64,000 bases of DNA from Bacteroidota bacterium. GTDB lineage: Bacteria; Bacteroidota; Bacteroidia; Chitinophagales; Chitinophagaceae. Position numbers and translations under genes: made by a program. Each line of letters opens with the position of its first letter. The first letter of the stretch is position 1. The notes beneath the pieces are model-generated. The model saw only the letters and a list, made by a program, of their open reading frames with translations, had not been told where the DNA came from and made no database searches. Location of the stretch: assembly GCA_018267965.1 (NCBI GenBank), contig JAFDXK010000001.1, positions 1 to 64,000 on the forward strand, given 5' to 3'. Shown piece by piece: positions 1 through 64,000 of the stretch.

Positions 1-136
1 AAATAATCGAGCCTTGTTAACCCCTGATTTGCCATCGGTTAACTAACAATTAACATTTAAGAGCAGCAAATTCACAAAAAAGTGGAGTGGAATAGCTAAC
101 TAATAGTTCTAATTAATTGTATTTCAATTAATTAGA

Positions 137-862
137 TTAATTATTGAGTCTTGTATTGGACGTGCGTGCCTTAACGCCACGTTTACGGTAAATGTTAACA
201 GTGCGTTTGATGTAATTAAAGCGAGCATAATCTCCCATATCGCGCCATTCTTCATATTTCGGCCTGAACAAGCGCTTATATACCTGAAGGCTATCGCCTG
301 CGAGCCTGGTAATATCATAAATGAGTTTATCGCTAAACTCCATGTCTACATACTTCTGCTCCTGTTTTTTCATGTATTCTTTTTGAAAAGCCCAGATTTG
401 CCTGTTTCTTTTGCTCATAGCGCTGAAAGGGTGTTCGATGGCATCTATGCCCTTGAGTTGCTGGTATTCCAACTCATGTTTGTATATGCGCGCGTACTTG
501 ATACTATCTGCTTTGTATGTAGGAGATGTTTCTTCGAATATTGGTACAGCAGCATTGTATTTCTGCATCCGTACCCTGAAATATGGCAGTTTACCCTGAG
601 GTAGGCGTATTCGCCAAACGGTGTATCCTTCTTTTTTAAATTCTATAAGCTGACCGGGGACAGCCTCAATAATAAAGGCCCCTTGTTTATTACTTAGCTT
701 TATGGTTTGTGTATGAATATTACTTACCAGCACTCCGTCCACAGGTTTGTTGTCGGCTGCGTCAGTTATTTCGCCCTGTATGGTTTGTCCGTTTGCAACG
801 GGAGACAAAGCACAGGTGAACAGACTGCAAAAGAGTAAAAACCGATTAAGCAAACCCAGCAT
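137..862 (-). CDS. Secreted protein with carboxypeptidase-like regulatory domain
   Basis: 241-aa exported protein. A hydrophobic signal peptide ends near residue 25 (VANGQ). It is followed by one carboxypeptidase-regulatory-like (transthyretin-type) beta domain at about residues 28-100, recognisable from the GEITDAADNKPVDGVLV opening. The C-terminal 140 residues are rich in charged and aromatic residues and match no family I recognise. This domain is common in Bacteroidota surface proteins, either fused to TonB receptors or stand-alone; here no plug or barrel follows. It is transcribed divergently from pyrD, and the two starts are under 100 bases apart. The molecular role is unknown; a periplasmic or surface location is inferred from the signal peptide. 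Confidence 0.75.
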   Translation of the reverse strand: MLGLLNRFLLFCSLFTCALSPVANGQTIQGEITDAADNKPVDGVLVSNIHTQTIKLSNKQGAFIIEAVPGQLIEFKKEGYTVWRIRLPQGKLPYFRVRMQKYNAAVPIFEETSPTYKADSIKYARIYKHELEYQQLKGIDAIEHPFSAMSKRNRQIWAFQKEYMKKQEQKYVDMEFSDKLIYDITRLAGDSLQVYKRLFRPKYEEWRDMGDYARFNYIKRTVNIYRKRGVKARTSNTRLNN

Positions 863-940
863 AAGACGGGGTTAAAGATACAAGTAATGAGCCGGAGGGG
901 AGCAATTCAAATTGTTAAAAAACAAACAATTAGCTTGATG

Positions 941-948
941 TATCTTTG
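941..948 (+). promoter_or_regulatory. -7 promoter element of pyrD
   Basis: TATCTTTG is a perfect match to the Bacteroidota primary-sigma -7 consensus TAnnTTTG. It ends 7 bases before the ATG at 956, so the transcript would have almost no leader. No convincing -33 TTTG is seen. Confidence 0.6.
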
Positions 949-955
949 CCCCGCT

Positions 956-1984
956 ATGTATGGCATTATTAGAAGTATTTTATTCCGTATTGATCCTGAA
1001 AAAGTGCATCATTTGGTAGTAAAAGCCCTGCAAATGGGATATAGCATACCTTTTTTGCGTGGGTGGATGCAAAAACAATACACCGTAAAAGATAAAACAT
1101 TAGAAAAAGAGCTATGGGGTATCAGGTTTCCCAATCCTGTAGGGTTGGCAGCGGGCTTTGATAAGGATGCTAAATATTCTGATGCATTGGCCTGCCTGGG
1201 GTTTGGTTTCGTAGAAGTAGGTACAGTGACACCAAGGCCACAACCCGGTAACCCGTTGCCACGTTTATTCAGGTTGCCGGCAGATAAAGCGCTTATCAAC
1301 AGGATGGGATTTAATAATGAAGGCTCAGCAGGTGCTGCTGAACGATTGAGGCATCGGAAAGAAAAGATAGTAATAGGTGGTAATATTGGTAAGAATAAAG
1401 ATACAGCCAATGAAAATGCTATAGATGATTATGAGGCTTGTTTTAAAGACTTATATGATGTGGTAGATTATTTTGTAGTAAATGTTAGTAGCCCGAACAC
1501 TCCCGGCTTGCGTGCGCTGCAGGATAAAGGCCCTTTGACACAGATTCTCAACAGGTTGATGGAACTCAATAAGGTGATGGGGAAGCCTAAGCCGTTATTG
1601 TTAAAAATTGCGCCAGACCTCACTAACGAACAATTGGACGATATTATTGAAATTGTAGCAACAACGGGTATCAATGGTTTAGTAGCAACAAACACCACAC
1701 TTGACAGAAGCAAACTAACAACCGCTAAAGAACAAGTAGAAGCAATTGGAGCAGGTGGATTGAGCGGATTGCCCGTGCGCGAACGTGCTACAGAGGTGAT
1801 ACGTTACATTTGTAACAAAAGTAACGGAACGATACCTGTAATAGCAGTAGGAGGTATATTTACGGCTGCTGATGCTAAAGAGAAGTTAGATGCAGGTGCA
1901 TCGCTGGTACAAGTATATACAGGTTTCATTTATGAAGGCCCTGCAACTGTTGCTAATATTTGCAAAGGTTTGTTAGATAAATAA
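956..1984 (+). CDS. pyrD: Dihydroorotate dehydrogenase (quinone), class 2
   Basis: Fourth step of UMP synthesis: oxidises dihydroorotate to orotate and passes electrons to quinone at the inner membrane. From the ATG at 956 the protein is 342 aa, typical for class 2. The N-terminal membrane-associating helix (IIRSILFRIDPEKVHH) is present. NRMGFNNEG and the VNVSSPNTPGLR motif carry the FMN/substrate site and the class-2 catalytic Ser. The C-terminus has the IPVIAVGGI phosphate-binding strand. The reading frame is open back to 887, but the -7 box at 941-948 makes 956 the likely start. terC follows 12 bases later, suggesting co-transcription. Confidence 0.95.
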   Translation: MYGIIRSILFRIDPEKVHHLVVKALQMGYSIPFLRGWMQKQYTVKDKTLEKELWGIRFPNPVGLAAGFDKDAKYSDALACLGFGFVEVGTVTPRPQPGNPLPRLFRLPADKALINRMGFNNEGSAGAAERLRHRKEKIVIGGNIGKNKDTANENAIDDYEACFKDLYDVVDYFVVNVSSPNTPGLRALQDKGPLTQILNRLMELNKVMGKPKPLLLKIAPDLTNEQLDDIIEIVATTGINGLVATNTTLDRSKLTTAKEQVEAIGAGGLSGLPVRERATEVIRYICNKSNGTIPVIAVGGIFTAADAKEKLDAGASLVQVYTGFIYEGPATVANICKGLLDK

Positions 1985-1996
1985 TTCATTCATTAC

Positions 1997-2794
1997 ATGC
2001 ACGAACTGTTTTCCGTAGACGGATTGATAAGCCTTGTTACGCTTGCTTTATTAGAAATAATATTGGGCGTTGATAATGTGATATTTGTGTCCATCATTAT
2101 GGGGCGTATGCCTAAGGACCAGCAATTAAATGCCAGGCGCGTTTGGATGTTTGCGGGTATTGGTGTGCGTATCATCTTATTGCTGGGATTAAGCTGGCTT
2201 GTTACGCAAAAAGGCAAACCTGTTTTTACTATATATGATAAAGGGTTTGACCTGTCGAGCCTGGTAATGTTGGGTGGGGGTATATTCCTATTGTATAAAA
2301 CAGTTAAAGAGATACATCATAAACTGGAAGGCGAAGATGAGACTATGCAAGATGGTAATGGGAAGAAAAAAGGAAGCAGTTTTGCAGCTGCCGTAGGACA
2401 AATCATACTGGTGGATATGATATTTTCTTTCGATAGTATGATAACCGCTGTTGGTATAGCCAAGCATGTAGAAGTGATGATAGTGGCTGTGGTTATAGCC
2501 ATGTTCATCATGTTCCTGTTCAGCCACCGAATAGCCAACTTTATTCATAAGCATCCTACACTCAAAATGCTGGCACTTTCTTTTCTGGTGATGGTAGGTG
2601 TGGTATTGATAATAGAAGGTTGGGATAGTGAAGGTGCTCATGCGCTGGGATTGAAGAACTACGTATATTTTGCAATGGCTTTCTCATTTGCGGTAGAAAT
2701 GCTGAATATGCGTATGCTGAAGAAATCTAAGGGAAAAACAGTGGTATTGAACGAGCCTGACCCTGAGAAAATTGATATAAAAGAAGGATTGTAA
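1997..2794 (+). CDS. terC: TerC family integral membrane protein
   Basis: 265-aa polytopic membrane protein of the TerC family, whose members are linked to tellurite resistance and, in several bacteria, to manganese efflux and metalation of exported proteins. The two family signatures are visible: EIILGVDNVIFVSI near residue 20 and DMIFSFDSMITAVGIA near residue 140, each with acidic residues inside a membrane helix that are thought to bind metal. About seven hydrophobic segments are present. It lies 12 bases after pyrD in the same direction. Its transcription terminator has been split by an IS1595-type insertion, so read-through into the element is possible. The substrate cannot be told from sequence. 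Confidence 0.9.
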   Translation: MHELFSVDGLISLVTLALLEIILGVDNVIFVSIIMGRMPKDQQLNARRVWMFAGIGVRIILLLGLSWLVTQKGKPVFTIYDKGFDLSSLVMLGGGIFLLYKTVKEIHHKLEGEDETMQDGNGKKKGSSFAAAVGQIILVDMIFSFDSMITAVGIAKHVEVMIVAVVIAMFIMFLFSHRIANFIHKHPTLKMLALSFLVMVGVVLIIEGWDSEGAHALGLKNYVYFAMAFSFAVEMLNMRMLKKSKGKTVVLNEPDPEKIDIKEGL

Positions 2795-2802
2795 TAAAAT
2801 GT

Positions 2803-2822
2803 AAAAAGCCCCGATACGGGGG
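2803..2822 (+). terminator. Remnant of the terC terminator, interrupted by the insertion
   Basis: The hairpin CCCC-GATAC-GGGG is kept, but the insertion begins right after it, so the T-tract is gone. The second copy with its T-tract is at the far side of the element (5200-5217). The undisturbed site would have been a textbook terminator with an A-tract, a CCCC/GGGG stem and six Ts. Confidence 0.75.
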
Positions 2823-2843
2823 TAACTATATATCACTTTACAC
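2820..2843 (+). repeat. Left terminal inverted repeat of the IS1595-family element
   Basis: Begins GGGTAACTATATA and ends TTTACAC. It matches the reverse complement of 5176-5199 at 21 of 24 positions, with mismatches at positions 14, 15 and 17. Confidence 0.85.
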
Positions 2844-2883
2844 TGGTATATTTTTTTGTATATTGGGAAAATAAAATAGCACT

Positions 2884-3180
2884 ATGGAAAATAACGACAT
2901 TGTATTAATTGAATTCAAAGGATATGTAAAAGCTATACTTGCAGAATACCGCAATAAACTGGATGAAACAGTAGCGCACAAAAACTCAGGTAATGTTATA
3001 GGGTTTTATCTTGATAACTTTAAGGAAATTACATCCAGATTAACAATAGAGCAAATTGACGCACTACATAAATTCCAAGGGGATGCTAGTGAATGTTTAG
3101 ATTTTATGGATAAAACAATGCAATTTATTAAAGACGAGCTATCCAAATTCAATTCCGAGATACGTGCCTATATGGAATAA
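2884..3180 (+). CDS. Hypothetical 98-aa protein carried by the insertion element
   Basis: 98 aa, acidic and mostly helical in appearance, with no signal peptide or membrane segment. I do not recognise the family. It starts 41 bases inside the left inverted repeat and is convergent with the KilA-N gene, with which it shares a bidirectional terminator at 3184-3206. It is therefore likely cargo of the element rather than a chromosomal gene. Codon use is like that of its neighbours. A role in regulation or stability of the element is possible, but nothing in the sequence shows it. Confidence 0.6.
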   Translation: MENNDIVLIEFKGYVKAILAEYRNKLDETVAHKNSGNVIGFYLDNFKEITSRLTIEQIDALHKFQGDASECLDFMDKTMQFIKDELSKFNSEIRAYME

Positions 3181-3183
3181 AAA

Positions 3184-3206
3184 AAGCCCGATTAACTTTC
3201 GGGCTT
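3184..3206. terminator. Bidirectional terminator between the 98-aa gene and KilA-N gene
   Basis: Stem AAGCCCGA / TCGGGCTT with a 7-base loop that holds the KilA-N stop codon. A-rich sequence on the left and T-rich sequence on the right let it serve both strands. Confidence 0.8.
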
Positions 3207-4172
3207 ATCTTTTGGGTTATGATTGAGTGCTTTTTTTAGTTTGCTATCAAAGTCTGATAGCTGTTCTTCTTTTTTTACCATTGGCTTCGCAGGGAACATG
3301 CCTTTTCTATCCGTACCAAGAAAAGGTTGAAATTCTCCATCTGCATTTTTTCTTAGGTTGTTGTGTGGTGCTATCCTGTCTAGTACTTGCAATTGCTCTT
3401 TTGCAATTTCCCTTAATCGTTCAAGCCTTTCATCAAACGGCAGGTTTTGTTTAATCATATCCGCATTAATACCCTCAAGGCTTTGCATTACTGATAATTC
3501 ATTGATACTCGCATACTCCCTTGCATTTTGACCTTTAATAGCCAATTCGGGGTTTGCCTCCCTCCATTGTCTTGCAGTAAAGCCAAACAAAGCAAGATTT
3601 AATATATCCCCCTCCTCAGCATACACTAAGAATAATTTATCCTCAGGTAGTTTAGACAATGGCAGTTTATATTTTTTAACAGCATCGGTTTGGACATGAT
3701 ATTGCGCCTTAGCTAATAATCTTCTTACGTTCCATTCTATATTATTCGCGTTGCTTTCAATTTCCTTAAGCCTCTGAAACTCTTTTATTAGGTACAATTT
3801 GAATATAGGGCTGATGTATGAGCCAAATTCAAACGCTATATCCTTATGGGCGTACGTACCGCCCGTTTTGCCTTCTTTTGAATATATACCAATCGCTCCC
3901 GTGTTCTCTATCCATGATTTTACGCTAAGGGTTGGCATCTCATTGAAATTATCCTTAACGTGTTGGAATCCCAACACGTTAAAAATGTTACTGTTTAGAG
4001 CCTCCCATGTGCCCAAAAACTCAATTGTATTTTTTGTATTTAACCAGTTCCTAATAACATCAGCAGGTCTGGCGTCGTCACCTTTGGATTTAACCATATC
4101 CGTTAATGATATATAGTCATCTTCTACATTTACAGGGTATCCCTGCACTCTTATTACGTCCTTCTTTCTCAT
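3192..4172 (-). CDS. KilA-N domain DNA-binding protein
   Basis: 326 aa. The N-terminal 125 residues form a KilA-N domain (DYISLTDMVK..., VIRNWLNTKNTIEFLGTWE, then the GGTYAHKDIAFEFGSYISPIFKLYLIKEF tail that is highly typical). The KilA-N fold binds DNA and is widespread in phages and large DNA viruses. The C-terminal part (FLVYAEEGDILNLALFGFTA, REANPELAIKGQNAREYA) is the helical region commonly attached in Bacteroidota homologues. The start codon follows the transposase stop by a single base, so the two are translationally coupled. Inference: a passenger gene that helps or regulates the element, or confers a DNA-related trait on the host. Confidence 0.85.
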   Translation of the reverse strand: MRKKDVIRVQGYPVNVEDDYISLTDMVKSKGDDARPADVIRNWLNTKNTIEFLGTWEALNSNIFNVLGFQHVKDNFNEMPTLSVKSWIENTGAIGIYSKEGKTGGTYAHKDIAFEFGSYISPIFKLYLIKEFQRLKEIESNANNIEWNVRRLLAKAQYHVQTDAVKKYKLPLSKLPEDKLFLVYAEEGDILNLALFGFTARQWREANPELAIKGQNAREYASINELSVMQSLEGINADMIKQNLPFDERLERLREIAKEQLQVLDRIAPHNNLRKNADGEFQPFLGTDRKGMFPAKPMVKKEEQLSDFDSKLKKALNHNPKDKPES

Positions 4173-4173
4173 G

Positions 4174-5109
4174 TTACTTAGCGATTAAAGTGTTATAAGT
4201 TAAACGATTTGTACAATTTGTAAGCATTAAATTAAAGCGTTCACACTCGGTTGAAGTGCGAGTATTGTAACGGAATGATAATTCGTTAGCATATTTCTGC
4301 ATATGCTTTCCGCTTAAATAATGATATGTACCGATAACCATACGGTCAAACATAGAGAATACGCCCTCAATGCTATTAGTGTGTATAGTTTGTTCCCTTA
4401 CATATTCCTTTTTACCGTGGTCTACTGTTTCGTGTGCTGCAAAATATTTACCTGCGTTATTGTATGAATTAGACATATCAGTAAGTAATACCGAGTCGCT
4501 ACTCACATTATTCAATACATTTTCAAACACAGTCTTTGTGGCTACATGCTGCAGTTTTAAAGCACCGCCTCTTACTAAATAACCCATAACCATATGCTTA
4601 TTATTATTCGCTCCCGCTGCGCCTATAGCCTTTCTTTTCTTGTGCGTCATGTTCTTCATCTTGCCACCTACGTAAGTTTCATCTACCTCAACGATTTGAC
4701 CGCCACCGCCTAACTTACCGTCCTCGTTATCGCTTGCATCTATCCCGAAACAGTTACGGATGCGTTGAGCCATAAACCAGGCTGTCTTTTGGGTAACGTT
4801 CAAATCTTTAGCTAACTGTAAAGAAGATATGCCTTTCTTGTGTCCTGTAAGTAAGTAGATAGCTACAAACCAAGTTTGTAATTCAATCTTAGTATTATCG
4901 AATAGTGTAGCAGTACGAACGTTGAAATACTTACCAGTGTTTTTGCACTTGTATTTATTACCTGCACATTTATAAACTTTTGAAGTTTCATCAAATGGAG
5001 AAACAACATTCCCGCCCCAACGAAGTTGCTCTAAATGCTCGATGCAAACTTGTTCAGACGGAAAGGCTTTTACTAACTCTCTAACTGATTTAAAATCCTT
5101 GTTTATCAT
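4174..5109 (-). CDS. IS1595-family transposase
   Basis: 311 aa, full length for the family. The N-terminal zinc-ribbon-like region (CIEHLEQLRWGG... YKCKNTGKYFNVRTATLFDNTKI) reads like IS1595 members in Bacteroidota that have lost the first CxxC pair. The catalytic core shows VDETYVGGK (first Asp), LLTDMSNSYN (second Asp) and HTNSIEGVFSMFDR, followed by GTYHYLSGKHMQKYANELSFRYNTR, which is diagnostic of IS1595. No frameshift or internal stop is present. It is the first gene of a two-gene operon with kilA-N and has a recognisable promoter at 5127-5134. Confidence 0.93.
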   Translation of the reverse strand: MINKDFKSVRELVKAFPSEQVCIEHLEQLRWGGNVVSPFDETSKVYKCAGNKYKCKNTGKYFNVRTATLFDNTKIELQTWFVAIYLLTGHKKGISSLQLAKDLNVTQKTAWFMAQRIRNCFGIDASDNEDGKLGGGGQIVEVDETYVGGKMKNMTHKKRKAIGAAGANNNKHMVMGYLVRGGALKLQHVATKTVFENVLNNVSSDSVLLTDMSNSYNNAGKYFAAHETVDHGKKEYVREQTIHTNSIEGVFSMFDRMVIGTYHYLSGKHMQKYANELSFRYNTRTSTECERFNLMLTNCTNRLTYNTLIAK

Positions 5110-5126
5110 ACTATCTAATTAGACTG

Positions 5127-5134
5127 TAAAGATA
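5127..5134 (-). promoter_or_regulatory. -7 element for the transposase operon
   Basis: Minus-strand TATCTTTA (one mismatch to TAnnTTTG) with an upstream TTTG about 20 bases away, fitting the -33/-7 spacing of Bacteroidota promoters. Confidence 0.55.
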
Positions 5135-5175
5135 GTAGATTGTTACACCAATTCCAAATATTTAGTCAACTTTTT

Positions 5176-5199
5176 GTGTAAAATTGTATATAGTTACCC
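5176..5199 (-). repeat. Right terminal inverted repeat of the IS1595-family element
   Basis: Reverse complement begins GGGTAACTATATA. It pairs with 2820-2843 at 21/24 positions and is followed directly by the duplicated target CCGATACGG. Confidence 0.85.
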
Positions 5200-5217
5200 C
5201 CGATACGGGGCTTTTTT
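5200..5217 (+). terminator. Right-hand copy of the terC terminator
   Basis: CCCCGATACGGGG followed by CTTTTTT. This is the duplicated half of the original terC terminator that kept its T-tract, so it can still stop transcripts leaving the element. Confidence 0.75.
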
Positions 5218-5284
5218 GTTGCATATAGAGAATAAAAGAGGGTAATAAAACAGGATAAGCTATACTTGCCCTGCCTGATAGTTT

Positions 5285-5383
5285 TTAAAAGTTCACTGCT
5301 AACACGATGCAAGTAAGTATTGAAACGAACAGCATGATTTTTTTAGTTGCTTCAGTTTTGCGGATGTTAGTAGCGTGTTTCAT
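5285..5383 (-). CDS. Possible 32-aa single-span membrane peptide
   Basis: An ATG-initiated reading frame encodes 32 residues: a basic N-terminal half (KHATNIRKTEATKK) followed by a hydrophobic helix (IMLFVSILTCIVLAV). That topology is coherent for a small membrane protein. A CATCTTTG box (one mismatch to TAnnTTTG) lies about 50 bases upstream on the same strand near 5430. There is no recognised homologue and it is too short for codon statistics. The rest of the 5110-5666 gap holds only the element end, the terminator copy and promoter-like AT-rich DNA. Confidence 0.35.
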   Translation of the reverse strand: MKHATNIRKTEATKKIMLFVSILTCIVLAVNF

Positions 5384-5666
5384 AATTTTTGTTTTGTGTG
5401 TGTTTTTTATTTTTTGTTTTGTTGACACAAAGATGCATCACTCTGCGGCCGCTCTCCAAAATAAACGCGATGGTTAACTTGAGCTTTATAATTGATTAAC
5501 GGGATAGTTTGTTAATGATTAACTGCCTGTTTGAAAATGAAGTGTTAATCGATGTATGAAACGCTTTTCAGTAAAGGGTTTTCGACCAGTACAGAAGCGT
5601 ATTGAATTACTGTTTTTATTGGGATTTATTTATAAATACGTTATTTTCATTTGCAATTTGAGTGAT

Positions 5667-6026
5667 ATGAAAAAAGCATTGATGATAATAATGTTGCTTT
5701 GTTGTGTGAGGTATAGCAAAGCACAACAAACTACCTACGGTAAACAAAATAATAATGAGCAGGTACAGCTGACATTCAGTATGAAGGTTTATCCTAATCC
5801 GGCTAAGACATTTTTGAATGTGTATGTTGAATGCCCAACACCTCAATCATTTAGTATTGCTGTGTATGATATGACATACAAAACATGGCTGAACGAATGG
5901 AAGGTAGCATCGAGAAAAACTTACCAGCAAAGTATAGATGTATCTAAACTGCCCAATGGCAGCTATAAAGTGGTGGTTAAGACAGAACAAGGGCAAAAAG
6001 AAGAGCTTGTTAATGTCGTTCACTAG
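5667..6026 (+). CDS. Small secreted protein that is essentially a T9SS sorting domain
   Basis: 119 aa from the ATG at 5667, chosen because it starts the signal peptide (KKALMIIMLLCCVRYSKAQ); the frame is open further upstream to 5556. After about 15 linker residues nearly the whole mature protein is a type A T9SS C-terminal sorting domain: MKVYPNPAKTFLNVYVE, the QQSIDVSKLPNGSYKVVVKT strand pair and a final VNVVH. Such domains direct cargo through the outer membrane and are usually removed. Here almost no cargo precedes it, so the protein may be a decayed remnant, a small surface peptide, or a protein whose domain stays attached. Confidence 0.75.
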   Translation: MKKALMIIMLLCCVRYSKAQQTTYGKQNNNEQVQLTFSMKVYPNPAKTFLNVYVECPTPQSFSIAVYDMTYKTWLNEWKVASRKTYQQSIDVSKLPNGSYKVVVKTEQGQKEELVNVVH

Positions 6027-6191
6027 TAGTTGGTGCCAAAACAATTGTCATATTATTGAAGAGAATTGTAATCCAGTTGTCAAAATATTGTCATGTGAGT
6101 GTGTTTGCTATATGAACTGAATGAAAATATGAGTAGATTTATATTGAAACTGAGCCAATATATTATGTCACCCTTTTTAAAATAGCCTGTT

Positions 6192-7574
6192 ATGAGACAA
6201 TTAAACATACTGTTACTGTTTCTGGTTATGGTCCCGGCATTTGCTGTTGCGGGGGAAAAGCAAGGTCTTACAACCGGGGTGGTAATAACAGGCAGTTTCC
6301 CTCACTTTTCTCCAACCCAACCAGTAACCGGTGGTGGTTCATCAGTTGTTACATACCGTTTGATAGCAAAAACAAATGCAAAATTTGACGGCACATCATT
6401 TATGCCAATTGATTCAACTAATTACTCCTATTCCAACGGGCGAGGCGGCGCGGTGAACCAGGATAATCCATATAACGACGAAGCCATATTTTTTGATGAT
6501 AGCTACACTTATTATTACAATGCAATTGCAGGAATGTATGATAATAAGCTATACAGAAAACAAAGCTTTGATGCAGACAACAGAGTTGTATCATTAACAT
6601 ATTCATCTTGGAGAGCATCAACTGCCATATGGAAAGATTCTGCACGTTATTTATACGCATATGTACCAGGTACCCGAAAGATAGACCTTTCAAGCTTTGA
6701 ATTGTACCAGGGTGGCTCTATGTGGGTGCAGCATGATAAGTCTCAACTTAGCTATAATAACGATAATGTAGTAAGTGTGGTTTCTAATTCGTACGACGCA
6801 ATATTTACGTACGATGCTAATAATAACATTACAAGTGTACAGGACAAAGTGTTTGACCATGCCAGTGGCCAGCTGTTTAATAATCAGCGCAAGTCTTACA
6901 CTTACAACGCTGACAATGACGTATTGACTTTTACACTTGAGGTATGGAATACGGGTTCGTCTGCATGGGTAAAAAGTAAATACTGGGAATACACTTATAA
7001 TACTACTACAAAGAGACAAGAAACATCTATTGAATATAACTGGAGTGGTGGTACATGGGAAGCTTATGCTAAACATTTATATGCTTTTGATAACGATGGA
7101 AAGAAGCTATCAGAAACTGTAATGTTATGGAACAATACCACTGCAGGCTATTCTAATTATACTAATGAGGTGTGGAGTTATAATGCTGCCGGATTGGTAT
7201 CTGCCATCACCACCGCCACATGGGATAACAGTGCAAGCGGATGGAAATATGGAACGAATAATAGCCAGACACGTTACTATTACGAATTTTACTTCCCTAC
7301 AGTTGTAGACAAAAATGTAGCTAATAACGGGTTGAGTATATATCCTGTACCTGCAAATAACATGGTGAATTTGCATATCAAATGGAATGGTACCAATGAA
7401 TACCACGCCAGTATATATAACCTTTCAGGCGTTGCGGTTCGTGATTGGACAGATAAAGGTGCTGCTGAATACGACAAGCAAATAGATATAGCAGACCTAC
7501 CTGCAGGTAACTACTTCGTGAAATTAACTGATGGGCAATCAATGCTAACACAACCACTTGTGGTGATTAAATAA
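6192..7574 (+). CDS. T9SS-secreted protein with YD-like beta repeats
   Basis: 460 aa. Signal peptide at residues 1-20 (ending VAG-E). The middle, about residues 80-360, is built of tyrosine-rich repeats such as YTYNADNDVLTF, YAFDNDGKKLSE and WSYNAAGLVSAIT, resembling YD/RHS-type beta-strand repeats. A type A sorting domain closes the protein (LSIYPVPANNMVNLH ... DLPAGNYFVKLTDGQSM). It is exported through Sec and then T9SS to the surface or medium. No catalytic motif is seen; binding or adhesion is the likely role. It stands alone with a strong terminator after it at 7599-7626. Confidence 0.8.
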   Translation: MRQLNILLLFLVMVPAFAVAGEKQGLTTGVVITGSFPHFSPTQPVTGGGSSVVTYRLIAKTNAKFDGTSFMPIDSTNYSYSNGRGGAVNQDNPYNDEAIFFDDSYTYYYNAIAGMYDNKLYRKQSFDADNRVVSLTYSSWRASTAIWKDSARYLYAYVPGTRKIDLSSFELYQGGSMWVQHDKSQLSYNNDNVVSVVSNSYDAIFTYDANNNITSVQDKVFDHASGQLFNNQRKSYTYNADNDVLTFTLEVWNTGSSAWVKSKYWEYTYNTTTKRQETSIEYNWSGGTWEAYAKHLYAFDNDGKKLSETVMLWNNTTAGYSNYTNEVWSYNAAGLVSAITTATWDNSASGWKYGTNNSQTRYYYEFYFPTVVDKNVANNGLSIYPVPANNMVNLHIKWNGTNEYHASIYNLSGVAVRDWTDKGAAEYDKQIDIADLPAGNYFVKLTDGQSMLTQPLVVIK

Positions 7575-7598
7575 AAGCAATTCATAATGGTTTTTTGA

Positions 7599-7626
7599 AG
7601 GCTGCCGTATTACCGGCAGCTTTTTA
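7599..7626 (+). terminator. Rho-independent terminator after the YD-like T9SS gene
   Basis: GCTGCCG / CGGCAGC stem with a 6-base loop, followed by TTTTT. Confidence 0.85.
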
Positions 7627-7697
7627 GTTTTCAGATATTTTATTGATAAGTGCTATAAATTGTCATTTTTGTTATTTTTATGTATCGGTACTTCGTT

Positions 7698-8216
7698 ATG
7701 AGATATATTTTAATATTCATATTGTGTTTAGCCGTTACCACATCTAAAGCCCAGGATGACGGATATGAACCTATGCAGGCAAGAGTATTAGCTTTGGATA
7801 CTAACTTGAATATTGCAAAGCGTTTTTCAGAAGTAATAGGAGGTATGGTAAAAGGGTATAACCTGGCTTTTGTAGATAATGAGAAACGATATATGGTGAG
7901 GTATGTGTTCAAGAATCAGAAAAATGAAACCTTACGAATCGACTACAACTTTGTTATGGAAAGTGAAGGGGATGGTGAAGCAGATACAAAAGCAGCTAAG
8001 AAGCCGGTAGTCACTATGCAGCGCATAAGCGGAGAGTTGAGTGCAATAACTGTTATCTATAATTTTTTGTTTGGTGCCAATTTATCTCCTGAGAGGATAA
8101 TGGATGTCAGCACGCAGGGTTCGAGGGTGAAGTACAACAATAATAAAGAATGTGAGTTTACTCTACTTGCTGATGATTATGAGCCCGGATATTGGGTAAT
8201 GTCGTTTCACAGGTAA
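7698..8216 (+). CDS. Hypothetical exported protein
   Basis: 172 aa from the ATG at 7698; the frame opens at 7680, but 7698 begins the signal peptide (RYILIFILCLAVTTSKAQ). The mature part contains a lysine/acidic linker (GEADTKAAKKP) and no motif I recognise. A short interior stretch (ITVIYNFLFGANLSPERIMDVS) could be an amphipathic helix. It is convergent with the 512-aa gene, with a shared terminator between them. Export to the periplasm is the only supported statement. Confidence 0.65.
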   Translation: MRYILIFILCLAVTTSKAQDDGYEPMQARVLALDTNLNIAKRFSEVIGGMVKGYNLAFVDNEKRYMVRYVFKNQKNETLRIDYNFVMESEGDGEADTKAAKKPVVTMQRISGELSAITVIYNFLFGANLSPERIMDVSTQGSRVKYNNNKECEFTLLADDYEPGYWVMSFHR

Positions 8217-8424
8217 ACCTATAAAAATAAAAAATATTCCCTTAGTTACCTATGATAGAATGCTCATAAGTGCTTGATAATCTGTTAGTTTTTGTGTTGT
8301 TGGTACAACGATAACTGTGATAAATACGGGTTCGTGTAGTAAAATTGAAATTCCGTTGTATTTTTGAACTTGGAATACATATTGCCATTGGCAATTTTAC
8401 ATAGTTTGTTTGTTTTGTTTGATA

Positions 8425-8453
8425 AAGAATGCCACCATTTCTGGTGGCTTCTT
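8425..8453. terminator. Bidirectional terminator between convergent genes
   Basis: Stem GCCACCA / TGGTGGC with loop TTTC, extended by AAGAA and TTCTT arms, so A- and T-tracts serve both directions. Confidence 0.8.
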
Positions 8454-8459
8454 GCTTTA

Positions 8460-9998
8460 TTATGGATTATTATATGGTGCGTATGACAACGTTATATTAG
8501 GTGGCATAAACCTGTAAGTATAAAGGTATTTGGGGTGTTCGGGCTCTAACATATCATTATATATCCAGTTGAGCAGCATAGCATCAGGATTGATATTGTT
8601 TGTCCCAGGTATTTGAGTTTCTATTTTTTTGCCTTTTTTGTCTTTAGGAATTGCCAATCCGTCTAAAGGCATCACAGATGGCTTTGCTGTTTTTACACTG
8701 TCAACTGGCATCTTGATACTGTGTATGTTCATTGAGTCGGCTCTTGTAAAACAGATTTGATAATTGCCGCCAACATTCACTTTAAACCTGTAATGCAAGA
8801 ATTTCCTTTTAACAAACCACTCTGTCAATGACATATCATTTAATAATGCCACAGGCCCTTTAACAGTAGTGGTGTACGGTGTGATATCCGGAACAATATC
8901 TGCAGCTACAACCTCATCATCTTTGAACTTAATAACAAATGCATCAGAAGCTTTGGCAGTGACTTCCTGTGTTTGAGTATTAGTTTTCAGGTTTAGGATC
9001 TCACATACAACGTAAAAATCCATGTTGTTGCTGCTCATGGCATCTAAAGCAATAATTTTTGAACCACCATTGATATCAGATATAACTCTGTCAGGTAAAA
9101 AGCTCTTTAACCTCTCAAATGAAACTTTTACAGTTTTACTAATGTTGCCATCCGGTCCCATCATCATTGCACAGATACCGTCAGGTTCCGAGCCTGTAAT
9201 TTTTCCGTCTTTGTAATAAGGGCCAGCCACAGTGCTCATGCCATCTTTAGCATTCACCGTTACAGGCATGATATAATTGTTGTTATCATCTTTCAGTTCA
9301 ACAGTACCCATTACTTCACCTGATTCTATCTGGAAGTTGTTTATTGTATAATGGTAAGTTTCTCCTGAACTAACCTTGTCGCGATATGTAAGAATAACTC
9401 TGTCGGCAACTGTCAACATGCTGATAATTTCCGCATTGCCTCTTTCTCCTTTTATTTCTTTTTTCCACCTTTCCTTCAGTTCGTTATCGTATTTAACGAG
9501 TTTGTATCCACCGTTTTTTGCCTTAAGTGGTGTTAGGAGCAATATGCCTTCAGGCATAGCACAGGTTAGTTTATAATTCAGATCTGAATTCAGCAAATCT
9601 TCCGAAATGTCTTTTTCTTCAATCGTTTTTACAGCTTTACCTTCGTTGTTAAACAGTATCAATGACCTGGTACGTTTTTCAATGTCTCCCATAAGTATCA
9701 GGTAGCCACGGTCTGTATATGTACTGCCTAATATAACTGTACTGTTGGTTACATCATACGTAAATTTAGCCGCCTCTTTGAGCCCCACAGCATAGGCACG
9801 GAATACCAACTTAGGACTTGATTTTTCGTCTTTGGCATTTTTGATGTAGTACATGTACAAGTACCTGGATTCTGAGCCGGATAATATCCCTGAAAAAGAC
9901 CTGTTGTATACGCTATCTATCATTACCTCTTGTGATTTTGCCTGAAATGCAAACGCAGAAGCTAATAGCAATAAGCCTATTTTCCTTATCATGTTCAA
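8460..9998 (-). CDS. Hypothetical secreted protein, possibly beta-propeller-like
   Basis: 512 aa with a clear signal peptide (MIRKIGLLLLASAFAFQAKSQ). The mature region is rich in alternating hydrophobic/polar strands with repeated openings such as GYLILMGDIEKR, GILLLTPLKAKNGGY and KIIALDAMSSNNMDFYVV, which suggests a beta-propeller or sandwich, but no named repeat matches. It has no T9SS sorting domain and no lipobox, so it is probably periplasmic. It is a single gene with its own promoter-like element at 10014-10021 and a shared terminator downstream. Family not recognised. Confidence 0.7.
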   Translation of the reverse strand: MNMIRKIGLLLLASAFAFQAKSQEVMIDSVYNRSFSGILSGSESRYLYMYYIKNAKDEKSSPKLVFRAYAVGLKEAAKFTYDVTNSTVILGSTYTDRGYLILMGDIEKRTRSLILFNNEGKAVKTIEEKDISEDLLNSDLNYKLTCAMPEGILLLTPLKAKNGGYKLVKYDNELKERWKKEIKGERGNAEIISMLTVADRVILTYRDKVSSGETYHYTINNFQIESGEVMGTVELKDDNNNYIMPVTVNAKDGMSTVAGPYYKDGKITGSEPDGICAMMMGPDGNISKTVKVSFERLKSFLPDRVISDINGGSKIIALDAMSSNNMDFYVVCEILNLKTNTQTQEVTAKASDAFVIKFKDDEVVAADIVPDITPYTTTVKGPVALLNDMSLTEWFVKRKFLHYRFKVNVGGNYQICFTRADSMNIHSIKMPVDSVKTAKPSVMPLDGLAIPKDKKGKKIETQIPGTNNINPDAMLLNWIYNDMLEPEHPKYLYTYRFMPPNITLSYAPYNNP

Positions 9999-10013
9999 AT
10001 TGTGTTTGGGTGA

Positions 10014-10021
10014 CGAATATA
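10014..10021 (-). promoter_or_regulatory. -7-like element for the 512-aa gene
   Basis: Minus-strand TATATTCG, one mismatch to TAnnTTTG, 15 bases before the start codon. The rest of 9999-10257 is AT-rich and holds the divergent promoters of the flanking genes; nothing else is seen. Confidence 0.4.
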
Positions 10022-10257
10022 AGCATAATGATTTTGCCTGTATTTATTAAAACGATGAAACGGGTTTAATAAATGTTAAAATATCTTAAGTATATATAAA
10101 TCATTATTAATTGCTGTAAGCAACCGTTTAATAACTCTGAATTAAAGACGTTGTTTTAATGAGTGTTTAATAGCTGCTGACAGCCCCTTTGCTGAAATAT
10201 TGCTATATTTATATGCATAAAAAATAACGACAAATCACTACATAAAACCTTTATTAA

Positions 10258-13200
10258 TTGAAGAGGAATTTACTTGCTATTTGCGCTATAAGCACGATGA
10301 GTAGTCTAGCGATATACCCTTTGACTACACATGCAAAAGAAGATGGATTGAAGCATAGAATGTATCGTGAAAATACAATATGCTTTATTGAGAATGCTGG
10401 GCAAATTGTAGACCAGAATCACAAGAGCCGGAAAGACATTGACTTTAAATTAAATGCAAATGACATAACCATATTTATTGGTGATGGTCAGATGCATTAC
10501 CAGTGGTTCAGGCCAATAGCTTCAGGCGATAAGATCAATTTGACAGCTTCGAAAGATGTGCCGAAGGAATTGACGAAGTATGAGATGTGTGGAATGGATG
10601 TGGAGTTGATCGGAGCAAATAAAAATGCTGCTTATTCAACTTTGAACCCGGGTGTATATCGTGAGTTTTATTACAATAATGATGTTCCGAGAGGTACTGT
10701 TGCAAAGAGCTATGGCAAGGTGATATACAAAAATGTATACCCTCATATTGATTGGGTACTCTATACAGCATCGGATGCTAAAGCCATAAAATATGATTTT
10801 ATAGTACACCAGGGAGGTAATGCATCAGACATCAAGCTTAAATATAAAGGTGCAACATCTCTGAAAGTAGCTGACGGAGTTTTTACGGCAACCACATCGT
10901 TAGGTACAGTAACTGAAGCGCGCCCTTATACTTATGATGCTGCTACGGGTAGGGTAATATCGAGCAACTATGTGCTGGAAGGTGACGTGCTACGTTTTGC
11001 GATAAATGGCTCAGCACAAAACATGGTCATTGACCCGCAAATCAACTGGAGCACTTATTATGCTAACCCCGACCAGGGATTTACATACGGTTTGACAACA
11101 GCAGCAGACAGTGCAGGTAACTCCTATATGTGCGGCAGTACCAACATGAGTACCAATATGAGTATTTCTTATCCGCTATTTCCTGTATCGGGTAACTCAT
11201 GTTATCAATATACATATGGTGGTGGTAATCTTGATGGATATATTGTGAAGTTCAACGCTGCTGGACAACGGGAGTGGGCAACCTTTTATGGTGGTTCTGA
11301 TTTAGACCAAATTAACGCTGCTACTTGTGATGTAAACGGCAACCTCCTGGTTACCGGGTATTCTAATAGTGTTAGTGGAATGGGCAGCAGTGGTGCATAC
11401 AAACAATACAACAGTGGTAACGGTAATCCCGGTACAAGCTGGACTGATGTGTTTATAGGAAAATTCAGCCCTTCAGGACCATTGATATGGGGTACTTATT
11501 ATGGCCATGTGCAGTCAGAAATTGCATACTCTATTTGCTCAGATAAGTACGGTGATATTTTCATCGGCGGAACAACCAGTAGTTCGAGTAGCATAGCTAC
11601 AACAGGTGCATACAACACTACACCTGCTGATGGTTTTATAACTAAATTTTCGTCATCAGGTTCGTTGTTATGGGGTACTTATTTTAAAGGCATAGTTAAC
11701 GCAGTAACGTGTGACTATGTTGGTAAAGTATATGCTGCAGGCTATACCAGTCAAACATCGGGTGTTGCCACTTCAGGTTCTCACTTGTCTACATTTGCCG
11801 GCGGTGCGCAGGATGGCTTCATTGCATCGTTCACATCAACAGGTAGTATCAGGTGGAGCACTTATTACGGAGGAAATGGCTTTGACAATATAAATGCGCT
11901 TGCTCTTGATTTCTATGGGAATTTATATGCTGTAGGTTCCACACTGTGTACTTCAGGAATAGCTACTACCGGAGGTTTTAGACCTAATCATTCCGGAGCA
12001 CCATCGCCTTATGCTATGGATGGTTTTATTACGAAGTTCGATTCTTTCGGTGTCAGGCAGTGGGGTACTTATTACGGAGCTGCGTCAGGTATAGATAATA
12101 TATTTAGTATCAATTTCGCACCTGATGGAAAATTTTTTATAGCAGGCACTACAGGTAGTTTGTCTGATATAGCAACAAGTAATGCATGGCATTCTGTAAA
12201 CTACGGCCCTCCTCCGCCAATTCCTTCTACCCCCATTGTATATCAGGATAATGATGTTTTTATAGCAAAATTCAATCAGGACGGTAACAGGCTGTGGGGC
12301 AGTTATTTTGGCGGAGACAAAGTAGAAAGCACACCAACAGTAGCATACGGCGGCGGGTCTATATTCTTAGGAGGATCGACACAAAGCTGGAGGTATGTTA
12401 CCACATCAGGTAGTTTGCAGGAAGTGATGGTTGATACAGTACACAGTGTGGTGCTCCCTTACATGGCAAAATTTGCAGATGATACAGCTGTATACATCAG
12501 GTTGCCATATATAGACTCAATGTTGTGTGCAGGTGATAGCTTGTTTGTGAAATACGGTACTATAAACAAATTCCGTCCATCAAGCAATACCTTCAGCGTA
12601 CAATTGTCGAATGCAACCGGGAGTTTTGCAAGCCCTGTAACTATTGGCACTAAAGCTGATTCTTTAGGTGGTATCGTTAGGTGTCGTATACCATTATCAA
12701 CAGCGCAAGGTACAGGTTATAGAATCAGAATAATATCAACAGCCCCAACTGATACATTTTATAACTACAATATAAACATCCGAATATCACAATATCCTAA
12801 TCCTGATGCAGTAGCCATAACACCAGTGTGTAATAATTCGCCATTGCAGGTTGCTGACAATAATGCACCACAACCATCCGGTACCCAGTATTCATGGATA
12901 CCTCCTAATAGCGCACGCATAGGTGGAGGCGGAACCACATATACCATCTCCAGTTGTACATACGCAGACTCCGGCGACTACTATATTGTTGAAAATAACT
13001 ATGGCTGTATTAAAAGAGATACCGTGCATGTAACGGTACAGCCGAGCCCGGCAAATCCTGTAATTGTTGGTGATACATCACTGTGTATTGGTGATACATT
13101 GACATTAACAGCTAACAGCATTACTGCAGGTGTTTCTTATCAATGGCTTGGCAAGAAACTGCAGGTGCCAACAACACAGGATTTTGTATTGCCTAATGCT

Positions 13201-14028
13201 GATACATCTGATGCAGGAAATTATAAGGTTGCAGTTATTTTAAATGGCTGTGCTTCCGCATTTGTAACCAGAGGGGTTACAGTGCATCCTTATCCTAAAC
13301 CAACTGCAAGTAGTAATAGTCCTGCTTGTATAGAAGCCAGCCTTGATTTACATGGTGCAGATACTATTACTACAGGCTTGTCTTACTACTGGATAGGTCC
13401 GGGTTCATTTACCAGCTATCACAAAGACACCAGTATTGTTAACCCAACTATGGGTGCAGCAGGTACATATATGCTGATAACTACTACAATACATGGGTGT
13501 GCAGACACTGCAACTACTATTGTAAGCATTCATCAAAAGCCACATGCGGATTCGATAGACGCCGGTCCAACATCAACGTACTCATATAATTTTTCAATCG
13601 CCAATCCTCAAAATATTATCACGCTTAACTGGGATTTTGGTGATGGTGGTACGGATAACAGTAATACACCAAGCCATACATACACAACAACAGGTGTTTA
13701 TACTGTACGATTAATAATCACCAACGATTGTGGTTCAGATACACTGTATAAAACAGTGTATGCTGCTGTAGCAGGTATAGGCAGCTATACAACTAACAAT
13801 AAGCTATTACATGTTTATCCTAACCCTGCAAGTGAACATATCACTGTTGAATCACCATATACAATCAATAAGATAATGTTGTATAGTGTTATTGGTGTGA
13901 AAGTGTCAGAAGCTATAGTGGATGGTAAGCGATATACGATGGATATAAAAGGATTAGCTTCGGGAACATATTTGATGAATATAGAAACAGCTAATGGTAA
14001 GTTTGTGCAGAAAGTAGATATAAAATAA
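10258..14028 (+). CDS. Giant T9SS surface protein: DUF7948, SBBP repeats, Ig-like, PKD, sorting domain
   Basis: 1256 aa. The start is TTG: an in-frame TAA lies directly before it, and this start gives the basic n-region of a signal peptide (KRNLLAICAISTMSSLAIYPLTTHA); the first internal ATG would lack it. DUF7948 spans about residues 40-262 (FIENAGQI..., YGKVIYKNVYPHIDWVLY, DFIVHQGG, VIDPQINW). SBBP propeller repeats run from about 265 to 740 with recurring GTYYGG, DGFITKF and AVGST blades. Cysteine-containing Ig-like modules follow. A PKD domain (NWDFGDGGTDNSNTPSHTY) lies near 1120-1165 and a type A sorting domain at 1182-1256. Expected role: cell-surface adhesin or filament. The next gene is a full-length paralogue. 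Confidence 0.88.
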   Translation: MKRNLLAICAISTMSSLAIYPLTTHAKEDGLKHRMYRENTICFIENAGQIVDQNHKSRKDIDFKLNANDITIFIGDGQMHYQWFRPIASGDKINLTASKDVPKELTKYEMCGMDVELIGANKNAAYSTLNPGVYREFYYNNDVPRGTVAKSYGKVIYKNVYPHIDWVLYTASDAKAIKYDFIVHQGGNASDIKLKYKGATSLKVADGVFTATTSLGTVTEARPYTYDAATGRVISSNYVLEGDVLRFAINGSAQNMVIDPQINWSTYYANPDQGFTYGLTTAADSAGNSYMCGSTNMSTNMSISYPLFPVSGNSCYQYTYGGGNLDGYIVKFNAAGQREWATFYGGSDLDQINAATCDVNGNLLVTGYSNSVSGMGSSGAYKQYNSGNGNPGTSWTDVFIGKFSPSGPLIWGTYYGHVQSEIAYSICSDKYGDIFIGGTTSSSSSIATTGAYNTTPADGFITKFSSSGSLLWGTYFKGIVNAVTCDYVGKVYAAGYTSQTSGVATSGSHLSTFAGGAQDGFIASFTSTGSIRWSTYYGGNGFDNINALALDFYGNLYAVGSTLCTSGIATTGGFRPNHSGAPSPYAMDGFITKFDSFGVRQWGTYYGAASGIDNIFSINFAPDGKFFIAGTTGSLSDIATSNAWHSVNYGPPPPIPSTPIVYQDNDVFIAKFNQDGNRLWGSYFGGDKVESTPTVAYGGGSIFLGGSTQSWRYVTTSGSLQEVMVDTVHSVVLPYMAKFADDTAVYIRLPYIDSMLCAGDSLFVKYGTINKFRPSSNTFSVQLSNATGSFASPVTIGTKADSLGGIVRCRIPLSTAQGTGYRIRIISTAPTDTFYNYNINIRISQYPNPDAVAITPVCNNSPLQVADNNAPQPSGTQYSWIPPNSARIGGGGTTYTISSCTYADSGDYYIVENNYGCIKRDTVHVTVQPSPANPVIVGDTSLCIGDTLTLTANSITAGVSYQWLGKKLQVPTTQDFVLPNADTSDAGNYKVAVILNGCASAFVTRGVTVHPYPKPTASSNSPACIEASLDLHGADTITTGLSYYWIGPGSFTSYHKDTSIVNPTMGAAGTYMLITTTIHGCADTATTIVSIHQKPHADSIDAGPTSTYSYNFSIANPQNIITLNWDFGDGGTDNSNTPSHTYTTTGVYTVRLIITNDCGSDTLYKTVYAAVAGIGSYTTNNKLLHVYPNPASEHITVESPYTINKIMLYSVIGVKVSEAIVDGKRYTMDIKGLASGTYLMNIETANGKFVQKVDIK

Positions 14029-14059
14029 ATATTATCACTACAGTATTATTACGTTACAA

Positions 14060-14096
14060 AACGGTAGTTGGTAATCAGCTACCGTTAATATTTTTT
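14060..14096 (+). terminator. Terminator between the two giant paralogues
   Basis: AACGGTAG / CTACCGTT stem with an 11-base loop, then AATATTTTTT. The paralogues are therefore probably separate transcripts or subject to partial read-through. Confidence 0.7.
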
Positions 14097-14115
14097 AATA
14101 AGCAAACCTGTGAAC

Positions 14116-17100
14116 ATGCAATCTCGTTTTTTTAATTTTTTGATAGTGGCTATAGCCTTGAATACTGCAATGCCTGTCTCGGTAACCGCTAAAAATGATA
14201 TTTCAAAGATTGATGAAGGAGCCACCTACTTTGTTCAAAATGCCGGACAGGTAACCGACGAGCTATATCACAATAGAAAAGATATAGACTTTAAAGTATG
14301 TTCCGGCGGCGCGGTGTTGTTTATTGGTAACGGGCAAATGCATTATCAGTGGTATAAACAAACTGATAGCAATAAAGAAACTGATAACACAAAAGACAAT
14401 AAGTACGAAATATATAGAATGGATGTAGAGTTGGTAGGGGCAAATAAAAATGCTGCTTATGCTGTTGCTGACCTTAAACAATACTACGAGAGCTATTATA
14501 TTGATAACATTCCAAAAGGTACAGTAGCTAAAAGTTTCGGGAAGGTTATTTACAAGAACATTTACCCCCACATTGATTGGGTTTTATATACTAAGGACGG
14601 TGTTAGTGGAATGAAGTATGATTTTATTGTACACCCGGGTGGCGATCCGAAAAATATCAGGCTGAAATATTCCGGTACCTCATCACTATCAATTGAAAAT
14701 GGCAGTGTCATTGCCCGTACACCCTATGGAGAAATAAATGAACAACAGCCATATAGTTATAATGCTAAGACGCACAAAACAATTAGCAGCAAATATGTTT
14801 TAGATGGAGATGTTTTACATTTTGATATTGAGAAAAGCGAGCAAGATATTGTTATCGATCCGCTAATCAACTGGGTGGGGTATTACGCCAATTTTGAACA
14901 GGGAGTTGTACCAAGGTCATGGGGAATAGGTTCTGGTGCGGCTGTAGCAACAGATACGTTTGCTAATTTGTATCTATGTGGTAATACTAACGTGACTACA
15001 AATATTGCTACAACATTTTCGTACCAAAGCAGTCCGCAGGGTGGAATAAATGACTGTTTTATTGTAAAGTTTGACAATACCGGAGCAAGACAATGGGGAA
15101 CATTTTACGGAGGTTCTGCTTTAGAGCAGATAAATGCAGCTAAATGTGATAAAGAAGGTAACATCATCGTTACGGGTTATACCAATAGCGTGTCCGGTAT
15201 GTCAGGGGGTACTGGTCCACAATATTTTAATACTAATACTACAGGTAGTCCTGGAACAAGTTATACAGATGTTTTTATAGGTAAATTTACCCCTAATGGT
15301 GGGATGATATGGGGCACCTACTTTGGTACTATACAAGACGATATTGCTTATGCATTAACTACAGATTTCAATGGGAATGTGTATATAGGAGGATATACAA
15401 GTGGTACAGGTCTCGCTACTACGGGCGCTTTCAGAACATCTGCAACAAACGGATTCATCGCAAAATTTTCGTCTTCAGGTAGCAAGCAATGGTGTACATA
15501 CTATAATGGCAATGTTACTTCATTAACATGCGACTATTGGGGAAGATTGTATGTTGGTGGTTATACAGACTCTATTTCAGGTGTTGCGTCTTCAGGTGCA
15601 CACTTGACAGTCTATGCCGGGGGAATATATGATGCGTTTATAGCAGCATTTAGAAGTGATGGCAGCAGGCGTTGGGCAACCTACTATGGTGGAACTTCGA
15701 CTGATAATATAAAAGCACTTGTATGTGATTATTATGGAAATGTTTATGGTGCAGGTTCTACATATAGCATAAGCGGTATTGCAACAAGTGGCGCATTTAG
15801 GTCGTCTCATAGCTGTGGTTCTACACCTGGTATTTCGGACGGATATTTAGTTAAGTTCGATTCTATGGGCACACGACAATGGGGTACTTATATCGGAGAT
15901 TCTCTGGGTTTTGACAATTTTACAAGTCTTACATTTTCTTATAACGGCAAAATTTTTGCAGGTGGGTCCACAGGTAGCACAACAGGTATATCTACTAACG
16001 GTTCATCAAATCGTGGACCAGCAGGTATGCCTGGTGGTGGAAACCCCGATAATGATTTGTTCTTTGTAAAATTCAACCAGGATGGCAGCAGAGCATGGGG
16101 TACATACATGGGTACAAATAGCATAGAAATGCCCGGTACTATATCATACGGTGGTGGTAAAGTGAGTTTTTCCGGTTCTACACAAGGTAATGGGATAGCG
16201 ATGAATATGACGAATCCGGCATTTGTCAGTTTGGATACTACGGTAGGTGTAGCACCTATCATGGGACAGTATTATGACGACACAGCTGTGTATATTCTTT
16301 TCCCTTATGTTGATAGTATTTTATGTGCCGGAGATAGTTTGTTTTTAAACTACGGCACTATCAATAATTTCCGCCCTGCAAGTAATGTTTTTACTGTACA
16401 GTTGTCTGACGCATCAGGGAGTTTTACAAGTGCAGTAACAATAGGTACAAAAGCAGATTCGTTAGGAGGCATTGTGCGATGCAGAATACCATTGTCTACA
16501 CCACAGGGCACAGGATATCGCCTGCGTATACTGGCGTCAGCGCCGAGGGATACATTTTATAACCACAATGTAAATATCAGGGTGGCGCAGTATCCTAATC
16601 CGGATGCTGTGGCCATAACACCTGTATGTAATAACTCGCCGTTGCAGGTGGCTGATAATAATGCACCGCAACCAATCGGCACACAGTATACATGGATACC
16701 TCCGAATAGTGCAAGAACATTAGGTGGCGGGACTACTTATACAATAAACAGCTGTCTTTACGCTGATTCTGGAGATTATATACTTAGTGAAAATAATAAT
16801 GGTTGCATCAGAAAAGACACAGTACACGTAACTGTTTTACCAAGTCCGGCTAATCCGGTTATTACAGGTGATACTTCTTTATGTATTGGCGATACGCTGT
16901 CTTTGTTGGCGTCGTGTATTACACCTGGAGTCAGTTATCAATGGCTGGGTAAAAAATTGCAAGTACCTACTACATTTGATTTTGTGTTGCCTAATGCTGA
17001 TACTTCTGATGCGGGCATTTATAAAGTGGCTGTAATATTAAATGGTTGTGCATCTGCGTTTGTTAGCAGAATTGTAGATGTTCACCCATATCCGAAACCA

Positions 17101-17823
17101 ACAGCTACTTCAAGTACACCGGCATGTTTGAATGACACTGTACGATTGTATGGCTCTGATACCATTACTAAACAGCTCATTTATTATTGGACAGGACCAA
17201 ACTCCTTTACAAGTTATCATAAGGATACAACCATTACTAACTTATCTACAGGTTCGGGTGGTACATACACTTTAACTACTACATCGTTTGGTTGTGCATC
17301 TACGACTACAGCTACCGTTGTTATTGCGACTAAACCATCAGCAGATTCTATCATAGCAGGCCCAACATCTACGTTCTCTTATAATTTCTCTGCCGTTAAT
17401 TCGCAAAATGTAGTATCTGTAAATTGGGATTTTGGAGATGGCGGAACTGATAACAGTAATGCGCCAAGCCATACCTATACTACTACGGGTGTATATACTG
17501 TGAGGTTGATATTGACAAACGACTGTGGTTCTGATACATTATATAAAACAGTGTATGCAGCCGTTGCAGGGATTGATAACTACGGTATGAACTACTCGCA
17601 GATAAAAGTTTATCCTAGCCCTGCACATGATTATGTGAATATAGAGTCGCCGTATGCTATACATAAAATGATATTATACAATCTCATCGGAGCTAAAGTG
17701 TTTGAAAGACAAGTGGATGCAAAGGCATATAAGATGAATGTTAAGGGATTGGCTTCAGGGACTTACATGATGAGCATTGAAACTGTGAATGGCAAATTTG
17801 TTAGAAAAGTGGATGTGGAGTAG
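14116..17823 (+). CDS. Giant T9SS surface protein, tandem paralogue
   Basis: 1235 aa from the ATG at 14116; a GTG two codons earlier is also possible. The architecture is the same as the preceding gene: signal peptide (FFNFLIVAIALNTAMPVSVTA), DUF7948 (YFVQNAGQVTDE, YKNIYPHIDWVLY, VIDPLINW), SBBP repeats with WGTYFG/GGYTS blades, cysteine-bearing Ig-like modules, PKD (NWDFGDGGTDNSNAPSHTY) and a sorting domain. The C-terminal half is much closer to the upstream gene than the N-terminal half: the stretch around NNSPLQVADNNAPQP and the PKD module are almost identical. The pair arose by tandem duplication and is likely kept uniform by recombination at the 3' half. Confidence 0.88.
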   Translation: MQSRFFNFLIVAIALNTAMPVSVTAKNDISKIDEGATYFVQNAGQVTDELYHNRKDIDFKVCSGGAVLFIGNGQMHYQWYKQTDSNKETDNTKDNKYEIYRMDVELVGANKNAAYAVADLKQYYESYYIDNIPKGTVAKSFGKVIYKNIYPHIDWVLYTKDGVSGMKYDFIVHPGGDPKNIRLKYSGTSSLSIENGSVIARTPYGEINEQQPYSYNAKTHKTISSKYVLDGDVLHFDIEKSEQDIVIDPLINWVGYYANFEQGVVPRSWGIGSGAAVATDTFANLYLCGNTNVTTNIATTFSYQSSPQGGINDCFIVKFDNTGARQWGTFYGGSALEQINAAKCDKEGNIIVTGYTNSVSGMSGGTGPQYFNTNTTGSPGTSYTDVFIGKFTPNGGMIWGTYFGTIQDDIAYALTTDFNGNVYIGGYTSGTGLATTGAFRTSATNGFIAKFSSSGSKQWCTYYNGNVTSLTCDYWGRLYVGGYTDSISGVASSGAHLTVYAGGIYDAFIAAFRSDGSRRWATYYGGTSTDNIKALVCDYYGNVYGAGSTYSISGIATSGAFRSSHSCGSTPGISDGYLVKFDSMGTRQWGTYIGDSLGFDNFTSLTFSYNGKIFAGGSTGSTTGISTNGSSNRGPAGMPGGGNPDNDLFFVKFNQDGSRAWGTYMGTNSIEMPGTISYGGGKVSFSGSTQGNGIAMNMTNPAFVSLDTTVGVAPIMGQYYDDTAVYILFPYVDSILCAGDSLFLNYGTINNFRPASNVFTVQLSDASGSFTSAVTIGTKADSLGGIVRCRIPLSTPQGTGYRLRILASAPRDTFYNHNVNIRVAQYPNPDAVAITPVCNNSPLQVADNNAPQPIGTQYTWIPPNSARTLGGGTTYTINSCLYADSGDYILSENNNGCIRKDTVHVTVLPSPANPVITGDTSLCIGDTLSLLASCITPGVSYQWLGKKLQVPTTFDFVLPNADTSDAGIYKVAVILNGCASAFVSRIVDVHPYPKPTATSSTPACLNDTVRLYGSDTITKQLIYYWTGPNSFTSYHKDTTITNLSTGSGGTYTLTTTSFGCASTTTATVVIATKPSADSIIAGPTSTFSYNFSAVNSQNVVSVNWDFGDGGTDNSNAPSHTYTTTGVYTVRLILTNDCGSDTLYKTVYAAVAGIDNYGMNYSQIKVYPSPAHDYVNIESPYAIHKMILYNLIGAKVFERQVDAKAYKMNVKGLASGTYMMSIETVNGKFVRKVDVE

Positions 17824-17963
17824 AGTAAATATTAGAATGACATTAAAAATAAAATAATTGTGCTTTTGCTAAAATAAAATATATACTTTAGCATCAGTTG
17901 CCGTTTCTCCTGTCTCTGCTCATATCCCGTTTACTTGTTTTTTAATGATGTAAATTTTTTCAA

Positions 17964-19535
17964 ATGAAATATTTGAACAGGAAAAGTATTTTATTGCTAT
18001 CGGTAGCTGCTATAGGCTATATCTCCAGTTTCTACAGTTATGGTCCGGCATCCAGCGCCGGAGACAGAACAGGCTCACCTATGGGTAGTTATCAAACCTG
18101 TAACAATGGTAGCGGATGTCATACGTCTGCCGGAGCTTTTACACCCGTAGTGACTGTTCAATTAATCAGTGGGTCTACACCTGTTACATCTTATGTGGGT
18201 GGTAACTCATATACAGTGCGAATAACCCTGAGCTCTTCTACGGGTGTTACATCAAGTACACGTTATTCTTTTCAGATAGTAGCTGTACAGAGTAGCACCA
18301 ATAATAATGTCACAGGTTGGGGTACTTTGCCCAGTGGTACTCATTCTGCTACAGTTTCGTCCAGAACGTATATAGAGCATACAACGCAATTGACATCCAG
18401 CACTATTAATTTACCCTGGACAGCACCTGCAAGCAGTACAGGTAACATTACTTTTTATTGTGCAGGCAATATTGTTAATTATAACTACCAGGAAACAGGC
18501 GATAATTGCAACACTACCAGTTTGACAGTAACACCTGCAACCGGAGGATGTACAGCACCAACGTTAGGTACATCTGTAACGAATATTTTATGTTATGGTG
18601 ATAGTACGGGTGCAGTAAACCTAACTACGACTGGTGGCACCTCTCCTTTCCTTTTTCAATGGAGCGGGCCGGCCGGTTACCAGGCTACAACTCAAAATAT
18701 CAGTAATCTGAAAGCAGGAACTTATAGTGTTGTGGTAACGGCATCGGGTGGTTGTACTGCTACTGCAAGTGCTGTAGTTACGCAGCCAACAACGCCTTTT
18801 ATCCCGACCGCGGGTTCTAATAGTCCCGTATGCTTGAATGGTACATTGAACATGACTGGTAATGCTACTGGTGGTACAGGTACTCTAACGTATTCATGGA
18901 TTGGGCCTGGCTCTTTTACATCCGGTAATAAAAACTTTTCTATTACTCCTGCATTAGCTACGAGCGGAGGGCAGTATATTTTAAGGGTGCAAGATTTGAA
19001 TGGATGTATAGTAAGAGATACTGAGAATGTAGTCATTAAGACAAAGCCTACTGCTGACTCTATTCAAGCAATTAATGCGTATCCGGGAGCATATAGTTTC
19101 CTGGCAGTTAACGCCCAGGGAGTAACAACAAGAGCTTGGGATTTTGCAGATGGAAGTGCAATTGATACAGGTGCAACACCGTTTCATGTATATACAAGTA
19201 CAGGAGCGTATAGTGTAAGGTTGATATTGAATAATATGTGCGGTTCAGACACTCTATATAAACAACTGTACGTTGCCATTGCAGGTATTAATAAGGCTAC
19301 CAGTCAAAAAATTATAAGTGTTTATCCTAATCCTGCACACGATTATATCATTATCCGATCAGATGATGTAATCAAGTCAATATCAGTATATAACATGCTT
19401 GGTATTAAAATAACCGAGACAAAAACATCAGCCCACGAAACGATTGTACAAACCAAAGGAATACCAGCAGGTATGTATATGCTGAACGTGGAGACATTGA
19501 ATGCTAATTATATACAGAGATTGCAAATAGAATAG
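17964..19535 (+). CDS. T9SS-secreted protein with choice-of-anchor V-like, SprB-type, Ig-like and PKD modules
   Basis: 523 aa. Signal peptide at residues 1-25. The N-terminal domain, about 30-190, resembles the choice-of-anchor V/Reeler-like domain and carries TCNNGSGCHTS, a CxnCH-like motif recalling heme-binding CxxCH but with five residues between the cysteines. At about 195-275 lies a SprB-type repeat (ILCYGDSTGAVNLTTTGGTSPF ... GTYSVVVTASGGCTAT), followed by an Ig-like module, a PKD-like module (RAWDFADGSAIDTGATPFHVY) and a sorting domain (SVYPNPAHDYIII). The last third matches the C-termini of the two giant neighbours, so all three share a secretion cassette. SprB-type repeats are known from gliding adhesins; surface adhesion is inferred. 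Confidence 0.82.
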   Translation: MKYLNRKSILLLSVAAIGYISSFYSYGPASSAGDRTGSPMGSYQTCNNGSGCHTSAGAFTPVVTVQLISGSTPVTSYVGGNSYTVRITLSSSTGVTSSTRYSFQIVAVQSSTNNNVTGWGTLPSGTHSATVSSRTYIEHTTQLTSSTINLPWTAPASSTGNITFYCAGNIVNYNYQETGDNCNTTSLTVTPATGGCTAPTLGTSVTNILCYGDSTGAVNLTTTGGTSPFLFQWSGPAGYQATTQNISNLKAGTYSVVVTASGGCTATASAVVTQPTTPFIPTAGSNSPVCLNGTLNMTGNATGGTGTLTYSWIGPGSFTSGNKNFSITPALATSGGQYILRVQDLNGCIVRDTENVVIKTKPTADSIQAINAYPGAYSFLAVNAQGVTTRAWDFADGSAIDTGATPFHVYTSTGAYSVRLILNNMCGSDTLYKQLYVAIAGINKATSQKIISVYPNPAHDYIIIRSDDVIKSISVYNMLGIKITETKTSAHETIVQTKGIPAGMYMLNVETLNANYIQRLQIE

Positions 19536-19559
19536 CCTACATATTTGTATTTTTATTTA

Positions 19560-19588
19560 AGCGAATGGCAATGCTGTTCGTTTTTTTG
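19560..19588 (+). terminator. Probable terminator after the SprB-type gene
   Basis: CGAA/TTCG-based hairpin with an inner GCA/TGC pairing, followed by seven Ts. Confidence 0.5.
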
Positions 19589-19659
19589 TTGTCAGCATGA
19601 CAGATAACCTTGCATATGCCATATAAATCAATATCTTCAAGACTCAAATTTTTTAAGCA

Positions 19660-21327
19660 ATGTTATCAGACATCGAAATTTCAAGGGCAGCGAAACTTAA
19701 ACCAATTGCTGAGATTGCACAAAATGTAGGCATCAATCCCGATGACATTATCCCATATGGAAAAACAAAAGCTAAGATACCTCTTAGCTATATGGATGAA
19801 AATAAGATAAAGAACAGCAATCTGATATTAGTTACTGCCATCACACCTAATAAAGCTGGTGTGGGTAAAACGGTAACTAGTGTTTCTGCTTCTCTTGGTT
19901 TGAATTATATAGGTAAGAAAGCAGCAGTAGCATTACGTGAACCCAGCCTTGGCCCATGTTTTGGTATGAAAGGTGGTGCTGCAGGTGGTGGCTATGCACA
20001 GGTAGTGCCTATGGAAGATATTAACCTGCACTTTACAGGTGATTTTCATGCTATCACTTGTGCCAACAATATGATAAGTGCATTGCTTGATAACTACCAG
20101 TTTCAGAATAGCGGTACAGACAAAGTGCTTGACCGTTTGGTTTGGCGCCGTGTGTTAGATGTTAACGACCGTTCGTTGCGTAACATAGTAACAGGATTGG
20201 GTGGTAATGCTAATGGTATTCCGCAAGAAGCAGGATTTGATATTACTCCTGCATCAGAAATTATGGCATTACTTTGCCTTGCTACCAGCCTCGAAGACCT
20301 TCAGGCTAAAATCGAGCGCATTGTATTAGGGTATCGTTACGATAAAACACCATTTACAGTTAAAGATTTGGGTGTTGCTGAAGCGATAACAGTATTGCTG
20401 AAAGATGCCGTATTGCCAAACCTGGTGCAAACAACTGAAAACACTCCTGCATTCATACATGGCGGACCATTTGCGAATATTGCGCATGGTTGTAACTCTA
20501 TCATTGCTACTAAGATGGCTATGAGTTGTAATGATTATGTAGTTACAGAATCGGGCTTTGGTAGTGACCTAGGTGCTGAGAAATTTCTTGACATCAAATG
20601 CCGCATCAGTGGATTGAGGCCGAAGGCTACTATTATAGTAGTAACTACACAGGCATTGAAACTGCATGGTGGTGTACCTGCTGCTGAGATATCTAAACCT
20701 AACTTGCAGGCATTGATAGCCGGCTTGCCAAACCTGCAACGCCATGTACAAAACATGAAAAATTTCGGGCAAAGTGTTGTAGTGTCATTCAACAAATTCC
20801 ATTTTGATACGGAAGAAGAAATTAATTACCTGACAGAATGGTGTGCTAAAGAAGGTGTTGTGTTTGCCATCAACAATGCGTTTACTAAAGGTGGCGAGGG
20901 CGCTGCTGACTTAGCAAACAAATTAGTAGAAGTGATAGAGAAAAATCCTTCAAAAGATATCAACTTCACCTACGAGTTGGAAGACAGCATCAAAACAAAA
21001 ATTGAGAAGATTGCAACCAAAATATACCGTGCATCGGGTGTGACATTTAGCGGCACTGCCGAAACAAAAATGAAATCGTTTGCAAAACATGGTTGGGGCA
21101 ACTTACCAATTTGTATAGCTAAAACTCAATACTCGTTTACAGACGACCAAACACGCATCAATGCACCAGAAGGTTTTACTATTAATATCCGCGACTTGGT
21201 TATTAATGCAGGCGCGGGTTTTATAGTGGCTGTAGCAGGTGAAATCATGCGTATGCCTGGCTTACCTGAAGACCCGCAAGCATTCCGTATAAAACTGGTG
21301 AATGGCGAGATTGATGGATTAAGCTAA
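19660..21327 (+). CDS. fhs: Formate--tetrahydrofolate ligase
   Basis: 555 aa, the usual length. Joins formate to tetrahydrofolate with ATP to give 10-formyl-THF, feeding one-carbon metabolism and purine synthesis. The P-loop-like [13 protein letters not shown] near residue 65 and the long conserved stretch [22 protein letters not shown] are diagnostic, as are [14 protein letters not shown] and [14 protein letters not shown]; the C-terminus ends GEIDGLS. Cytoplasmic, single gene, with a strong terminator just after it. No odd features. Confidence 0.97.
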
Positions 21328-21346
21328 TTATTCGTACTCATTATAA

Positions 21347-21380
21347 ATTAACGCCCCTCATTGAGGGGCGTTAATTTTTT
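21347..21380 (+). terminator. Strong terminator of fhs
   Basis: ATTAACGCCCC / GGGGCGTTAAT stem around TCATTGA, followed by six Ts. Confidence 0.92.
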
Positions 21381-21481
21381 AAGTGAAAGAATATGACATA
21401 AATCATGTTTTCAGCCGATATTAATCATGTACGCAACTAAATCGTTGCTATTATTTAGCCTTTTAACAGAAGGCATAACGC

Positions 21482-22861
21482 ATGGAATTCAAAACTATTA
21501 TTGAACCTTTTCGTATTAAGTCAGTTGAACCGATACACATGTCAACTGAAGATGAAAGGATAGCATACATGGAAGAGGCGTTTTACAATCCATTTCTCTT
21601 AAAATCAAAACACGTAATAATTGACTTATTGACAGATAGCGGAACATCTGCCATGAGCGACAGGCAGTGGGCAGGTATTATGCGGGGAGATGAATCGTAT
21701 GCAGGTGCTGCCAGTTGGGAACGTTTAGAGCATGAAGTAAATGACCTGACAGGTTATCCTTATATATTACCAACGCACCAGGGCCGTGCAGCTGAAAGGA
21801 TTTTGTACAGTTATCTTGGTGGGAAAGGGAAAGTATTCATTAGCAATACCCACTTCGATACTACAAGGGCTAATATTGAATTCAATGGTGCAGAAGCTAT
21901 AGACATACCTTGCAAAGAAGCTAAGGACACAGCTTCTTCCTTCCACTTTAAAGGTAATATGGATGTAGATGCCTTAGAAGACCTCATTAAAAAGTACGGG
22001 CGTGAACATATAGGGGCAGTTATACTTACGGTTACCAACAACAGTGGCGGCGGCCAACCTGTGAGTATGCAAAATGCAGAACAAGTATCTGCAGTATGCA
22101 AACGATATAACGTGTTATTCATACTGGATTGCTGCCGTATAGCAGAAAATGCTTACTATATACATCATTACGAAGGTGGTTACAGCACTACCTCATACAG
22201 AAAGATAGCGCAGCAAATGTTTGCGCTGGCAGATGGTGCCGTAATGAGTGCGAAAAAAGATGCATTGGTAAATATGGGTGGATTCCTTGCAATAAAAGAC
22301 GAACAACTTGCTGAAGCATGCACCAGCCTACTTATTATCACCGAAGGGTTTTCAACTTATGGTGGTTTATCGGGTCGGGACATGGAAGCTATGGCTATCG
22401 GCTTGCAGGAAGTATTCGAACCTGACTATTTAAATTACCGTATAAAAAGCACTCAGTATTTAGGAGAACATATACGTGCTAAAGGTATTCCTGTAATATA
22501 CCCGATAGGTGGCCATGCAGTTTACGTGAATGCCGGGTTGCTTTACCCACATATACCTACACATGAATTTCCCGGGCAGGCATTAGTATGCGAGCTTTAC
22601 AAAAAAGGTGGCATACGTGCTGTAGAAATAGGGTCAGTGATGTTTGGGAAATATGATGATAACCACAAACTGATACCTGCACCTGTAGAGCTGGTAAGGC
22701 TTGCTATACCCCGACGTGTTTATACACAAAGCCATATCGATTATGTAGTTGAGGTATTTGATGAAATTATAAAAACTGCTAAAACAGCTAAAGGTCTGCG
22801 AATAATAAAAGAGCCAAAGTTCCTGCGACATTTTACAGCTCATTTTGAGCCGATAAAATAA
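21482..22861 (+). CDS. tnaA: Tryptophanase (beta-eliminating lyase)
   Basis: 459 aa. PLP enzyme that splits tryptophan into indole, pyruvate and ammonia. It aligns along its whole length with TnaA: EPFRIKSVEPI at the start, DLLTDSGTSAMSD, MRGDESYAGA, LPTHQGRAAE, TNNSGGGQPVS, and the PLP lysine in MSAKKDALVNMGG near residue 258. The C-terminal FLRHFTAHF has His where tyrosine phenol-lyases have Phe (RFFTA), which favours tryptophan as substrate. No TnaC-like leader peptide or TnaB permease is nearby. It is followed within 6 bases by the convergent DUF1697 gene. Confidence 0.9.
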   Translation: MEFKTIIEPFRIKSVEPIHMSTEDERIAYMEEAFYNPFLLKSKHVIIDLLTDSGTSAMSDRQWAGIMRGDESYAGAASWERLEHEVNDLTGYPYILPTHQGRAAERILYSYLGGKGKVFISNTHFDTTRANIEFNGAEAIDIPCKEAKDTASSFHFKGNMDVDALEDLIKKYGREHIGAVILTVTNNSGGGQPVSMQNAEQVSAVCKRYNVLFILDCCRIAENAYYIHHYEGGYSTTSYRKIAQQMFALADGAVMSAKKDALVNMGGFLAIKDEQLAEACTSLLIITEGFSTYGGLSGRDMEAMAIGLQEVFEPDYLNYRIKSTQYLGEHIRAKGIPVIYPIGGHAVYVNAGLLYPHIPTHEFPGQALVCELYKKGGIRAVEIGSVMFGKYDDNHKLIPAPVELVRLAIPRRVYTQSHIDYVVEVFDEIIKTAKTAKGLRIIKEPKFLRHFTAHFEPIK

Positions 22862-22866
22862 GTTAA

Positions 22867-23400
22867 TTATAACTCCGTCAGTTTATTTACAGTCAGCCAG
22901 TTGCGGCCTGTGCCGGGCATCTTCAGTTTCTTTTCGAGGAACATGTTAGTGAATAGAGGTTTGCCTTTGTCTTTATAGAGTAGGGTATATACCTCTCGGC
23001 CTTTTACTGCAAATGTATCTGTGTCGCAACTGAGTGCTTCCAGCATAGTCTTTTGTTCTTTGGTTGGTTCGGTATGCAGAAAGGTTACATAAGGTTGTAC
23101 TGCTTCGGGAGGTATTATTTTTTTGAAAGGATTGTTTTTGATAACTGACTGCAATTGAGGTATAGTGCGCACAAAAGTCGGCACGTCCCAACCATATATC
23201 TTTTTGATTTGCTTTTCTATTTTTTGTACCAACTCAGCTTCATCCGTTTCTTTACTATCAAACAATACATTACCGCTTTGGATGTATGTAGCAACATTCT
23301 TAAACTTCATATCATTAAATACACTACGCAGGTGTTCCATCTTAATGATTTTCTGCCCGCTTACATTAATGCCGCGAAGCATGGCGATATAACGTTCCAT
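22867..23400 (-). CDS. DUF1697 family protein
   Basis: 177 aa from the ATG at 23400; the reading frame extends further upstream but the family begins at ERYIAMLRGINVSGQKIIKM. The diagnostic DUF1697 opening and FKNVATYIQSGNVLF are present. The family is cytoplasmic, compact and of unknown function. The gene starts just after the terminator of the VOC gene upstream, so it is probably separately transcribed; TATATTTA a few bases before the start is a plausible -7 box. The C-terminus (MPGTGRNWLTVNKL) also fits the family. Confidence 0.88.
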   Translation of the reverse strand: MERYIAMLRGINVSGQKIIKMEHLRSVFNDMKFKNVATYIQSGNVLFDSKETDEAELVQKIEKQIKKIYGWDVPTFVRTIPQLQSVIKNNPFKKIIPPEAVQPYVTFLHTEPTKEQKTMLEALSCDTDTFAVKGREVYTLLYKDKGKPLFTNMFLEKKLKMPGTGRNWLTVNKLTEL

Positions 23401-23415
23401 AGAATAAATATAATA

Positions 23416-23442
23416 AATAAGCCCTGCTTTGCAGGGCTTATT
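23416..23442 (-). terminator. Terminator of the PhnB-like VOC gene
   Basis: Perfect 12-bp stem AATAAGCCCTGC / GCAGGGCTTATT with a three-base loop, immediately after the stop codon. Confidence 0.85.
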
Positions 23443-23445
23443 CAA

Positions 23446-23895
23446 TTAACCATTGTATGCTTTCTGTATATCTGCAACTATGATCTTATTCATTTGCAAC
23501 ATTGCCTGCATTACCCTGCCTGCTCTCTCCCTGTCTTTATCATTCATATGCGTCATCAATACAGATGGTATCACCTGCCAGGACAAACCATACTTATCTT
23601 TTAACCATCCGCAACGGCTTTCTTGTCCGCCATCTGCTGTCAAGGCATTCCAGTAATGATCTACTTCTTCCTGTGTTTCTACACCAATGAATAACGATGT
23701 TGCCTCGGTAAGTTTGAACATTGGGCCTGCGTTAAATAAAATCAATTCCTGATTATTTAAGCGAACTGTAGCAGATGAAAACCCTTGTCCGGCAGAGATA
23801 GCTTTTATTTCAGAGTCTTTAAATATAGAAGTATAAAACTTCGCAATTTCTTCTACGTTGCTATCAAACCATAAGAATGGTGTTATCTTTTGCAT
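23446..23895 (-). CDS. PhnB-like VOC superfamily protein
   Basis: 149 aa. The opening QKITPFLWFDSNVEEIAKFYTSIF and the later LFIGVETQEEVDHYWNALTADGG, CGWLKDKYGLSWQVIP are the hallmark of the PhnB/3-demethylubiquinone-methyltransferase-like (Pfam 06983) branch of the glyoxalase/VOC fold. The branch is cytoplasmic and mostly of unknown substrate. It is transcribed divergently from gbsR; the intervening 196 bases contain the palindromes listed near 24034. The name PhnB is historical and does not imply phosphonate metabolism. Confidence 0.88.
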   Translation of the reverse strand: MQKITPFLWFDSNVEEIAKFYTSIFKDSEIKAISAGQGFSSATVRLNNQELILFNAGPMFKLTEATSLFIGVETQEEVDHYWNALTADGGQESRCGWLKDKYGLSWQVIPSVLMTHMNDKDRERAGRVMQAMLQMNKIIVADIQKAYNG

Positions 23896-24033
23896 ATTGT
23901 ATGTTTTATGAGTTATTGATTATCTGATGTTGCAAACATACAACAGTAGAGTTGGTATGAACATGTGCAACTGCGACTTTAAAAGGGTATTCTGCGACAC
24001 ATTCAGACTATAGATTTTCGCTATAGTTCCTAT

Positions 24034-24049
24034 TGAAAATATATTTTCA
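24034..24049. promoter_or_regulatory. 16-bp perfect palindrome upstream of gbsR (putative operator)
   Basis: TGAAAATATATTTTCA is fully self-complementary. A second inverted repeat, GTATTTT (24050-24056) and AAAATAC (24069-24075), abuts it. Both precede the -7-like TAGCTTTA (24080-24087) of gbsR, so an autoregulatory or divergent operator is likely. Confidence 0.5.
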
Positions 24050-24091
24050 GTATTTTTTGAAAATTCAGAAAATACAATGTAGCTTTACATC

Positions 24092-24598
24092 ATGAAATAC
24101 AACGAAGCCAAAGAGAAGTTTATAGAAACATGGGGCATATTAGGTAGCCAGTGGGGTGTAAACAAGACTATAGCTCAGATACAGGCATTATTGCTTATTT
24201 CTGTAAATCCATTATCTACTGACGATATCATGGAAGAGTTGACCATATCGAGGGGTAATGCCAATATGAGCATCAGAGAATTATTGGATTGGGGTATTAT
24301 CTATAAAAAATCAATTGCAGGCGACCGTAAAGAATATTTTGTAGCAGAAAAAGATGTTTGGAAATGGTCGCACAAAATAGGGACAATACGTAAGCAGCGA
24401 GAGCTAAACCCAGTCATTGAACTGCTGCAGGAAATATCTACCAGTAAGGAAATTGGTAAATCTGAAGAAGAACAGGAATTTACCAGACAGATAAAAGAAC
24501 TCAACATGTTTACCGGCCAGGTGAGCCAGCTGGCAGACAAGCTTTTTCTTTCGCCTAAAGGAGAATTATTACTTAAACTGATGAAAATGTTTTTATGA
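24092..24598 (+). CDS. GbsR/MarR-type transcriptional regulator
   Basis: 168 aa. The winged-helix domain at about residues 20-95 reads as the GbsR branch: FIETWGILGSQWGVNKTIAQIQALLLIS, then LSTDDIMEELTISRGNANMSIRELLDWGII (recognition helix) and YFVAEKDVWKW. The C-terminal third is helical and probably dimerises. GbsR homologues control osmoprotectant, membrane or efflux genes. Its stop overlaps the start of the next gene (ATGA), so it is translationally coupled to the two small membrane proteins and probably regulates that operon. Start chosen at the ATG 4 bases after TAGCTTTA. Confidence 0.88.
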   Translation: MKYNEAKEKFIETWGILGSQWGVNKTIAQIQALLLISVNPLSTDDIMEELTISRGNANMSIRELLDWGIIYKKSIAGDRKEYFVAEKDVWKWSHKIGTIRKQRELNPVIELLQEISTSKEIGKSEEEQEFTRQIKELNMFTGQVSQLADKLFLSPKGELLLKLMKMFL

Positions 24599-24954
24599 AC
24601 CTCAATATTCTTGCCTATGTACTTTATCTGGGCATTATGATATTCATCATAGTGTATGTAGGCAGGTTGTTTTACCGCAATGGCCGTGTATTCATCATGT
24701 CATTATTCAAAGGAGATGCTACACAAACCGACCACCTGAATAACATTCTATTATTAGCTTATTATCTTTTTAATATAGGTTACGCTTTTGTGAAGCTCCG
24801 TTTCTGGACAAGTGTAACTGATACAGAAATACTAGTATCAAGCTTGGGAACTAATCTCGGCATACTTATACTGATACTTGCTGTAACCCACTACTTTAAT
24901 ATGGCCATGATATTTTACTTATCAAAAAGACACAAGATTATTATTCACCACTAA
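24595..24954 (+). CDS. Small integral membrane protein, paralogue 1
   Basis: 119 aa with three membrane helices (about 5-26, 48-68, 84-108) and a basic C-terminus. It shares a pattern with the next protein: LFYRNGRVFIMSLFKGD, then YYLFNIGYAFVKL. No family recognised. It begins inside the gbsR stop codon and ends 12 bases before its paralogue, so the three genes form one operon. The function is probably tied to the membrane or envelope stress response under GbsR; this is inference from position only. Confidence 0.75.
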   Translation: MNLNILAYVLYLGIMIFIIVYVGRLFYRNGRVFIMSLFKGDATQTDHLNNILLLAYYLFNIGYAFVKLRFWTSVTDTEILVSSLGTNLGILILILAVTHYFNMAMIFYLSKRHKIIIHH

Positions 24955-24966
24955 ATAGTTTCAATT

Positions 24967-25383
24967 ATGAAAATTCAATTCATTGTTTGGGCTTACTTCA
25001 TATATCTGCCAGTTGCACTATTACTAACATGGTATGTTGCACACACGCTTTTCAAAAATGGTCTGGTATTTATGCGCGATATTTTCTTCGGGCGAGAAGA
25101 AATAGCAGTAGCTACTAACACGCTTTTCAGGATAGGGTTTTACTTACTTAACATCGGTTTTGCTTTGTACATACTCAAGATCAACTATATTCTTGAAGGT
25201 ATGCAGGACACGATTGAGGCTTTGAGCTATAAGATAGGTGGCTTCAGTATATATCTGGGCGTGATGTTGTTTTTCAATCTCTATTTATTCTTCAGAGGTA
25301 AGAGGGTTTCAAAACAAAAACACGATGAGCGTCTGATGCTTCAAAGACTACAAACACCTAATTCGCCTAATCAAAATCAGTAA
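24967..25383 (+). CDS. Small integral membrane protein, paralogue 2
   Basis: 138 aa with three hydrophobic helices (about 6-25, 55-75, 95-115) and a charged tail ending in NSPNQNQ. It matches paralogue 1 in order and spacing (LFKNGLVFMRDIFFGREE, YLLNIGFALYIL), showing an ancient duplication and suggesting a heteromeric complex. It is the last gene of the gbsR operon; a weak hairpin with AGCCC/GGGCT follows at 25409-25430. Family not recognised. Confidence 0.75.
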   Translation: MKIQFIVWAYFIYLPVALLLTWYVAHTLFKNGLVFMRDIFFGREEIAVATNTLFRIGFYLLNIGFALYILKINYILEGMQDTIEALSYKIGGFSIYLGVMLFFNLYLFFRGKRVSKQKHDERLMLQRLQTPNSPNQNQ

Positions 25384-25456
25384 ATGTTTTTTGCATTGTT
25401 TAGATCGGAGCCCCTGCACTTGCGAGGGCTTTTGATTTGCAATAAGTTATATAGTA

Positions 25457-25669
25457 TTATAATGCGCAAGCACCACCGTTTAGCTTAGCGCCTGTATTCA
25501 TATTGCTGCAAGTTTCTTTGGCATCGCTCCTGGAATATGCTCGGATTTCTGTTTTGGTAGTTCCTGCAGCGGCATTAGGATACACACAAGTGCATGTGTA
25601 TTTTCTTTCGCATGATGACAAAACAATTGTTGTCGTCATACTGAGTATAACGGGTAATATTCTTTTCAT
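25457..25669 (-). CDS. Small lipoprotein
   Basis: 70 aa. A signal peptide with a lipobox (IVLSSC, lipidated Cys 20) is followed by ERKYTCTCVY and a short domain with two more cysteines. Small Bacteroidota lipoproteins of this pattern (YTCTCxY, DAKETC) are frequent and uncharacterised. The four mature cysteines could form disulfides. It stands alone on the minus strand between the gbsR operon and another minus-strand gene. Confidence 0.7.
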   Translation of the reverse strand: MKRILPVILSMTTTIVLSSCERKYTCTCVYPNAAAGTTKTEIRAYSRSDAKETCSNMNTGAKLNGGACAL

Positions 25670-25728
25670 TGCAAACTGTTTAGATTATAGCATTTGCAAA
25701 TTGTGTGCCATTTGAGGTGGTAACTTGA

Positions 25729-26133
25729 TTATTCAGACTTGTAAGCTACTTTATTGTTTTTGTAAAGTAGGTTGTTTTTGGTTGATACCAGTCTATACAT
25801 ACCATATATGTAAGTGCCTTTTTTTATTTGCGTCATAATAAAAGGATATGGTTTGCTGCCAATTACATATGCTTCGATTTGTTTTCTATCTGCAGAAAAT
25901 ATGAGGTAGGCAGCAGAAGTATTTGATTTGTCAATAGGTTGTAGCTTGACACCCGCTTCCCACAAGCGAACACATTTATTTTTCATAGCAGACCATGTAT
26001 AGCCGGCGCTTCCTATACAGCCATGTTCATCTCTGTCGCTGCCGGGCATTGGTGCCTGTTGTGCCAGTGTAACAGATGCTGTAATACAAATAGTTATAGT
26101 AACACTAAGGATTTTATCGGATAGGCGTGTCAT
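25729..26133 (-). CDS. Secreted small protein with DEHGC...CVRLWE motif
   Basis: 134 aa from the ATG at 26133, which starts the signal peptide (MTRLSDKILSVTITICITASVTLAQ); the reading frame continues upstream to 26193. The mature N-terminus carries GSDRDEHGCIGSAGYTWSAMKNKCVRLWE, a two-cysteine motif seen at the start of several small periplasmic proteins, followed by a beta-rich domain (AAYLIFSADRKQIEAYVIG). The function is unknown; a C-type-lysozyme-inhibitor-like fold is one possibility, not shown. Confidence 0.65.
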   Translation of the reverse strand: MTRLSDKILSVTITICITASVTLAQQAPMPGSDRDEHGCIGSAGYTWSAMKNKCVRLWEAGVKLQPIDKSNTSAAYLIFSADRKQIEAYVIGSKPYPFIMTQIKKGTYIYGMYRLVSTKNNLLYKNNKVAYKSE

Positions 26134-26167
26134 ATCCTCTAATTTATAAAAACTAATTGTCACGAAA

Positions 26168-26191
26168 TAAAAAAGCCGCTCAAAGAGCGGC
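26168..26191 (-). terminator. Terminator of the VOC gene
   Basis: Minus-strand GCCGCTC / GAGCGGC stem with a TTT loop followed by six Ts. Confidence 0.85.
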
Positions 26192-26215
26192 AAAATGTTA
26201 AGGTGTTGTATTGAA

Positions 26216-26644
26216 TTACATACTTATCGGTTGCATAAGACTAACACGATTGTTTTCAGTATCCTGGAAAGAAATCCATAACCCAACACCGGGAATCATC
26301 ATAGGTTCCATACTTGGCTGACCGGATTCGTCCATTGCACCCAGTATTGTTCCTCCATTAGCTTCCACTGCTGCCATAGCGGCTTTGATGTCTGGTACAG
26401 AAATTACAACAGATGGCGCATGAGAAAGAGGGTTTTCTACTTTTTGATAAAACCCTCCATTGATAGTGCCCGGTGTTTGCACCATCCCATTAGCATCTGT
26501 GTCTGCTGTTTGTGCCAGTATATAGTTACCCATTTCAGGGCCCATTTGTTGCAGACCCCAACCGAAGGCATTTTCGTAAAATTTCTTCATGCGGGCGCCA
26601 TCGAAATATCCCATTTCGAAGTGTACTACTGGATTTTTACTCAT
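26216..26644 (-). CDS. VOC family protein (glyoxalase/bleomycin-resistance fold)
   Basis: 142 aa. Two betaalphabetabetabeta modules typical of VOC proteins: VVHFEMGYFDGARMKKFYENAFGWGLQQMG at the start and VVISVPDIKAAMAAVEANGGTILGAM, MIPGVGLWISFQDTENNRVSLMQ in the second half. The candidate metal ligands His8 and the Glu in the last module are plausible. It is cytoplasmic with unknown substrate. Single gene with its own terminator. The 274 bases upstream (26645-26918) hold its promoter, the operator at 26872 and no convincing gene. Confidence 0.85.
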   Translation of the reverse strand: MSKNPVVHFEMGYFDGARMKKFYENAFGWGLQQMGPEMGNYILAQTADTDANGMVQTPGTINGGFYQKVENPLSHAPSVVISVPDIKAAMAAVEANGGTILGAMDESGQPSMEPMMIPGVGLWISFQDTENNRVSLMQPISM

Positions 26645-26871
26645 AGTAATGCTTTTTGAATTTGATAAAACTTTGTTAGTAAATATACGACAGTTATAAG
26701 GTTTGATAGTGTTTGTCCTATTAGGGATTGATACCGGTGGCTATTAGTACAACCATCGTTTATAGCACTTTATATGAAAGACACCAAAGAAAAGTTTATA
26801 AAGAACTGTTAAAAGAATAAACGGGAAACATAGTATAACATACATCTATTATAGCATAATTATCTATTATG

Positions 26872-26885
26872 ATAGTATTACTATT
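26872..26885. promoter_or_regulatory. Putative TetR operator upstream of the ABC exporter operon
   Basis: ATAGTATTACTATT. The central 13 bases are a perfect palindrome about a T, and the 14-mer is identical to the core of the site beside tetR (32048-32062). It overlaps where the -33 element of the operon should lie, given the -7-like TTGCTTTG at 26898-26905, so binding would block transcription. Confidence 0.7.
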
Positions 26886-26918
26886 ATTTACAGAAATTTG
26901 CTTTGACAATAACATAAA

Positions 26919-28592
26919 ATGACGAAAGGGAAGCCTGTCAATACGGTATTCAAATTGCTAAACCTGCTGAAGTTGGAGAAAACAGAGATATCCTCAATAT
27001 ATTTCTACGCTATTCTGGGTGGCCTTATACAATTATCATTACCGTTGGGTATTCAGTCTATCATCAGTTTTGTATTAGGAGGTGCAATATCTACATCACT
27101 GGTGTTGCTGATTATTGTAGTGATTCTAGGGGTTTTTGTTGGCGGCTTATTAAAAGTGAACCAAATGAAAATCATAGAAAAAATACAACAGCAGCTTTTC
27201 GTCAGATATTCATTTCTGTATGCTAACAGTATTCCAAAGTTGAATTTGAAAGATGTAGATGATTATTATCTACCAGAATTGACAAATCGTTTTTTCGACA
27301 CTGTTTCTTTGCAAAAGAGCATTTCAAAGTTACTGCTTGATATACCAGCTGCTACCATACAAATTCTTTTTGGGCTGATTTTGCTATCCTTCTACCATCC
27401 TGTGTTCATATTTTTCGGTATACTACTACTTTTTGTAGTGTATGTTATTTTGAGAGTCACAGGTAATAAAGGGCTTGAAACGAGCGTTCAGGAAAGCGAC
27501 TATAAATATAAAGTAGCGGCTTATTTACAAGAAATAGCCAGGGTTATAAAAACTTTGAAATTTTCGAGGGATAATAAGCTGCATCTTGTAAAAACTGACA
27601 ATTATGTTAACGGATACTTAAATGCTCGTACTTCGCATTTTAAGATACTGTTGTATCAATATTGGACACTGATCATGTTTAAAGTGCTGGTTACGACTGC
27701 CATGCTGGTAGTAGGTGCTTTTTTATTGGTGGACCAACAATTGAATATAGGCCAGTTTATAGCTGCAGAGATTGTAATCATCATGATAATAGATTCGGTA
27801 GAGAAGCTTATTGTCAACCTGGATAAAGTATACGATGTGCTCACATCGGTTGAGAAAATAACAAAAGTTACAGAGAAGCCATTAGAAGAGAACGGAACAG
27901 TACAGCTTATTAACGACACTGCTATTTCTATTAAAGCTCAAAATGTATCCTTTGGATATTCTGATTCGGGAGTGGTTTTGAGCAACATGAATTTTCAAAT
28001 TAGTCCGGCAGAAAAAATATGTATTCAGGGTACTTACAGTTCGGGCAAATCATCACTGTTGAGGTTACTAAGCGGCGCGTATAAAGACTTTGACGGCACG
28101 CTTATGATAAATAACGTACCTGTTATGAATTATGACATGCATTCTTTGCGCCCGAGAATAGGAGTACTGCTCAATATTCAGGATATTTTTAGCGGTACTA
28201 TTCGTGAAAATATATGTTTAGGTGATGACACGATTGATCGCCACCAATTAGATGCCATTACTGAAATAACCGGCCTAAAACCTTTTATTGACGGGTTGAA
28301 AAAAGGATATGAAACAGAGCTACAACCCATGGGGCAGCATTTGTCCGGAAGGGTTATCAAAAAAATATTATTGTGCAGGGCTATGGTGCATAAACCACAA
28401 CTATTATTACTGGAAGAACCCTGGCTTGGGTTGGAAACAGTTTATGCTGAAAACATCAAGGATTATTTACTGAAAACACTTAAAAACACAACAATCATTG
28501 TTGTTACTAATGATAATGTGTTTGCTGAACAATGTGACCAGGTATTTGAAATTAAGTCAGGAACGCTAAATGTTATTAAAGTTCGGAGATGA
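26919..28592 (+). CDS. ABC exporter with fused membrane and nucleotide-binding domains
   Basis: 557 aa. A type-1 exporter membrane domain of about six helices occupies residues 25-300 and an ABC domain 336-557; there is no N-terminal C39 peptidase domain. Walker A is normal (GTYSSGKSS, 371-379) and the Q-loop Gln is at 421. Other motifs deviate: signature LSGRV at 475-479 instead of LSGGQ, Walker B LLLLEE at 495-500 with Glu for Asp, and Asn 531 where the switch His belongs. Such changes recur in a Bacteroidota subfamily of type I secretion-like exporters, so this is not necessarily decay. Inner-membrane motor of a three-part exporter with the next two genes. Substrate unknown. Confidence 0.87.
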   Translation: MTKGKPVNTVFKLLNLLKLEKTEISSIYFYAILGGLIQLSLPLGIQSIISFVLGGAISTSLVLLIIVVILGVFVGGLLKVNQMKIIEKIQQQLFVRYSFLYANSIPKLNLKDVDDYYLPELTNRFFDTVSLQKSISKLLLDIPAATIQILFGLILLSFYHPVFIFFGILLLFVVYVILRVTGNKGLETSVQESDYKYKVAAYLQEIARVIKTLKFSRDNKLHLVKTDNYVNGYLNARTSHFKILLYQYWTLIMFKVLVTTAMLVVGAFLLVDQQLNIGQFIAAEIVIIMIIDSVEKLIVNLDKVYDVLTSVEKITKVTEKPLEENGTVQLINDTAISIKAQNVSFGYSDSGVVLSNMNFQISPAEKICIQGTYSSGKSSLLRLLSGAYKDFDGTLMINNVPVMNYDMHSLRPRIGVLLNIQDIFSGTIRENICLGDDTIDRHQLDAITEITGLKPFIDGLKKGYETELQPMGQHLSGRVIKKILLCRAMVHKPQLLLLEEPWLGLETVYAENIKDYLLKTLKNTTIIVVTNDNVFAEQCDQVFEIKSGTLNVIKVRR

Positions 28593-29896
28593 AAGAAATC
28601 AGAGAAATAGTTGAAACTCAATACAAATCTGACGGATTTAAGTCATTTAATGCAGTATACAGGTCAGGCCGGAAGAGCCGTGTGCGTTATTGGTTTTACG
28701 GTATATTGATTTCAATGTTCTTGATATTGCTATTGCCGTGGACTCAAAATATAAGGTCAAGAGGTTATGTTACTACACTAAAACAAGAACAGCGTCCGCA
28801 AGAATTAAATTCTGTAATAGCAGGCCGGATAATAAAATGGTATGTAAAGGAAGGCGATCATGTAAATCCCGGTGACACGATAGTGCAATTGGCTGAGATT
28901 AAGGATAATTATCTAGATCCTGAACTTTTACAACGTACGCAGGAGCAAATAGTTGCCAAAAAATCAGGTATTGATTTCTATTATACTAAGGTTGCTGCTA
29001 CCGATGCGCAATTAAATGCGCTGGAGCAAGCTATGAACTTAAAGCTAAAGCAGCTATCTATGAAAATTGTCAGTGATAGTATGGATGTTGTTGCTGCTAC
29101 GAATGATTTGAAAATAGCTGAGGCTCAGTTCAAACGGCAACAAGTAATGCGTGATAGCGGATTAGCCTCTTTGGTGCAATTAGAACAACGTAATCAGTAC
29201 TACCAGTCTGCAGCTGCCAAAAAAACAAGTGCGGAGATAAAATTCATGAATACACGCACGGAGTTATTTCAGGTGAAACAGGAGTATGCAGAGAAAATGT
29301 TCAAAGCACAGGGCGAAAAAGCGTCCGCACAAAGTGAGATTGCTTCAGGCCAGGCTGAATTATCAAAATTAACTAATCAATACGCGAATTATAAAATCAG
29401 GAATGGATTGTATTTTTTGATAGCACCACAGAGTGGCCAGGTTGTAAAGGCAAATAAATCAGGTATTAACGAAATTATGAAAGAAGGTGAAAAAATAGCA
29501 GAGATAGTACCCGACAGAATAGACTATGCGGTAGAGTTATATATTCGTGCGGTTGATCTTCCTTTACTGTCAAAGGGTCAGCAAGTACGTTTTTTATTTG
29601 ATGGATTCCCAGCAATTGTTTTTAGCGGTTGGCCACAAGCATCTTATGGCACATTTAGCGGAAAAATAGTAGCTGTTGAAAATTCTGTTAGTAGTAATGG
29701 TAAGTTCAGAGTATTAGTAGGGGAAGATACCACAACCAAGAGGTGGCCAAATACATTGAAGATGGGAGCAGGTGCTCAGGGCATTGCCTTATTAAAAGAT
29801 GTACCGATATGGTATGAATTGTGGAGGAATATAAACGGATTTCCACCTGAGTATTACAAGGCTAATCAAAACGAAAATGGTAGTGAGAAAAAATAG
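28589..29896 (+). CDS. HlyD family membrane fusion protein
   Basis: 435 aa. A cytoplasmic N-terminus, one membrane helix at about 34-52 (YWFYGILISMFLILLLPW), then a split biotinyl-lipoyl-like domain (VIAGRIIKWYVKEGDHVNPGDTIVQL and APQSGQVVKANKSGINEIMKEGEKIAEIVP) around a long coiled coil (about 120-270), and a beta-barrel domain. It bridges the ABC protein and the outer-membrane channel. It overlaps the ABC gene by 4 bases (ATGA) and the TolC gene by 20 bases, so all three are translated together. Confidence 0.9.
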   Translation: MKEIREIVETQYKSDGFKSFNAVYRSGRKSRVRYWFYGILISMFLILLLPWTQNIRSRGYVTTLKQEQRPQELNSVIAGRIIKWYVKEGDHVNPGDTIVQLAEIKDNYLDPELLQRTQEQIVAKKSGIDFYYTKVAATDAQLNALEQAMNLKLKQLSMKIVSDSMDVVAATNDLKIAEAQFKRQQVMRDSGLASLVQLEQRNQYYQSAAAKKTSAEIKFMNTRTELFQVKQEYAEKMFKAQGEKASAQSEIASGQAELSKLTNQYANYKIRNGLYFLIAPQSGQVVKANKSGINEIMKEGEKIAEIVPDRIDYAVELYIRAVDLPLLSKGQQVRFLFDGFPAIVFSGWPQASYGTFSGKIVAVENSVSSNGKFRVLVGEDTTTKRWPNTLKMGAGAQGIALLKDVPIWYELWRNINGFPPEYYKANQNENGSEKK

Positions 29897-31274
29897 CATA
29901 ATACTGACATTATCGTTTCTGCTTGTCGTATTCATTGCGTATGGTACTGACAAAAAGCAGTTGTCAAAAAATGAACTGCTGAGTATTGTAAGACAATATC
30001 ATCCTGTAGTGAGACAAGCAAGTGTGTTTGTTGAACGATCCGGTGCTCAGTTATTGCAGGCGCGTGGAAATTTTGATCCGGTATTAGGTGGGGAGATAGA
30101 GTCCAAGTCCCTTGATGGCAAACAATATTATAATTATTTCAACTCACAGATAACAATACCTACCTGGTATGGGATTGATTTGAAAGCAGGCTTTGAAGAT
30201 ATCAGTGGTGATAGGATCTCGCCTGAGTCATCACTTGGGCAGACGAGCTATTTAGGTGTAAAGTTCTCTGCCAATAGTTTATTGTTTGATGCCCGCCGTG
30301 CTACACTAGCGCATGCAAAGCTATTTTGTAAACAGTCTGAAGCAGAAAGAAGAGTAGTAGTTAACAACATCATGTATGATGCATTGGCAGCCTATTGGAA
30401 TTGGGTTAGAGAGTATCAAAACTATAGTATCATCAGTAATACAATTCGTGTGAATGAGGAAAGGCTTCGTTTTATAAGGGTTGAATTTCAGCAAGGTGCA
30501 AGACCCGCAATTGATACGACAGAAGCACTACTGCAGCTACAAACATTTTACGTTCAGCAACAATCAGCTTTACTAGCTTGTAAAAATGCAGGTATAGAAT
30601 TATCCGGTTTTATGTGGCTGGAAGAGAATACACCCTATAACTGGAGTGATGACATTGTTCCGGATAGTTCGGACATTCATTTCGATGTTGAAATACCTGC
30701 ACTAACCAATATGTTGGAAGCTATCTACAAGCACCCTAAGCTGGAAGCTATTGGTTATAAAATTAATAGTCAGAAGATTGACCAAAAATTAAAGTTTCAA
30801 TATTTCATACCAAAATTATCGCTGAATGCAAACCTACTCGGTAAAGGATACTATGAAAATTTATCAGTGACTACTACTCAGTTTGAGAACAATCATAAGC
30901 TGGGCATTTCACTAAACCTTCCATTATTATACAGGGAAGCTTTGGGCGGGTACAAAGCATCAAGACTTAAAACTTTTGAAACTGAGTTAGAGAAAAGTCA
31001 TTTTATGCTACAGCTCGAAACAAAGGTGAAAATGTATTATAATGAAGTACTATCATTAAAAACACAAATCGAAATATTTTCCTCAGCTTTTGATAATTAT
31101 CGGAAATTATATGCTGGTGAAAAGTTTCGTTTTGACCAGGGGGAAAGTTCTTTGTTTCTTTTAAATTCAAGAGAAAGTAAACTACTTGAAGCAGCTCAAA
31201 AACTAATAGAGCTTAAAACCAAGTGGCATAAATCTTATGCCGGGTTGTTATGGGCTTGTGGGCAACTTAACTAA
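29877..31274 (+). CDS. TolC-like outer membrane channel protein
   Basis: 465 aa. A signal peptide (SIILTLSFLLVVFIAYG) is followed by two outer-membrane-efflux-protein repeats of long helices and strands: LLSIVRQYHPVVRQASVFVERSGAQLLQARGNFDP near the start, and HKLGISLNLPLLYREALGGYKASRLKTFETE in the second half. It forms the outer-membrane exit for the upstream ABC/HlyD pair. It overlaps the HlyD gene by 20 bases and is directly adjacent, tail to tail, to tetR on the other strand, with no room for a separate terminator. Confidence 0.88.
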   Translation: MVVRKNSIILTLSFLLVVFIAYGTDKKQLSKNELLSIVRQYHPVVRQASVFVERSGAQLLQARGNFDPVLGGEIESKSLDGKQYYNYFNSQITIPTWYGIDLKAGFEDISGDRISPESSLGQTSYLGVKFSANSLLFDARRATLAHAKLFCKQSEAERRVVVNNIMYDALAAYWNWVREYQNYSIISNTIRVNEERLRFIRVEFQQGARPAIDTTEALLQLQTFYVQQQSALLACKNAGIELSGFMWLEENTPYNWSDDIVPDSSDIHFDVEIPALTNMLEAIYKHPKLEAIGYKINSQKIDQKLKFQYFIPKLSLNANLLGKGYYENLSVTTTQFENNHKLGISLNLPLLYREALGGYKASRLKTFETELEKSHFMLQLETKVKMYYNEVLSLKTQIEIFSSAFDNYRKLYAGEKFRFDQGESSLFLLNSRESKLLEAAQKLIELKTKWHKSYAGLLWACGQLN

Positions 31275-31964
31275 TTACTTCTTTTTCACTGTACTATCCA
31301 GTGAACTGTAGACTAAATGACTTAAGTATTTCACCAGAGTTGCCATACCTTTTGTGTTTCCAAAATCAGTTAATCTCGGCAGGTTGTCTTTAAAATACAT
31401 TTGATGATGTGCTGTTTCAATCAGTGTTGTAGCCAATGAATGCGGGAATTGAAACCCAGATTTGTATTCAAGGAATATTTGCCCAATCCTATGACACAGG
31501 TCTTTATATGGTTTGAAAAGCATGGCTTTATTATCTTCTGTCACATGTTTGGTCAGATATGATTTGTCACCTTCTGCAATGACTATTTTGTGGAGAATGT
31601 CTTTATCAATGTGTTCTAGAATAAATTGATCTTTTTCCTGGAAGGTTAGCAGGTTAATAACTGTATTGATTTTTTGTTTACTGTCTTTCACATTATTGGT
31701 ATGGAAAATAAGCTGGTATTCCATCCAGGTCCAAAACCATGTAGTTATGTAGATTAACAAACGATGCTTGTTTTCGAAATAGCGGTATATACTGGCTTCT
31801 GTTGTTCCTATTTTTACGGCTAACTTTTTGAAGGTAAAATCTTCAAAGCCCATCTCATGAATCATCAGTATGCCATATTTAATGATGTTGCGGCCTAATT
31901 CTGATGATTCAGGATCTCTGACATATAACTTAGGGTTCATCTTTATTTGCAACTGCAATTCCAT
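31275..31964 (-). CDS. TetR-type transcriptional regulator
   Basis: 229 aa; an ATG at 31940 (residue 9) is an equally good start. The N-terminal TetR helix-turn-helix is clear: IIKYGILMIHEMGFEDFTFKKLAVKIGTTEASIYRYFENKHRLLIYI. The ligand domain is long, with aromatic WFWTWMEYQLIF. It lies tail to tail with the ABC/HlyD/TolC operon. A perfect palindrome upstream of it (32048-32062) has its core repeated upstream of the exporter, so it very probably represses both itself and the exporter and is released by a substrate of the pump. Confidence 0.9.
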   Translation of the reverse strand: MELQLQIKMNPKLYVRDPESSELGRNIIKYGILMIHEMGFEDFTFKKLAVKIGTTEASIYRYFENKHRLLIYITTWFWTWMEYQLIFHTNNVKDSKQKINTVINLLTFQEKDQFILEHIDKDILHKIVIAEGDKSYLTKHVTEDNKAMLFKPYKDLCHRIGQIFLEYKSGFQFPHSLATTLIETAHHQMYFKDNLPRLTDFGNTKGMATLVKYLSHLVYSSLDSTVKKK

Positions 31965-31989
31965 AATGTATACTTATTACGCTGAGTAG

Positions 31990-31997
31990 CAAAGTTA
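31990..31997 (-). promoter_or_regulatory. -7 element of tetR
   Basis: Minus-strand TAACTTTG, a perfect TAnnTTTG match, 26 bases before the ATG at 31964. Confidence 0.6.
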
Positions 31998-32047
31998 GCT
32001 ATTATGAGTAAAACTGTAATATAGATAAAATAAAAAATCCTATAAAT

Positions 32048-32062
32048 AATAGTATTACTATT
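32048..32062. promoter_or_regulatory. TetR operator between tetR and purK
   Basis: AATAGTA-T-TACTATT, a perfect 15-bp palindrome. Its core ATAGTATTACTATT recurs at 26872-26885. It lies in the -33 region of the purK promoter and upstream of the tetR -7 box. Confidence 0.75.
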
Positions 32063-32079
32063 GTTTGTAAGGGTTTTAT

Positions 32080-32087
32080 TACTTTTG
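32080..32087 (+). promoter_or_regulatory. -7 element of purK-purE
   Basis: TACTTTTG, a perfect TAnnTTTG match, ending 5 bases before the ATG at 32093. A near-leaderless message, or use of the ATG at 32105, is implied. Confidence 0.6.
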
Positions 32088-32092
32088 TACGG

Positions 32093-33241
32093 ATGAATCA
32101 GATTATGGAACGATTGAAAGTTGGTGTATTGGGTGGCGGACAACTAGGGTCAATGCTAATCAGGCATGCAATAGACTTCGGATTGAATATTGCTGTGTTG
32201 GATAAACATGCAGACTCCCCGTGTGCCAGATATACATCCTCATTTTGTATAGGAGACCCAATGAATTATGATGACGTTTTAGCTTTTGGTAAAAATTTAG
32301 ATGTTATAACTATAGAAAAGGAGGCAGTAAATACAAAGGCATTGAAGGCTCTGGTACAGCAGGGAAAAAAAGTCTTTCCGTCTCCTGATATTATTGAGAT
32401 TATTCAGAATAAAAATACCCAAAAGAAATTTTTGGAATCTGCTGAGATACCTGTTGTGCCGGCAGTAACTATAAATGGCAGGGAAGATTTAAGAAGATAT
32501 TTGAATAAACTACCGGGTTGTTTGAAGAAATGTGAAAATGGATATGACGGTAAAGGTGTGATGATCATTAAAAATGAACAAGATATAGATATTGCATTCG
32601 AGGAGCCAAGCATCCTCGAGGAGCTGGTTGATATTAAAAACGAAATATCGGTTATTGTTACCAGGAATGAAGAAGGGGTAGTACATTGCTACGACCCGGT
32701 AATGATGATTTTTGATAAAGAACGCATGATATTGGACTATCAAATATCGCCCGCCAACATTTCAGAAGAACAGGCTTCTGATGCAATAGATATAGCTGTA
32801 AAAACTGCCAAGGCATTAAACCTTGTTGGCATTCTGGCGGTAGAAATGTTTTTAACAAATGATGGCAAATTGTTGGTCAATGAACTGGCGCCACGTCCGC
32901 ACAATAGTGGTCATCATACTATTGAAGCCTGTGTTACTTCTCAATACGAACAATTATTGAGGGTGGTAACAGGGTTGCCGTTGGGCGATACCAGGATGAA
33001 AAACAGTAGTGTGATGATCAATTTACTGGAACCTTCTGCGTTAAGGAAAAAAAATGTTGAATTAGCTTTGAAAGAGGTTTTATATTCGAATGACGTACAT
33101 CTGCATTGGTATGGAAAGACAGGAGGTCATGAGGGGCGTAAAATGGGGCACATTACAATAACGGGAAGTACAATAGATAATGCGTTTTCAAAAGCTAAAA
33201 CGATTCGTAATATTTTAAACATGGAATATGAAGAAAGCTAA
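32093..33241 (+). CDS. purK: 5-(carboxyamino)imidazole ribonucleotide synthase
   Basis: 382 aa. ATP-grasp enzyme that carboxylates AIR on its 5-amino group with bicarbonate, giving the substrate for PurE. The N-terminal Rossmann-like [16 protein letters not shown], the ATP-grasp lysine strand [26 protein letters not shown] and the late [19 protein letters not shown] motif are diagnostic. The first ATG (32093) fits the -7 box; the ATG at 32105 is an alternative. It overlaps purE by 14 bases. The neighbouring TetR operator overlaps its -33 region, so its expression may be coupled to that regulator. Confidence 0.95.
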
Positions 33242-33737
33242 AGTTGGTGTAATTATGGGTAGCAGTTCAGATGCCGATATTATGCGTGCTGCTACTGCGG
33301 TACTGGAAAAATTCGGTGTGGATCATGAATTCGCTGTAGTGTCTGCTCATCGTAGTCCTGAATGGATGTTTGATTATGCTAAAACAGCTGACAAAAGAGG
33401 TATTAAAATAATTATAGCAGGTGCAGGTGGTGCTGCCCATCTACCTGGTATGATGGCAGCTCTCACTACGGTGCCTGTTATTGGTGTACCTATAAAATCA
33501 AGTAACTCAATAGACGGTTGGGATTCATTACTATCTATCGTGCAAATGCCCAACGATATCCCTGTTGCCACAGTAGCTGTTAATGGTGCTCACAATGCCG
33601 GAATGCTGGCTGTTGAAATGTTGGGTATATCCGATAAGAATTTGAAAGAACAATTACAAAAGCAGAAAAAAGAAAACCAGAATAAAGTAAGATTGCAAAA
33701 TGAGGATTTGAATAAGAAGAGAAAGGCAAAGGTGTAG
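33228..33737 (+). CDS. purE: N5-carboxyaminoimidazole ribonucleotide mutase
   Basis: 169 aa. Class I PurE, converting N5-CAIR to CAIR in purine synthesis; forms octamers in the cytoplasm. Signatures: [43 protein letters not shown] and [22 protein letters not shown]. The last 30 residues ([15 protein letters not shown]...KKRKAKV) form a long, very basic tail beyond the usual end. Its start lies within the end of purK, as expected for the coupled pair. Confidence 0.96.
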
Positions 33738-33833
33738 TTTATTATTCCTTTTTTGAGATAAGCTTGATGATTGCACTTAAACTGTAGAACTTTTTTCCTC
33801 TTAAGGTGTTATATTGGTTATACATTATAATAC

Positions 33834-36263
33834 ATGAGAAGAATATTAATGCTATTTGCTTTTGTTGTGTGTAATCATGCCGTATTTGCTCAATCATACG
33901 GTGTTCTTGAGGGTATAGTAAAAGATAAGACAACGCAGGAAGCACTTGCCGGGATAACAATTATACTAGAAGGCACAAGTTTAGGTACTGTTACAGATGC
34001 TGATGGTGCATTTAACATAAAGTCGATACCTCCTAAAACATATAATGTCAAAATTCAATCATTAGATTACAAACCTGTAACCATATATAACGTCGTTATT
34101 ACTTCGGGTAACTCACAGGTATTGAATATTGAACTGGAGCAAAACAATGTAGCGCTTAAGGAAGTAGTTGTTAAAACAAACCCATTCCAGAAAAATCCGG
34201 AAACACCATTATCTGTTCAATCTCTCTCTGCACAGGAAATAAAAAGTAATCCAGGTGGTAATTTTGACATATCGAGAGTAATACAAGCTTTCCCGGGTGT
34301 TAGCGGCACATCCGGTTCGGTTGGCGGGTATCGTAATGATTTAGTGATACGTGGAGGTGCTCCCAATGAAAATGTTTATTATTTGGACGGGATAGAGGTT
34401 CCTGTTATTAACCACTTTGCAACACAGGGTAGTGCAGGCGGCCCAACAGGCATAGTGAATATTTCTTTCATCGATGATGTTACTCTTTATACAAGTGCTT
34501 TTCCTGCTAAATATGACAACCCGCTTTCGGGTGTTTTACAAATGAAACAACGCAGGGCGAATGCGGAAAAAATACAAAGCAATGTTCGCCTGAGCGCTAC
34601 AGAATTTGCTGTTACTGCCGATGGGCCAGTCAGTAAAAACCTATCGTTTCTGGCTTCTGCACGAAGGTCTTATTTGCAATTATTATTCAAGGCTTTGCAA
34701 ATCCCGATACAACCATCCTACTGGGATTTTCAGTATAAAGTTGATTATAAGATAAACAAGAAACTTTCTTTTTATACGCTGGCGATTGGTGCGATTGATA
34801 AATTCGGGTTCCTTACACCGGACAAACTGACCCCTGAAAATATTTACATCCTTAAAAGTAATCCTACAATCAATCAATGGAGCTACACTAATGGTTATGG
34901 GTTGAAAGGGCTGATGAACAAAGGGTATTGGAACCTGACGTTTAGCAGAAATATGTTGAATAACGAGCTTAACAAGTTCGAAGACAATCAGAATCCCGTA
35001 GAATCTCAAAGGATATTAAAAATCAATTCAAGAGAGGGAGAAACGAAACTGAGATTTGAATGGAATAAGTACTATAGAAAGTGGAGTTACAGCTTTGGTG
35101 CTATGGTGCAAAATGATGAATTCAGTAATAGTATCTACAATAGGTTGCAGGCAGAATTAAAAGATGCGAATGGTAACATTATTCAGCCTTCGGTTATTAT
35201 TGCTGCTAATACAAGCTTGTCAATGGTAAGATACGGAGCTTACGGGCAAGTTGCTACCAGTTTATTTGCTGACAGATTGAATTTATCTTTGGGTTTACGG
35301 ATGGATGGCAATACATTTACCACAGACGGCAATAATTTAGTGAAAACATTCTCTCCACGATTGGCAGCATCATTGCTTTTGATGGATAAACTAAAGTTCA
35401 ATGCTTCTGTTGGCAGATACTATAAATTGCCGCCTTATACAGTATTAGGATATCAGTCATCAGGCATCTATATTAATCAGGCTGCACAGTATATATCAAG
35501 CGACCACATAGTTGGTGGCTTTGAGTACTTGCCCTGGGCAGGAGGACGTGCAACTTTAGAGGGATTCTATAAAATATACGGCAATTATCCGGTGTCGAGT
35601 ATCGATGGAATTTCCCTGGCTAACAAAGGAGGTGATTTCAACGTTCTGGGTAATGAGCCTGTTACATCAAATGGCAAAGGACGTGTATACGGAATAGAAT
35701 TTCAGTTTCAACAAAAACTGACGAAAAACCTGTATACTATATTATCGTATACATATTTCAAAAGTGAGTTTACCAATGTAGGTGGTATATATAAACCTGC
35801 GTCATGGGATAACGGACACCTGTTATCATTTATCGGAGGGTATAAATTCAAACGCAATTACGAGTTAGGTGTAAAATTCCGTTACCAGGGTGGGGCTCCA
35901 TATACACCGTTTGACATGGCAGCATCGCAACGAAATTATCTGTCTACGGGTAGTGCTGTATACGATTATTCTCAATTTAATACCCAACGTTTAGGGGCAT
36001 TTCATTCAATGGATGTACGTGTAGATAAAAAATGGAATTATAAAAAATGGACACTGGATCTGTACATTGATATAACTAATTTTTATGCCAGTGTACAACC
36101 TCAGTATCCTAAATATACATTTGCAAGAACGGCCGATAACACCACATTTCAGACCACAGATGGACAGCCGATAAAGTCAGATGGAAGTAATGCAGTGCCT
36201 TTAATTTTGAACGAGACAAAACCTGTAGTAGTGCCTACCATTGGTTTTATAGTAGAGTTCTGA
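33834..36263 (+). CDS. TonB-dependent receptor with N-terminal carboxypeptidase-like domain
   Basis: 809 aa outer-membrane receptor. Signal peptide at 1-19; carboxypeptidase-like beta domain at about 25-105 (GVLEGIVKDKTTQEALAGITIILEGTSLGTVTDADG); plug at about 115-235 (VIQAFPGVSGTSGSVGGYRNDLVIRGGAPNENVYYLDGIEV); 22-strand barrel to the C-terminal GFIVEF. No SusD partner follows, so it is more likely for a metal chelate, small ligand or peptide than for a glycan. TATATTGG at 33810-33817 is a near-consensus -7 box. The gene precedes the metal-efflux cluster but is separated from it by 210 bases with a TGAAGTAAA inverted repeat. Confidence 0.88.
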   Translation: MRRILMLFAFVVCNHAVFAQSYGVLEGIVKDKTTQEALAGITIILEGTSLGTVTDADGAFNIKSIPPKTYNVKIQSLDYKPVTIYNVVITSGNSQVLNIELEQNNVALKEVVVKTNPFQKNPETPLSVQSLSAQEIKSNPGGNFDISRVIQAFPGVSGTSGSVGGYRNDLVIRGGAPNENVYYLDGIEVPVINHFATQGSAGGPTGIVNISFIDDVTLYTSAFPAKYDNPLSGVLQMKQRRANAEKIQSNVRLSATEFAVTADGPVSKNLSFLASARRSYLQLLFKALQIPIQPSYWDFQYKVDYKINKKLSFYTLAIGAIDKFGFLTPDKLTPENIYILKSNPTINQWSYTNGYGLKGLMNKGYWNLTFSRNMLNNELNKFEDNQNPVESQRILKINSREGETKLRFEWNKYYRKWSYSFGAMVQNDEFSNSIYNRLQAELKDANGNIIQPSVIIAANTSLSMVRYGAYGQVATSLFADRLNLSLGLRMDGNTFTTDGNNLVKTFSPRLAASLLLMDKLKFNASVGRYYKLPPYTVLGYQSSGIYINQAAQYISSDHIVGGFEYLPWAGGRATLEGFYKIYGNYPVSSIDGISLANKGGDFNVLGNEPVTSNGKGRVYGIEFQFQQKLTKNLYTILSYTYFKSEFTNVGGIYKPASWDNGHLLSFIGGYKFKRNYELGVKFRYQGGAPYTPFDMAASQRNYLSTGSAVYDYSQFNTQRLGAFHSMDVRVDKKWNYKKWTLDLYIDITNFYASVQPQYPKYTFARTADNTTFQTTDGQPIKSDGSNAVPLILNETKPVVVPTIGFIVEF

Positions 36264-36461
36264 TAAACGGCTATTCTCAGAATATTATTTCTTGTTGAGC
36301 TGATGAAGTAAACGCCTCGTTATAAATGGGTGATTTTTACTTCATGAGTTTCTGAATACAATTTTGGTGGTCAGCTAAATATTTCATCCAAAAGATAAAA
36401 ACACTGATTCTCAGTAGCTTTTTGAGTAACATTAGTTACGTGAGATTTATATTAAAAAGTT

Positions 36462-36469
36462 TAACTTTG
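36462..36469 (+). promoter_or_regulatory. -7 element of the metal-efflux operon
   Basis: TAACTTTG, a perfect TAnnTTTG match, 6 bases before the TTG start at 36475. The ATG at 36471 is in another frame and stops after 11 codons. Confidence 0.55.
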
Positions 36470-36474
36470 CATGG

Positions 36475-36858
36475 TTGAGCAGGGCGATAACCATATTTCT
36501 TATTAGTTCTCTTATTTGGGTGCAAACTCCAATAGGGCAGCTATTGAAGATATACACCCTTGTAGAACACTATTACGAACACAAGAGCGAAAACAAAGAT
36601 TTAAGTATCTTAGGTTTTCTGTCTATGCACTATGCACATGACACTGATGACCATCCCGGGCATGACAGGGATATGCAACTCCCATTTAAACAATGCAGCA
36701 CCGTATCATTCGTCATCAGCTTTTTTGAACATAATGGTTTTCAGCTACCGCAAAAAATAATGTACGCGGCTGTTACAAAATCACTTTCAAGGTACACATC
36801 GCCATTCCATGCCGCAGAGGCATTGTCTAAAATATGGCAGCCCCCGCGTGCCTGTTAA
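36475..36858 (+). CDS. Small His/Asp-rich exported protein of the metal-efflux operon
   Basis: 127 aa starting at TTG, the only start that keeps the N-terminal hydrophobic segment (AITIFLISSLIWVQ). The core HYYEHKSENKDLSILGFLSMHYAHDTDDHPGHDRDMQLPFK matches a small protein found upstream of CusA/CzcA pumps in many Bacteroidota. The run of His and Asp (MHYAHDTDDHPGHDRDM) suggests divalent-metal binding in the periplasm. It is the first gene before the RND pump, 115 bases ahead. Possible metal sensor or chaperone; no experimental role is known to me. Confidence 0.7.
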   Translation: MSRAITIFLISSLIWVQTPIGQLLKIYTLVEHYYEHKSENKDLSILGFLSMHYAHDTDDHPGHDRDMQLPFKQCSTVSFVISFFEHNGFQLPQKIMYAAVTKSLSRYTSPFHAAEALSKIWQPPRAC

Positions 36859-36973
36859 TTTCCTTTTTGCTAACTGTCCTGCATGGGCAGGTACAGGCTA
36901 TTAAGCCATTTTAATTTCATCTGTGCAGTTACTGTTTATACAAAACGGCACTGTAATAACACATACGATACTT

Positions 36974-39900
36974 ATGTTGAATAAGATTATCGAGTTTTCT
37001 GTAAAGAACAAACTCATCATTATGCTGTTCGTACTGGCATTGGCAGGCTATGGCAGTTACGAACTTACAAGGCTGCCTATAGATGCGGTTCCTGATATTA
37101 CCGACAACCAGGTACAGGTCATAACGGTAACCCCTGCCTTAGGTGCACCAGATGTAGAGCGCCTCATCACGTTCCCTATAGAACAGGCCAACAGCAATAT
37201 ACCCGGGCTGAAGGAAATACGCAGCTTCTCTCGCTTCGGGCTATCGTTAGTTACTATTGTTTTCAACGATGGTGTAAATGTGTACTGGGCAAGGCAACAG
37301 GTAGCAGAACGCCTGCAACTGGTGCAGGCAGACCTGCCCAAAGGCATAGGCAACCCTGCGATGGCACCCGTAACAACCGGCCTGGGAGAAATATACCAGT
37401 ATGCCGTAAAAGCAAAGCCCGGCTATGAAGGCAAATACAATGCCACGGAATTGCGCACCATACAAGACTGGATTGTACGCAGACAGCTACTGGGTGTAGA
37501 GGGTGTAGCCGATGTAAGCAGCTTTGGTGGTTACCTGAAGCAGTACGAAGTAGCAATAAATACATCGAAACTGGCATCGTACAACGTAACGGTGAGTGAT
37601 ATGTATACTGCGCTGGAAAAAAACAACAGCAACACCGGTGGTGCATACATAGAGAAAGGGCCTACTGTGCTTTATATACGCAGCGAAGGGCTTGCAGGCA
37701 GTATTGCTGACATTGAAAATATAGTAGTAAAACAACTGTCAAATGGTTCGCCGGTACTGGTAAAAGATATAGCCGATGTGCATATAGGTGCTGCAGTGCG
37801 CTATGGTGCAATGTGTTATAACGACGAAGGCGAAGTAGCCGGTGCTGTGGTGATGATGCTAAAAGGTGAGAACAGTGGCAAAGTGATACAACACATTAAA
37901 GAAAGAATAGCCCAAATACAACACACACTTCCTGAAGGTATTGTGATAGAGCCCTTCCTTGACCGCACCAAAATGGTAAACAATGCCATAGGTACGGTAG
38001 AAAAAAACCTGCTGGAGGGTTCATTGATAGTAGTGTTTATACTGGTGTTGTTTTTGGGTAATGCACGTGCAGGTTTGCTGGTGGCATCTATTATACCGCT
38101 GTCCATGTTATTCGCCATCATTATGATGAACCTGTTTGGTGTAAGCGGAAACCTGATGAGCCTGGGTGCACTTGATTTTGGTTTGATAGTAGATGGTGCG
38201 GTCATCATAGTAGAAGCGGTAATGCACCGGCTGGGGCATTCCAAACAATTCAAAGACATCACCCGCCTGTCGCAGCACGAAATGGATACTGAGGTAAAGA
38301 CTTCTGCATCGCGCATGATGAACAGTGCCGTGTTCGGGCAGATAATCATACTCATCGTATACTTGCCCATATTCTCATTGCAGGGCATTGAAGGAAAGAT
38401 GTTCAGGCCTATGGCGCAAACAGTTGCCTTTGCACTATTGGGTGCGTTTATCCTTTCGCTTACCTATATACCTATGATGAGTTCACTGGTCATCAGTAAA
38501 CGCATCAACCACAAACCCACACTGTCCGACAGGATGATGCAAAAACTGGAAACCTTGTTCAGCAACACATTATCCAAAGTATTGCACTACCCTAAGCTGA
38601 TGATAGCTTCTGCTTTTTCACTGTTCATCATTGCCATTATTGTACTGATGTCGCTGGGTGGTGAATTCATACCGCAGCTGGAAGAAGGTGATTTTGCAGT
38701 AGACACCCGGGTACTAACAGGCAGCAACCTGCATACCACTATCGATGCTACACAAAAAGCTGCAAGCATACTGATGCATAAGTTTCCCGAAGTAGAAAAA
38801 GTAGTGACTAAAATAGGCAGTGGCGAAATACCTACCGACCCCATGCCTATGGAAGCCAGTGATATGATGGTGATACTGAAAGACAAAAAAGAATGGACAT
38901 CTGCCAAAACCTTTCCTGAACTGGCAGAAAAAATGAGCGCTGCAGTAAGTGCTATACCCGGCATTACTACAGGTTTCCAGTTCCCGGTACAAATGCGTTT
39001 TAATGAATTGATGACAGGAGCAAGGCAGGATGTGGTTTGTAAAATATTTGGGGAGAACCTGGATACACTGGCTCATTATGCCAACGAACTGGGCAAACTG
39101 GCAAATACCGTTGATGGTGCGCGTGATTTGTATGTAGAAACAGTGACGGGTTTGCCGCAGATAATAATTGAACACAATCGTGCGGCAATAGCACAGTATG
39201 GTTTGAACATTGCCGATGTCAACAATGTAATCAATGCGGCATTTGGCGGGCAAAGCACGGGTATGGTGTATGAAGGCGAGAAACGCTTTGACCTTGTGGT
39301 GCGTCTTGCAGGTGACCAGCGCCAAAACCTGGAAGATGTACAAAACCTGCTGATACCTACACCCGGCGGCACACAGGTGCCCCTGCACCAACTAGCCACC
39401 GTTGCAATAAAAGACGGTCCTAACCAGATACAGCGTGAAGATGCCAAGCGCAGAATTGTTGTTGGCTTCAATGTTCGCGGCAAGGACGTACAGACTATTG
39501 TGAATGAGTTGCAACAAAAAGTACAACAGATAAAACTGCCTCCGGGCTATTACATCACATACGGTGGTGCATTTGAAAACCTTGTAGAAGCTAAAAAGCG
39601 TTTATCAATAGTAGTGCCTTTAGCACTGGGGCTCATATTCCTGATGTTGTATTTCGCATTTAATTCTATCAAACACAGCCTTATTATTTATACTGCCATA
39701 CCATTATCGGCCATTGGTGGTGCATTGGCATTGGCATCAAGAGGTATGCCCTTCAGCATCAGTGCAGGGGTTGGGTTCATTGCATTATTTGGTGTAGCCG
39801 TACTGAATGGCATTGTATTGATTGCAGAGTTCAGACGATTGAAGGACAATGGACTAACTGACCTGAAAGAAGTAGTGATGCAGGGTACCCGTATCAGGCT

Positions 39901-41320
39901 ACGCCCGGTATTAATGACTGCAGCCGTAGCATCGCTTGGTTTTCTGCCTATGGCTATAAGTAATGGTGCAGGTGCAGAGGTGCAAAGGCCTTTGGCTACT
40001 GTGGTAATAGGCGGGCTGCTTACAGCTACATTCCTCACGCTGTTTCTGCTACCTGTACTTTATATGTTATTTGAAAAAGCAAGTATTAAGATGAAACCCA
40101 AAACAACAATTATTCTCTTACTGCTCTCTGTATTGCCTGCATTTGCCAATGCACAACAAACCATATCGTTAGACGCAGCAATTGATTCAGCATTGCACAA
40201 TAACCTGAAGATGAAATCGCAACGCCTTAACGAAGCATACTATAAACGCATGCAAGGCACCGGTTGGGACTTTAATAAAACAACACTGACCACAGAATGG
40301 GGAAACGTAAACAGTGCGTATGCTGATACCCGATATGGCATATCACAAACCATTGCTTTTCCATTGGTATATATACGGCAACGGGCAGCATTGCACAACG
40401 AGTGGAATGCCGCACAAGCACAAACGAACCTGAGGGAAAAAGAAATTGTAAAGCAGGTATCTGTCTTGTATAACGATATCAATTACCTGTACCAGAAACA
40501 AAGCTTGCTGGAACATGCAGATAGCCTGTATGCCGAATTTGAACGCAAAGCACAACTAAAGTTCAATCTCGGCGAATCCAATACGCTGGAAAAAAACACT
40601 GCCGAGAACCTGCGCGGACAGATACACCTGCAACTGGAACAACTGCAATCTGATTTACAGATACTGCTTAACCGCTTTGCCTATACCCTGAATACCAATA
40701 CGCCTTACCTGCCTGCAAAGGAATTGCTTCGTCCAGGCACTCCCCTCTTATCCAATTCAGGATTACAACAACACCCATACATTTCATACCTGCATCAGCA
40801 ACAGCTGCTTGCCAAAAACCTGTATCAACTGGAGAAAACAAAGTTGTTACCGGACATAATCGGTGGTTATTACAACCAAAGCTTCAGCGGATGGCAAAAA
40901 GTGAATAATGTAGAACGTTTATACAGCACATCCGAACGATTCAACTCTGTGCAATTAGGCATTGGAATACCCATACTTTTTAATTCGCAGGCAGCTAAAA
41001 TAAAAGCAGCAGCACTGAACCGTAAGATAGCTGCTACCCAGCAGGAAGATGGCAGCAAAGCTATGGAATTGCAATATGCCAATGCTGTTGCCGTGTATAA
41101 GAGGCTAAGCAATGCTGTAACCTATTTTGAAACCACTGCGAATAAAAATGCAGAACAGATGATAGCAGCAGCTACCAGCCAGTTCTCTCAAGGTGACATC
41201 AGCTATCTTGAATACACTATGCTTTTGAACCAGGCACTGAGTATCAGCGGCAATTACTATGACGAGTTAAAACAACTCAACGAATCTATTTTCGAAATCA
41301 ATTACCTCACAAAAAATTAG
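36974..41320 (+). CDS. czcA: CusA/CzcA-type heavy-metal RND pump fused to a TolC-like channel
   Basis: 1448 aa from the ATG at 36974 (the frame is open to 36923). Proton-driven efflux pump for divalent or monovalent metal ions. The RND part (about residues 1-1035) begins LNKIIEFSVKNKLIIM and shows the HME-class signature GALDFGLIVDGAVIIVEAV with its two membrane Asp residues, and ATFLTLFLLPVLYMLFEK at the end. Then comes a perfect signal-peptide-like stretch (MKPKTTIILLLLSVLPAFANAQQ, ATG at 40091) and a complete TolC-like outer-membrane protein of about 385 residues (SLDAAIDSALHNN ... DISYLEYTMLLNQALSISGNYYDE). Inner- and outer-membrane parts cannot span as one chain unless they are cleaved or separately started at the junction. 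Confidence 0.9.
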   Translation: MLNKIIEFSVKNKLIIMLFVLALAGYGSYELTRLPIDAVPDITDNQVQVITVTPALGAPDVERLITFPIEQANSNIPGLKEIRSFSRFGLSLVTIVFNDGVNVYWARQQVAERLQLVQADLPKGIGNPAMAPVTTGLGEIYQYAVKAKPGYEGKYNATELRTIQDWIVRRQLLGVEGVADVSSFGGYLKQYEVAINTSKLASYNVTVSDMYTALEKNNSNTGGAYIEKGPTVLYIRSEGLAGSIADIENIVVKQLSNGSPVLVKDIADVHIGAAVRYGAMCYNDEGEVAGAVVMMLKGENSGKVIQHIKERIAQIQHTLPEGIVIEPFLDRTKMVNNAIGTVEKNLLEGSLIVVFILVLFLGNARAGLLVASIIPLSMLFAIIMMNLFGVSGNLMSLGALDFGLIVDGAVIIVEAVMHRLGHSKQFKDITRLSQHEMDTEVKTSASRMMNSAVFGQIIILIVYLPIFSLQGIEGKMFRPMAQTVAFALLGAFILSLTYIPMMSSLVISKRINHKPTLSDRMMQKLETLFSNTLSKVLHYPKLMIASAFSLFIIAIIVLMSLGGEFIPQLEEGDFAVDTRVLTGSNLHTTIDATQKAASILMHKFPEVEKVVTKIGSGEIPTDPMPMEASDMMVILKDKKEWTSAKTFPELAEKMSAAVSAIPGITTGFQFPVQMRFNELMTGARQDVVCKIFGENLDTLAHYANELGKLANTVDGARDLYVETVTGLPQIIIEHNRAAIAQYGLNIADVNNVINAAFGGQSTGMVYEGEKRFDLVVRLAGDQRQNLEDVQNLLIPTPGGTQVPLHQLATVAIKDGPNQIQREDAKRRIVVGFNVRGKDVQTIVNELQQKVQQIKLPPGYYITYGGAFENLVEAKKRLSIVVPLALGLIFLMLYFAFNSIKHSLIIYTAIPLSAIGGALALASRGMPFSISAGVGFIALFGVAVLNGIVLIAEFRRLKDNGLTDLKEVVMQGTRIRLRPVLMTAAVASLGFLPMAISNGAGAEVQRPLATVVIGGLLTATFLTLFLLPVLYMLFEKASIKMKPKTTIILLLLSVLPAFANAQQTISLDAAIDSALHNNLKMKSQRLNEAYYKRMQGTGWDFNKTTLTTEWGNVNSAYADTRYGISQTIAFPLVYIRQRAALHNEWNAAQAQTNLREKEIVKQVSVLYNDINYLYQKQSLLEHADSLYAEFERKAQLKFNLGESNTLEKNTAENLRGQIHLQLEQLQSDLQILLNRFAYTLNTNTPYLPAKELLRPGTPLLSNSGLQQHPYISYLHQQQLLAKNLYQLEKTKLLPDIIGGYYNQSFSGWQKVNNVERLYSTSERFNSVQLGIGIPILFNSQAAKIKAAALNRKIAATQQEDGSKAMELQYANAVAVYKRLSNAVTYFETTANKNAEQMIAAATSQFSQGDISYLEYTMLLNQALSISGNYYDELKQLNESIFEINYLTKN

Positions 41321-41324
41321 CACA

Positions 41325-42452
41325 ATGAAATATACATTATTAATAGCATTGTTGGCATTTGCATCATGCGGAGGCAACCCTGTACCTGATACTAAAAAGA
41401 CAGAAACAGAAAGCAGCACAAATGTATCGTTGACAGCAGAACAGCTCAAGAATGCTGGCACAGAAACAGGATATGCAAAACAGCAGGACATAAAATCTAT
41501 CATAAAGGTTACAGGTAAAATTGACGTACCACCACAAAATATGGTATCGGTAAGTTTTCCGCTGGGTGGTTATCTAAAGTCCACCAAACTATTGCCGGGA
41601 ATGCATATAGGCAAAGGAGAAGTTATTGCAATAATGGAAGACCAGCAATATATACAACTGCAGCAAGACTACCTTACCGCAAAAGCGAGGCAAGACTATC
41701 TTGAAAATGAATACCTGCGACAAAAAGAGTTGAACAGAAGCAAAGCAAGCAGCGACAAAACCTTTCAGCAGGCAGAAGCGGAATACAAAAGCAATAAAAT
41801 ACTGATAAGCGGTTTGCAACAAAAGCTACAGCTGATAGGTATCAACCCCGATAAACTGAATGAAAACACTATATCAAGAACTGTGAGTGTATATGCGCCA
41901 ATTGATGGTTTTGTATCGGCTGTAAAAGTAAATATCGGCAAATATGTTACTCCGTCAGATGTACTTTTTGAACTGGTTAACCCCACCGATATACACCTGG
42001 CACTTACCATTTTCGAGAAAGACATAAATTCCCTTTTCATAGGTCAGAAACTGGTGGCATATACCAACAACGATGCCGGTAAAAAATACCCATGCGAGAT
42101 TATACTGATAGGCAAAGATGTAAGTGCAGAGCACTCCATACAAGTACATTGCCACTTTGACAAATATGACAATACACTTGTGCCCGGCATGTATATGAAT
42201 GCAGAAATTGAGGCTAACAGCCGTAACAGCTACGTTGTTCCCGAAGATGCAGTGGTGCGCTATGGCAACAAGCAATTTCTATTCCTAGCGGTGCAAGGAA
42301 ACAATTATGAAATGAAAGAAGTAACAACAGGAGCATCTGAAAACGGCATGATAGCCATAACCAACATTGAAAACATAGATTTGACTAAACAGGCAATAGT
42401 TACTAAAAATGCTTATTCATTATTAATGAAACTTAAAAATACTGCCGAATGA
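41325..42452 (+). CDS. czcB: RND periplasmic adaptor (CusB/CzcB-like lipoprotein)
   Basis: 375 aa. Lipoprotein signal with FASC (Cys 15), then the adaptor fold: a beta-barrel/lipoyl half (SVSFPLGGYLKSTKLLPGMHIGKGEVIAIMED), a long helical hairpin (about 105-160), the second lipoyl half (VYAPIDGFVSAVKVNIGKYVTPSDVLFELV) and a membrane-proximal domain. It links the RND pump to the outer-membrane channel in the periplasm. It starts 4 bases after the fused pump and overlaps the next lipoprotein gene by 4 bases, so the operon is tight. Confidence 0.92.
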   Translation: MKYTLLIALLAFASCGGNPVPDTKKTETESSTNVSLTAEQLKNAGTETGYAKQQDIKSIIKVTGKIDVPPQNMVSVSFPLGGYLKSTKLLPGMHIGKGEVIAIMEDQQYIQLQQDYLTAKARQDYLENEYLRQKELNRSKASSDKTFQQAEAEYKSNKILISGLQQKLQLIGINPDKLNENTISRTVSVYAPIDGFVSAVKVNIGKYVTPSDVLFELVNPTDIHLALTIFEKDINSLFIGQKLVAYTNNDAGKKYPCEIILIGKDVSAEHSIQVHCHFDKYDNTLVPGMYMNAEIEANSRNSYVVPEDAVVRYGNKQFLFLAVQGNNYEMKEVTTGASENGMIAITNIENIDLTKQAIVTKNAYSLLMKLKNTAE

Positions 42453-42808
42453 AAAAGATAATTGCATTAACCTATGTATTATTCCCCTTACTGATAATAT
42501 CATGCAAGAAAGACAATATAAATAATGGGGATGTCTTGGCGAGAGTATATTACAAAGGAAACCAAGTGCCGCGTGCTACAGTCTCTCTATTTAAAGACAC
42601 AACAGATAAGCCTTTAAAATTAATGGTATCTGACGCTATCGGAGAAGTTTCTTTTAGTCAATTGGAGCCGGGCGATTATTATCTATTTGCCAATGGGAAT
42701 TGGTATAACCCGTATATGAATATATGTGGTAAGCAATTTGTACGGGTATTGTATAAAGCACAATCCAATCACTACGATGTTATTATAGATACACGGGAAT
42801 GCAGGTAA
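42449..42808 (+). CDS. Small lipoprotein with transthyretin-like domain, last gene of the metal-efflux operon
   Basis: 119 aa. Lipobox IISC (Cys 19). The mature part resembles a prealbumin/carboxypeptidase-regulatory fold: DVLARVYYKGNQVPRATVSLFKDTTDKP ... GEVSFSQLEPGDYYLFANGNWY. Two further cysteines lie near NICGKQ and at the C-terminus (TRECR). Start and upstream stop overlap (ATGA), so it is co-translated with the adaptor. An accessory role in metal export is inferred from the operon only. Confidence 0.75.
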   Translation: MKKIIALTYVLFPLLIISCKKDNINNGDVLARVYYKGNQVPRATVSLFKDTTDKPLKLMVSDAIGEVSFSQLEPGDYYLFANGNWYNPYMNICGKQFVRVLYKAQSNHYDVIIDTRECR

Positions 42809-42930
42809 TAGCTGATTTAAATGAAACTATTAATTACTATATCGAAAATAAATATAGTAATCCAGCAGGGGCTCGAATTTTGAAGTAATTAACCCTTTAT
42901 CAATAAGCTGATTTGTCTTGATAGATTATT

Positions 42931-43040
42931 ACTCGATCAACCTCAGAACGCCTAATTAAGTTCATCTAAGCCCGCGATTTATACAAAAACAAAAAAGCCA
43001 CTGAAAATCAGCGGCTTTTTTCGAGTGATCGTGTTGGGGC
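42931..43040 (+). repeat. 110-bp direct repeat, copy A, with embedded terminator hairpin
   Basis: Starts ACTCGATCAACCTCAGAACG and ends GTGTTGGGGC. Identical to 54311-54420 at 100 of 110 positions without gaps, in the same orientation. It contains GCCACTGA / TCAGCGGC flanked by A6 and T6 (42991-43021), a terminator with one mismatch that serves either flanking operon. The minus strand at 43036-43045 reads TTCGAGCCCC, like a tRNA T-loop; the same 10-mer occurs at 42868-42877. The rest of the 42809-43192 gap holds no gene. Confidence 0.85.
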
Positions 43041-43192
43041 TCGAAACACCTTTCTATTTGCTTGAAATGAGGTTACTTTATTTGGTGCTCGATTAAATAC
43101 AATAACTTTAATGAAAAGGTATGCCTTTATTACTCAGGTTTACTATCAACACAAACGTATAAAATGCTATAGGTATTTCAAAGACCAAATGG

Positions 43193-46100
43193 CTACTTAT
43201 ACTTGGTAAGTTCTGTCACTGATTTTCTAATATCATTTAGTAGTAGCCGTATGTCATCCTCCCATTCCGGCGCAAAGTGATTTTCATTGGCTTCTAATTT
43301 ATTGGCTATTAAAAGTACTCTTTTCATTCCCATCATAGCACATTTAGGTTTGAAGGCATGTACCAATTCTTTAATCGTTTCATAATTCTTTTTTGACAAA
43401 GACGCTTCAATTTCATTACAAAATGCCGGGATACCTTTTAAATACAAACTAATATATTGGTGCATTCTAGCTTCATTATCTTCACAGAATTCTCTTAAAC
43501 CTGCAAGGTTCGTTACGATTCCATTCTCACTGTGGTTTTTGTCGCTATCCACTTCAGCGTTTTGCGAGTCAGGAAAGACGTTAGCTTTACCGGTTAATAT
43601 AGCCATCTCTCTTATGAGTGTCAGGGCATTAAAGGGTTTAGTTACACAAGTATTCATACCGGCAGCAAGGCATTCTTCTAAATATGCGTGCTGAACACTT
43701 GCTGTCATTGCAATAATAGGTACTGCATTTTTAGGCGAAGGGAAATTTGCTCTGATATGTTTCGTAGCTTCTATACCGCTCATAATCGGCATCTGTGCAT
43801 CCATCAATATAATGTCATAAACATTGATGTGCAATAAATCTAATGCCTGTTGTCCGTTGGAGGCAATATTTATCATTACATTGGCTTTTAAATTCAATGT
43901 ATCTATTACAGCCAACCTGTTGTATTCATTATCGTCAACAACTAATATTCGAAGCCCGTTCAATACACTTCCATCTACTTTCTGCGCAGTTGTTTTGGAA
44001 ATAATTGTTTGTTGGGTATTTGCTAACTGTAGTGGTATTGTAAATGAAAATGATGAACCTACACTCGGGATACTTTCGGCAGTTATGTTACCGCCCATGA
44101 GTGTTACAAGTCCTTTAGAAATTGAAAGGCCAAGTCCTGTTCCGCCGTGTTTTCTGGTGTCCGATATATTTACCTGGGCAAAATCCCTGAACAACAATTT
44201 AAGTTTCTCAGGCGGTACGCCTATACCAGTATCGGCTACGCTGAATTTGATATTTTGACCTTCTACTAAATCAACATTAATGCGTACATACCCTTTTTCG
44301 GTAAACTTTATAGAATTGCTGCAAAGATTCAGTAATATCTGGCTTAATCGGTAAGGGTCTCCTTCTATCATATCAGGAACTTTGTCCGCAATGACTGTTT
44401 GTATTTGCAGTTTCTTTTCTTCTGCTAAAACCGAAAGTGTGTCGGCTATACTGCTTACAACTTGTTTCAGGGAAAACGGAATTTTCTCTAATTGTAGCTT
44501 ACCTACTTCCATTTTAGAAATATCAAGCACATCATTAATGATATGCAAAAGCAGGTCAGACGATTTCGAAATAGCATTGAGGTATTGAACCTGTTCCGGC
44601 TTAGGGTCCTTTTCCATCAAAAGATGCACGAAACTGTTTACCGCGTTCATCGGAGTGCGAATCTCATGGCTCATATTGGCCAGAAACTGCTGACGTAAAC
44701 GTTCACTGGTTTCTGCTTTTTCTTTTTGTTCTTTGTATTGACTGGTTCTTTCTGCCACTTGACTCTCAAGTAATTTTGTTCGCTTCATGAAAGCATTGGT
44801 GCGGTACTTGTTATATGCATATATAGCAGCAATAACAAACACGAAGCATACAGCATAAAACCACCAGGATTGCCACCATGGCGTCGCTATGACAATCTTT
44901 ACTTCTTGGCTCTCGCTTATATGTTTTCCATCACGGGTACTTGCACGCACTTTAAAAACATAAGTGCCGGGTTGCAGATTAGTGAAGTTTGCTTCATACC
45001 TGTTACCCACATCTATCCAGTCGTCATTTAAACCTACGAGTTTATAAGCATAATTATAGACAACGTTTTCAGTATAATTAAGGACATTGAAGTTAATAGT
45101 GATAAAATTCTGATCATAGTTAAAGTTGTAAACTCTTTTAACCAATGCTGATGAATCTGTTTGGATAGCTTTGTTAAATAATTTGAATCCGGTAATATGT
45201 ACAGGAGGCATCTTGTTTTTATCCAGTAATCTTTTTGGATAAAACTTAACGAGGCCCTCGTTAGCCGCAAAATATATGGCATCTTCCTGCTTGTCATATA
45301 CCATTTGACTTTCTATTTTATGTACGGGAAGGTCTCTATACGCCTCATAGGCTGTAATATCGTTCCTGGAATCCATTTTAATCACCGCACTTTTGGTGGC
45401 GAACCAAATATTACCTTCGCCGTCTTCGGTAAGGCTTACTATATTATTGTCTGGTAATTTTTTGATATTCTTATACAAGATAAATTTTTGAACCCTGCGA
45501 TCGAATGTGTCAATCCAATCAGAACCCCAAACCCATATACAGTTTTTCGAATCAGTAAACATACCTCTTATTTGGTTTGCATTTACTGACGTTTTACTTG
45601 CATTGTCAAGACTAAAATATTTAAGGCTATAATCACTGCTGATACGAACAATGTTATTCCCATTTTCAGGTGGGTAAAGCGAACACCATATATTACCCGA
45701 TTTATCTTTTGTAATAAATGGTTTTACGTTATTCACTAAAAAATTTCTTGTGTTTTTTTGCAGATTAATAATGCTGGCTTGCCTGTCAAAAAATATAACG
45801 ATCAAATTAGAATCATCTTTTTCAACAATTGATTGAATAGGCAAGTAGTTGCGATATGCAATCCTCCGATAATTACACTCTGAAATCGTTTCATTTTTAG
45901 TGTTGTATCTGTAAATCAAATCAGCCATACTAATCCAAAAATGCCCAGACTTTGAGGGGCTTATTGAGTAGCTTGGGAATGAATATTCTTTGCCATTTCG
46001 AACGCCAATTTGTTCAAATAATTTCACTTCGTTGGTGTGTGTGTTCAACAAGCGAACTCCGCGTTGGCTTCCTACTAAAATCTTTCCACCATCAACAGGA

Positions 46101-47377
46101 CACAATGCTTGAGTGGTTACATCTCCATACCTATCTGTAGGCTTTATCTTTAAAAAATCATAAGGGTATACTACAAAATTCTCAATCGGGGGGTCTATTA
46201 TATTAATCCCTCCACCAATGGTGCCTATCCATATTCTGCCATCCTTATCCTTATAAACTACTTTTATGAAATCATCGGAAAGACTGCTGGGATTTAGCGG
46301 ATTGTTTTTATAGGTTATAATACTACCATCAATAGTATTTAACACATTTATTCCTCCTCCTTCAGTCCCTATATATATCTTATTACCGGCTGGGCAAATG
46401 GATCGAACAATATTATTTGACAGCCTTACAGAATCTTTTACGTTATTTTCGAATGTTTCAAATTTTCGGTCTGCCAAATTGTACTTAAGGATAACAGAGT
46501 CTTTTGTATTATTATTGAAGGATTCAAATTCCCAATCTGCCAAATTATACTTAAGGATACCTACAAATGTTGATAACCATACATTTCCTGAACTATCGGG
46601 AGTAATACCGTAGACCAGCCTTAGCATATGCGACACGCTATCGTAATGTTGCCTGTTAACTAATGCCTTACCAACTGATACGGGGTGAAATTGATTTGTA
46701 TTTAAATCATAGTAGTTTAAATGTCCTGTGGTTTTCAGATCTCTGAACGGGTCGCCACCTCCTTCAAATGTCCCCACAAAGTATTTGCCATTTGCTATTT
46801 CGTATATCGAAGTACATTTTATACTTGCTATCGTGTAGCGGTCGTTTGCTCTCCATATATGATGTATGAATGTTTGCCTGCTTTCATCAAACAATTCTAA
46901 TCCCCCGCCGTATAGGCATATCCAAAACCTGCCTTCATTATCTTCATAAATCTGAGCTACATACCCGGTATTAATGCTGTTTGGTTTCTTAGGGTCATGT
47001 TCGTAACGTTTGAATTTTTCCGTTATCGGGTCATATATAGTGATGCCATTATCATTAGTACCTATCCATATTCTGCCCCTGCGGTCTTCGTACAAAGCAG
47101 TGATATTGTTTCCGCTAAGGCTATTGGAGTCATTGGGGTTTCGAATAAATAAATCGAAGTTTCTGCCGTCGTAACGGTTCAGGCCTTTATCTGTACCAAA
47201 CCACATGAATCCATTACGGTCTTGCAATATGCAATTGACAATATTGCTTGCCAGCCCATTAGCTCGGTTCAGATGCCTGAATACTACTGGCAGTTCATAA
47301 GGCTTGCCTTTATTGTTTTGAGCAAATGCAGCATAAGATGCAAAAAATAGGAGGCATATGAGTAGCGCTCTTTTCAT
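43193..47377 (-). CDS. Hybrid two-component sensor: propeller, Y_Y_Y, kinase, receiver, Hpt
   Basis: 1394 aa. Signal peptide at 1-19; about 14 two-component-regulator propeller blades (FMWFGTDKGLNRYDG, RIWIGTNDNGITIYDP and so on) to about residue 735; a Y_Y_Y domain at 745-820 (NYAYKLVGLNDDWIDV); one membrane helix at 832-855; HisKA with MSHEIRTPMN (phospho-His near 905); HATPase near 990-1110 (N-box LLNLCSNSIKF, ADTGIGV, GTGLGLSI); receiver at 1144-1255 with DIILMDAQMP (Asp near 1192); and a C-terminal Hpt domain with LVHAFKPKCAMMG (His near 1337). Unlike classical HTCS proteins it has no AraC output, so the Hpt His probably passes phosphate to the LytTR regulator 37 bases upstream. A 66-bp tandem duplication lies in the propeller (46427-46558). 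Confidence 0.92.
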   Translation of the reverse strand: MKRALLICLLFFASYAAFAQNNKGKPYELPVVFRHLNRANGLASNIVNCILQDRNGFMWFGTDKGLNRYDGRNFDLFIRNPNDSNSLSGNNITALYEDRRGRIWIGTNDNGITIYDPITEKFKRYEHDPKKPNSINTGYVAQIYEDNEGRFWICLYGGGLELFDESRQTFIHHIWRANDRYTIASIKCTSIYEIANGKYFVGTFEGGGDPFRDLKTTGHLNYYDLNTNQFHPVSVGKALVNRQHYDSVSHMLRLVYGITPDSSGNVWLSTFVGILKYNLADWEFESFNNNTKDSVILKYNLADRKFETFENNVKDSVRLSNNIVRSICPAGNKIYIGTEGGGINVLNTIDGSIITYKNNPLNPSSLSDDFIKVVYKDKDGRIWIGTIGGGINIIDPPIENFVVYPYDFLKIKPTDRYGDVTTQALCPVDGGKILVGSQRGVRLLNTHTNEVKLFEQIGVRNGKEYSFPSYSISPSKSGHFWISMADLIYRYNTKNETISECNYRRIAYRNYLPIQSIVEKDDSNLIVIFFDRQASIINLQKNTRNFLVNNVKPFITKDKSGNIWCSLYPPENGNNIVRISSDYSLKYFSLDNASKTSVNANQIRGMFTDSKNCIWVWGSDWIDTFDRRVQKFILYKNIKKLPDNNIVSLTEDGEGNIWFATKSAVIKMDSRNDITAYEAYRDLPVHKIESQMVYDKQEDAIYFAANEGLVKFYPKRLLDKNKMPPVHITGFKLFNKAIQTDSSALVKRVYNFNYDQNFITINFNVLNYTENVVYNYAYKLVGLNDDWIDVGNRYEANFTNLQPGTYVFKVRASTRDGKHISESQEVKIVIATPWWQSWWFYAVCFVFVIAAIYAYNKYRTNAFMKRTKLLESQVAERTSQYKEQKEKAETSERLRQQFLANMSHEIRTPMNAVNSFVHLLMEKDPKPEQVQYLNAISKSSDLLLHIINDVLDISKMEVGKLQLEKIPFSLKQVVSSIADTLSVLAEEKKLQIQTVIADKVPDMIEGDPYRLSQILLNLCSNSIKFTEKGYVRINVDLVEGQNIKFSVADTGIGVPPEKLKLLFRDFAQVNISDTRKHGGTGLGLSISKGLVTLMGGNITAESIPSVGSSFSFTIPLQLANTQQTIISKTTAQKVDGSVLNGLRILVVDDNEYNRLAVIDTLNLKANVMINIASNGQQALDLLHINVYDIILMDAQMPIMSGIEATKHIRANFPSPKNAVPIIAMTASVQHAYLEECLAAGMNTCVTKPFNALTLIREMAILTGKANVFPDSQNAEVDSDKNHSENGIVTNLAGLREFCEDNEARMHQYISLYLKGIPAFCNEIEASLSKKNYETIKELVHAFKPKCAMMGMKRVLLIANKLEANENHFAPEWEDDIRLLLNDIRKSVTELTKYK
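46427..46558 (-). repeat. Intragenic 66-bp tandem duplication in the propeller of the hybrid kinase
   Basis: Two adjacent 22-residue units: ILKYNLADWEFESFNNNTKD (first 20 residues) and ILKYNLADRKFETFENNVKD. About three quarters of the bases are identical, so the duplication is not recent. The frame is kept. Confidence 0.75.
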
Positions 47378-47414
47378 GCTGCATTACTTTATGAATTGAT
47401 TATTTTATAGAATA

Positions 47415-48176
47415 TCAGAACTGCGAAACCAGTTTCAGCAGTTCATCTTTTTTTCTGCGCGATACATCTAATGTTGTTCCGTCTGTCAATATTACCTGCC
47501 CCCCATCACCACGCAAATATTTTTTCATATGGTTGAGGTTTATCAGGTGCGACTTGTGTATCCTGAAAAACCCATGTGGCAATAACAGCTCCTCAAAACT
47601 ACCAAGGGTTCTAGACGACATTACCATTTTTTTACCATTCTGATAAATCTTGGTGTATCTATCATCGCCTTCACAATACATAATATCCTGCAGGCCTATA
47701 AATATTAACCCATCCATGGTAGGTATTGCCAGGTTTTCAATTTTTGTTTTGGCTTGCGTTATCACTTCCATTTGCCAAAGCGAAAGGTCGGTATCTTTGC
47801 TTCGTTTCTCATAAACCCGGCTTATAGCTTCCTGCAAATCAGCAATATTCACAGGTTTAAGTAAATAATCGATAGCTGAAAAACGTATAGCCCTAATCGC
47901 ATAGTGCTCGTGTGATGTAGTGAATATGATCTCGAAATTGATAGCCGGCAATTTTTTCAGCATATCAAACCCGCTCATGCCGCCCGGCATTTCTACATCC
48001 AGAAACACAACATCCGGTTTTAGCGATGCCAGCTTTCCTATAGCATCTTCCGCACTGTTAAATGTGGCAATCATTTCCACATCGCTCACCTTATGCTTTA
48101 TAATGTCCTGAAGATGAAAACAAGAGAATTCGTCATCATCTATTATTACAGCCTTTAGTTGGTTTGTAATACCCAT
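47415..48176 (-). CDS. LytTR family response regulator
   Basis: 253 aa. Receiver at 1-125 (IIDDDEF, phospho-acceptor Asp 60 in FLDVEMPG, Lys in DYLLKPVN) and LytTR DNA-binding domain at about 150-250 (LQDIMYCEGDDRYTKIYQNGKK, LPHGFFRIHKSHLINLNHMKKYLRGDGGQVILTDGTTLDVSRRKKDEL). LytTR proteins bind paired 9-bp direct repeats about two helical turns apart. Two matching elements lie nearby (51021-51049, 53068-53096). It sits between the protease gene and the hybrid kinase, all on one strand with gaps of 47 and 37 bases, so it is probably the kinase's partner. A perfect hairpin covers its start codon. Confidence 0.93.
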   Translation of the reverse strand: MGITNQLKAVIIDDDEFSCFHLQDIIKHKVSDVEMIATFNSAEDAIGKLASLKPDVVFLDVEMPGGMSGFDMLKKLPAINFEIIFTTSHEHYAIRAIRFSAIDYLLKPVNIADLQEAISRVYEKRSKDTDLSLWQMEVITQAKTKIENLAIPTMDGLIFIGLQDIMYCEGDDRYTKIYQNGKKMVMSSRTLGSFEELLLPHGFFRIHKSHLINLNHMKKYLRGDGGQVILTDGTTLDVSRRKKDELLKLVSQF

Positions 48177-48203
48177 TCCCTAAAGATAATAATTTAGGGA
48201 ATG
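48174..48203 (-). promoter_or_regulatory. Perfect 11-bp hairpin over the LytTR start codon
   Basis: CATTCCCTAAA and TTTAGGGAATG are exact inverted repeats around an 8-base loop (GATAATAA on the plus strand). In the transcript the 3' arm ends in the AUG of the LytTR gene, so the folded form would hide the start. It lies in the 47-base gap after the protease gene and has no T-tract, so it is not a simple terminator. Confidence 0.6.
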
Positions 48204-48223
48204 GATAATACCTTGATTTACAT

Positions 48224-50536
48224 CTATTGTTTTGCTATTTTATATACCGCCTCTTCGCCATTGCTTACTATACGCAGGATGTATATGCCCGCAGGGCTAT
48301 TTTCCATATTCACTACCTGCTCGCTGCCGGCGGTAAGGTTGCCTGCGTTGTTGCTGTATACAATCTTACCTGTGATGTCTGCAATAGTTATCACCGTATT
48401 ATTGGCCTGCTTGTCAAAAGCTATATGCAGTTCGTTGCTGGTAGGGTTAGGATATACCTTAAGGGTGTTTTTGATTGCAGCTTTCTCTACGCTTACGGTC
48501 ATACCATCAAATGCATTTATTTTACCCCAGCCCCATGTATTGCTGCCATTAACTGGTATGGCACCTGTATAATTGTCTGTAATAGCAGTTTTCTTCATTC
48601 TGTCCAACGCCTGTGCAGGTGTAAGTGTCGGGTATTTCTGCAACCACAGGGCAAGTATACCTGTAACCATAGGGCATGACATGGAAGTACCTTGCATTTT
48701 TCCGAAATACCATTTTTTTGAACCAATACTAACGTCCTTTACCACGAATGGACTATTAGCGTCGTAGTCACCAGATTTATCGTAGCTATTTACAGATGAA
48801 ATAATCATATTGCCGGGGGCTGTAATGTCGGGTTTAGTACGGCCATCTGCTGTCGGACCCTGAGAGGAAAAGGGTGCTATTGCGCCTGATGGAGCCATAA
48901 AGCCGGGCTCCTGCATTTGCAGCCCTGCATTTAGTGATGTCCATATCGTGTGCGTCGTATATGCCCCAACACTAATTACATTTTTTCCGCCAGCTCCTAC
49001 ACCAACGGTATGGGTCGAATTGCCCGTTATAAGATGAGGGTCGGGAATCCCAAAATCTGTAAAAAGTCCATAGGGTACACCTGGGCTAGGTCTATCAGCC
49101 CACATCTGAACAAAGCTATTTGGGGCGATTATCTTGATAAATAGTTTTAAGGTACTTGTATTGGGTATAGCATTATCTAAAACAGCAATATTGATATTGG
49201 GTTTACCACTATTTGCATCTATACTTGCTTGTAAACCAATTTTCATGGTATCATTATTATTGCCTATTAAGTTAAAACTATAAACAGAATCTATATTAGC
49301 AGCTATTGTGGCTGTGAAGTAAGATGGATTTAAAGTGATAATATCCATTAATAATAATTGAACTTTAAAATTTTCATTCTTCCTGCCATACATATAAGCT
49401 CTATACCCGGCTGTTAACTTTGGATAAGTGGTGAAAAATGTATACGCTACTGAATCCAAATTAACGAAAGTATGTTCTGCATACATGTTATTACTACCAC
49501 TATTTCCTGCAGAGCGTACTAAAAGCATTCCAGGTCCGGTTAATGAGTCCATTGCCTGTTCTTCGGTACTGGTGCCATCATGCGCACCTTCCTGACTGCC
49601 GAAGCTCATATTAATAACACATGGCTTACCAACAGATGCTGCATAGTTTTGTACATATTTTATTGCATCAATAATATAAGTAGTGCTTAATTTGGCAGCT
49701 ACTAATACAATATCACTTTCATAAGCCACACCTTTATAAGGACTGCCCGGGTAACCACCTGCCCCTGCGGCTGTGCCTGCTGTGTGGCTACCATGAGACT
49801 GCACTGTATCATCGTTCGGAGCGCTGAGCATTGCTGCTTCTGTAGTATATTCAGAGCCATATGCGTAACCAACAGGTGGCGTGCCGGAGTTATTCTTTTG
49901 ATTCCAGAACCTTTTAACACGATAATTGGCAGTACCAGTTGTGTCATAAAAGTTAGGGTGTGTAAGATCAAAGCCTACATCCAGGTCTCCGACTACAACG
50001 CCTTTGCCTGTGTAGGGCATGGTTAGTGGCGCTAGACCCTTGTGCACTTTATCTACATTAGTAACTATACGTGCCGTATCCATATGCAGGAATTCTTTGC
50101 TACCAATATCTAAAAGCAACAAATCCGGCATTTGTACTATTGCTTCAATCTTGTCTATAGGCACTAGTGCTGTATATAAACTCCCAATTTTAGAACCCAA
50201 TAGCACACCCTGTTCGCTAAGCCCTGACATAGTAAGCTGACCTTTTAACTTAATAAAGCTGTTAGCGTATAACTTATTCCCTTTGCGTATCAACGCATAC
50301 TTTTGTGTCAGTTGTTCTTCATTAATACTTCCGGATTTTTTTTTCATTTCCATCATTTCGAGCAATAGGAATGCTGTATTTGTCGACATACCGTGAGTTG
50401 ACATGGCATCTGTCGGGCGCGCTATTTTTGCTGAAGGGAAATCGGCCGGTATCCTTCTTGGCTTTTCATTGTTCTGTGCCTGTACATTGAAGGACAAGAA
50501 CAGGAAAAAGAGTAATAAAATGTTTAGCTGTTTCAT
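48224..50536 (-). CDS. T9SS-secreted subtilisin-like serine protease (S8)
   Basis: 770 aa. Signal peptide at 1-20; propeptide-like region at about 60-165; S8 catalytic domain with Asp 186 (GDLDVGFDLTHPNF), His 251 (SHGSHTAGT), oxyanion Asn 345 (RSAGNSG) and Ser near 617 (GTSMSCPMVTG); a beta insert at about 355-500; and a type A sorting domain at the end (VYPNPTSNELHIAFD ... SPAGIYILRIVSNGEE). It is therefore an active extracellular or cell-surface protease. The gene upstream by 11 bases encodes a stand-alone protein resembling this propeptide. Downstream are the LytTR regulator and hybrid kinase on the same strand. Confidence 0.93.
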   Translation of the reverse strand: MKQLNILLLFFLFLSFNVQAQNNEKPRRIPADFPSAKIARPTDAMSTHGMSTNTAFLLLEMMEMKKKSGSINEEQLTQKYALIRKGNKLYANSFIKLKGQLTMSGLSEQGVLLGSKIGSLYTALVPIDKIEAIVQMPDLLLLDIGSKEFLHMDTARIVTNVDKVHKGLAPLTMPYTGKGVVVGDLDVGFDLTHPNFYDTTGTANYRVKRFWNQKNNSGTPPVGYAYGSEYTTEAAMLSAPNDDTVQSHGSHTAGTAAGAGGYPGSPYKGVAYESDIVLVAAKLSTTYIIDAIKYVQNYAASVGKPCVINMSFGSQEGAHDGTSTEEQAMDSLTGPGMLLVRSAGNSGSNNMYAEHTFVNLDSVAYTFFTTYPKLTAGYRAYMYGRKNENFKVQLLLMDIITLNPSYFTATIAANIDSVYSFNLIGNNNDTMKIGLQASIDANSGKPNINIAVLDNAIPNTSTLKLFIKIIAPNSFVQMWADRPSPGVPYGLFTDFGIPDPHLITGNSTHTVGVGAGGKNVISVGAYTTHTIWTSLNAGLQMQEPGFMAPSGAIAPFSSQGPTADGRTKPDITAPGNMIISSVNSYDKSGDYDANSPFVVKDVSIGSKKWYFGKMQGTSMSCPMVTGILALWLQKYPTLTPAQALDRMKKTAITDNYTGAIPVNGSNTWGWGKINAFDGMTVSVEKAAIKNTLKVYPNPTSNELHIAFDKQANNTVITIADITGKIVYSNNAGNLTAGSEQVVNMENSPAGIYILRIVSNGEEAVYKIAKQ

Positions 50537-50547
50537 ATAGTTGATAT

Positions 50548-50961
50548 TTAATTGATTTCAAGTTTTTTTGATAATTCGAAATAGGTGATGCCTTTCTGAT
50601 TCAGGAATGTTGAAAACGCTGATAACGGAACCAGTATCGTTCTGATGTCTCCCGATGGTTGGCCGGGAAATGTTTTTATTTTCTTAAGCTGCTTCTCAGA
50701 AAAATTTTTATCGGTTTTTATAAACCCGCTTACATAGTAGATGCCCTTTATTTTTTGCAGGCTATACTTTTTTATTAATTGAGTTGAGGGATTGAATGTT
50801 TTCAAAGGTTGTTTAGAAGTATTCATTTCATTCTGCAGGTCCATCATAAAAAATTTGGTATCTGCAGAAACAGGGAAAGCCCCTTGTGCGTAAAGTGTTG
50901 TGCACCCTGTAAAAAATGCTAACGGAAGAATCAGAACTAATAAAAAGCGAGGCAGTTTCAT
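50548..50961 (-). CDS. Stand-alone propeptide-like lipoprotein, putative inhibitor or chaperone of the S8 protease
   Basis: 137 aa. Signal sequence with a possible lipobox (FFTGC, Cys 20); cleavage after LYAQ is an alternative. The mature part lines up with residues 60-150 of the adjacent protease: IKKYSLQKIKGIYYVSGFIKTD beside TQKYALIRKGNKLYANSFIKLK, and TILVPLSAFSTFLNQKGI beside TALVPIDKIEAIVQMPDL. Subtilisin propeptides fold as chaperones and tight inhibitors of their own enzyme, and free-standing I9-type relatives inhibit in trans. The gene ends 11 bases before the protease start, so it is co-expressed with it. The LytTR-type element at 51021-51049 lies upstream. Confidence 0.75.
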   Translation of the reverse strand: MKLPRFLLVLILPLAFFTGCTTLYAQGAFPVSADTKFFMMDLQNEMNTSKQPLKTFNPSTQLIKKYSLQKIKGIYYVSGFIKTDKNFSEKQLKKIKTFPGQPSGDIRTILVPLSAFSTFLNQKGITYFELSKKLEIN

Positions 50962-50979
50962 ACATAGTATTTAGTGTTT

Positions 50980-50987
50980 CAAACTTC
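50980..50987 (-). promoter_or_regulatory. -7-like element of the propeptide/protease operon
   Basis: Minus-strand GAAGTTTG (one mismatch to TAnnTTTG), 19 bases before the start. It lies 33 bases from the direct-repeat element at 51021. Confidence 0.5.
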
Positions 50988-51020
50988 TTAAAAATTGACA
51001 GTTGTAGAAAGTGCTATGTA

Positions 51021-51049
51021 GCCAACGGCAGAAATGAGTAGGGAACGGA
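51021..51049 (-). promoter_or_regulatory. LytTR-type direct-repeat element, copy 1
   Basis: On the minus strand: TCCGTTCCC, 11 bases, GCCGTTGGC. The 11-base spacer reads AGAAATGAGTA on the plus strand and is identical in copy 2 at 53068-53096. The half sites fit the LytTR pattern (nCCGTTnnC). Confidence 0.75.
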
Positions 51050-51065
51050 GGATTTATACATAAAC

Positions 51066-51087
51066 AAAGCCCTCGTGAGAGGGCTTT
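51066..51087 (-). terminator. Terminator of the outer-membrane protein / DUF4177 operon
   Basis: AAAGCCCTC / GAGGGCTTT with a 4-base loop, followed by T-rich sequence on the minus strand. Confidence 0.8.
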
Positions 51088-51106
51088 AGTATTACATTCA
51101 ATAGTA

Positions 51107-51511
51107 TTATTTCGCTCTGCGGAATAAGTAACGGGTAATAAATATGCCTCCCGAACTGCTGCCATTAGATATTTGCGAATGCGACCCTGTAGCAACAGAA
51201 ACTAGTTCCCACCCATCATTACTATATTGATTGATGCGCTCTACGATTGCGTTATCATTATCAGCAATGTTGCCAAAATTGATGCCGACCATACTATAAA
51301 AGTTTTTCAGGTCTTTCTCTATCAGCTGCCCGTTCATGTCAGTTGTAAGTATGCGCGATCTACCTAAACCACCTGCAACTACAGATTCTATCGTCGAAAA
51401 TTGTTTGTATTCATACCTGGCTTGTTCCGGGTTGGGCCTGAATGCAAATCCGGTAATAATGATAAGTAATGTTAGCGCAACTAATGCTATGGTCTTGAAA
51501 TTGTTTTTCAT
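51107..51511 (-). CDS. DUF4177-like exported protein
   Basis: 134 aa. An N-terminal hydrophobic segment (IALVALTLLIIITGFAF) acts as signal or anchor. The mature part opens YEYKQFSTIESVV and closes INQYSNDGWELVSVATG ... GIFITRYLFRR, the DUF4177 pattern (start YEYK, DGWELV, final strand). Small alpha-beta domain of unknown function. It begins 35 bases after the outer-membrane protein gene and shares its terminator, so it belongs to the operon headed by the HEEFH protein. Confidence 0.75.
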   Translation of the reverse strand: MKNNFKTIALVALTLLIIITGFAFRPNPEQARYEYKQFSTIESVVAGGLGRSRILTTDMNGQLIEKDLKNFYSMVGINFGNIADNDNAIVERINQYSNDGWELVSVATGSHSQISNGSSSGGIFITRYLFRRAK

Positions 51512-51546
51512 ACTGTATGATTTTAAAGTTGTTTAGAGATTTTCTT

Positions 51547-52995
51547 TTAATACTTGTAATTAAATCTTGCAGACAGACCGAATTCAAAGCCCATCTTATC
51601 ATCCAGAAACGGATTGCCTCTTACCCAACCCTTGGTTTTGCCACTCACACCTATATAAGGGTAGATAAATTTGTTGGCTTTCCATTTCAACATAATATTG
51701 GCATACCCTGTAAAAGCTCCTGTTGCAGTAAAGAAAGACTGATCTTTAGGTTGCAAATCTGCTATGACATCAACTGTTGCCAGAAACTTTTGGTTACCCA
51801 TTTTCACAGGATATTCAAAAAGCATGGCTTCTATACCCGGGAAATTATGAGACAAGTTTTGGTTGAGGTGAGGAGATACGAAAATGTTGTATTTAGATAT
51901 GCTTGTCATCAGATCTATACCAATTGAATTACCAAATGATGTAGGATAGTACCTTCCTGCCAAGGCAGCGCGAAATGTTTTCAACCCTTTATTCTTCTTG
52001 AAAAACAATTCTGAAATTCGAAAATCTATCAACCCAAAATAGTTTAACGAAGACAACCTTGCTTGCTTTTTTAACCATGATATTTGTTCATCGGTAAGGT
52101 CTGACCCTTTTATGTACCTGTCATAGCCATTACCATAAGGGTTTAAGCCTCGTGCTGCATATGCTTCATTAGGGTGCCAAAGGTCATATGCCCAGGCAGC
52201 AGGGTCTAACCCGCAAAAATCTCTTAATTCTTGCTTTGAACCCTCGTTGGCCATTTGCTCTTCTGTTTTTTTAGTCAGTTCATCTCTATTTGTACACACT
52301 TTAAGGTATTGATGCACATTTTGAGCGCTGAATATGTAGTATAAAAAGTTGGGCAAACGACTATCATAGAAGAAATCTTGTTGCTGCATTCTTGAGATAC
52401 CATATACCTGTCCTTCCATTCCTGCTGCTTCCAATCTTACCAAACCGGGGTTATTATTTTTTTTAAGCAACACAAGGTTTGTATCCAACACATAGGCTAC
52501 TGATGCTAAGCCATTGCTCGTCAAACCTTCACGCTTATTAACTGTTAAAGGGTTGAAGCTATTGGTATAATTGACAACCATAGCATTTCTGTGAAACTCC
52601 TCATGGGCCCATCCGGCTCCGTAATAGTTGCCTATCACACCTATATCTAAAACACCAGCCAGGGTGAAATTGAATACCCTTTTCCAAATCTTGTGTTTTT
52701 TCAAAATGGGTATTTGAGTAACTCCCCAATTTACCGTTTGGGCAATGCCTGTAGATATTTGTGTAGCCTGTTGCATGCTCTGGTATTGCATACCCTTGAA
52801 CAAACTCACCTGTGCATTAGGATCAGCAATAGTACAATTAACCGTTTTGCCGGCGTATGTTGCAAATGGGAAATCAAGTATGGTATATTCCAATACCAAC
52901 GGTCTCTTTTCATTAGTGTGTTGCGCTACAGTGTCCGGATTAGCATGCGACTGTGTTGCAGTAAATAACAGCCCAATAAGAATAGCCTTTTTCAT
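51547..52995 (-). CDS. Outer-membrane-like protein with HEEFH motif
   Basis: 482 aa. Signal peptide at 1-18. Residues 105-200 contain a hydrophobic helix leading into GAGWAHEEFHRNAM, so an HExxH zinc-protease motif at 131-135, with candidate third ligands Glu 190 or Glu 195 in LVRLEAAGMEGQ. From about residue 330 the protein is beta-rich (NYFGLIDFRISELFF ... GFEFGLSARFNYKY) and ends in Tyr/Phe like an outer-membrane barrel. No family name is certain. The promoter carries the same direct-repeat element, at the same spacing, as the S8 protease operon, so the two are probably co-regulated. A second protease of the module is possible. Confidence 0.7.
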   Translation of the reverse strand: MKKAILIGLLFTATQSHANPDTVAQHTNEKRPLVLEYTILDFPFATYAGKTVNCTIADPNAQVSLFKGMQYQSMQQATQISTGIAQTVNWGVTQIPILKKHKIWKRVFNFTLAGVLDIGVIGNYYGAGWAHEEFHRNAMVVNYTNSFNPLTVNKREGLTSNGLASVAYVLDTNLVLLKKNNNPGLVRLEAAGMEGQVYGISRMQQQDFFYDSRLPNFLYYIFSAQNVHQYLKVCTNRDELTKKTEEQMANEGSKQELRDFCGLDPAAWAYDLWHPNEAYAARGLNPYGNGYDRYIKGSDLTDEQISWLKKQARLSSLNYFGLIDFRISELFFKKNKGLKTFRAALAGRYYPTSFGNSIGIDLMTSISKYNIFVSPHLNQNLSHNFPGIEAMLFEYPVKMGNQKFLATVDVIADLQPKDQSFFTATGAFTGYANIMLKWKANKFIYPYIGVSGKTKGWVRGNPFLDDKMGFEFGLSARFNYKY

Positions 52996-53026
52996 TTTTT
53001 ACATTTTTAGAAGATAGTATGCTGGA

Positions 53027-53034
53027 CAAACTTG
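53027..53034 (-). promoter_or_regulatory. -7-like element of the HEEFH gene operon
   Basis: Minus-strand CAAGTTTG (one mismatch to TAnnTTTG). It is 33 bases from the direct-repeat element at 53068, exactly as in the protease operon. Confidence 0.5.
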
Positions 53035-53067
53035 ATTATTTGTACGAGAATGCCATAGCGAAATGTA

Positions 53068-53096
53068 GGGAACGGTAGAAATGAGTAGTGAACGGT
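53068..53096 (-). promoter_or_regulatory. LytTR-type direct-repeat element, copy 2
   Basis: On the minus strand: ACCGTTCAC, 11 bases, ACCGTTCCC. The spacer is identical to copy 1. It lies between the divergent HEEFH gene and DUF3667 gene and could serve both. Confidence 0.75.
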
Positions 53097-53119
53097 TATT
53101 TAGTCGGAAAAATCACGCC

Positions 53120-53127
53120 TACATTTG
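53120..53127 (+). promoter_or_regulatory. -7 element of the DUF3667 gene
   Basis: TACATTTG, a perfect TAnnTTTG match, 17 bases before the ATG at 53145. It starts 23 bases after the LytTR-type element. Confidence 0.6.
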
Positions 53128-53144
53128 AAACAAAGATTTTAGAA

Positions 53145-54203
53145 ATGGAAGATGTAGAAATAACCAATGAACAACAGTGTAAAAATTGTGGCTCAGTACT
53201 CGACGGCAAGTTTTGTAAAAATTGCGGCCAAAAAGTAATTGAACACAAAGAGACGATATGGCACGCTGTAACACACTTTGTATCTGACATCTTTCATTAT
53301 GACGGGAGATTTATAAGAACGTTAAAATTGTTACTTACCCGTCCTGGCTTTTTGTCTTTAGAGTATAAGAACGGTGCCCGAGAAAAGTATGTTGACCCTT
53401 TTAGGCTTTATTTATTCATGTCCGCATTAGCCGTTGTAGTGTTTGTAAACATTGAAAGTCCTCAGGAAACAGTTACCAGAAGGGATAACCCCGATATCAT
53501 ACGTTTCATTGACTCAACAAGGGCAGCCCTGCTGACCGATAGGGCGCATAGCGCAAAAAATAAGAAAGGCAGATATGACCGGATCAAATTTGAGGTGAAC
53601 GGGAAAAAGATAACAATACTTGACCCGGCAGATATTTTAAAGCATGGCAAGCGCTATTACGACTCTGTTCAAAATACCCTTAGTCCACAAAAAAGAACTA
53701 GTGGTTATTTCCGATATAAGGATATGAAAGTTATAGAGGCATATGATGCCTTTGATATGGCTCCGTATAATTATTCCCAAAAAATAGATGAGAAGATTAG
53801 TCTGCTCCTTCCTAAAGCGTTTTTTATTTCGATGCCATTTTTCATTCTTGCGCTATTCGCGCTTTATTTCAATAAACGGAAACAATATCTTTCTGCGTAC
53901 CATGCCATATTCACTTTGCATATTTATACTACTATGTGGGTATTTATCATGCTAGATAGTATTACGTCAACATATTTTGAACATCCCAAAACTCATATTA
54001 TATATACTTGTGTAGGCTATATTATTTTTTTCGGCTGTTTAGTTTACCTCTATGTAGCAATGCTTCGGTTCTATAAAGAACGCTGGTGGCTTACCCTGAT
54101 AAAGGCAATCGTATTGATAATTTTTACAGGATTAGTTTTTTACGGCGGTGTACTAATACTGAAAGAATACTTAACTATATCCCTTGCTACAATTCCTGCA
54201 TAG
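53145..54203 (+). CDS. DUF3667 membrane protein with N-terminal zinc ribbon
   Basis: 352 aa from the ATG at 53145, chosen because of the promoter box and because the family starts at the zinc ribbon (CKNCGSVLDGKFCKNCGQK). Next is the DUF3667 core: ETIWHAVTHFVSDIFHYDGRFIRTLKLLLTRPGFLSLEYKNGAREKYVDPFRLYLFMSALAVVVF. A soluble charged loop of about 130 residues follows, then three to four C-terminal membrane helices. Frequent in Bacteroidota, function unknown. Transcribed divergently from the HEEFH gene, with the LytTR-type element between them; it has a strong terminator of its own. Confidence 0.88.
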   Translation: MEDVEITNEQQCKNCGSVLDGKFCKNCGQKVIEHKETIWHAVTHFVSDIFHYDGRFIRTLKLLLTRPGFLSLEYKNGAREKYVDPFRLYLFMSALAVVVFVNIESPQETVTRRDNPDIIRFIDSTRAALLTDRAHSAKNKKGRYDRIKFEVNGKKITILDPADILKHGKRYYDSVQNTLSPQKRTSGYFRYKDMKVIEAYDAFDMAPYNYSQKIDEKISLLLPKAFFISMPFFILALFALYFNKRKQYLSAYHAIFTLHIYTTMWVFIMLDSITSTYFEHPKTHIIYTCVGYIIFFGCLVYLYVAMLRFYKERWWLTLIKAIVLIIFTGLVFYGGVLILKEYLTISLATIPA

Positions 54204-54279
54204 TTTGTCAACAATAGTACGCTGTATATTATTAGACTATGATAAGTGCAATCCGGTAGTGATACGAACTTTTGAATCA

Positions 54280-54310
54280 ATTGACTCATTATCAGTGAGT
54301 CAATTTTTTT
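54280..54310 (+). terminator. Terminator of the DUF3667 gene
   Basis: ATTGACTCA / TGAGTCAAT stem with a 7-base loop, followed by Ts. It directly abuts repeat copy B. Confidence 0.88.
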
Positions 54311-54420
54311 ACTCGATCAACCTCAGAACGCCTAATTAGGTTCATCTAATCCAGCCATTTATACAAAAACAAAAAAGCCACTGAATTTCAGTGGCTTTTT
54401 TCGAGTGATCCCGTTGGGAC
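54311..54420 (+). repeat. 110-bp direct repeat, copy B, with embedded terminator hairpin
   Basis: 100/110 identical to 42931-43040. Its hairpin GCCACTGA / TCAGTGGC is perfect, with A6 before and T6 after. The minus strand end CCCAACGGGATCA resembles a tRNA acceptor 3' strand. It closes the 43.2-54.2 kb module. The stretch 54421-54597 after it shows nothing recognisable. Confidence 0.85.
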
Positions 54421-54597
54421 ATTTGTCGAACCGGATTGTGGAAGATTTTAAGTTATTGGCCGTCTGATTGGACACTTGTTAACCTACTTAGGACTAATTC
54501 ACTTTTATTTTCAGCATATTTTGCTCGAGATACGTTTTTATTGAGGAAGTGGATATTTACGTATCGTTTTTAGTAGTTTTAGTAAAAATGGTAGTGA

Positions 54598-54863
54598 ATG
54601 TTTCCCAGAACGGAATTAGTCCCAGGTTTACGCTTTGTTGATCTTACTAGTGACTATGACAGAGCTGCATTGTTGTCGGTGGGAAATAACGCCAATCAGG
54701 AGATTGGCTGCCATAAAGACGTAGTGGAACACTACGCCTAGCTGGGATTACGCTTACTTGCCTTACCGCAATATAAGGTTCAAGCGAATACGCTTGAACA
54801 GTTGCAACTGGACTATTCTCATAAACATGTCTTTAGGACGAAAGGGGAAGTATTTGCATCTTA
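54598..54863 (+). pseudogene. Decayed reading frame with one internal TAG
   Basis: ATG at 54598 opens a frame that reads protein-like for 47 codons (FPRTELVPGLRFVDLTSDYD, ending KDVVEHYA), meets TAG at 54739-54741, and then stays open for 40 more codons (LGLRLLALPQYKVQANTLEQ, ending TKGEVFAS) to TAA. A CAG-to-TAG change would explain the stop. No family recognised. Upstream stops show that any earlier part is lost or out of frame. This is the only coding-like signal between 54204 and 54867. Confidence 0.35.
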
Positions 54864-54867
54864 ACTA

Positions 54868-55167
54868 TTATGTCTTGCTTTCCTTCAAAAAAGTTCTTAA
54901 GGTTTCATTTGCCATTGTCGGTAAAAATTCCGTGATCGAATACTCTGCTAATCCATGTAAGTTAAAGGGGTCTTCCGCAATGACTTTTTCTATTGTGGCC
55001 AGATCTTCCGCCTGGGCTAAAATAACCCCACCTGTGCGTGGCTGTTTTCTACCGGAAAGCATAAATATTCCCTTCGCATAATATTTTTCAAGGAATAGTT
55101 TATGGGCATCGAGTAGCTGGTCTATTTCTGCTAACGACCCGGTATATGTTAATTGAATGACGAACAT
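54868..55167 (-). CDS. YciI family protein
   Basis: 99 aa, cytoplasmic. Opens FVIQLTYTGSLAEIDQLLDAHKLFLEKYYAKGIFMLSGRKQPRTGGVILA, the YCII-related dimeric ferredoxin-like fold with the His-Asp pair thought to be catalytic (DAHKLF and EDPF). The substrate is unknown. It is the last gene of a minus-strand run of small-molecule genes (cupins, tautomerase, MDR reductase), 115 bases after a cupin gene. Confidence 0.88.
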   Translation of the reverse strand: MFVIQLTYTGSLAEIDQLLDAHKLFLEKYYAKGIFMLSGRKQPRTGGVILAQAEDLATIEKVIAEDPFNLHGLAEYSITEFLPTMANETLRTFLKESKT

Positions 55168-55282
55168 AAATAATTGATTTAATAACTTATTTTTCCAAAG
55201 GATTTTTTCAGCGCCGATGTTATGTAAAGAAGTTGTTTTGGAGATTTTCTCACACCTCTCTTGTTAATCTTTTAAGGTGTTG

Positions 55283-55672
55283 TTAGTCTATCGCAATAAA
55301 ATGTCTGTCATTTTTACTATGGCTTAACGGAGCTGTTCCAAGTATTCGAAGCGGGCTCTCTGAAACATTCTTAAATTCATGAACTTCTCCTGGGTGTATT
55401 GTGAAGCAGTCTCCTGCGTTAACCTGCATTTCGGTATGCCAAAGAACATTTTCATTTTCCAAGATGCCTGTATGAATGATGCCTTGTCCGTAAAGTATAA
55501 AATATGTTTCAATGTCATTCTTGTGGTAGTGTGCCGGAATTGATTGTCCCATTGCTAATTCGATTGCAAATACAGACATCTTTTCGTTACCAGTTAAATG
55601 AACAAGTTTTACTCCTACCTTTTTGTCTGTTTCCGTATTGTTCAGACAGCTGTTAATGTTTGAAATTTTCAT
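55283..55672 (-). CDS. Cupin domain protein
   Basis: 129 aa from the ATG at 55672 (KISNINSC); the frame extends further upstream but overlaps the tautomerase gene. Cupin motif 1 is visible as IPAHYHKNDIETYFILYGQG and motif 2 as AGDCFTIHPGEVHEFKN, giving two His, a Glu and a final His for a metal site. Likely a metal-dependent small-molecule enzyme or sensor in the cytoplasm. Its start overlaps the tautomerase stop by 20 bases, so the two are coupled. Confidence 0.85.
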   Translation of the reverse strand: MKISNINSCLNNTETDKKVGVKLVHLTGNEKMSVFAIELAMGQSIPAHYHKNDIETYFILYGQGIIHTGILENENVLWHTEMQVNAGDCFTIHPGEVHEFKNVSESPLRILGTAPLSHSKNDRHFIAID

Positions 55673-56066
55673 TGTTGAAATGTTTTGGTTCTTGTATTTC
55701 ACCGTTCCCAAAGGACCAGTTCTGCTTTCCTTCATTTTCCACCAACACTATGATGATGTTATTCTTTGTAATGGTTGTCGAGCCGCTTATCCGCTCAGCA
55801 ATTTCTCTATATAACCTTCTTTTTTGATCCACCGTACGTCCTTGCCCTGCTATGATTTGAATGTATATAATATCTGAAGTATGTGCTATGCCCAAATAAG
55901 CTTCGGGAAACTTTATTTGTCTTGAATCCAACTCTTCGATTATATGGAAATAGTCGCTTTCCGGAATTTTAAACTCCTGCATCAGTGCATGGTGAACAGA
56001 TATCGACACGTTGTCTTTGGTTTCCTGCGAAAAAGATTTTGGCAAACTGATTCTTACAAACGGCAT
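55653..56066 (-). CDS. Tautomerase superfamily protein
   Basis: 137 aa. Begins MPFVRISLPKSFS, keeping Pro at position 2, which becomes the catalytic N-terminal proline after Met removal. The central IIYIQIIAGQGRTVDQKRRLYREIAERI and NNIIIVLVENEGKQNWSFGNG fit the longer tautomerase-family proteins. Likely acts on keto-enol acids. Co-transcribed with the overlapping cupin gene. Confidence 0.85.
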   Translation of the reverse strand: MPFVRISLPKSFSQETKDNVSISVHHALMQEFKIPESDYFHIIEELDSRQIKFPEAYLGIAHTSDIIYIQIIAGQGRTVDQKRRLYREIAERISGSTTITKNNIIIVLVENEGKQNWSFGNGEIQEPKHFNNENFKH

Positions 56067-56166
56067 AATTAAATTTGCATTTTACGTGTTAATGACAAGT
56101 AGAGCCACTTAAAAATAATCGCTGTAACTTAAGTGAGAAACAATTTCGTTTCATGTTTTTTACGAA

Positions 56167-56556
56167 TTATTGATGAATAAACCTGACATTTTCCTCTATG
56201 CCCTCTTTCAAATAAAAAACAATAAATGTCATTGGCTTATCATGCGAAGCATTATCGAAGTGAAGGATATTTTCATTTTTGGGTTCATAAAACGAGTCAC
56301 CTTCCTTTAAAATGATCGAGTCTTTCCCTTCAACCTGAAAAAGGACTGTCCCGGATTTGATATAACCCACTACGGGGCAGGGATGTAAATGCTTTGGAGC
56401 TGTTTGCCCTGCCGGAAACGTGATTTCCTGTATTTCAACTTTAGATATTTTCTGATCCATTAAAGCAGGTTCAAGATTCTTCCTGACAATTAAATTCTGC
56501 TGTGCCATAGCGTTGGAAATTATGAATGAATAAATGAGAACGAGATAGTATTTCAT
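56167..56556 (-). CDS. Exported cupin domain protein
   Basis: 129 aa from the ATG at 56556, which starts a signal peptide (KYYLVLIYSFIISNAMAQ). Cupin motifs: PKHLHPCPVVGYIKSGTVLFQVEG and EGDSFYEPKNENILHFDNAS. It is therefore a periplasmic cupin, unlike the cytoplasmic one downstream. Gaps of 82 and 100 bases separate it from its neighbours on the same strand. Substrate unknown. Confidence 0.82.
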   Translation of the reverse strand: MKYYLVLIYSFIISNAMAQQNLIVRKNLEPALMDQKISKVEIQEITFPAGQTAPKHLHPCPVVGYIKSGTVLFQVEGKDSIILKEGDSFYEPKNENILHFDNASHDKPMTFIVFYLKEGIEENVRFIHQ

Positions 56557-56638
56557 TGTTGTTTTGTTGCTTTTAGAATAAAAAGAAAACTCATACATGT
56601 AAATGCTTAGCAAGCCAACCAGTTCAAAACTATTTATT

Positions 56639-57619
56639 TTACTCGCGGTTGTTTATTGAAATCAGCACTTTGCCTGTATTTGCATTGCTTTTCTGATATT
56701 CGAATGCTTTGCAAAAATCTGCCATTGGGAAAACTGCTGCAACAGGCATTTGAAATTCGGGTTTTGCTATAGCTTCTACCAATGAGCTATAAATGTTACT
56801 AACATCGTCGCCTTTCTTCGAAAGCCATGCATCTATGCCGAAACCGGTAATGGTCAGATTTTTAAATATGACTGTTGCGTTATGGTAACTAACATTTCCC
56901 TTTCCCAGTAACCCGTAGGAAATGACCTTGCCAAATGGTGCCATAACAGTGAGAAGTTCGGACAGCAATTGGTCACCCACGGCATCCAGCACACATGCCA
57001 CACCTTTATGACCGGTAATTTCCAATATTCTTTCTGCAAGGTCGCCGGACTGTGATGTTAAGATCTTTGTTGCACCGATAATGTCAAGTCCTTCTGCCTC
57101 CTTTTCATCACGTGTTACAACTATGGTGCTTATTCCTCTTAACCTTGCCAGTTGCATGATTATTTTTGACACTGCTGAGTTGCCTGCATTTATCAACAGC
57201 CAATCGTCTTGCGTCAGATCAGCTTCATCTAAAAGTGCATAAGCAGTTATAGGATTTAACGACAGCTGGCATCCTTTCTCCAACGGAAAATTATTGGGCA
57301 AGGGTATCAGTTTGTTCTCTGGTACAATAGCGTATTCTGCCCACAGGCCTTTATGCCGGAAGGCAACCAGCGCATTTTTATTGAATAGAGATCCATCCTG
57401 CACTTTATCAATAATACCAACACCCTCCAATCCTGCTATTTGTGGCAGCTGAGGTTTGATACGATACACACCATTAATAAACAGCAAGTCAGCAGGATTA
57501 ATAGGGCTTGCCAGCATCTTCACCCTTACCTCCTCTTCACCAGGTTCTGGTACTCCAACTTCTGTCATCCTCAGCACATCGCAGGGTACTCCTGCGTGTT
57601 CAAATACTACTGCTTTCAT
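56639..57619 (-). CDS. MDR-family NAD(P)H-dependent reductase (quinone/enoyl reductase-like)
   Basis: 326 aa from the ATG at 57619 (KAVVFEHAGVP). Medium-chain dehydrogenase/reductase fold without zinc ligands: PINPADLLFINGVYRIKPQLPQIAGLEGVGIIDKV, then the nucleotide-binding turn LLINAGNSAVSKIIMQLARLRG and ACVLDAVGDQLLSELL. Closest in style to the MECR/quinone-oxidoreductase branch (AGNSAV as in enoyl reductases). It acts in the cytoplasm and reduces conjugated carbonyls or enoyl thioesters; the exact substrate is unknown. It starts 15 bases after the truncated SnoaL gene. Confidence 0.88.
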   Translation of the reverse strand: MKAVVFEHAGVPCDVLRMTEVGVPEPGEEEVRVKMLASPINPADLLFINGVYRIKPQLPQIAGLEGVGIIDKVQDGSLFNKNALVAFRHKGLWAEYAIVPENKLIPLPNNFPLEKGCQLSLNPITAYALLDEADLTQDDWLLINAGNSAVSKIIMQLARLRGISTIVVTRDEKEAEGLDIIGATKILTSQSGDLAERILEITGHKGVACVLDAVGDQLLSELLTVMAPFGKVISYGLLGKGNVSYHNATVIFKNLTITGFGIDAWLSKKGDDVSNIYSSLVEAIAKPEFQMPVAAVFPMADFCKAFEYQKSNANTGKVLISINNRE

Positions 57620-57633
57620 AATATTTTTCATTC

Positions 57634-57885
57634 TCATAATTTATTACTGAACGTTTTTAAAAAACTGTTATTTTCTGCTCTAAAACAAGTATCTCTTCTG
57701 TATTCTAGCCGATACTTATCCACTCTAGGAAACTGCGTACCCTTTGCGTGTGCCACCGGCTGGCTTATACGGATTTCCGGCTCGCCCCATTCCACATCAT
57801 CACTAAGCAACTGTAACATTGCGTTAATGTCTTTCTGACCAAAATGCTTTATATACTCTTTTACAATATTGATATTTGACTGCAT
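57634..57885 (-). pseudogene. Truncated SnoaL/NTF2-like protein
   Basis: 83 aa. The first 37 residues (NINIVKEYIKHFGQKDINAMLQLLSDDVEWGEPE) are a standard SnoaL-like/NTF2 opening, but the remaining sequence loses the fold's beta-sheet and ends at half the usual length of about 130. A frameshift near the SQPVAHAKG region, or replacement of the 3' end, is likely. It sits directly before the MDR reductase gene and may still lead that transcript. Confidence 0.5.
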
Positions 57886-57971
57886 ACTGTGTGAATTTAT
57901 ATTTTATCAATAATGATTGTATTCTTTAAATTTTGCAAACTTCCTCGTAAAAAGCTGTCTTAATTCATACC

Positions 57972-58736
57972 TCAGTTCCATAGGAAAATGCGGTAATTAA
58001 GACGTTTCAGTATATAGATATTAAAAGGTATAGACAACAATACTATTAGCATTAGTATTGTGAGGGAAGACAAACCATAGTCTTTGGCGTATGTCATATC
58101 CAATACATCTTTTGTAATCCTGTAAACAACGTTACATGCCCAGTGCAGCCCTATCGAATACCATAAAGAATTAGTAAGCGCTAACGGGATGGCAAGAAAT
58201 ACACCTGTGATGAACAGATAGATCAATGTTTCGTCAGGCGCCGCCAATTTATACGGATGGTTTAATACATAAAACAGTGCGGAAACAAGCACAAATACAA
58301 TCTTGTTCCAATTCTTCCCAAACACTGCGAAAACATATCCCCGGGTAATAATATCTTCTGCAATGGAAGGTAAAAATGTCCCGACGGAAAACAGCACAAC
58401 CTTTCCTAATGTAGGCAACAGGGAAAGATTATGGGCATTTATCATTTCCCTGTGTGTGAGTAATGAAACAACAAATGAGAGTGAATAGGTAACAAAGCCC
58501 GATAACAATCCTACAACAAAAAGATATTTCCCATCTTTTTGCCATGCCAGCTTGTAGTCTTGTATGCCTCCAAACCCTTGTTGCCTGGCGATAATGTGAG
58601 CTAACACAAGAACAGAAGCCATCAGGGATAAGAAGGCGATGGCATCATTATAAAAATACATAAATGCTTCAGCCGCCTGGTATGTAACCAGGAGTAAGGC
58701 CAGCCCCAGCAATTTGCCGCTAAAACTCTTAGTCAT
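57972..58736 (-). CDS. CPBP family intramembrane metalloprotease
   Basis: 254 aa with about seven membrane helices. CPBP/Abi motifs: SIAEDIITRGYVFAVFG (E-D-xxx-R in place of EExxxR), SALFYVLNH and SIGLHWACNVVY. The Glu and the two His residues needed for the active site are present. The family matures prenylated proteins in eukaryotes and in bacteria processes or confers immunity to peptides. The start lies 12 bases after the stop of a TonB-dependent receptor gene, so the two form an operon; a link to peptide or bacteriocin uptake is conceivable but unproven. Confidence 0.85.
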   Translation of the reverse strand: MTKSFSGKLLGLALLLVTYQAAEAFMYFYNDAIAFLSLMASVLVLAHIIARQQGFGGIQDYKLAWQKDGKYLFVVGLLSGFVTYSLSFVVSLLTHREMINAHNLSLLPTLGKVVLFSVGTFLPSIAEDIITRGYVFAVFGKNWNKIVFVLVSALFYVLNHPYKLAAPDETLIYLFITGVFLAIPLALTNSLWYSIGLHWACNVVYRITKDVLDMTYAKDYGLSSLTILMLIVLLSIPFNIYILKRLNYRIFLWN

Positions 58737-58748
58737 TTTTAAACGTCT

Positions 58749-61100
58749 TTAAAATTGTATACGGTAATTAATAGATGGTGTAAAGCCTAACTGGTATTGG
58801 GTGCGTATCACATTGTATCTATTGTCGAAGCCTTCACGCAGAATATTCTTATTGTTGGTCACGTTCTGAAAATCAAGATAAATTTCCTGCATACTCTTCT
58901 TACGGTTCATGCGATAAGTGATCTTGATATCACCCCTGAAATAATCAGCATACTTTTGCTCAAATGTTTTTGAATAATCGTAGGCTGTTTGGCCTTCTTT
59001 AATTGATTCCTGCAGATCAATAGGTATGTAGCGTTTACCACCTGCAGCTGTAAGTTTAGCATCTATGCATATAACATTCGATTTAGTTACTCTAAATTCT
59101 TTACCCGCCAGCATGTTCACAACATAATTATTATTGTATGCCGTATTCCTTTCTACTTTATCGCTACCTGTATACAAAGAATTGAACAAAGATGCTGTAG
59201 TAGTTACATAATAGCCTTTACTGAATTTTTTCTCCAACGTAAATTCCAAACCATAGTTACGACCGGTACCACTGTTAACAAGGCTGTCCTGTTTTGAAGA
59301 GCCATATGTAGAACCAAGATTAAGCGCTGAGAATGTGCTTGGTGCTGACTCTACCGGAACATTATATATATGTTGGTAGTATGCTTCTATCTTGTAGTGC
59401 CATTCACCAAATATTGTATGTTCCCAACCGGCTACAAATTGCGCACTCCTTGTGAAGTTCAGCGAACGATTGGTTTCAATGTAGTTATTATCTCCGTTTT
59501 TTGTTTTCAGGAAGTACAGCATCAAATCTTGCATTTGGCTGTGCATGCCCGCACCCAGGTTTACAGAGCTCAGCTGACCAACCTGGAATTTTGCACCCAG
59601 ACGAGGCTCTATTGAATAGCTGTTATTCAGCGTAAGGTATTGACCGAATAAACCTGTGTTTAATGTTATTTTATCAGTGAAACGGTGCTGCCATGATGTG
59701 TAAGCCTGCAACAACTGTGTACTACCTTCTTCTTTACGCAATGGGGTCATATCGCCACTGAGAGATGTACTGTCAGCAAATGAGAAATGAATATCATGTG
59801 CGGTAATACCGGCCTGTATCCTGTCTTTTGAAGAGAACTTCTTGTTGATATTATCTGTTATTGTGTATTTCCATTCGTTGGTATGCTCTCTGTAATTAGG
59901 GTAGGCATCGCGTGCTTCATTCAAAGAATCCTGAATAGTTCTCACTTTTTGTCCGCTCACAGCCAGTGTTACTTTGTTAGACAATGAATTGGTGATGAAA
60001 TACGTATTAGATATACCTGCTACACCGCTATTACTTTTGAAGTCAAGATTTTTATACGGGTCGTTGTAGAAATTCTGGGTATCGGCAATATTTCCTTTGA
60101 ATGATATATTACTCAGTCCGCCTACACCAAATATTGTAAACTTGCCTGCCTTCTGAGTAGGTATGCTTATCTTAAAGCTAAGGTCCTGGTATTGCGGTAT
60201 GGCACTGCCTGTGCCCGTAATGATACCTACTTTTTGCAGCAATCCGGGTATGCTGTACCTGTAATCTACCAGGTAAGATGCCTTACTTTTTTTAGAGAAA
60301 TAACCTTCTGCACCCAATTCCAAACCCGATAAGCCCATTTGTGCTATATACTCTCTTTTGCCTGAGTTACCTTCTCTTAGTTGCAGGTCAAACACACCGG
60401 CATTGGCATTGCCAAACTGAGCAGGAAATGCACTGGTATAGAAAGCAGATTTGTCCAGCACATTATTATTGATCATACTCACAGGGCCGCCTGTTGCTCC
60501 CGATTGTCCGAAGTGGCTGGGGTTGGCCACATCAATACCTTCTATTCTCCATAATAATCCTGTGGGAGCATTACCACGTATTATGATATCGTTACGGCTG
60601 TCGTTATTGCTGATGACACCTGCAAAATTGCTGGCCATACGTGCCACATCATTCCTGCTGCCTGCATACCTGCGGGTATCCTCTGCATTAAACACGCTGG
60701 CACTAACGGTAGCCATTTGCTTATCGGTAATTTTTTCACGGCTGGCTTTTATCACTACTTCTTTGATTGCACGCACCTGCTCCAGCATTTCAAGGTCTAA
60801 CACAGTTTCTTTACCCGATTCTATCACTACGTTCGGAATTGTTTGTTCCTGGTAGCCGGTGTGAGACACCCTAACTGTAGCACGGCCTACCGGTACTCCG
60901 GTAATACTATAATTACCATCTGCATCTGTAACAGTTCCCTCGCTATGCCCGTTACAATTAACTACTATACTCACACTCGGTATACCTGTTTTAGATTGCT
61001 GATCGGTAACGATACCCTTTATGGTTTGGGTTAATGTTTGTGCATCTGCACCTGCAGCAATCAGTAAACTTAGCGTCAGGATAAAGAATACTTGTTTCAT
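58749..61100 (-). CDS. TonB-dependent receptor with carboxypeptidase-like domain
   Basis: 783 aa from the ATG at 61100, which begins the signal peptide (KQVFFILTLSLLIAAGADAQ). The carboxypeptidase-like domain (IKGIVTDQQSKTGIPSVSIVVN ... GTVTDADGNYSITGVPVG), the plug (NDVARMASNFAGVISNNDSRNDIIIRGNAPTGLLWRIEGID) and a long barrel ending NYRIQF are all present. Outer membrane. No SusD gene is nearby; the partner is a CPBP protease. The substrate cannot be inferred. Confidence 0.9.
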   Translation of the reverse strand: MKQVFFILTLSLLIAAGADAQTLTQTIKGIVTDQQSKTGIPSVSIVVNCNGHSEGTVTDADGNYSITGVPVGRATVRVSHTGYQEQTIPNVVIESGKETVLDLEMLEQVRAIKEVVIKASREKITDKQMATVSASVFNAEDTRRYAGSRNDVARMASNFAGVISNNDSRNDIIIRGNAPTGLLWRIEGIDVANPSHFGQSGATGGPVSMINNNVLDKSAFYTSAFPAQFGNANAGVFDLQLREGNSGKREYIAQMGLSGLELGAEGYFSKKSKASYLVDYRYSIPGLLQKVGIITGTGSAIPQYQDLSFKISIPTQKAGKFTIFGVGGLSNISFKGNIADTQNFYNDPYKNLDFKSNSGVAGISNTYFITNSLSNKVTLAVSGQKVRTIQDSLNEARDAYPNYREHTNEWKYTITDNINKKFSSKDRIQAGITAHDIHFSFADSTSLSGDMTPLRKEEGSTQLLQAYTSWQHRFTDKITLNTGLFGQYLTLNNSYSIEPRLGAKFQVGQLSSVNLGAGMHSQMQDLMLYFLKTKNGDNNYIETNRSLNFTRSAQFVAGWEHTIFGEWHYKIEAYYQHIYNVPVESAPSTFSALNLGSTYGSSKQDSLVNSGTGRNYGLEFTLEKKFSKGYYVTTTASLFNSLYTGSDKVERNTAYNNNYVVNMLAGKEFRVTKSNVICIDAKLTAAGGKRYIPIDLQESIKEGQTAYDYSKTFEQKYADYFRGDIKITYRMNRKKSMQEIYLDFQNVTNNKNILREGFDNRYNVIRTQYQLGFTPSINYRIQF

Positions 61101-61238
61101 ATTTCTGATTGAGTGATTTTTATGTGTCATAAAATGATTTTTTTATTATTTAAACTATTGTCAACATTGCCGGGCGTATTATCGCCTATTGTAAAAGAGC
61201 TATTAAAGAATACTTATATCAGTTTTGGTATATAGTTA

Positions 61239-61691
61239 TTAAATACCGAATTGACGTAAATGATGATCCATATGCATCCAGGCTGCCACTCCCCACTGCT
61301 TTGTGCTTAAATACCCGAATGAGGGGTGTACCAATTGCACAGGCTTATTTCGTGAAGGGAACGCATTAATTATCTCAATGAACCTATTTTTTTGCTCATC
61401 AAATCTTACTGTATCTATCCTGCCATGTGTATCATTAGCAGCAGCACCTTTCAGATTTTTGGGGAACTGAGGTACGATATGGAGCGAAAGAAAGCGCAGC
61501 AACTTTTGTTTGAATGAAGCTTTTATATAATCCTGCGCACCTTCCAGTATTTGCGTATTAGCAAGATTACAGTGATACAGCATTTCTGTAGGGTTCATTT
61601 CGCCCCACTTTGCCGGTTGATTTACTTCCAGTTTTTTTATCCGGCTGATTATCTCGTTGGCCGAATTCTTGTCAAATAAGCTCTTTCTCAT
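61239..61691 (-). CDS. DUF1569 family protein
   Basis: 150 aa. Opens RKSLFDKNSANEIISRIKKLEVNQPAKWGEMNPTEMLYHCNLAN and ends with the DUF1569 hallmark WGVAAWMHMDHHLRQFG. The family has a DinB-like four-helix bundle with His residues that could hold a metal (YHCN, MDHHL). Cytoplasmic, function unknown. Divergent from the membrane AraC regulator gene; nested inverted repeats lie between them. Confidence 0.9.
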   Translation of the reverse strand: MRKSLFDKNSANEIISRIKKLEVNQPAKWGEMNPTEMLYHCNLANTQILEGAQDYIKASFKQKLLRFLSLHIVPQFPKNLKGAAANDTHGRIDTVRFDEQKNRFIEIINAFPSRNKPVQLVHPSFGYLSTKQWGVAAWMHMDHHLRQFGI

Positions 61692-61771
61692 TTTTGCAGT
61701 TTTAGTTGTTATAGATTTTGTGATGCAAAAATGGTGTGCTCGTCTGCCCCCGATGCCCCGCTCAATTAGTT

Positions 61772-61862
61772 CGTACTTTTTAGAAGTACGGATAAATTGG
61801 GAAGTCGTATAAATAAATGAAAATCAATTAATTGCATTTTTTGCATATTCCATTATCCGTAC
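61772..61862. promoter_or_regulatory. Nested inverted repeats between DUF1569 and araC genes
   Basis: CGTACTT (61772-61778) and AAGTACG (61784-61790) form a 7-bp inverted repeat with a 5-base gap. GTACGGATAA (61786-61795) is repeated inverted as TTATCCGTAC (61853-61862). They occupy the shared control region and are candidate binding sites for the AraC-type regulator. Confidence 0.45.
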
Positions 61863-61900
61863 CTATCTTGTACGGCAAATAGCATTATTTCATACCCATT

Positions 61901-63112
61901 ATGGTGCTGCTGAATATTGATTCGAGTGATATTATTCGACTCGTCCCTGTGCTGGGTTGCCTGCAGGGATACATTTTTTGTTTCGTCATCATGACCAGCA
62001 AAAAACTGGACAGGCATAAATCCATATTTCTTTCTGCTCATATATTCTCAGCCAGCTCCCTGTTACTATTACCCTTCATCGAGGAATATTTTGGCTGGCA
62101 ATACGCATGGGCTACAGACTCACTGATATGGATCAGTGTACCATCCACATACTTTTATTTGCATATGTTCGGTGCCCCGAAATCTTTCAATAAGGATCTG
62201 CTCCACTTAATACTGCTTACTATTGGTGCGTATGCTATAGAATATTGGTTTTTTACATACAAGGCGAAGACTGCAATTATAGAAGGGCACCCCGAGCTCC
62301 TTCATTCACAGTTACATCTGTATATAACTATTGGCAAATTCATTGTATTCTTTGGTTATTTAATTGCTGCGGTTTCGCTTTATAAAAAACACCAGGCATT
62401 TATCAGGGATAATTTTTCTAACATCAGGCACTACAATCTGAAATGGGTAAGGAACCTGCTGATATGGAATGGGTTGCTGATAGGCTATGCACTGGTAGCA
62501 TTCATATTATCCTATTATATAGATGGGTTTACCATTGGCAAATCTAATATGACTGCCTATTGGGCGCTAATTATATACATATACTATGCCTCTATCAAAG
62601 GGTATATGCAAAAAGATATTCACATTGATGAGCGTGTGGAATATGCTCTTGAAGAAACAATACGCACTAACACTGCTGAAAAAATCACGGGTGTTGCAGA
62701 TGATACAGCCCAAACTAATACTGCACCTGCCACGAAACTAAAATATCAGAAGAGCAAGCTAAGTGAATCGGAATCTAAAAGGATTGTAGAGAAAATTATC
62801 AAAACCATTGAACAGGGAAAACTGTATCTGGAACCTGAACTCACTTTGCAGGATCTTGCTGACAAGGCAGGAGAACCATCGTATACAATATCTCAGTCTT
62901 TGAATTTATCGCTTGGCAAAAACTTTTATGAACTTGTGAATGGCTATAGAGTAGAAACAGCCAAACGTCTGTTAACAAATCCGGATAAACGTAACCTTAC
63001 CATACTCTCTATAGCTTTTGAGGCAGGGTTTAATTCTAAAACTACATTCAATACCGTGTTTAAGAAAAGCACGGGCCAAACGCCATCTGAATATCAGAAG
63101 AGCTTCAAATGA
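61901..63112 (+). CDS. Membrane-bound AraC-type transcriptional regulator
   Basis: 403 aa. The N-terminal 240 residues form about seven membrane helices (VLGCLQGYIFCFVIM, IFLSAHIFSASSLLLL, ... TAYWALIIYIYYA). A charged linker and a C-terminal AraC helix-turn-helix follow (about 300-403: LTLQDLADKAGEPSYTISQSLNLSLGKNFYELVNGYRVETAKRLL, LTILSIAFEAGFNSKTTFNTVFKKSTGQTPSEYQ). This one-component membrane sensor layout is frequent in Bacteroidota. It probably senses an envelope or ligand signal and acts on the adjacent divergent promoter. Confidence 0.9.
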   Translation: MVLLNIDSSDIIRLVPVLGCLQGYIFCFVIMTSKKLDRHKSIFLSAHIFSASSLLLLPFIEEYFGWQYAWATDSLIWISVPSTYFYLHMFGAPKSFNKDLLHLILLTIGAYAIEYWFFTYKAKTAIIEGHPELLHSQLHLYITIGKFIVFFGYLIAAVSLYKKHQAFIRDNFSNIRHYNLKWVRNLLIWNGLLIGYALVAFILSYYIDGFTIGKSNMTAYWALIIYIYYASIKGYMQKDIHIDERVEYALEETIRTNTAEKITGVADDTAQTNTAPATKLKYQKSKLSESESKRIVEKIIKTIEQGKLYLEPELTLQDLADKAGEPSYTISQSLNLSLGKNFYELVNGYRVETAKRLLTNPDKRNLTILSIAFEAGFNSKTTFNTVFKKSTGQTPSEYQKSFK

Positions 63113-63297
63113 GCTCTTTAACAGTACACGGAAATAAAACAATGCGATCGTCGCAGAACGGGATTCTAACCACTAGTAATTGTTCGGTCTATTTAAATAT
63201 TCCAGAATTCAGCAAATCTTCCACACTATTAGGGGTAACGGAAAATTTTGTCAAAGAAATTGGTGGTGTAAATTTAAAAGTAATTACAAGTGCATAA
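63109..63297 (+). CDS. Possible 62-aa protein overlapping the araC stop
   Basis: ATG overlaps the regulator's stop (ATGA). The 62 residues show no signal peptide or known motif (middle part NIPEFSKSSTLLGVTENFVK). Translational coupling is possible, but nothing else supports it. Confidence 0.25.
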   Translation: MSSLTVHGNKTMRSSQNGILTTSNCSVYLNIPEFSKSSTLLGVTENFVKEIGGVNLKVITSA

Positions 63298-63341
63298 TTG
63301 TTGCTAACGCGACATTTTACGTTGTATTATTCATCCTACAA

Positions 63342-63962
63342 ATGAAATACGAAGAACTGCTAGCGCTTAAGAGCCTTGGAGGGATAAAGCCAACAGATCA
63401 GGTTCATATTGTTGGGAATCTATTCGACCTCTCTTTCGATCATAATAATCTATCAGGAATTGAGCACGCTTTTATGCTATCAGAACAAATCGACATTCAG
63501 ACATTAGATGACGAAAGCTTTACTGTGCTCAATTATGATCTTTCCAATGGATGGAGCTATATCCGCAAACTCAAGTATCACAGTACCAATGATGATTGGA
63601 GCTTTCAAATTAAAGAACTGTTCAATGAGATATTCTTTCAAAGGAAAGCTATAGACTCAACCGGATTTGACAAAATACCTAAAGAGCGACAATGCCAGAT
63701 TTACACGAATCTTGGGAACACTTTCTCTTTTATTGGCAGGTTTGTCGAGGCTCAAGAATATTGGAATAAAGCATTAAACATTATTCCCAATTTTCCTATG
63801 GCTATTGGAAACAAAGGGAACGAGCTGTTTCACTATGGGTTTGTTCTATTCGATGAACTGCATAAAGCAATATATATAACATACGTGCATCACTATCTAA
63901 ATATTGCACTCGATTTACGTGCATATTTGGAAGGAAACGCAGAACAAGGCTTTCAAAATTGA
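63342..63962 (+). pseudogene. N-terminal part of a LA2681-like HEPN/TPR protein, probably frameshifted
   Basis: 206 aa from the ATG at 63342 (KYEELLALKSLGG). The second half carries a TPR-like stretch (IYTNLGNTFSFIGRFVEAQEYWNKALNIIPNFPMAIGNKGNELFHYG) followed by the helix that in LA2681-family proteins leads into the HEPN domain. The frame stops at 63962, but deleting one C at about 63945 gives NAEKAFKIECERKINLLEAK, open to the window end, which continues the helical pattern. HEPN proteins are often RNases in defence or toxin systems. The family call is moderate. Confidence 0.5.
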
Positions 63963-64000
63963 ATGTGAACGGAAAATAAATTTACTGGAAGCGAAGCTTG

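Follow-up and report, generated by a model that had tools for sequence, protein, structure and literature searches.

Within the window (the whole stretch of DNA analysed, 64,000 nucleotides), two near-identical direct-repeat elements each stand in front of a row of genes on the minus strand (Table 1). Behind element 1 come genes for a prodomain-like protein (no Pfam family at E 0.001), an S8 subtilase, a LytTR response regulator and a hybrid sensor kinase, all on one strand with gaps of 11, 47 and 37 bases, and we infer that this row is co-transcribed. The first-pass annotation had noticed a LytTR regulator gene nearby on the same strand; it is there, with the correction that its gene and the kinase gene are the downstream members of the row that begins with the prodomain and S8 genes. 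Because element 1 precedes the regulator's own gene row, the regulator is probably autoregulated. Both domains of a LytTR response regulator score above their Pfam cut-offs in it (PF00072, 71.9 bits; PF04397, 68.3 bits), and FFRIHKS, present in 4/4 regulator orthologs, equals the LytTR FhRhHRS motif except for K in place of R. The kinase gave no match to an AraC-type domain in Pfam; its Hpt match falls just under the cut-off (24.4 of 24.6 bits) and lies at or just around it in this genome and its relatives.

Table 1 Features of the two elements and their flanking genes
Feature	Position	Strand	Remarks
Hybrid sensor kinase	43193..47377	-	Reg_prop, Y_Y_Y, HisKA, HATPase, REC
LytTR response regulator	47415..48176	-	REC + LytTR, carrying FFRIHKS; proposed to bind both elements
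S8 subtilase	48224..50536	-	T9SS sorting tail
Prodomain-like protein	50548..50961	-	First gene of element-1 operon
-7-like octamer, element 1	50980..50987	-	GAAGTTTG, 33 bases from second 9-mer half-site
Element 1	51018..51049	-	Direct repeats TCCGTTCCCTAC - TCATTTCT - GCCGTTGGCTAC; basis: window sequence, similar sites in relatives
Terminator-like hairpin	51065..51088	-	After DUF4177, just before element 1; pattern match only
DUF4177-like protein	51107..51511	-	Second gene of element-2 operon; below Pfam cut-off, E 0.0012
HEEFH protein	51547..52995	-	First gene of element-2 operon
-7-like octamer, element 2	53027..53034	-	CAAGTTTG, 33 bases from second 9-mer half-site, HEEFH/DUF4177 side
Element 2	53065..53096	-	ACCGTTCACTAC - TCATTTCT - ACCGTTCCCTAC; basis: window sequence, repeat comparison
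-7 box before DUF3667	53120..53127	+	TACATTTG (TAnnTTTG, 6 of 6), 24 bases from element 2
DUF3667 protein	53145..54203	+	Divergent from element 2

Element 2 precedes the HEEFH/DUF4177 operon. The HEEFH protein (482 aa) belongs to no family in Pfam (E 0.001), NCBIfam (0.05) or PHROGs (0.01), with one sub-cut-off match in Pfam at 0.5, and has a single homolog besides itself in 99 genomes (31% identity, in genome G050); an AlphaFold model built from the one sequence was uninformative (mean pLDDT 29.7). The hairpin between this operon and element 1 would separate the two transcription units, such hairpins being no commoner in the region than in shuffles (3 versus a shuffle mean of 4.3).

Read on the minus strand, element 1 is TCCGTTCCC-TACTCATTTCT-GCCGTTGGC and element 2 is ACCGTTCAC-TACTCATTTCT-ACCGTTCCC, that is, 9-mer half-sites around an identical 11-base spacer. 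The half-sites, spacer (AGAAATGAGTA on the plus strand) and coordinates (51021-51049 and 53068-53096) originally given for the pair were correct. The true repeat unit is nevertheless a 12-mer, nCCGTTnnCTAC, with a period of 20 and 8 bases between units, and TAC, 3 of the 11 bases first counted as spacer, belongs to it. Across seven strong sites in four genomes (this one, Chitinophagaceae bacterium IBVUCB1 (G007), Flavipsychrobacter MAG-392 (G012) and Flavipsychrobacter HJP_bin8 (G240)), the first half equals the second at 67/84 positions for period 20 and at just 9-32/84 for the other periods tested (15-26). CCGTTnnC alone is common, with 28 occurrences in the window counting the four half-sites of the elements; CCGTTnnCTAC occurs four times, always inside elements 1 and 2.

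The broad LytTR half-site consensus is [TA][AC][CA]GTTN[AG][TG]. Against this consensus the 14 half-sites match at 5 to 8 of 9 positions, six of them at only 5-6. LytTR sites are described as two repeats of 9-11 nt with 11-13 nt between and no common consensus (PMC4847170). All seven strong sites have 9-mers 11 nt apart (period 20), a spacing that was itself used in seeking them, except for the two window elements, which the first-pass annotation supplied.

An octamer of the form nAAGTTTG follows both half-site pairs at exactly 33 bases, and the intervening stretches are not alike, both as initially proposed for a GTTTG-ending -7-like box. Six of the seven strong sites in the four genomes have an octamer with at least 5 of 6 TAnnTTTG matches at this distance; the exception, in MAG-392, has 4 of 6 and is no better than others nearby. 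Two Bacteroides examples have 19 bp between the -33 box and the -7 box, one of them reading TCCGGTATTCA-11-ACCGGAAATCA, 11 bp, TGTA-19-TATCTTTG (PMC6193735). Provided that 19 bp holds here, the distance resolves as 33 = 10 + 4 (the -33 box) + 19: the tetramer 19 bp before the octamer, a weak one placed by assumption from the Bacteroides examples, lies 10 bp from the repeats. The -33 tetramers are poor, with T at the first position in 10/10 sites listed and TTTG in none. The recognition of the elements as LytTR-type 9-bp direct repeats fits the published pattern of an 11-bp spacer and, on that assumption, of a place about 10 bp before a -33/-35 box. With the octamer at -12 to -5, the -7 box position given for F. 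psychrophilum (PMC9723704), the block spans about -74 to -43 and centres near -60.

The elements are rare. Allowing up to 3 mismatches, the motif CCGTTNNCTACTCATTTCTNCCGTT turned up twice in the window and never in 100 dinucleotide shuffles, and the genome scan proposed at the outset returned the same 2 in 3.74 Mb, with 0 for a backwards-read control. A genome search with 86 bases around element 1 (E 0.001) recovered, besides the query, a 33-base stretch of element 2 at 88%. The half-site-only pattern CCGTTNNCTACNNNNNNNNNCCGTTNNCTAC at up to 3 mismatches had 5 matches, three of them exact: the two window elements and a third site on another contig (C8:50705-50735). We rejected this pattern at 3 mismatches, where matches stood against backwards controls at 5/5 here, 6/8 in IBVUCB1 and 3/4 in MAG-392, and used only matches with 0-2 mismatches, plus one candidate kept on other grounds.

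At the third site GAAGTTTG again lies exactly 33 bases on, and the spacer (CCAAATCA versus TCATTTCT) differs at 4/8 bases. This site precedes genes for a 168-aa protein, a C39-peptidase ABC transporter and an HlyD protein, which run in a row (L075, 8447-12613 of the C8 locus). The 168-aa protein carries MSEEQLAKVNGGY, a double-glycine-like leader by eye; it matches Pfam Bacteriocin_IIc below cut-off (E 0.17) and NCBIfam CFI-box-CTERM above cut-off, and was not found in any other genome of the genus. Its gene was of no use as an independent test, the search of 59 genomes returning itself and a partial match in G075 only (30%, residues 83-160). The candidate kept on other grounds lies at C5:433778-433808 and is a possible fourth site. 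Its half-sites ACCTTTCCCTAC, GTATTTCACTAC and ACCGTTTACTAC stand at offsets -41, -20 and 0, with TACATTAG (5 of 6) at 33 bases and another, equally good octamer at 42; it precedes a gene for a 911-aa Sortilin/T9SS-tailed protein.

We searched for element and regulator together in 99 genomes (our own, the genus and a sample of the family and order). With up to 3 mismatches allowed, the full motif occurred in 4/99: two copies here, two in IBVUCB1, one in MAG-392 and one in G069, the last (3 mismatches) dropped as chance since the control gave 3 matches in 99 genomes. At the thresholds used, element and regulator were both present in 3 of the 15 genus genomes (G000-G014, G000 being our own) and both missing from the other 12. 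HJP_bin8 encodes a 62%-identical regulator in a 20.7-kb locus holding one site with 1 mismatch (0.02 expected; 2/100 shuffles had one), which precedes the same gene row, 33 bases from AAGATTTG. The fourth locus of the regulator scan that gave HJP_bin8 (L060, 27% over 125 residues) was discarded. Regulator orthologs at 62-90% identity are found in three other genomes, with an element at the same distance before the operon in 3/3, and the order prodomain-S8(-S8)-regulator-kinase with an element in front holds in 4/4 genomes where the regulator was found at ≥62%. The regulator is the best kept of these proteins in IBVUCB1 and MAG-392 (86-90% identity, versus 64-68% for the prodomain-like protein, 59-64% for the kinase and 54-56% for the S8 protease).

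These two relatives have a single element between the prodomain gene and the divergent DUF3667 gene, and the HEEFH/DUF4177 genes are absent between; they show one undivided control region where, in our genome, the HEEFH/DUF4177 operon sits between two element copies. On the DUF3667 side, 3/3 genomes so arranged (ours, IBVUCB1 and MAG-392) have a perfect TAnnTTTG at 24 bases from the element, and DUF3667, named at first as a 'perhaps', probably does belong to the regulon. The -7 box is perfect for DUF3667 and imperfect on the operon side, which inclines us to a regulator that activates the operon and represses DUF3667. The second element of IBVUCB1 precedes one of two tandem S8 genes (L025, 2694-7511): one of the pair follows the prodomain gene, and the other has its own element and octamer.

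The fixed distance to the -7-like box would also suit a block that is no operator but a promoter part, recognised by RNA polymerase itself or by an alternative sigma factor. Such a part would have to reach from about -74 to -43, if the octamer is at -12 to -5, and to take the form of a direct repeat of about two helical turns; the equally fixed 24 bases to the divergent TAnnTTTG in 3/3 genomes argue against it as well, and we regard it as very improbable. It is also very improbable that the pair has no regulatory role and is a repeat, dispersed or linked to an insertion, left around HEEFH/DUF4177 by duplication or recombination. The copies do flank a segment absent there in IBVUCB1 and MAG-392, where one element stands at the junction. 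Against this, there are only two full-motif copies genome-wide, the third site keeps both half-sites and the octamer distance around another spacer, and sites in three other genomes keep the octamer distance. Random dispersal, which would have counted against the operator proposal, was looked for: the full motif has two copies and the exact half-site pair three, all before genes with an octamer at 33 bases. We rejected the repeat on its rarity and kept promoter distance.

Which protein reads the sites is a separate matter, as co-occurrence alone cannot single out the regulator, which is always seen with its target operon. Regulator relatives at E 1e-40 occur in at least 64/99 genomes, and our genome alone has 41 first-look candidates similar to the regulator, 27 of them scored, as other candidate readers. 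Beyond IBVUCB1 and MAG-392, the next best regulator match had 46% identity, among the matches listed (up to 27 candidates scored per genome in 99 genomes). We built a sequence-only model, R1, from the seven strong sites. In its four source genomes R1 found just those seven, the next match having E 0.14 (150 candidates scored per genome), a result that measures rarity and not discovery because the seven sites trained the model. The C5 candidate scored 12.4 bits (E 0.45 in our genome).

When R1 was run over 394 genomes of the family, under stricter filters and with 12 candidates scored per genome, 13 matched at E 0.01: our own, IBVUCB1, HJP_bin8, genome G419 and nine weak ones. The nine (E 7.8e-4 to 9.4e-3) were dropped, about 4 being expected in 394 genomes at 0.01; 8/9 lie inside stop-free frames of at least 261 codons, and two (L129 and L135) have partial half-sites (8+6 and 8+7 of 9+9) with octamers matching at 1 of 6 positions at 33 bases. 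G419, absent from model training, has two sites (E 3e-6 and 2.6e-4; L127 and L137). Both place half-sites at -41, -20 and 0, with a poor one at -20 in the first site, and their octamers, GACGTTTG and CACGTTTG, lie at exactly 33 bases. Of the proteins encoded next, one (332 aa) has no Pfam family at E 0.001 and the other carries a T9SS tail.

No regulator relative was found in G419 at E 1e-30 (34/34 candidates scored), which makes it the strongest result against an exclusive pairing of site and regulator. The sites could be of LytTR type and yet be read by another regulator, with the adjacent LytTR gene a passenger or one of several readers. Besides the two G419 sites with their 33-base distance, the three half-sites of the C5 candidate, placed as in both G419 sites, favour this alternative. 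It has to contend with the 12/12 genus genomes that lack both the regulator and the full motif at up to 3 mismatches, and with the absence of R1 matches (E 1) from 76 other loci of about 3-16 kb, 37 of them other LytTR neighbourhoods. We consider it unlikely, at somewhat under one chance in five. The 76 loci comprise 27 + 10 LytTR neighbourhoods, 22 DUF3667 loci, 1 HEEFH homolog and 16 S8/prodomain loci (8 places counted twice), with distant targets lying outside them; a general LytTR-neighbourhood motif was rejected on the same result. The DUF3667 paralogs had no R1 match nearby in any of their 22 loci. The HEEFH homolog in G050 keeps HEEFHR and has no R1 match nearby.

We put at roughly 75% the probability that the elements are operators of the neighbouring LytTR regulator, as part of a scheme of phosphorelay, feedback and regulon. 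The Reg_prop hybrid kinase would sense a signal and pass phosphate through its REC and Hpt domains to the regulator, a phosphorelay to a separate LytTR protein being plausible. The regulator would then bind the two nCCGTTnnCTAC repeats (period 20) beside the -33 region and recruit RNA polymerase to promoters with an imperfect -7 box. From element 1 it would drive its own operon (prodomain, S8 protease, regulator and kinase) in positive feedback; from element 2 it would drive HEEFH/DUF4177 and control the divergent DUF3667 promoter; and from the third element it would drive the C39-peptidase ABC exporter operon. The original assignment of the elements to this regulator gains from the published geometry and the co-occurrence in relatives, and the G419 sites tell against it. 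The proposed single regulon would take in prodomain/S8, HEEFH/DUF4177 and probably DUF3667, and with the third site on C8 and the C5 candidate it would not be only local.

An operator and regulator so arranged would be of an already known kind. LRS operons (HdrR/BrsR of S. mutans and LRS-like operons of Bacteroides; PMC6193735) likewise have two direct repeats 11-13 bp apart before the regulator's own operon, placed about 10 bp upstream of a -35/-33 box, a likeness here if the assumed 19 bp holds; the repeats are described as autoregulatory and mostly 10 bp upstream of -35, bacteriocin genes are among the targets, which we count as a likeness, and the pneumococcal half-site ACCACTTAC is one base from the IBVUCB1 half-site GCCACTTAC. 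They differ in having an inhibitory membrane protein, where our locus pairs a regulator that contains a receiver domain with a hybrid kinase encoded next to it; our half-site has a conserved CTAC extension and our main target a T9SS-tailed S8 protease. AgrA at P2/P3 of S. aureus is also a LytTR response regulator with direct repeats some 60 bases ahead of the start (the promoter-proximal ones centre near -60) in one intergenic region for two promoters, with a site at each promoter, whereas here one element probably serves two (PMC4227749). YpdB at yhjX of E. coli (PMC4847170) shares the two direct repeats for a LytTR response regulator at 11-13 nt spacing and differs in its half-site, GGCATTTCAT, and its LytS-type kinase, in place of the Reg_prop hybrid kinase here.

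AgrA half-sites differ from ours, and Bacteroidota hybrid two-component systems combine a Reg_prop/Y_Y_Y sensor, HisKA, HATPase and REC in one chain with an AraC-type output. Our locus shares the one-chain sensor and has, instead of the AraC-type output, a near-cut-off Hpt match and a separate LytTR regulator.

The regulator probably activates its own gene together with that of a secreted protease and a small number of other genes linked to secretion. A wider and doubtful interpretation gives Chitinophagaceae a secretion regulon that amplifies itself and is run by a split-output phosphorelay, in which an Hpt-bearing Reg_prop hybrid kinase signals to a separate LytTR regulator. This circuit would turn on the T9SS-tailed subtilase with its prodomain-like partner, the unlinked C39-peptidase exporter with its double-glycine-like substrate, and the HEEFH protein, a recent recruit whose operon was set between two copies of the operator; one shared operator may repress DUF3667. 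If true, this would be a Bacteroidota counterpart of Firmicute LytTR circuits controlling peptide export. An open-access search found no paper combining 'Chitinophagaceae' and 'LytTR', and the printed Bacteroidota LytTR repeats that we encountered are predictions for two Bacteroides operons (PMC6193735). What results is a defined predicted operator with an exact geometry and predicted targets in four genomes. The locus also suggests a way for an operon to join a regulon, with new genes set between two operator copies here versus one shared bidirectional operator in two relatives.

One further sequence resembles these promoters. In genome G032 (L131, C1:3873255-3873301), the half-site-like CAAATTGGCTAC is followed, 33 bases on by eye count, by a perfect TAGGTTTG; this could be a remote member of the same promoter type or a coincidence.
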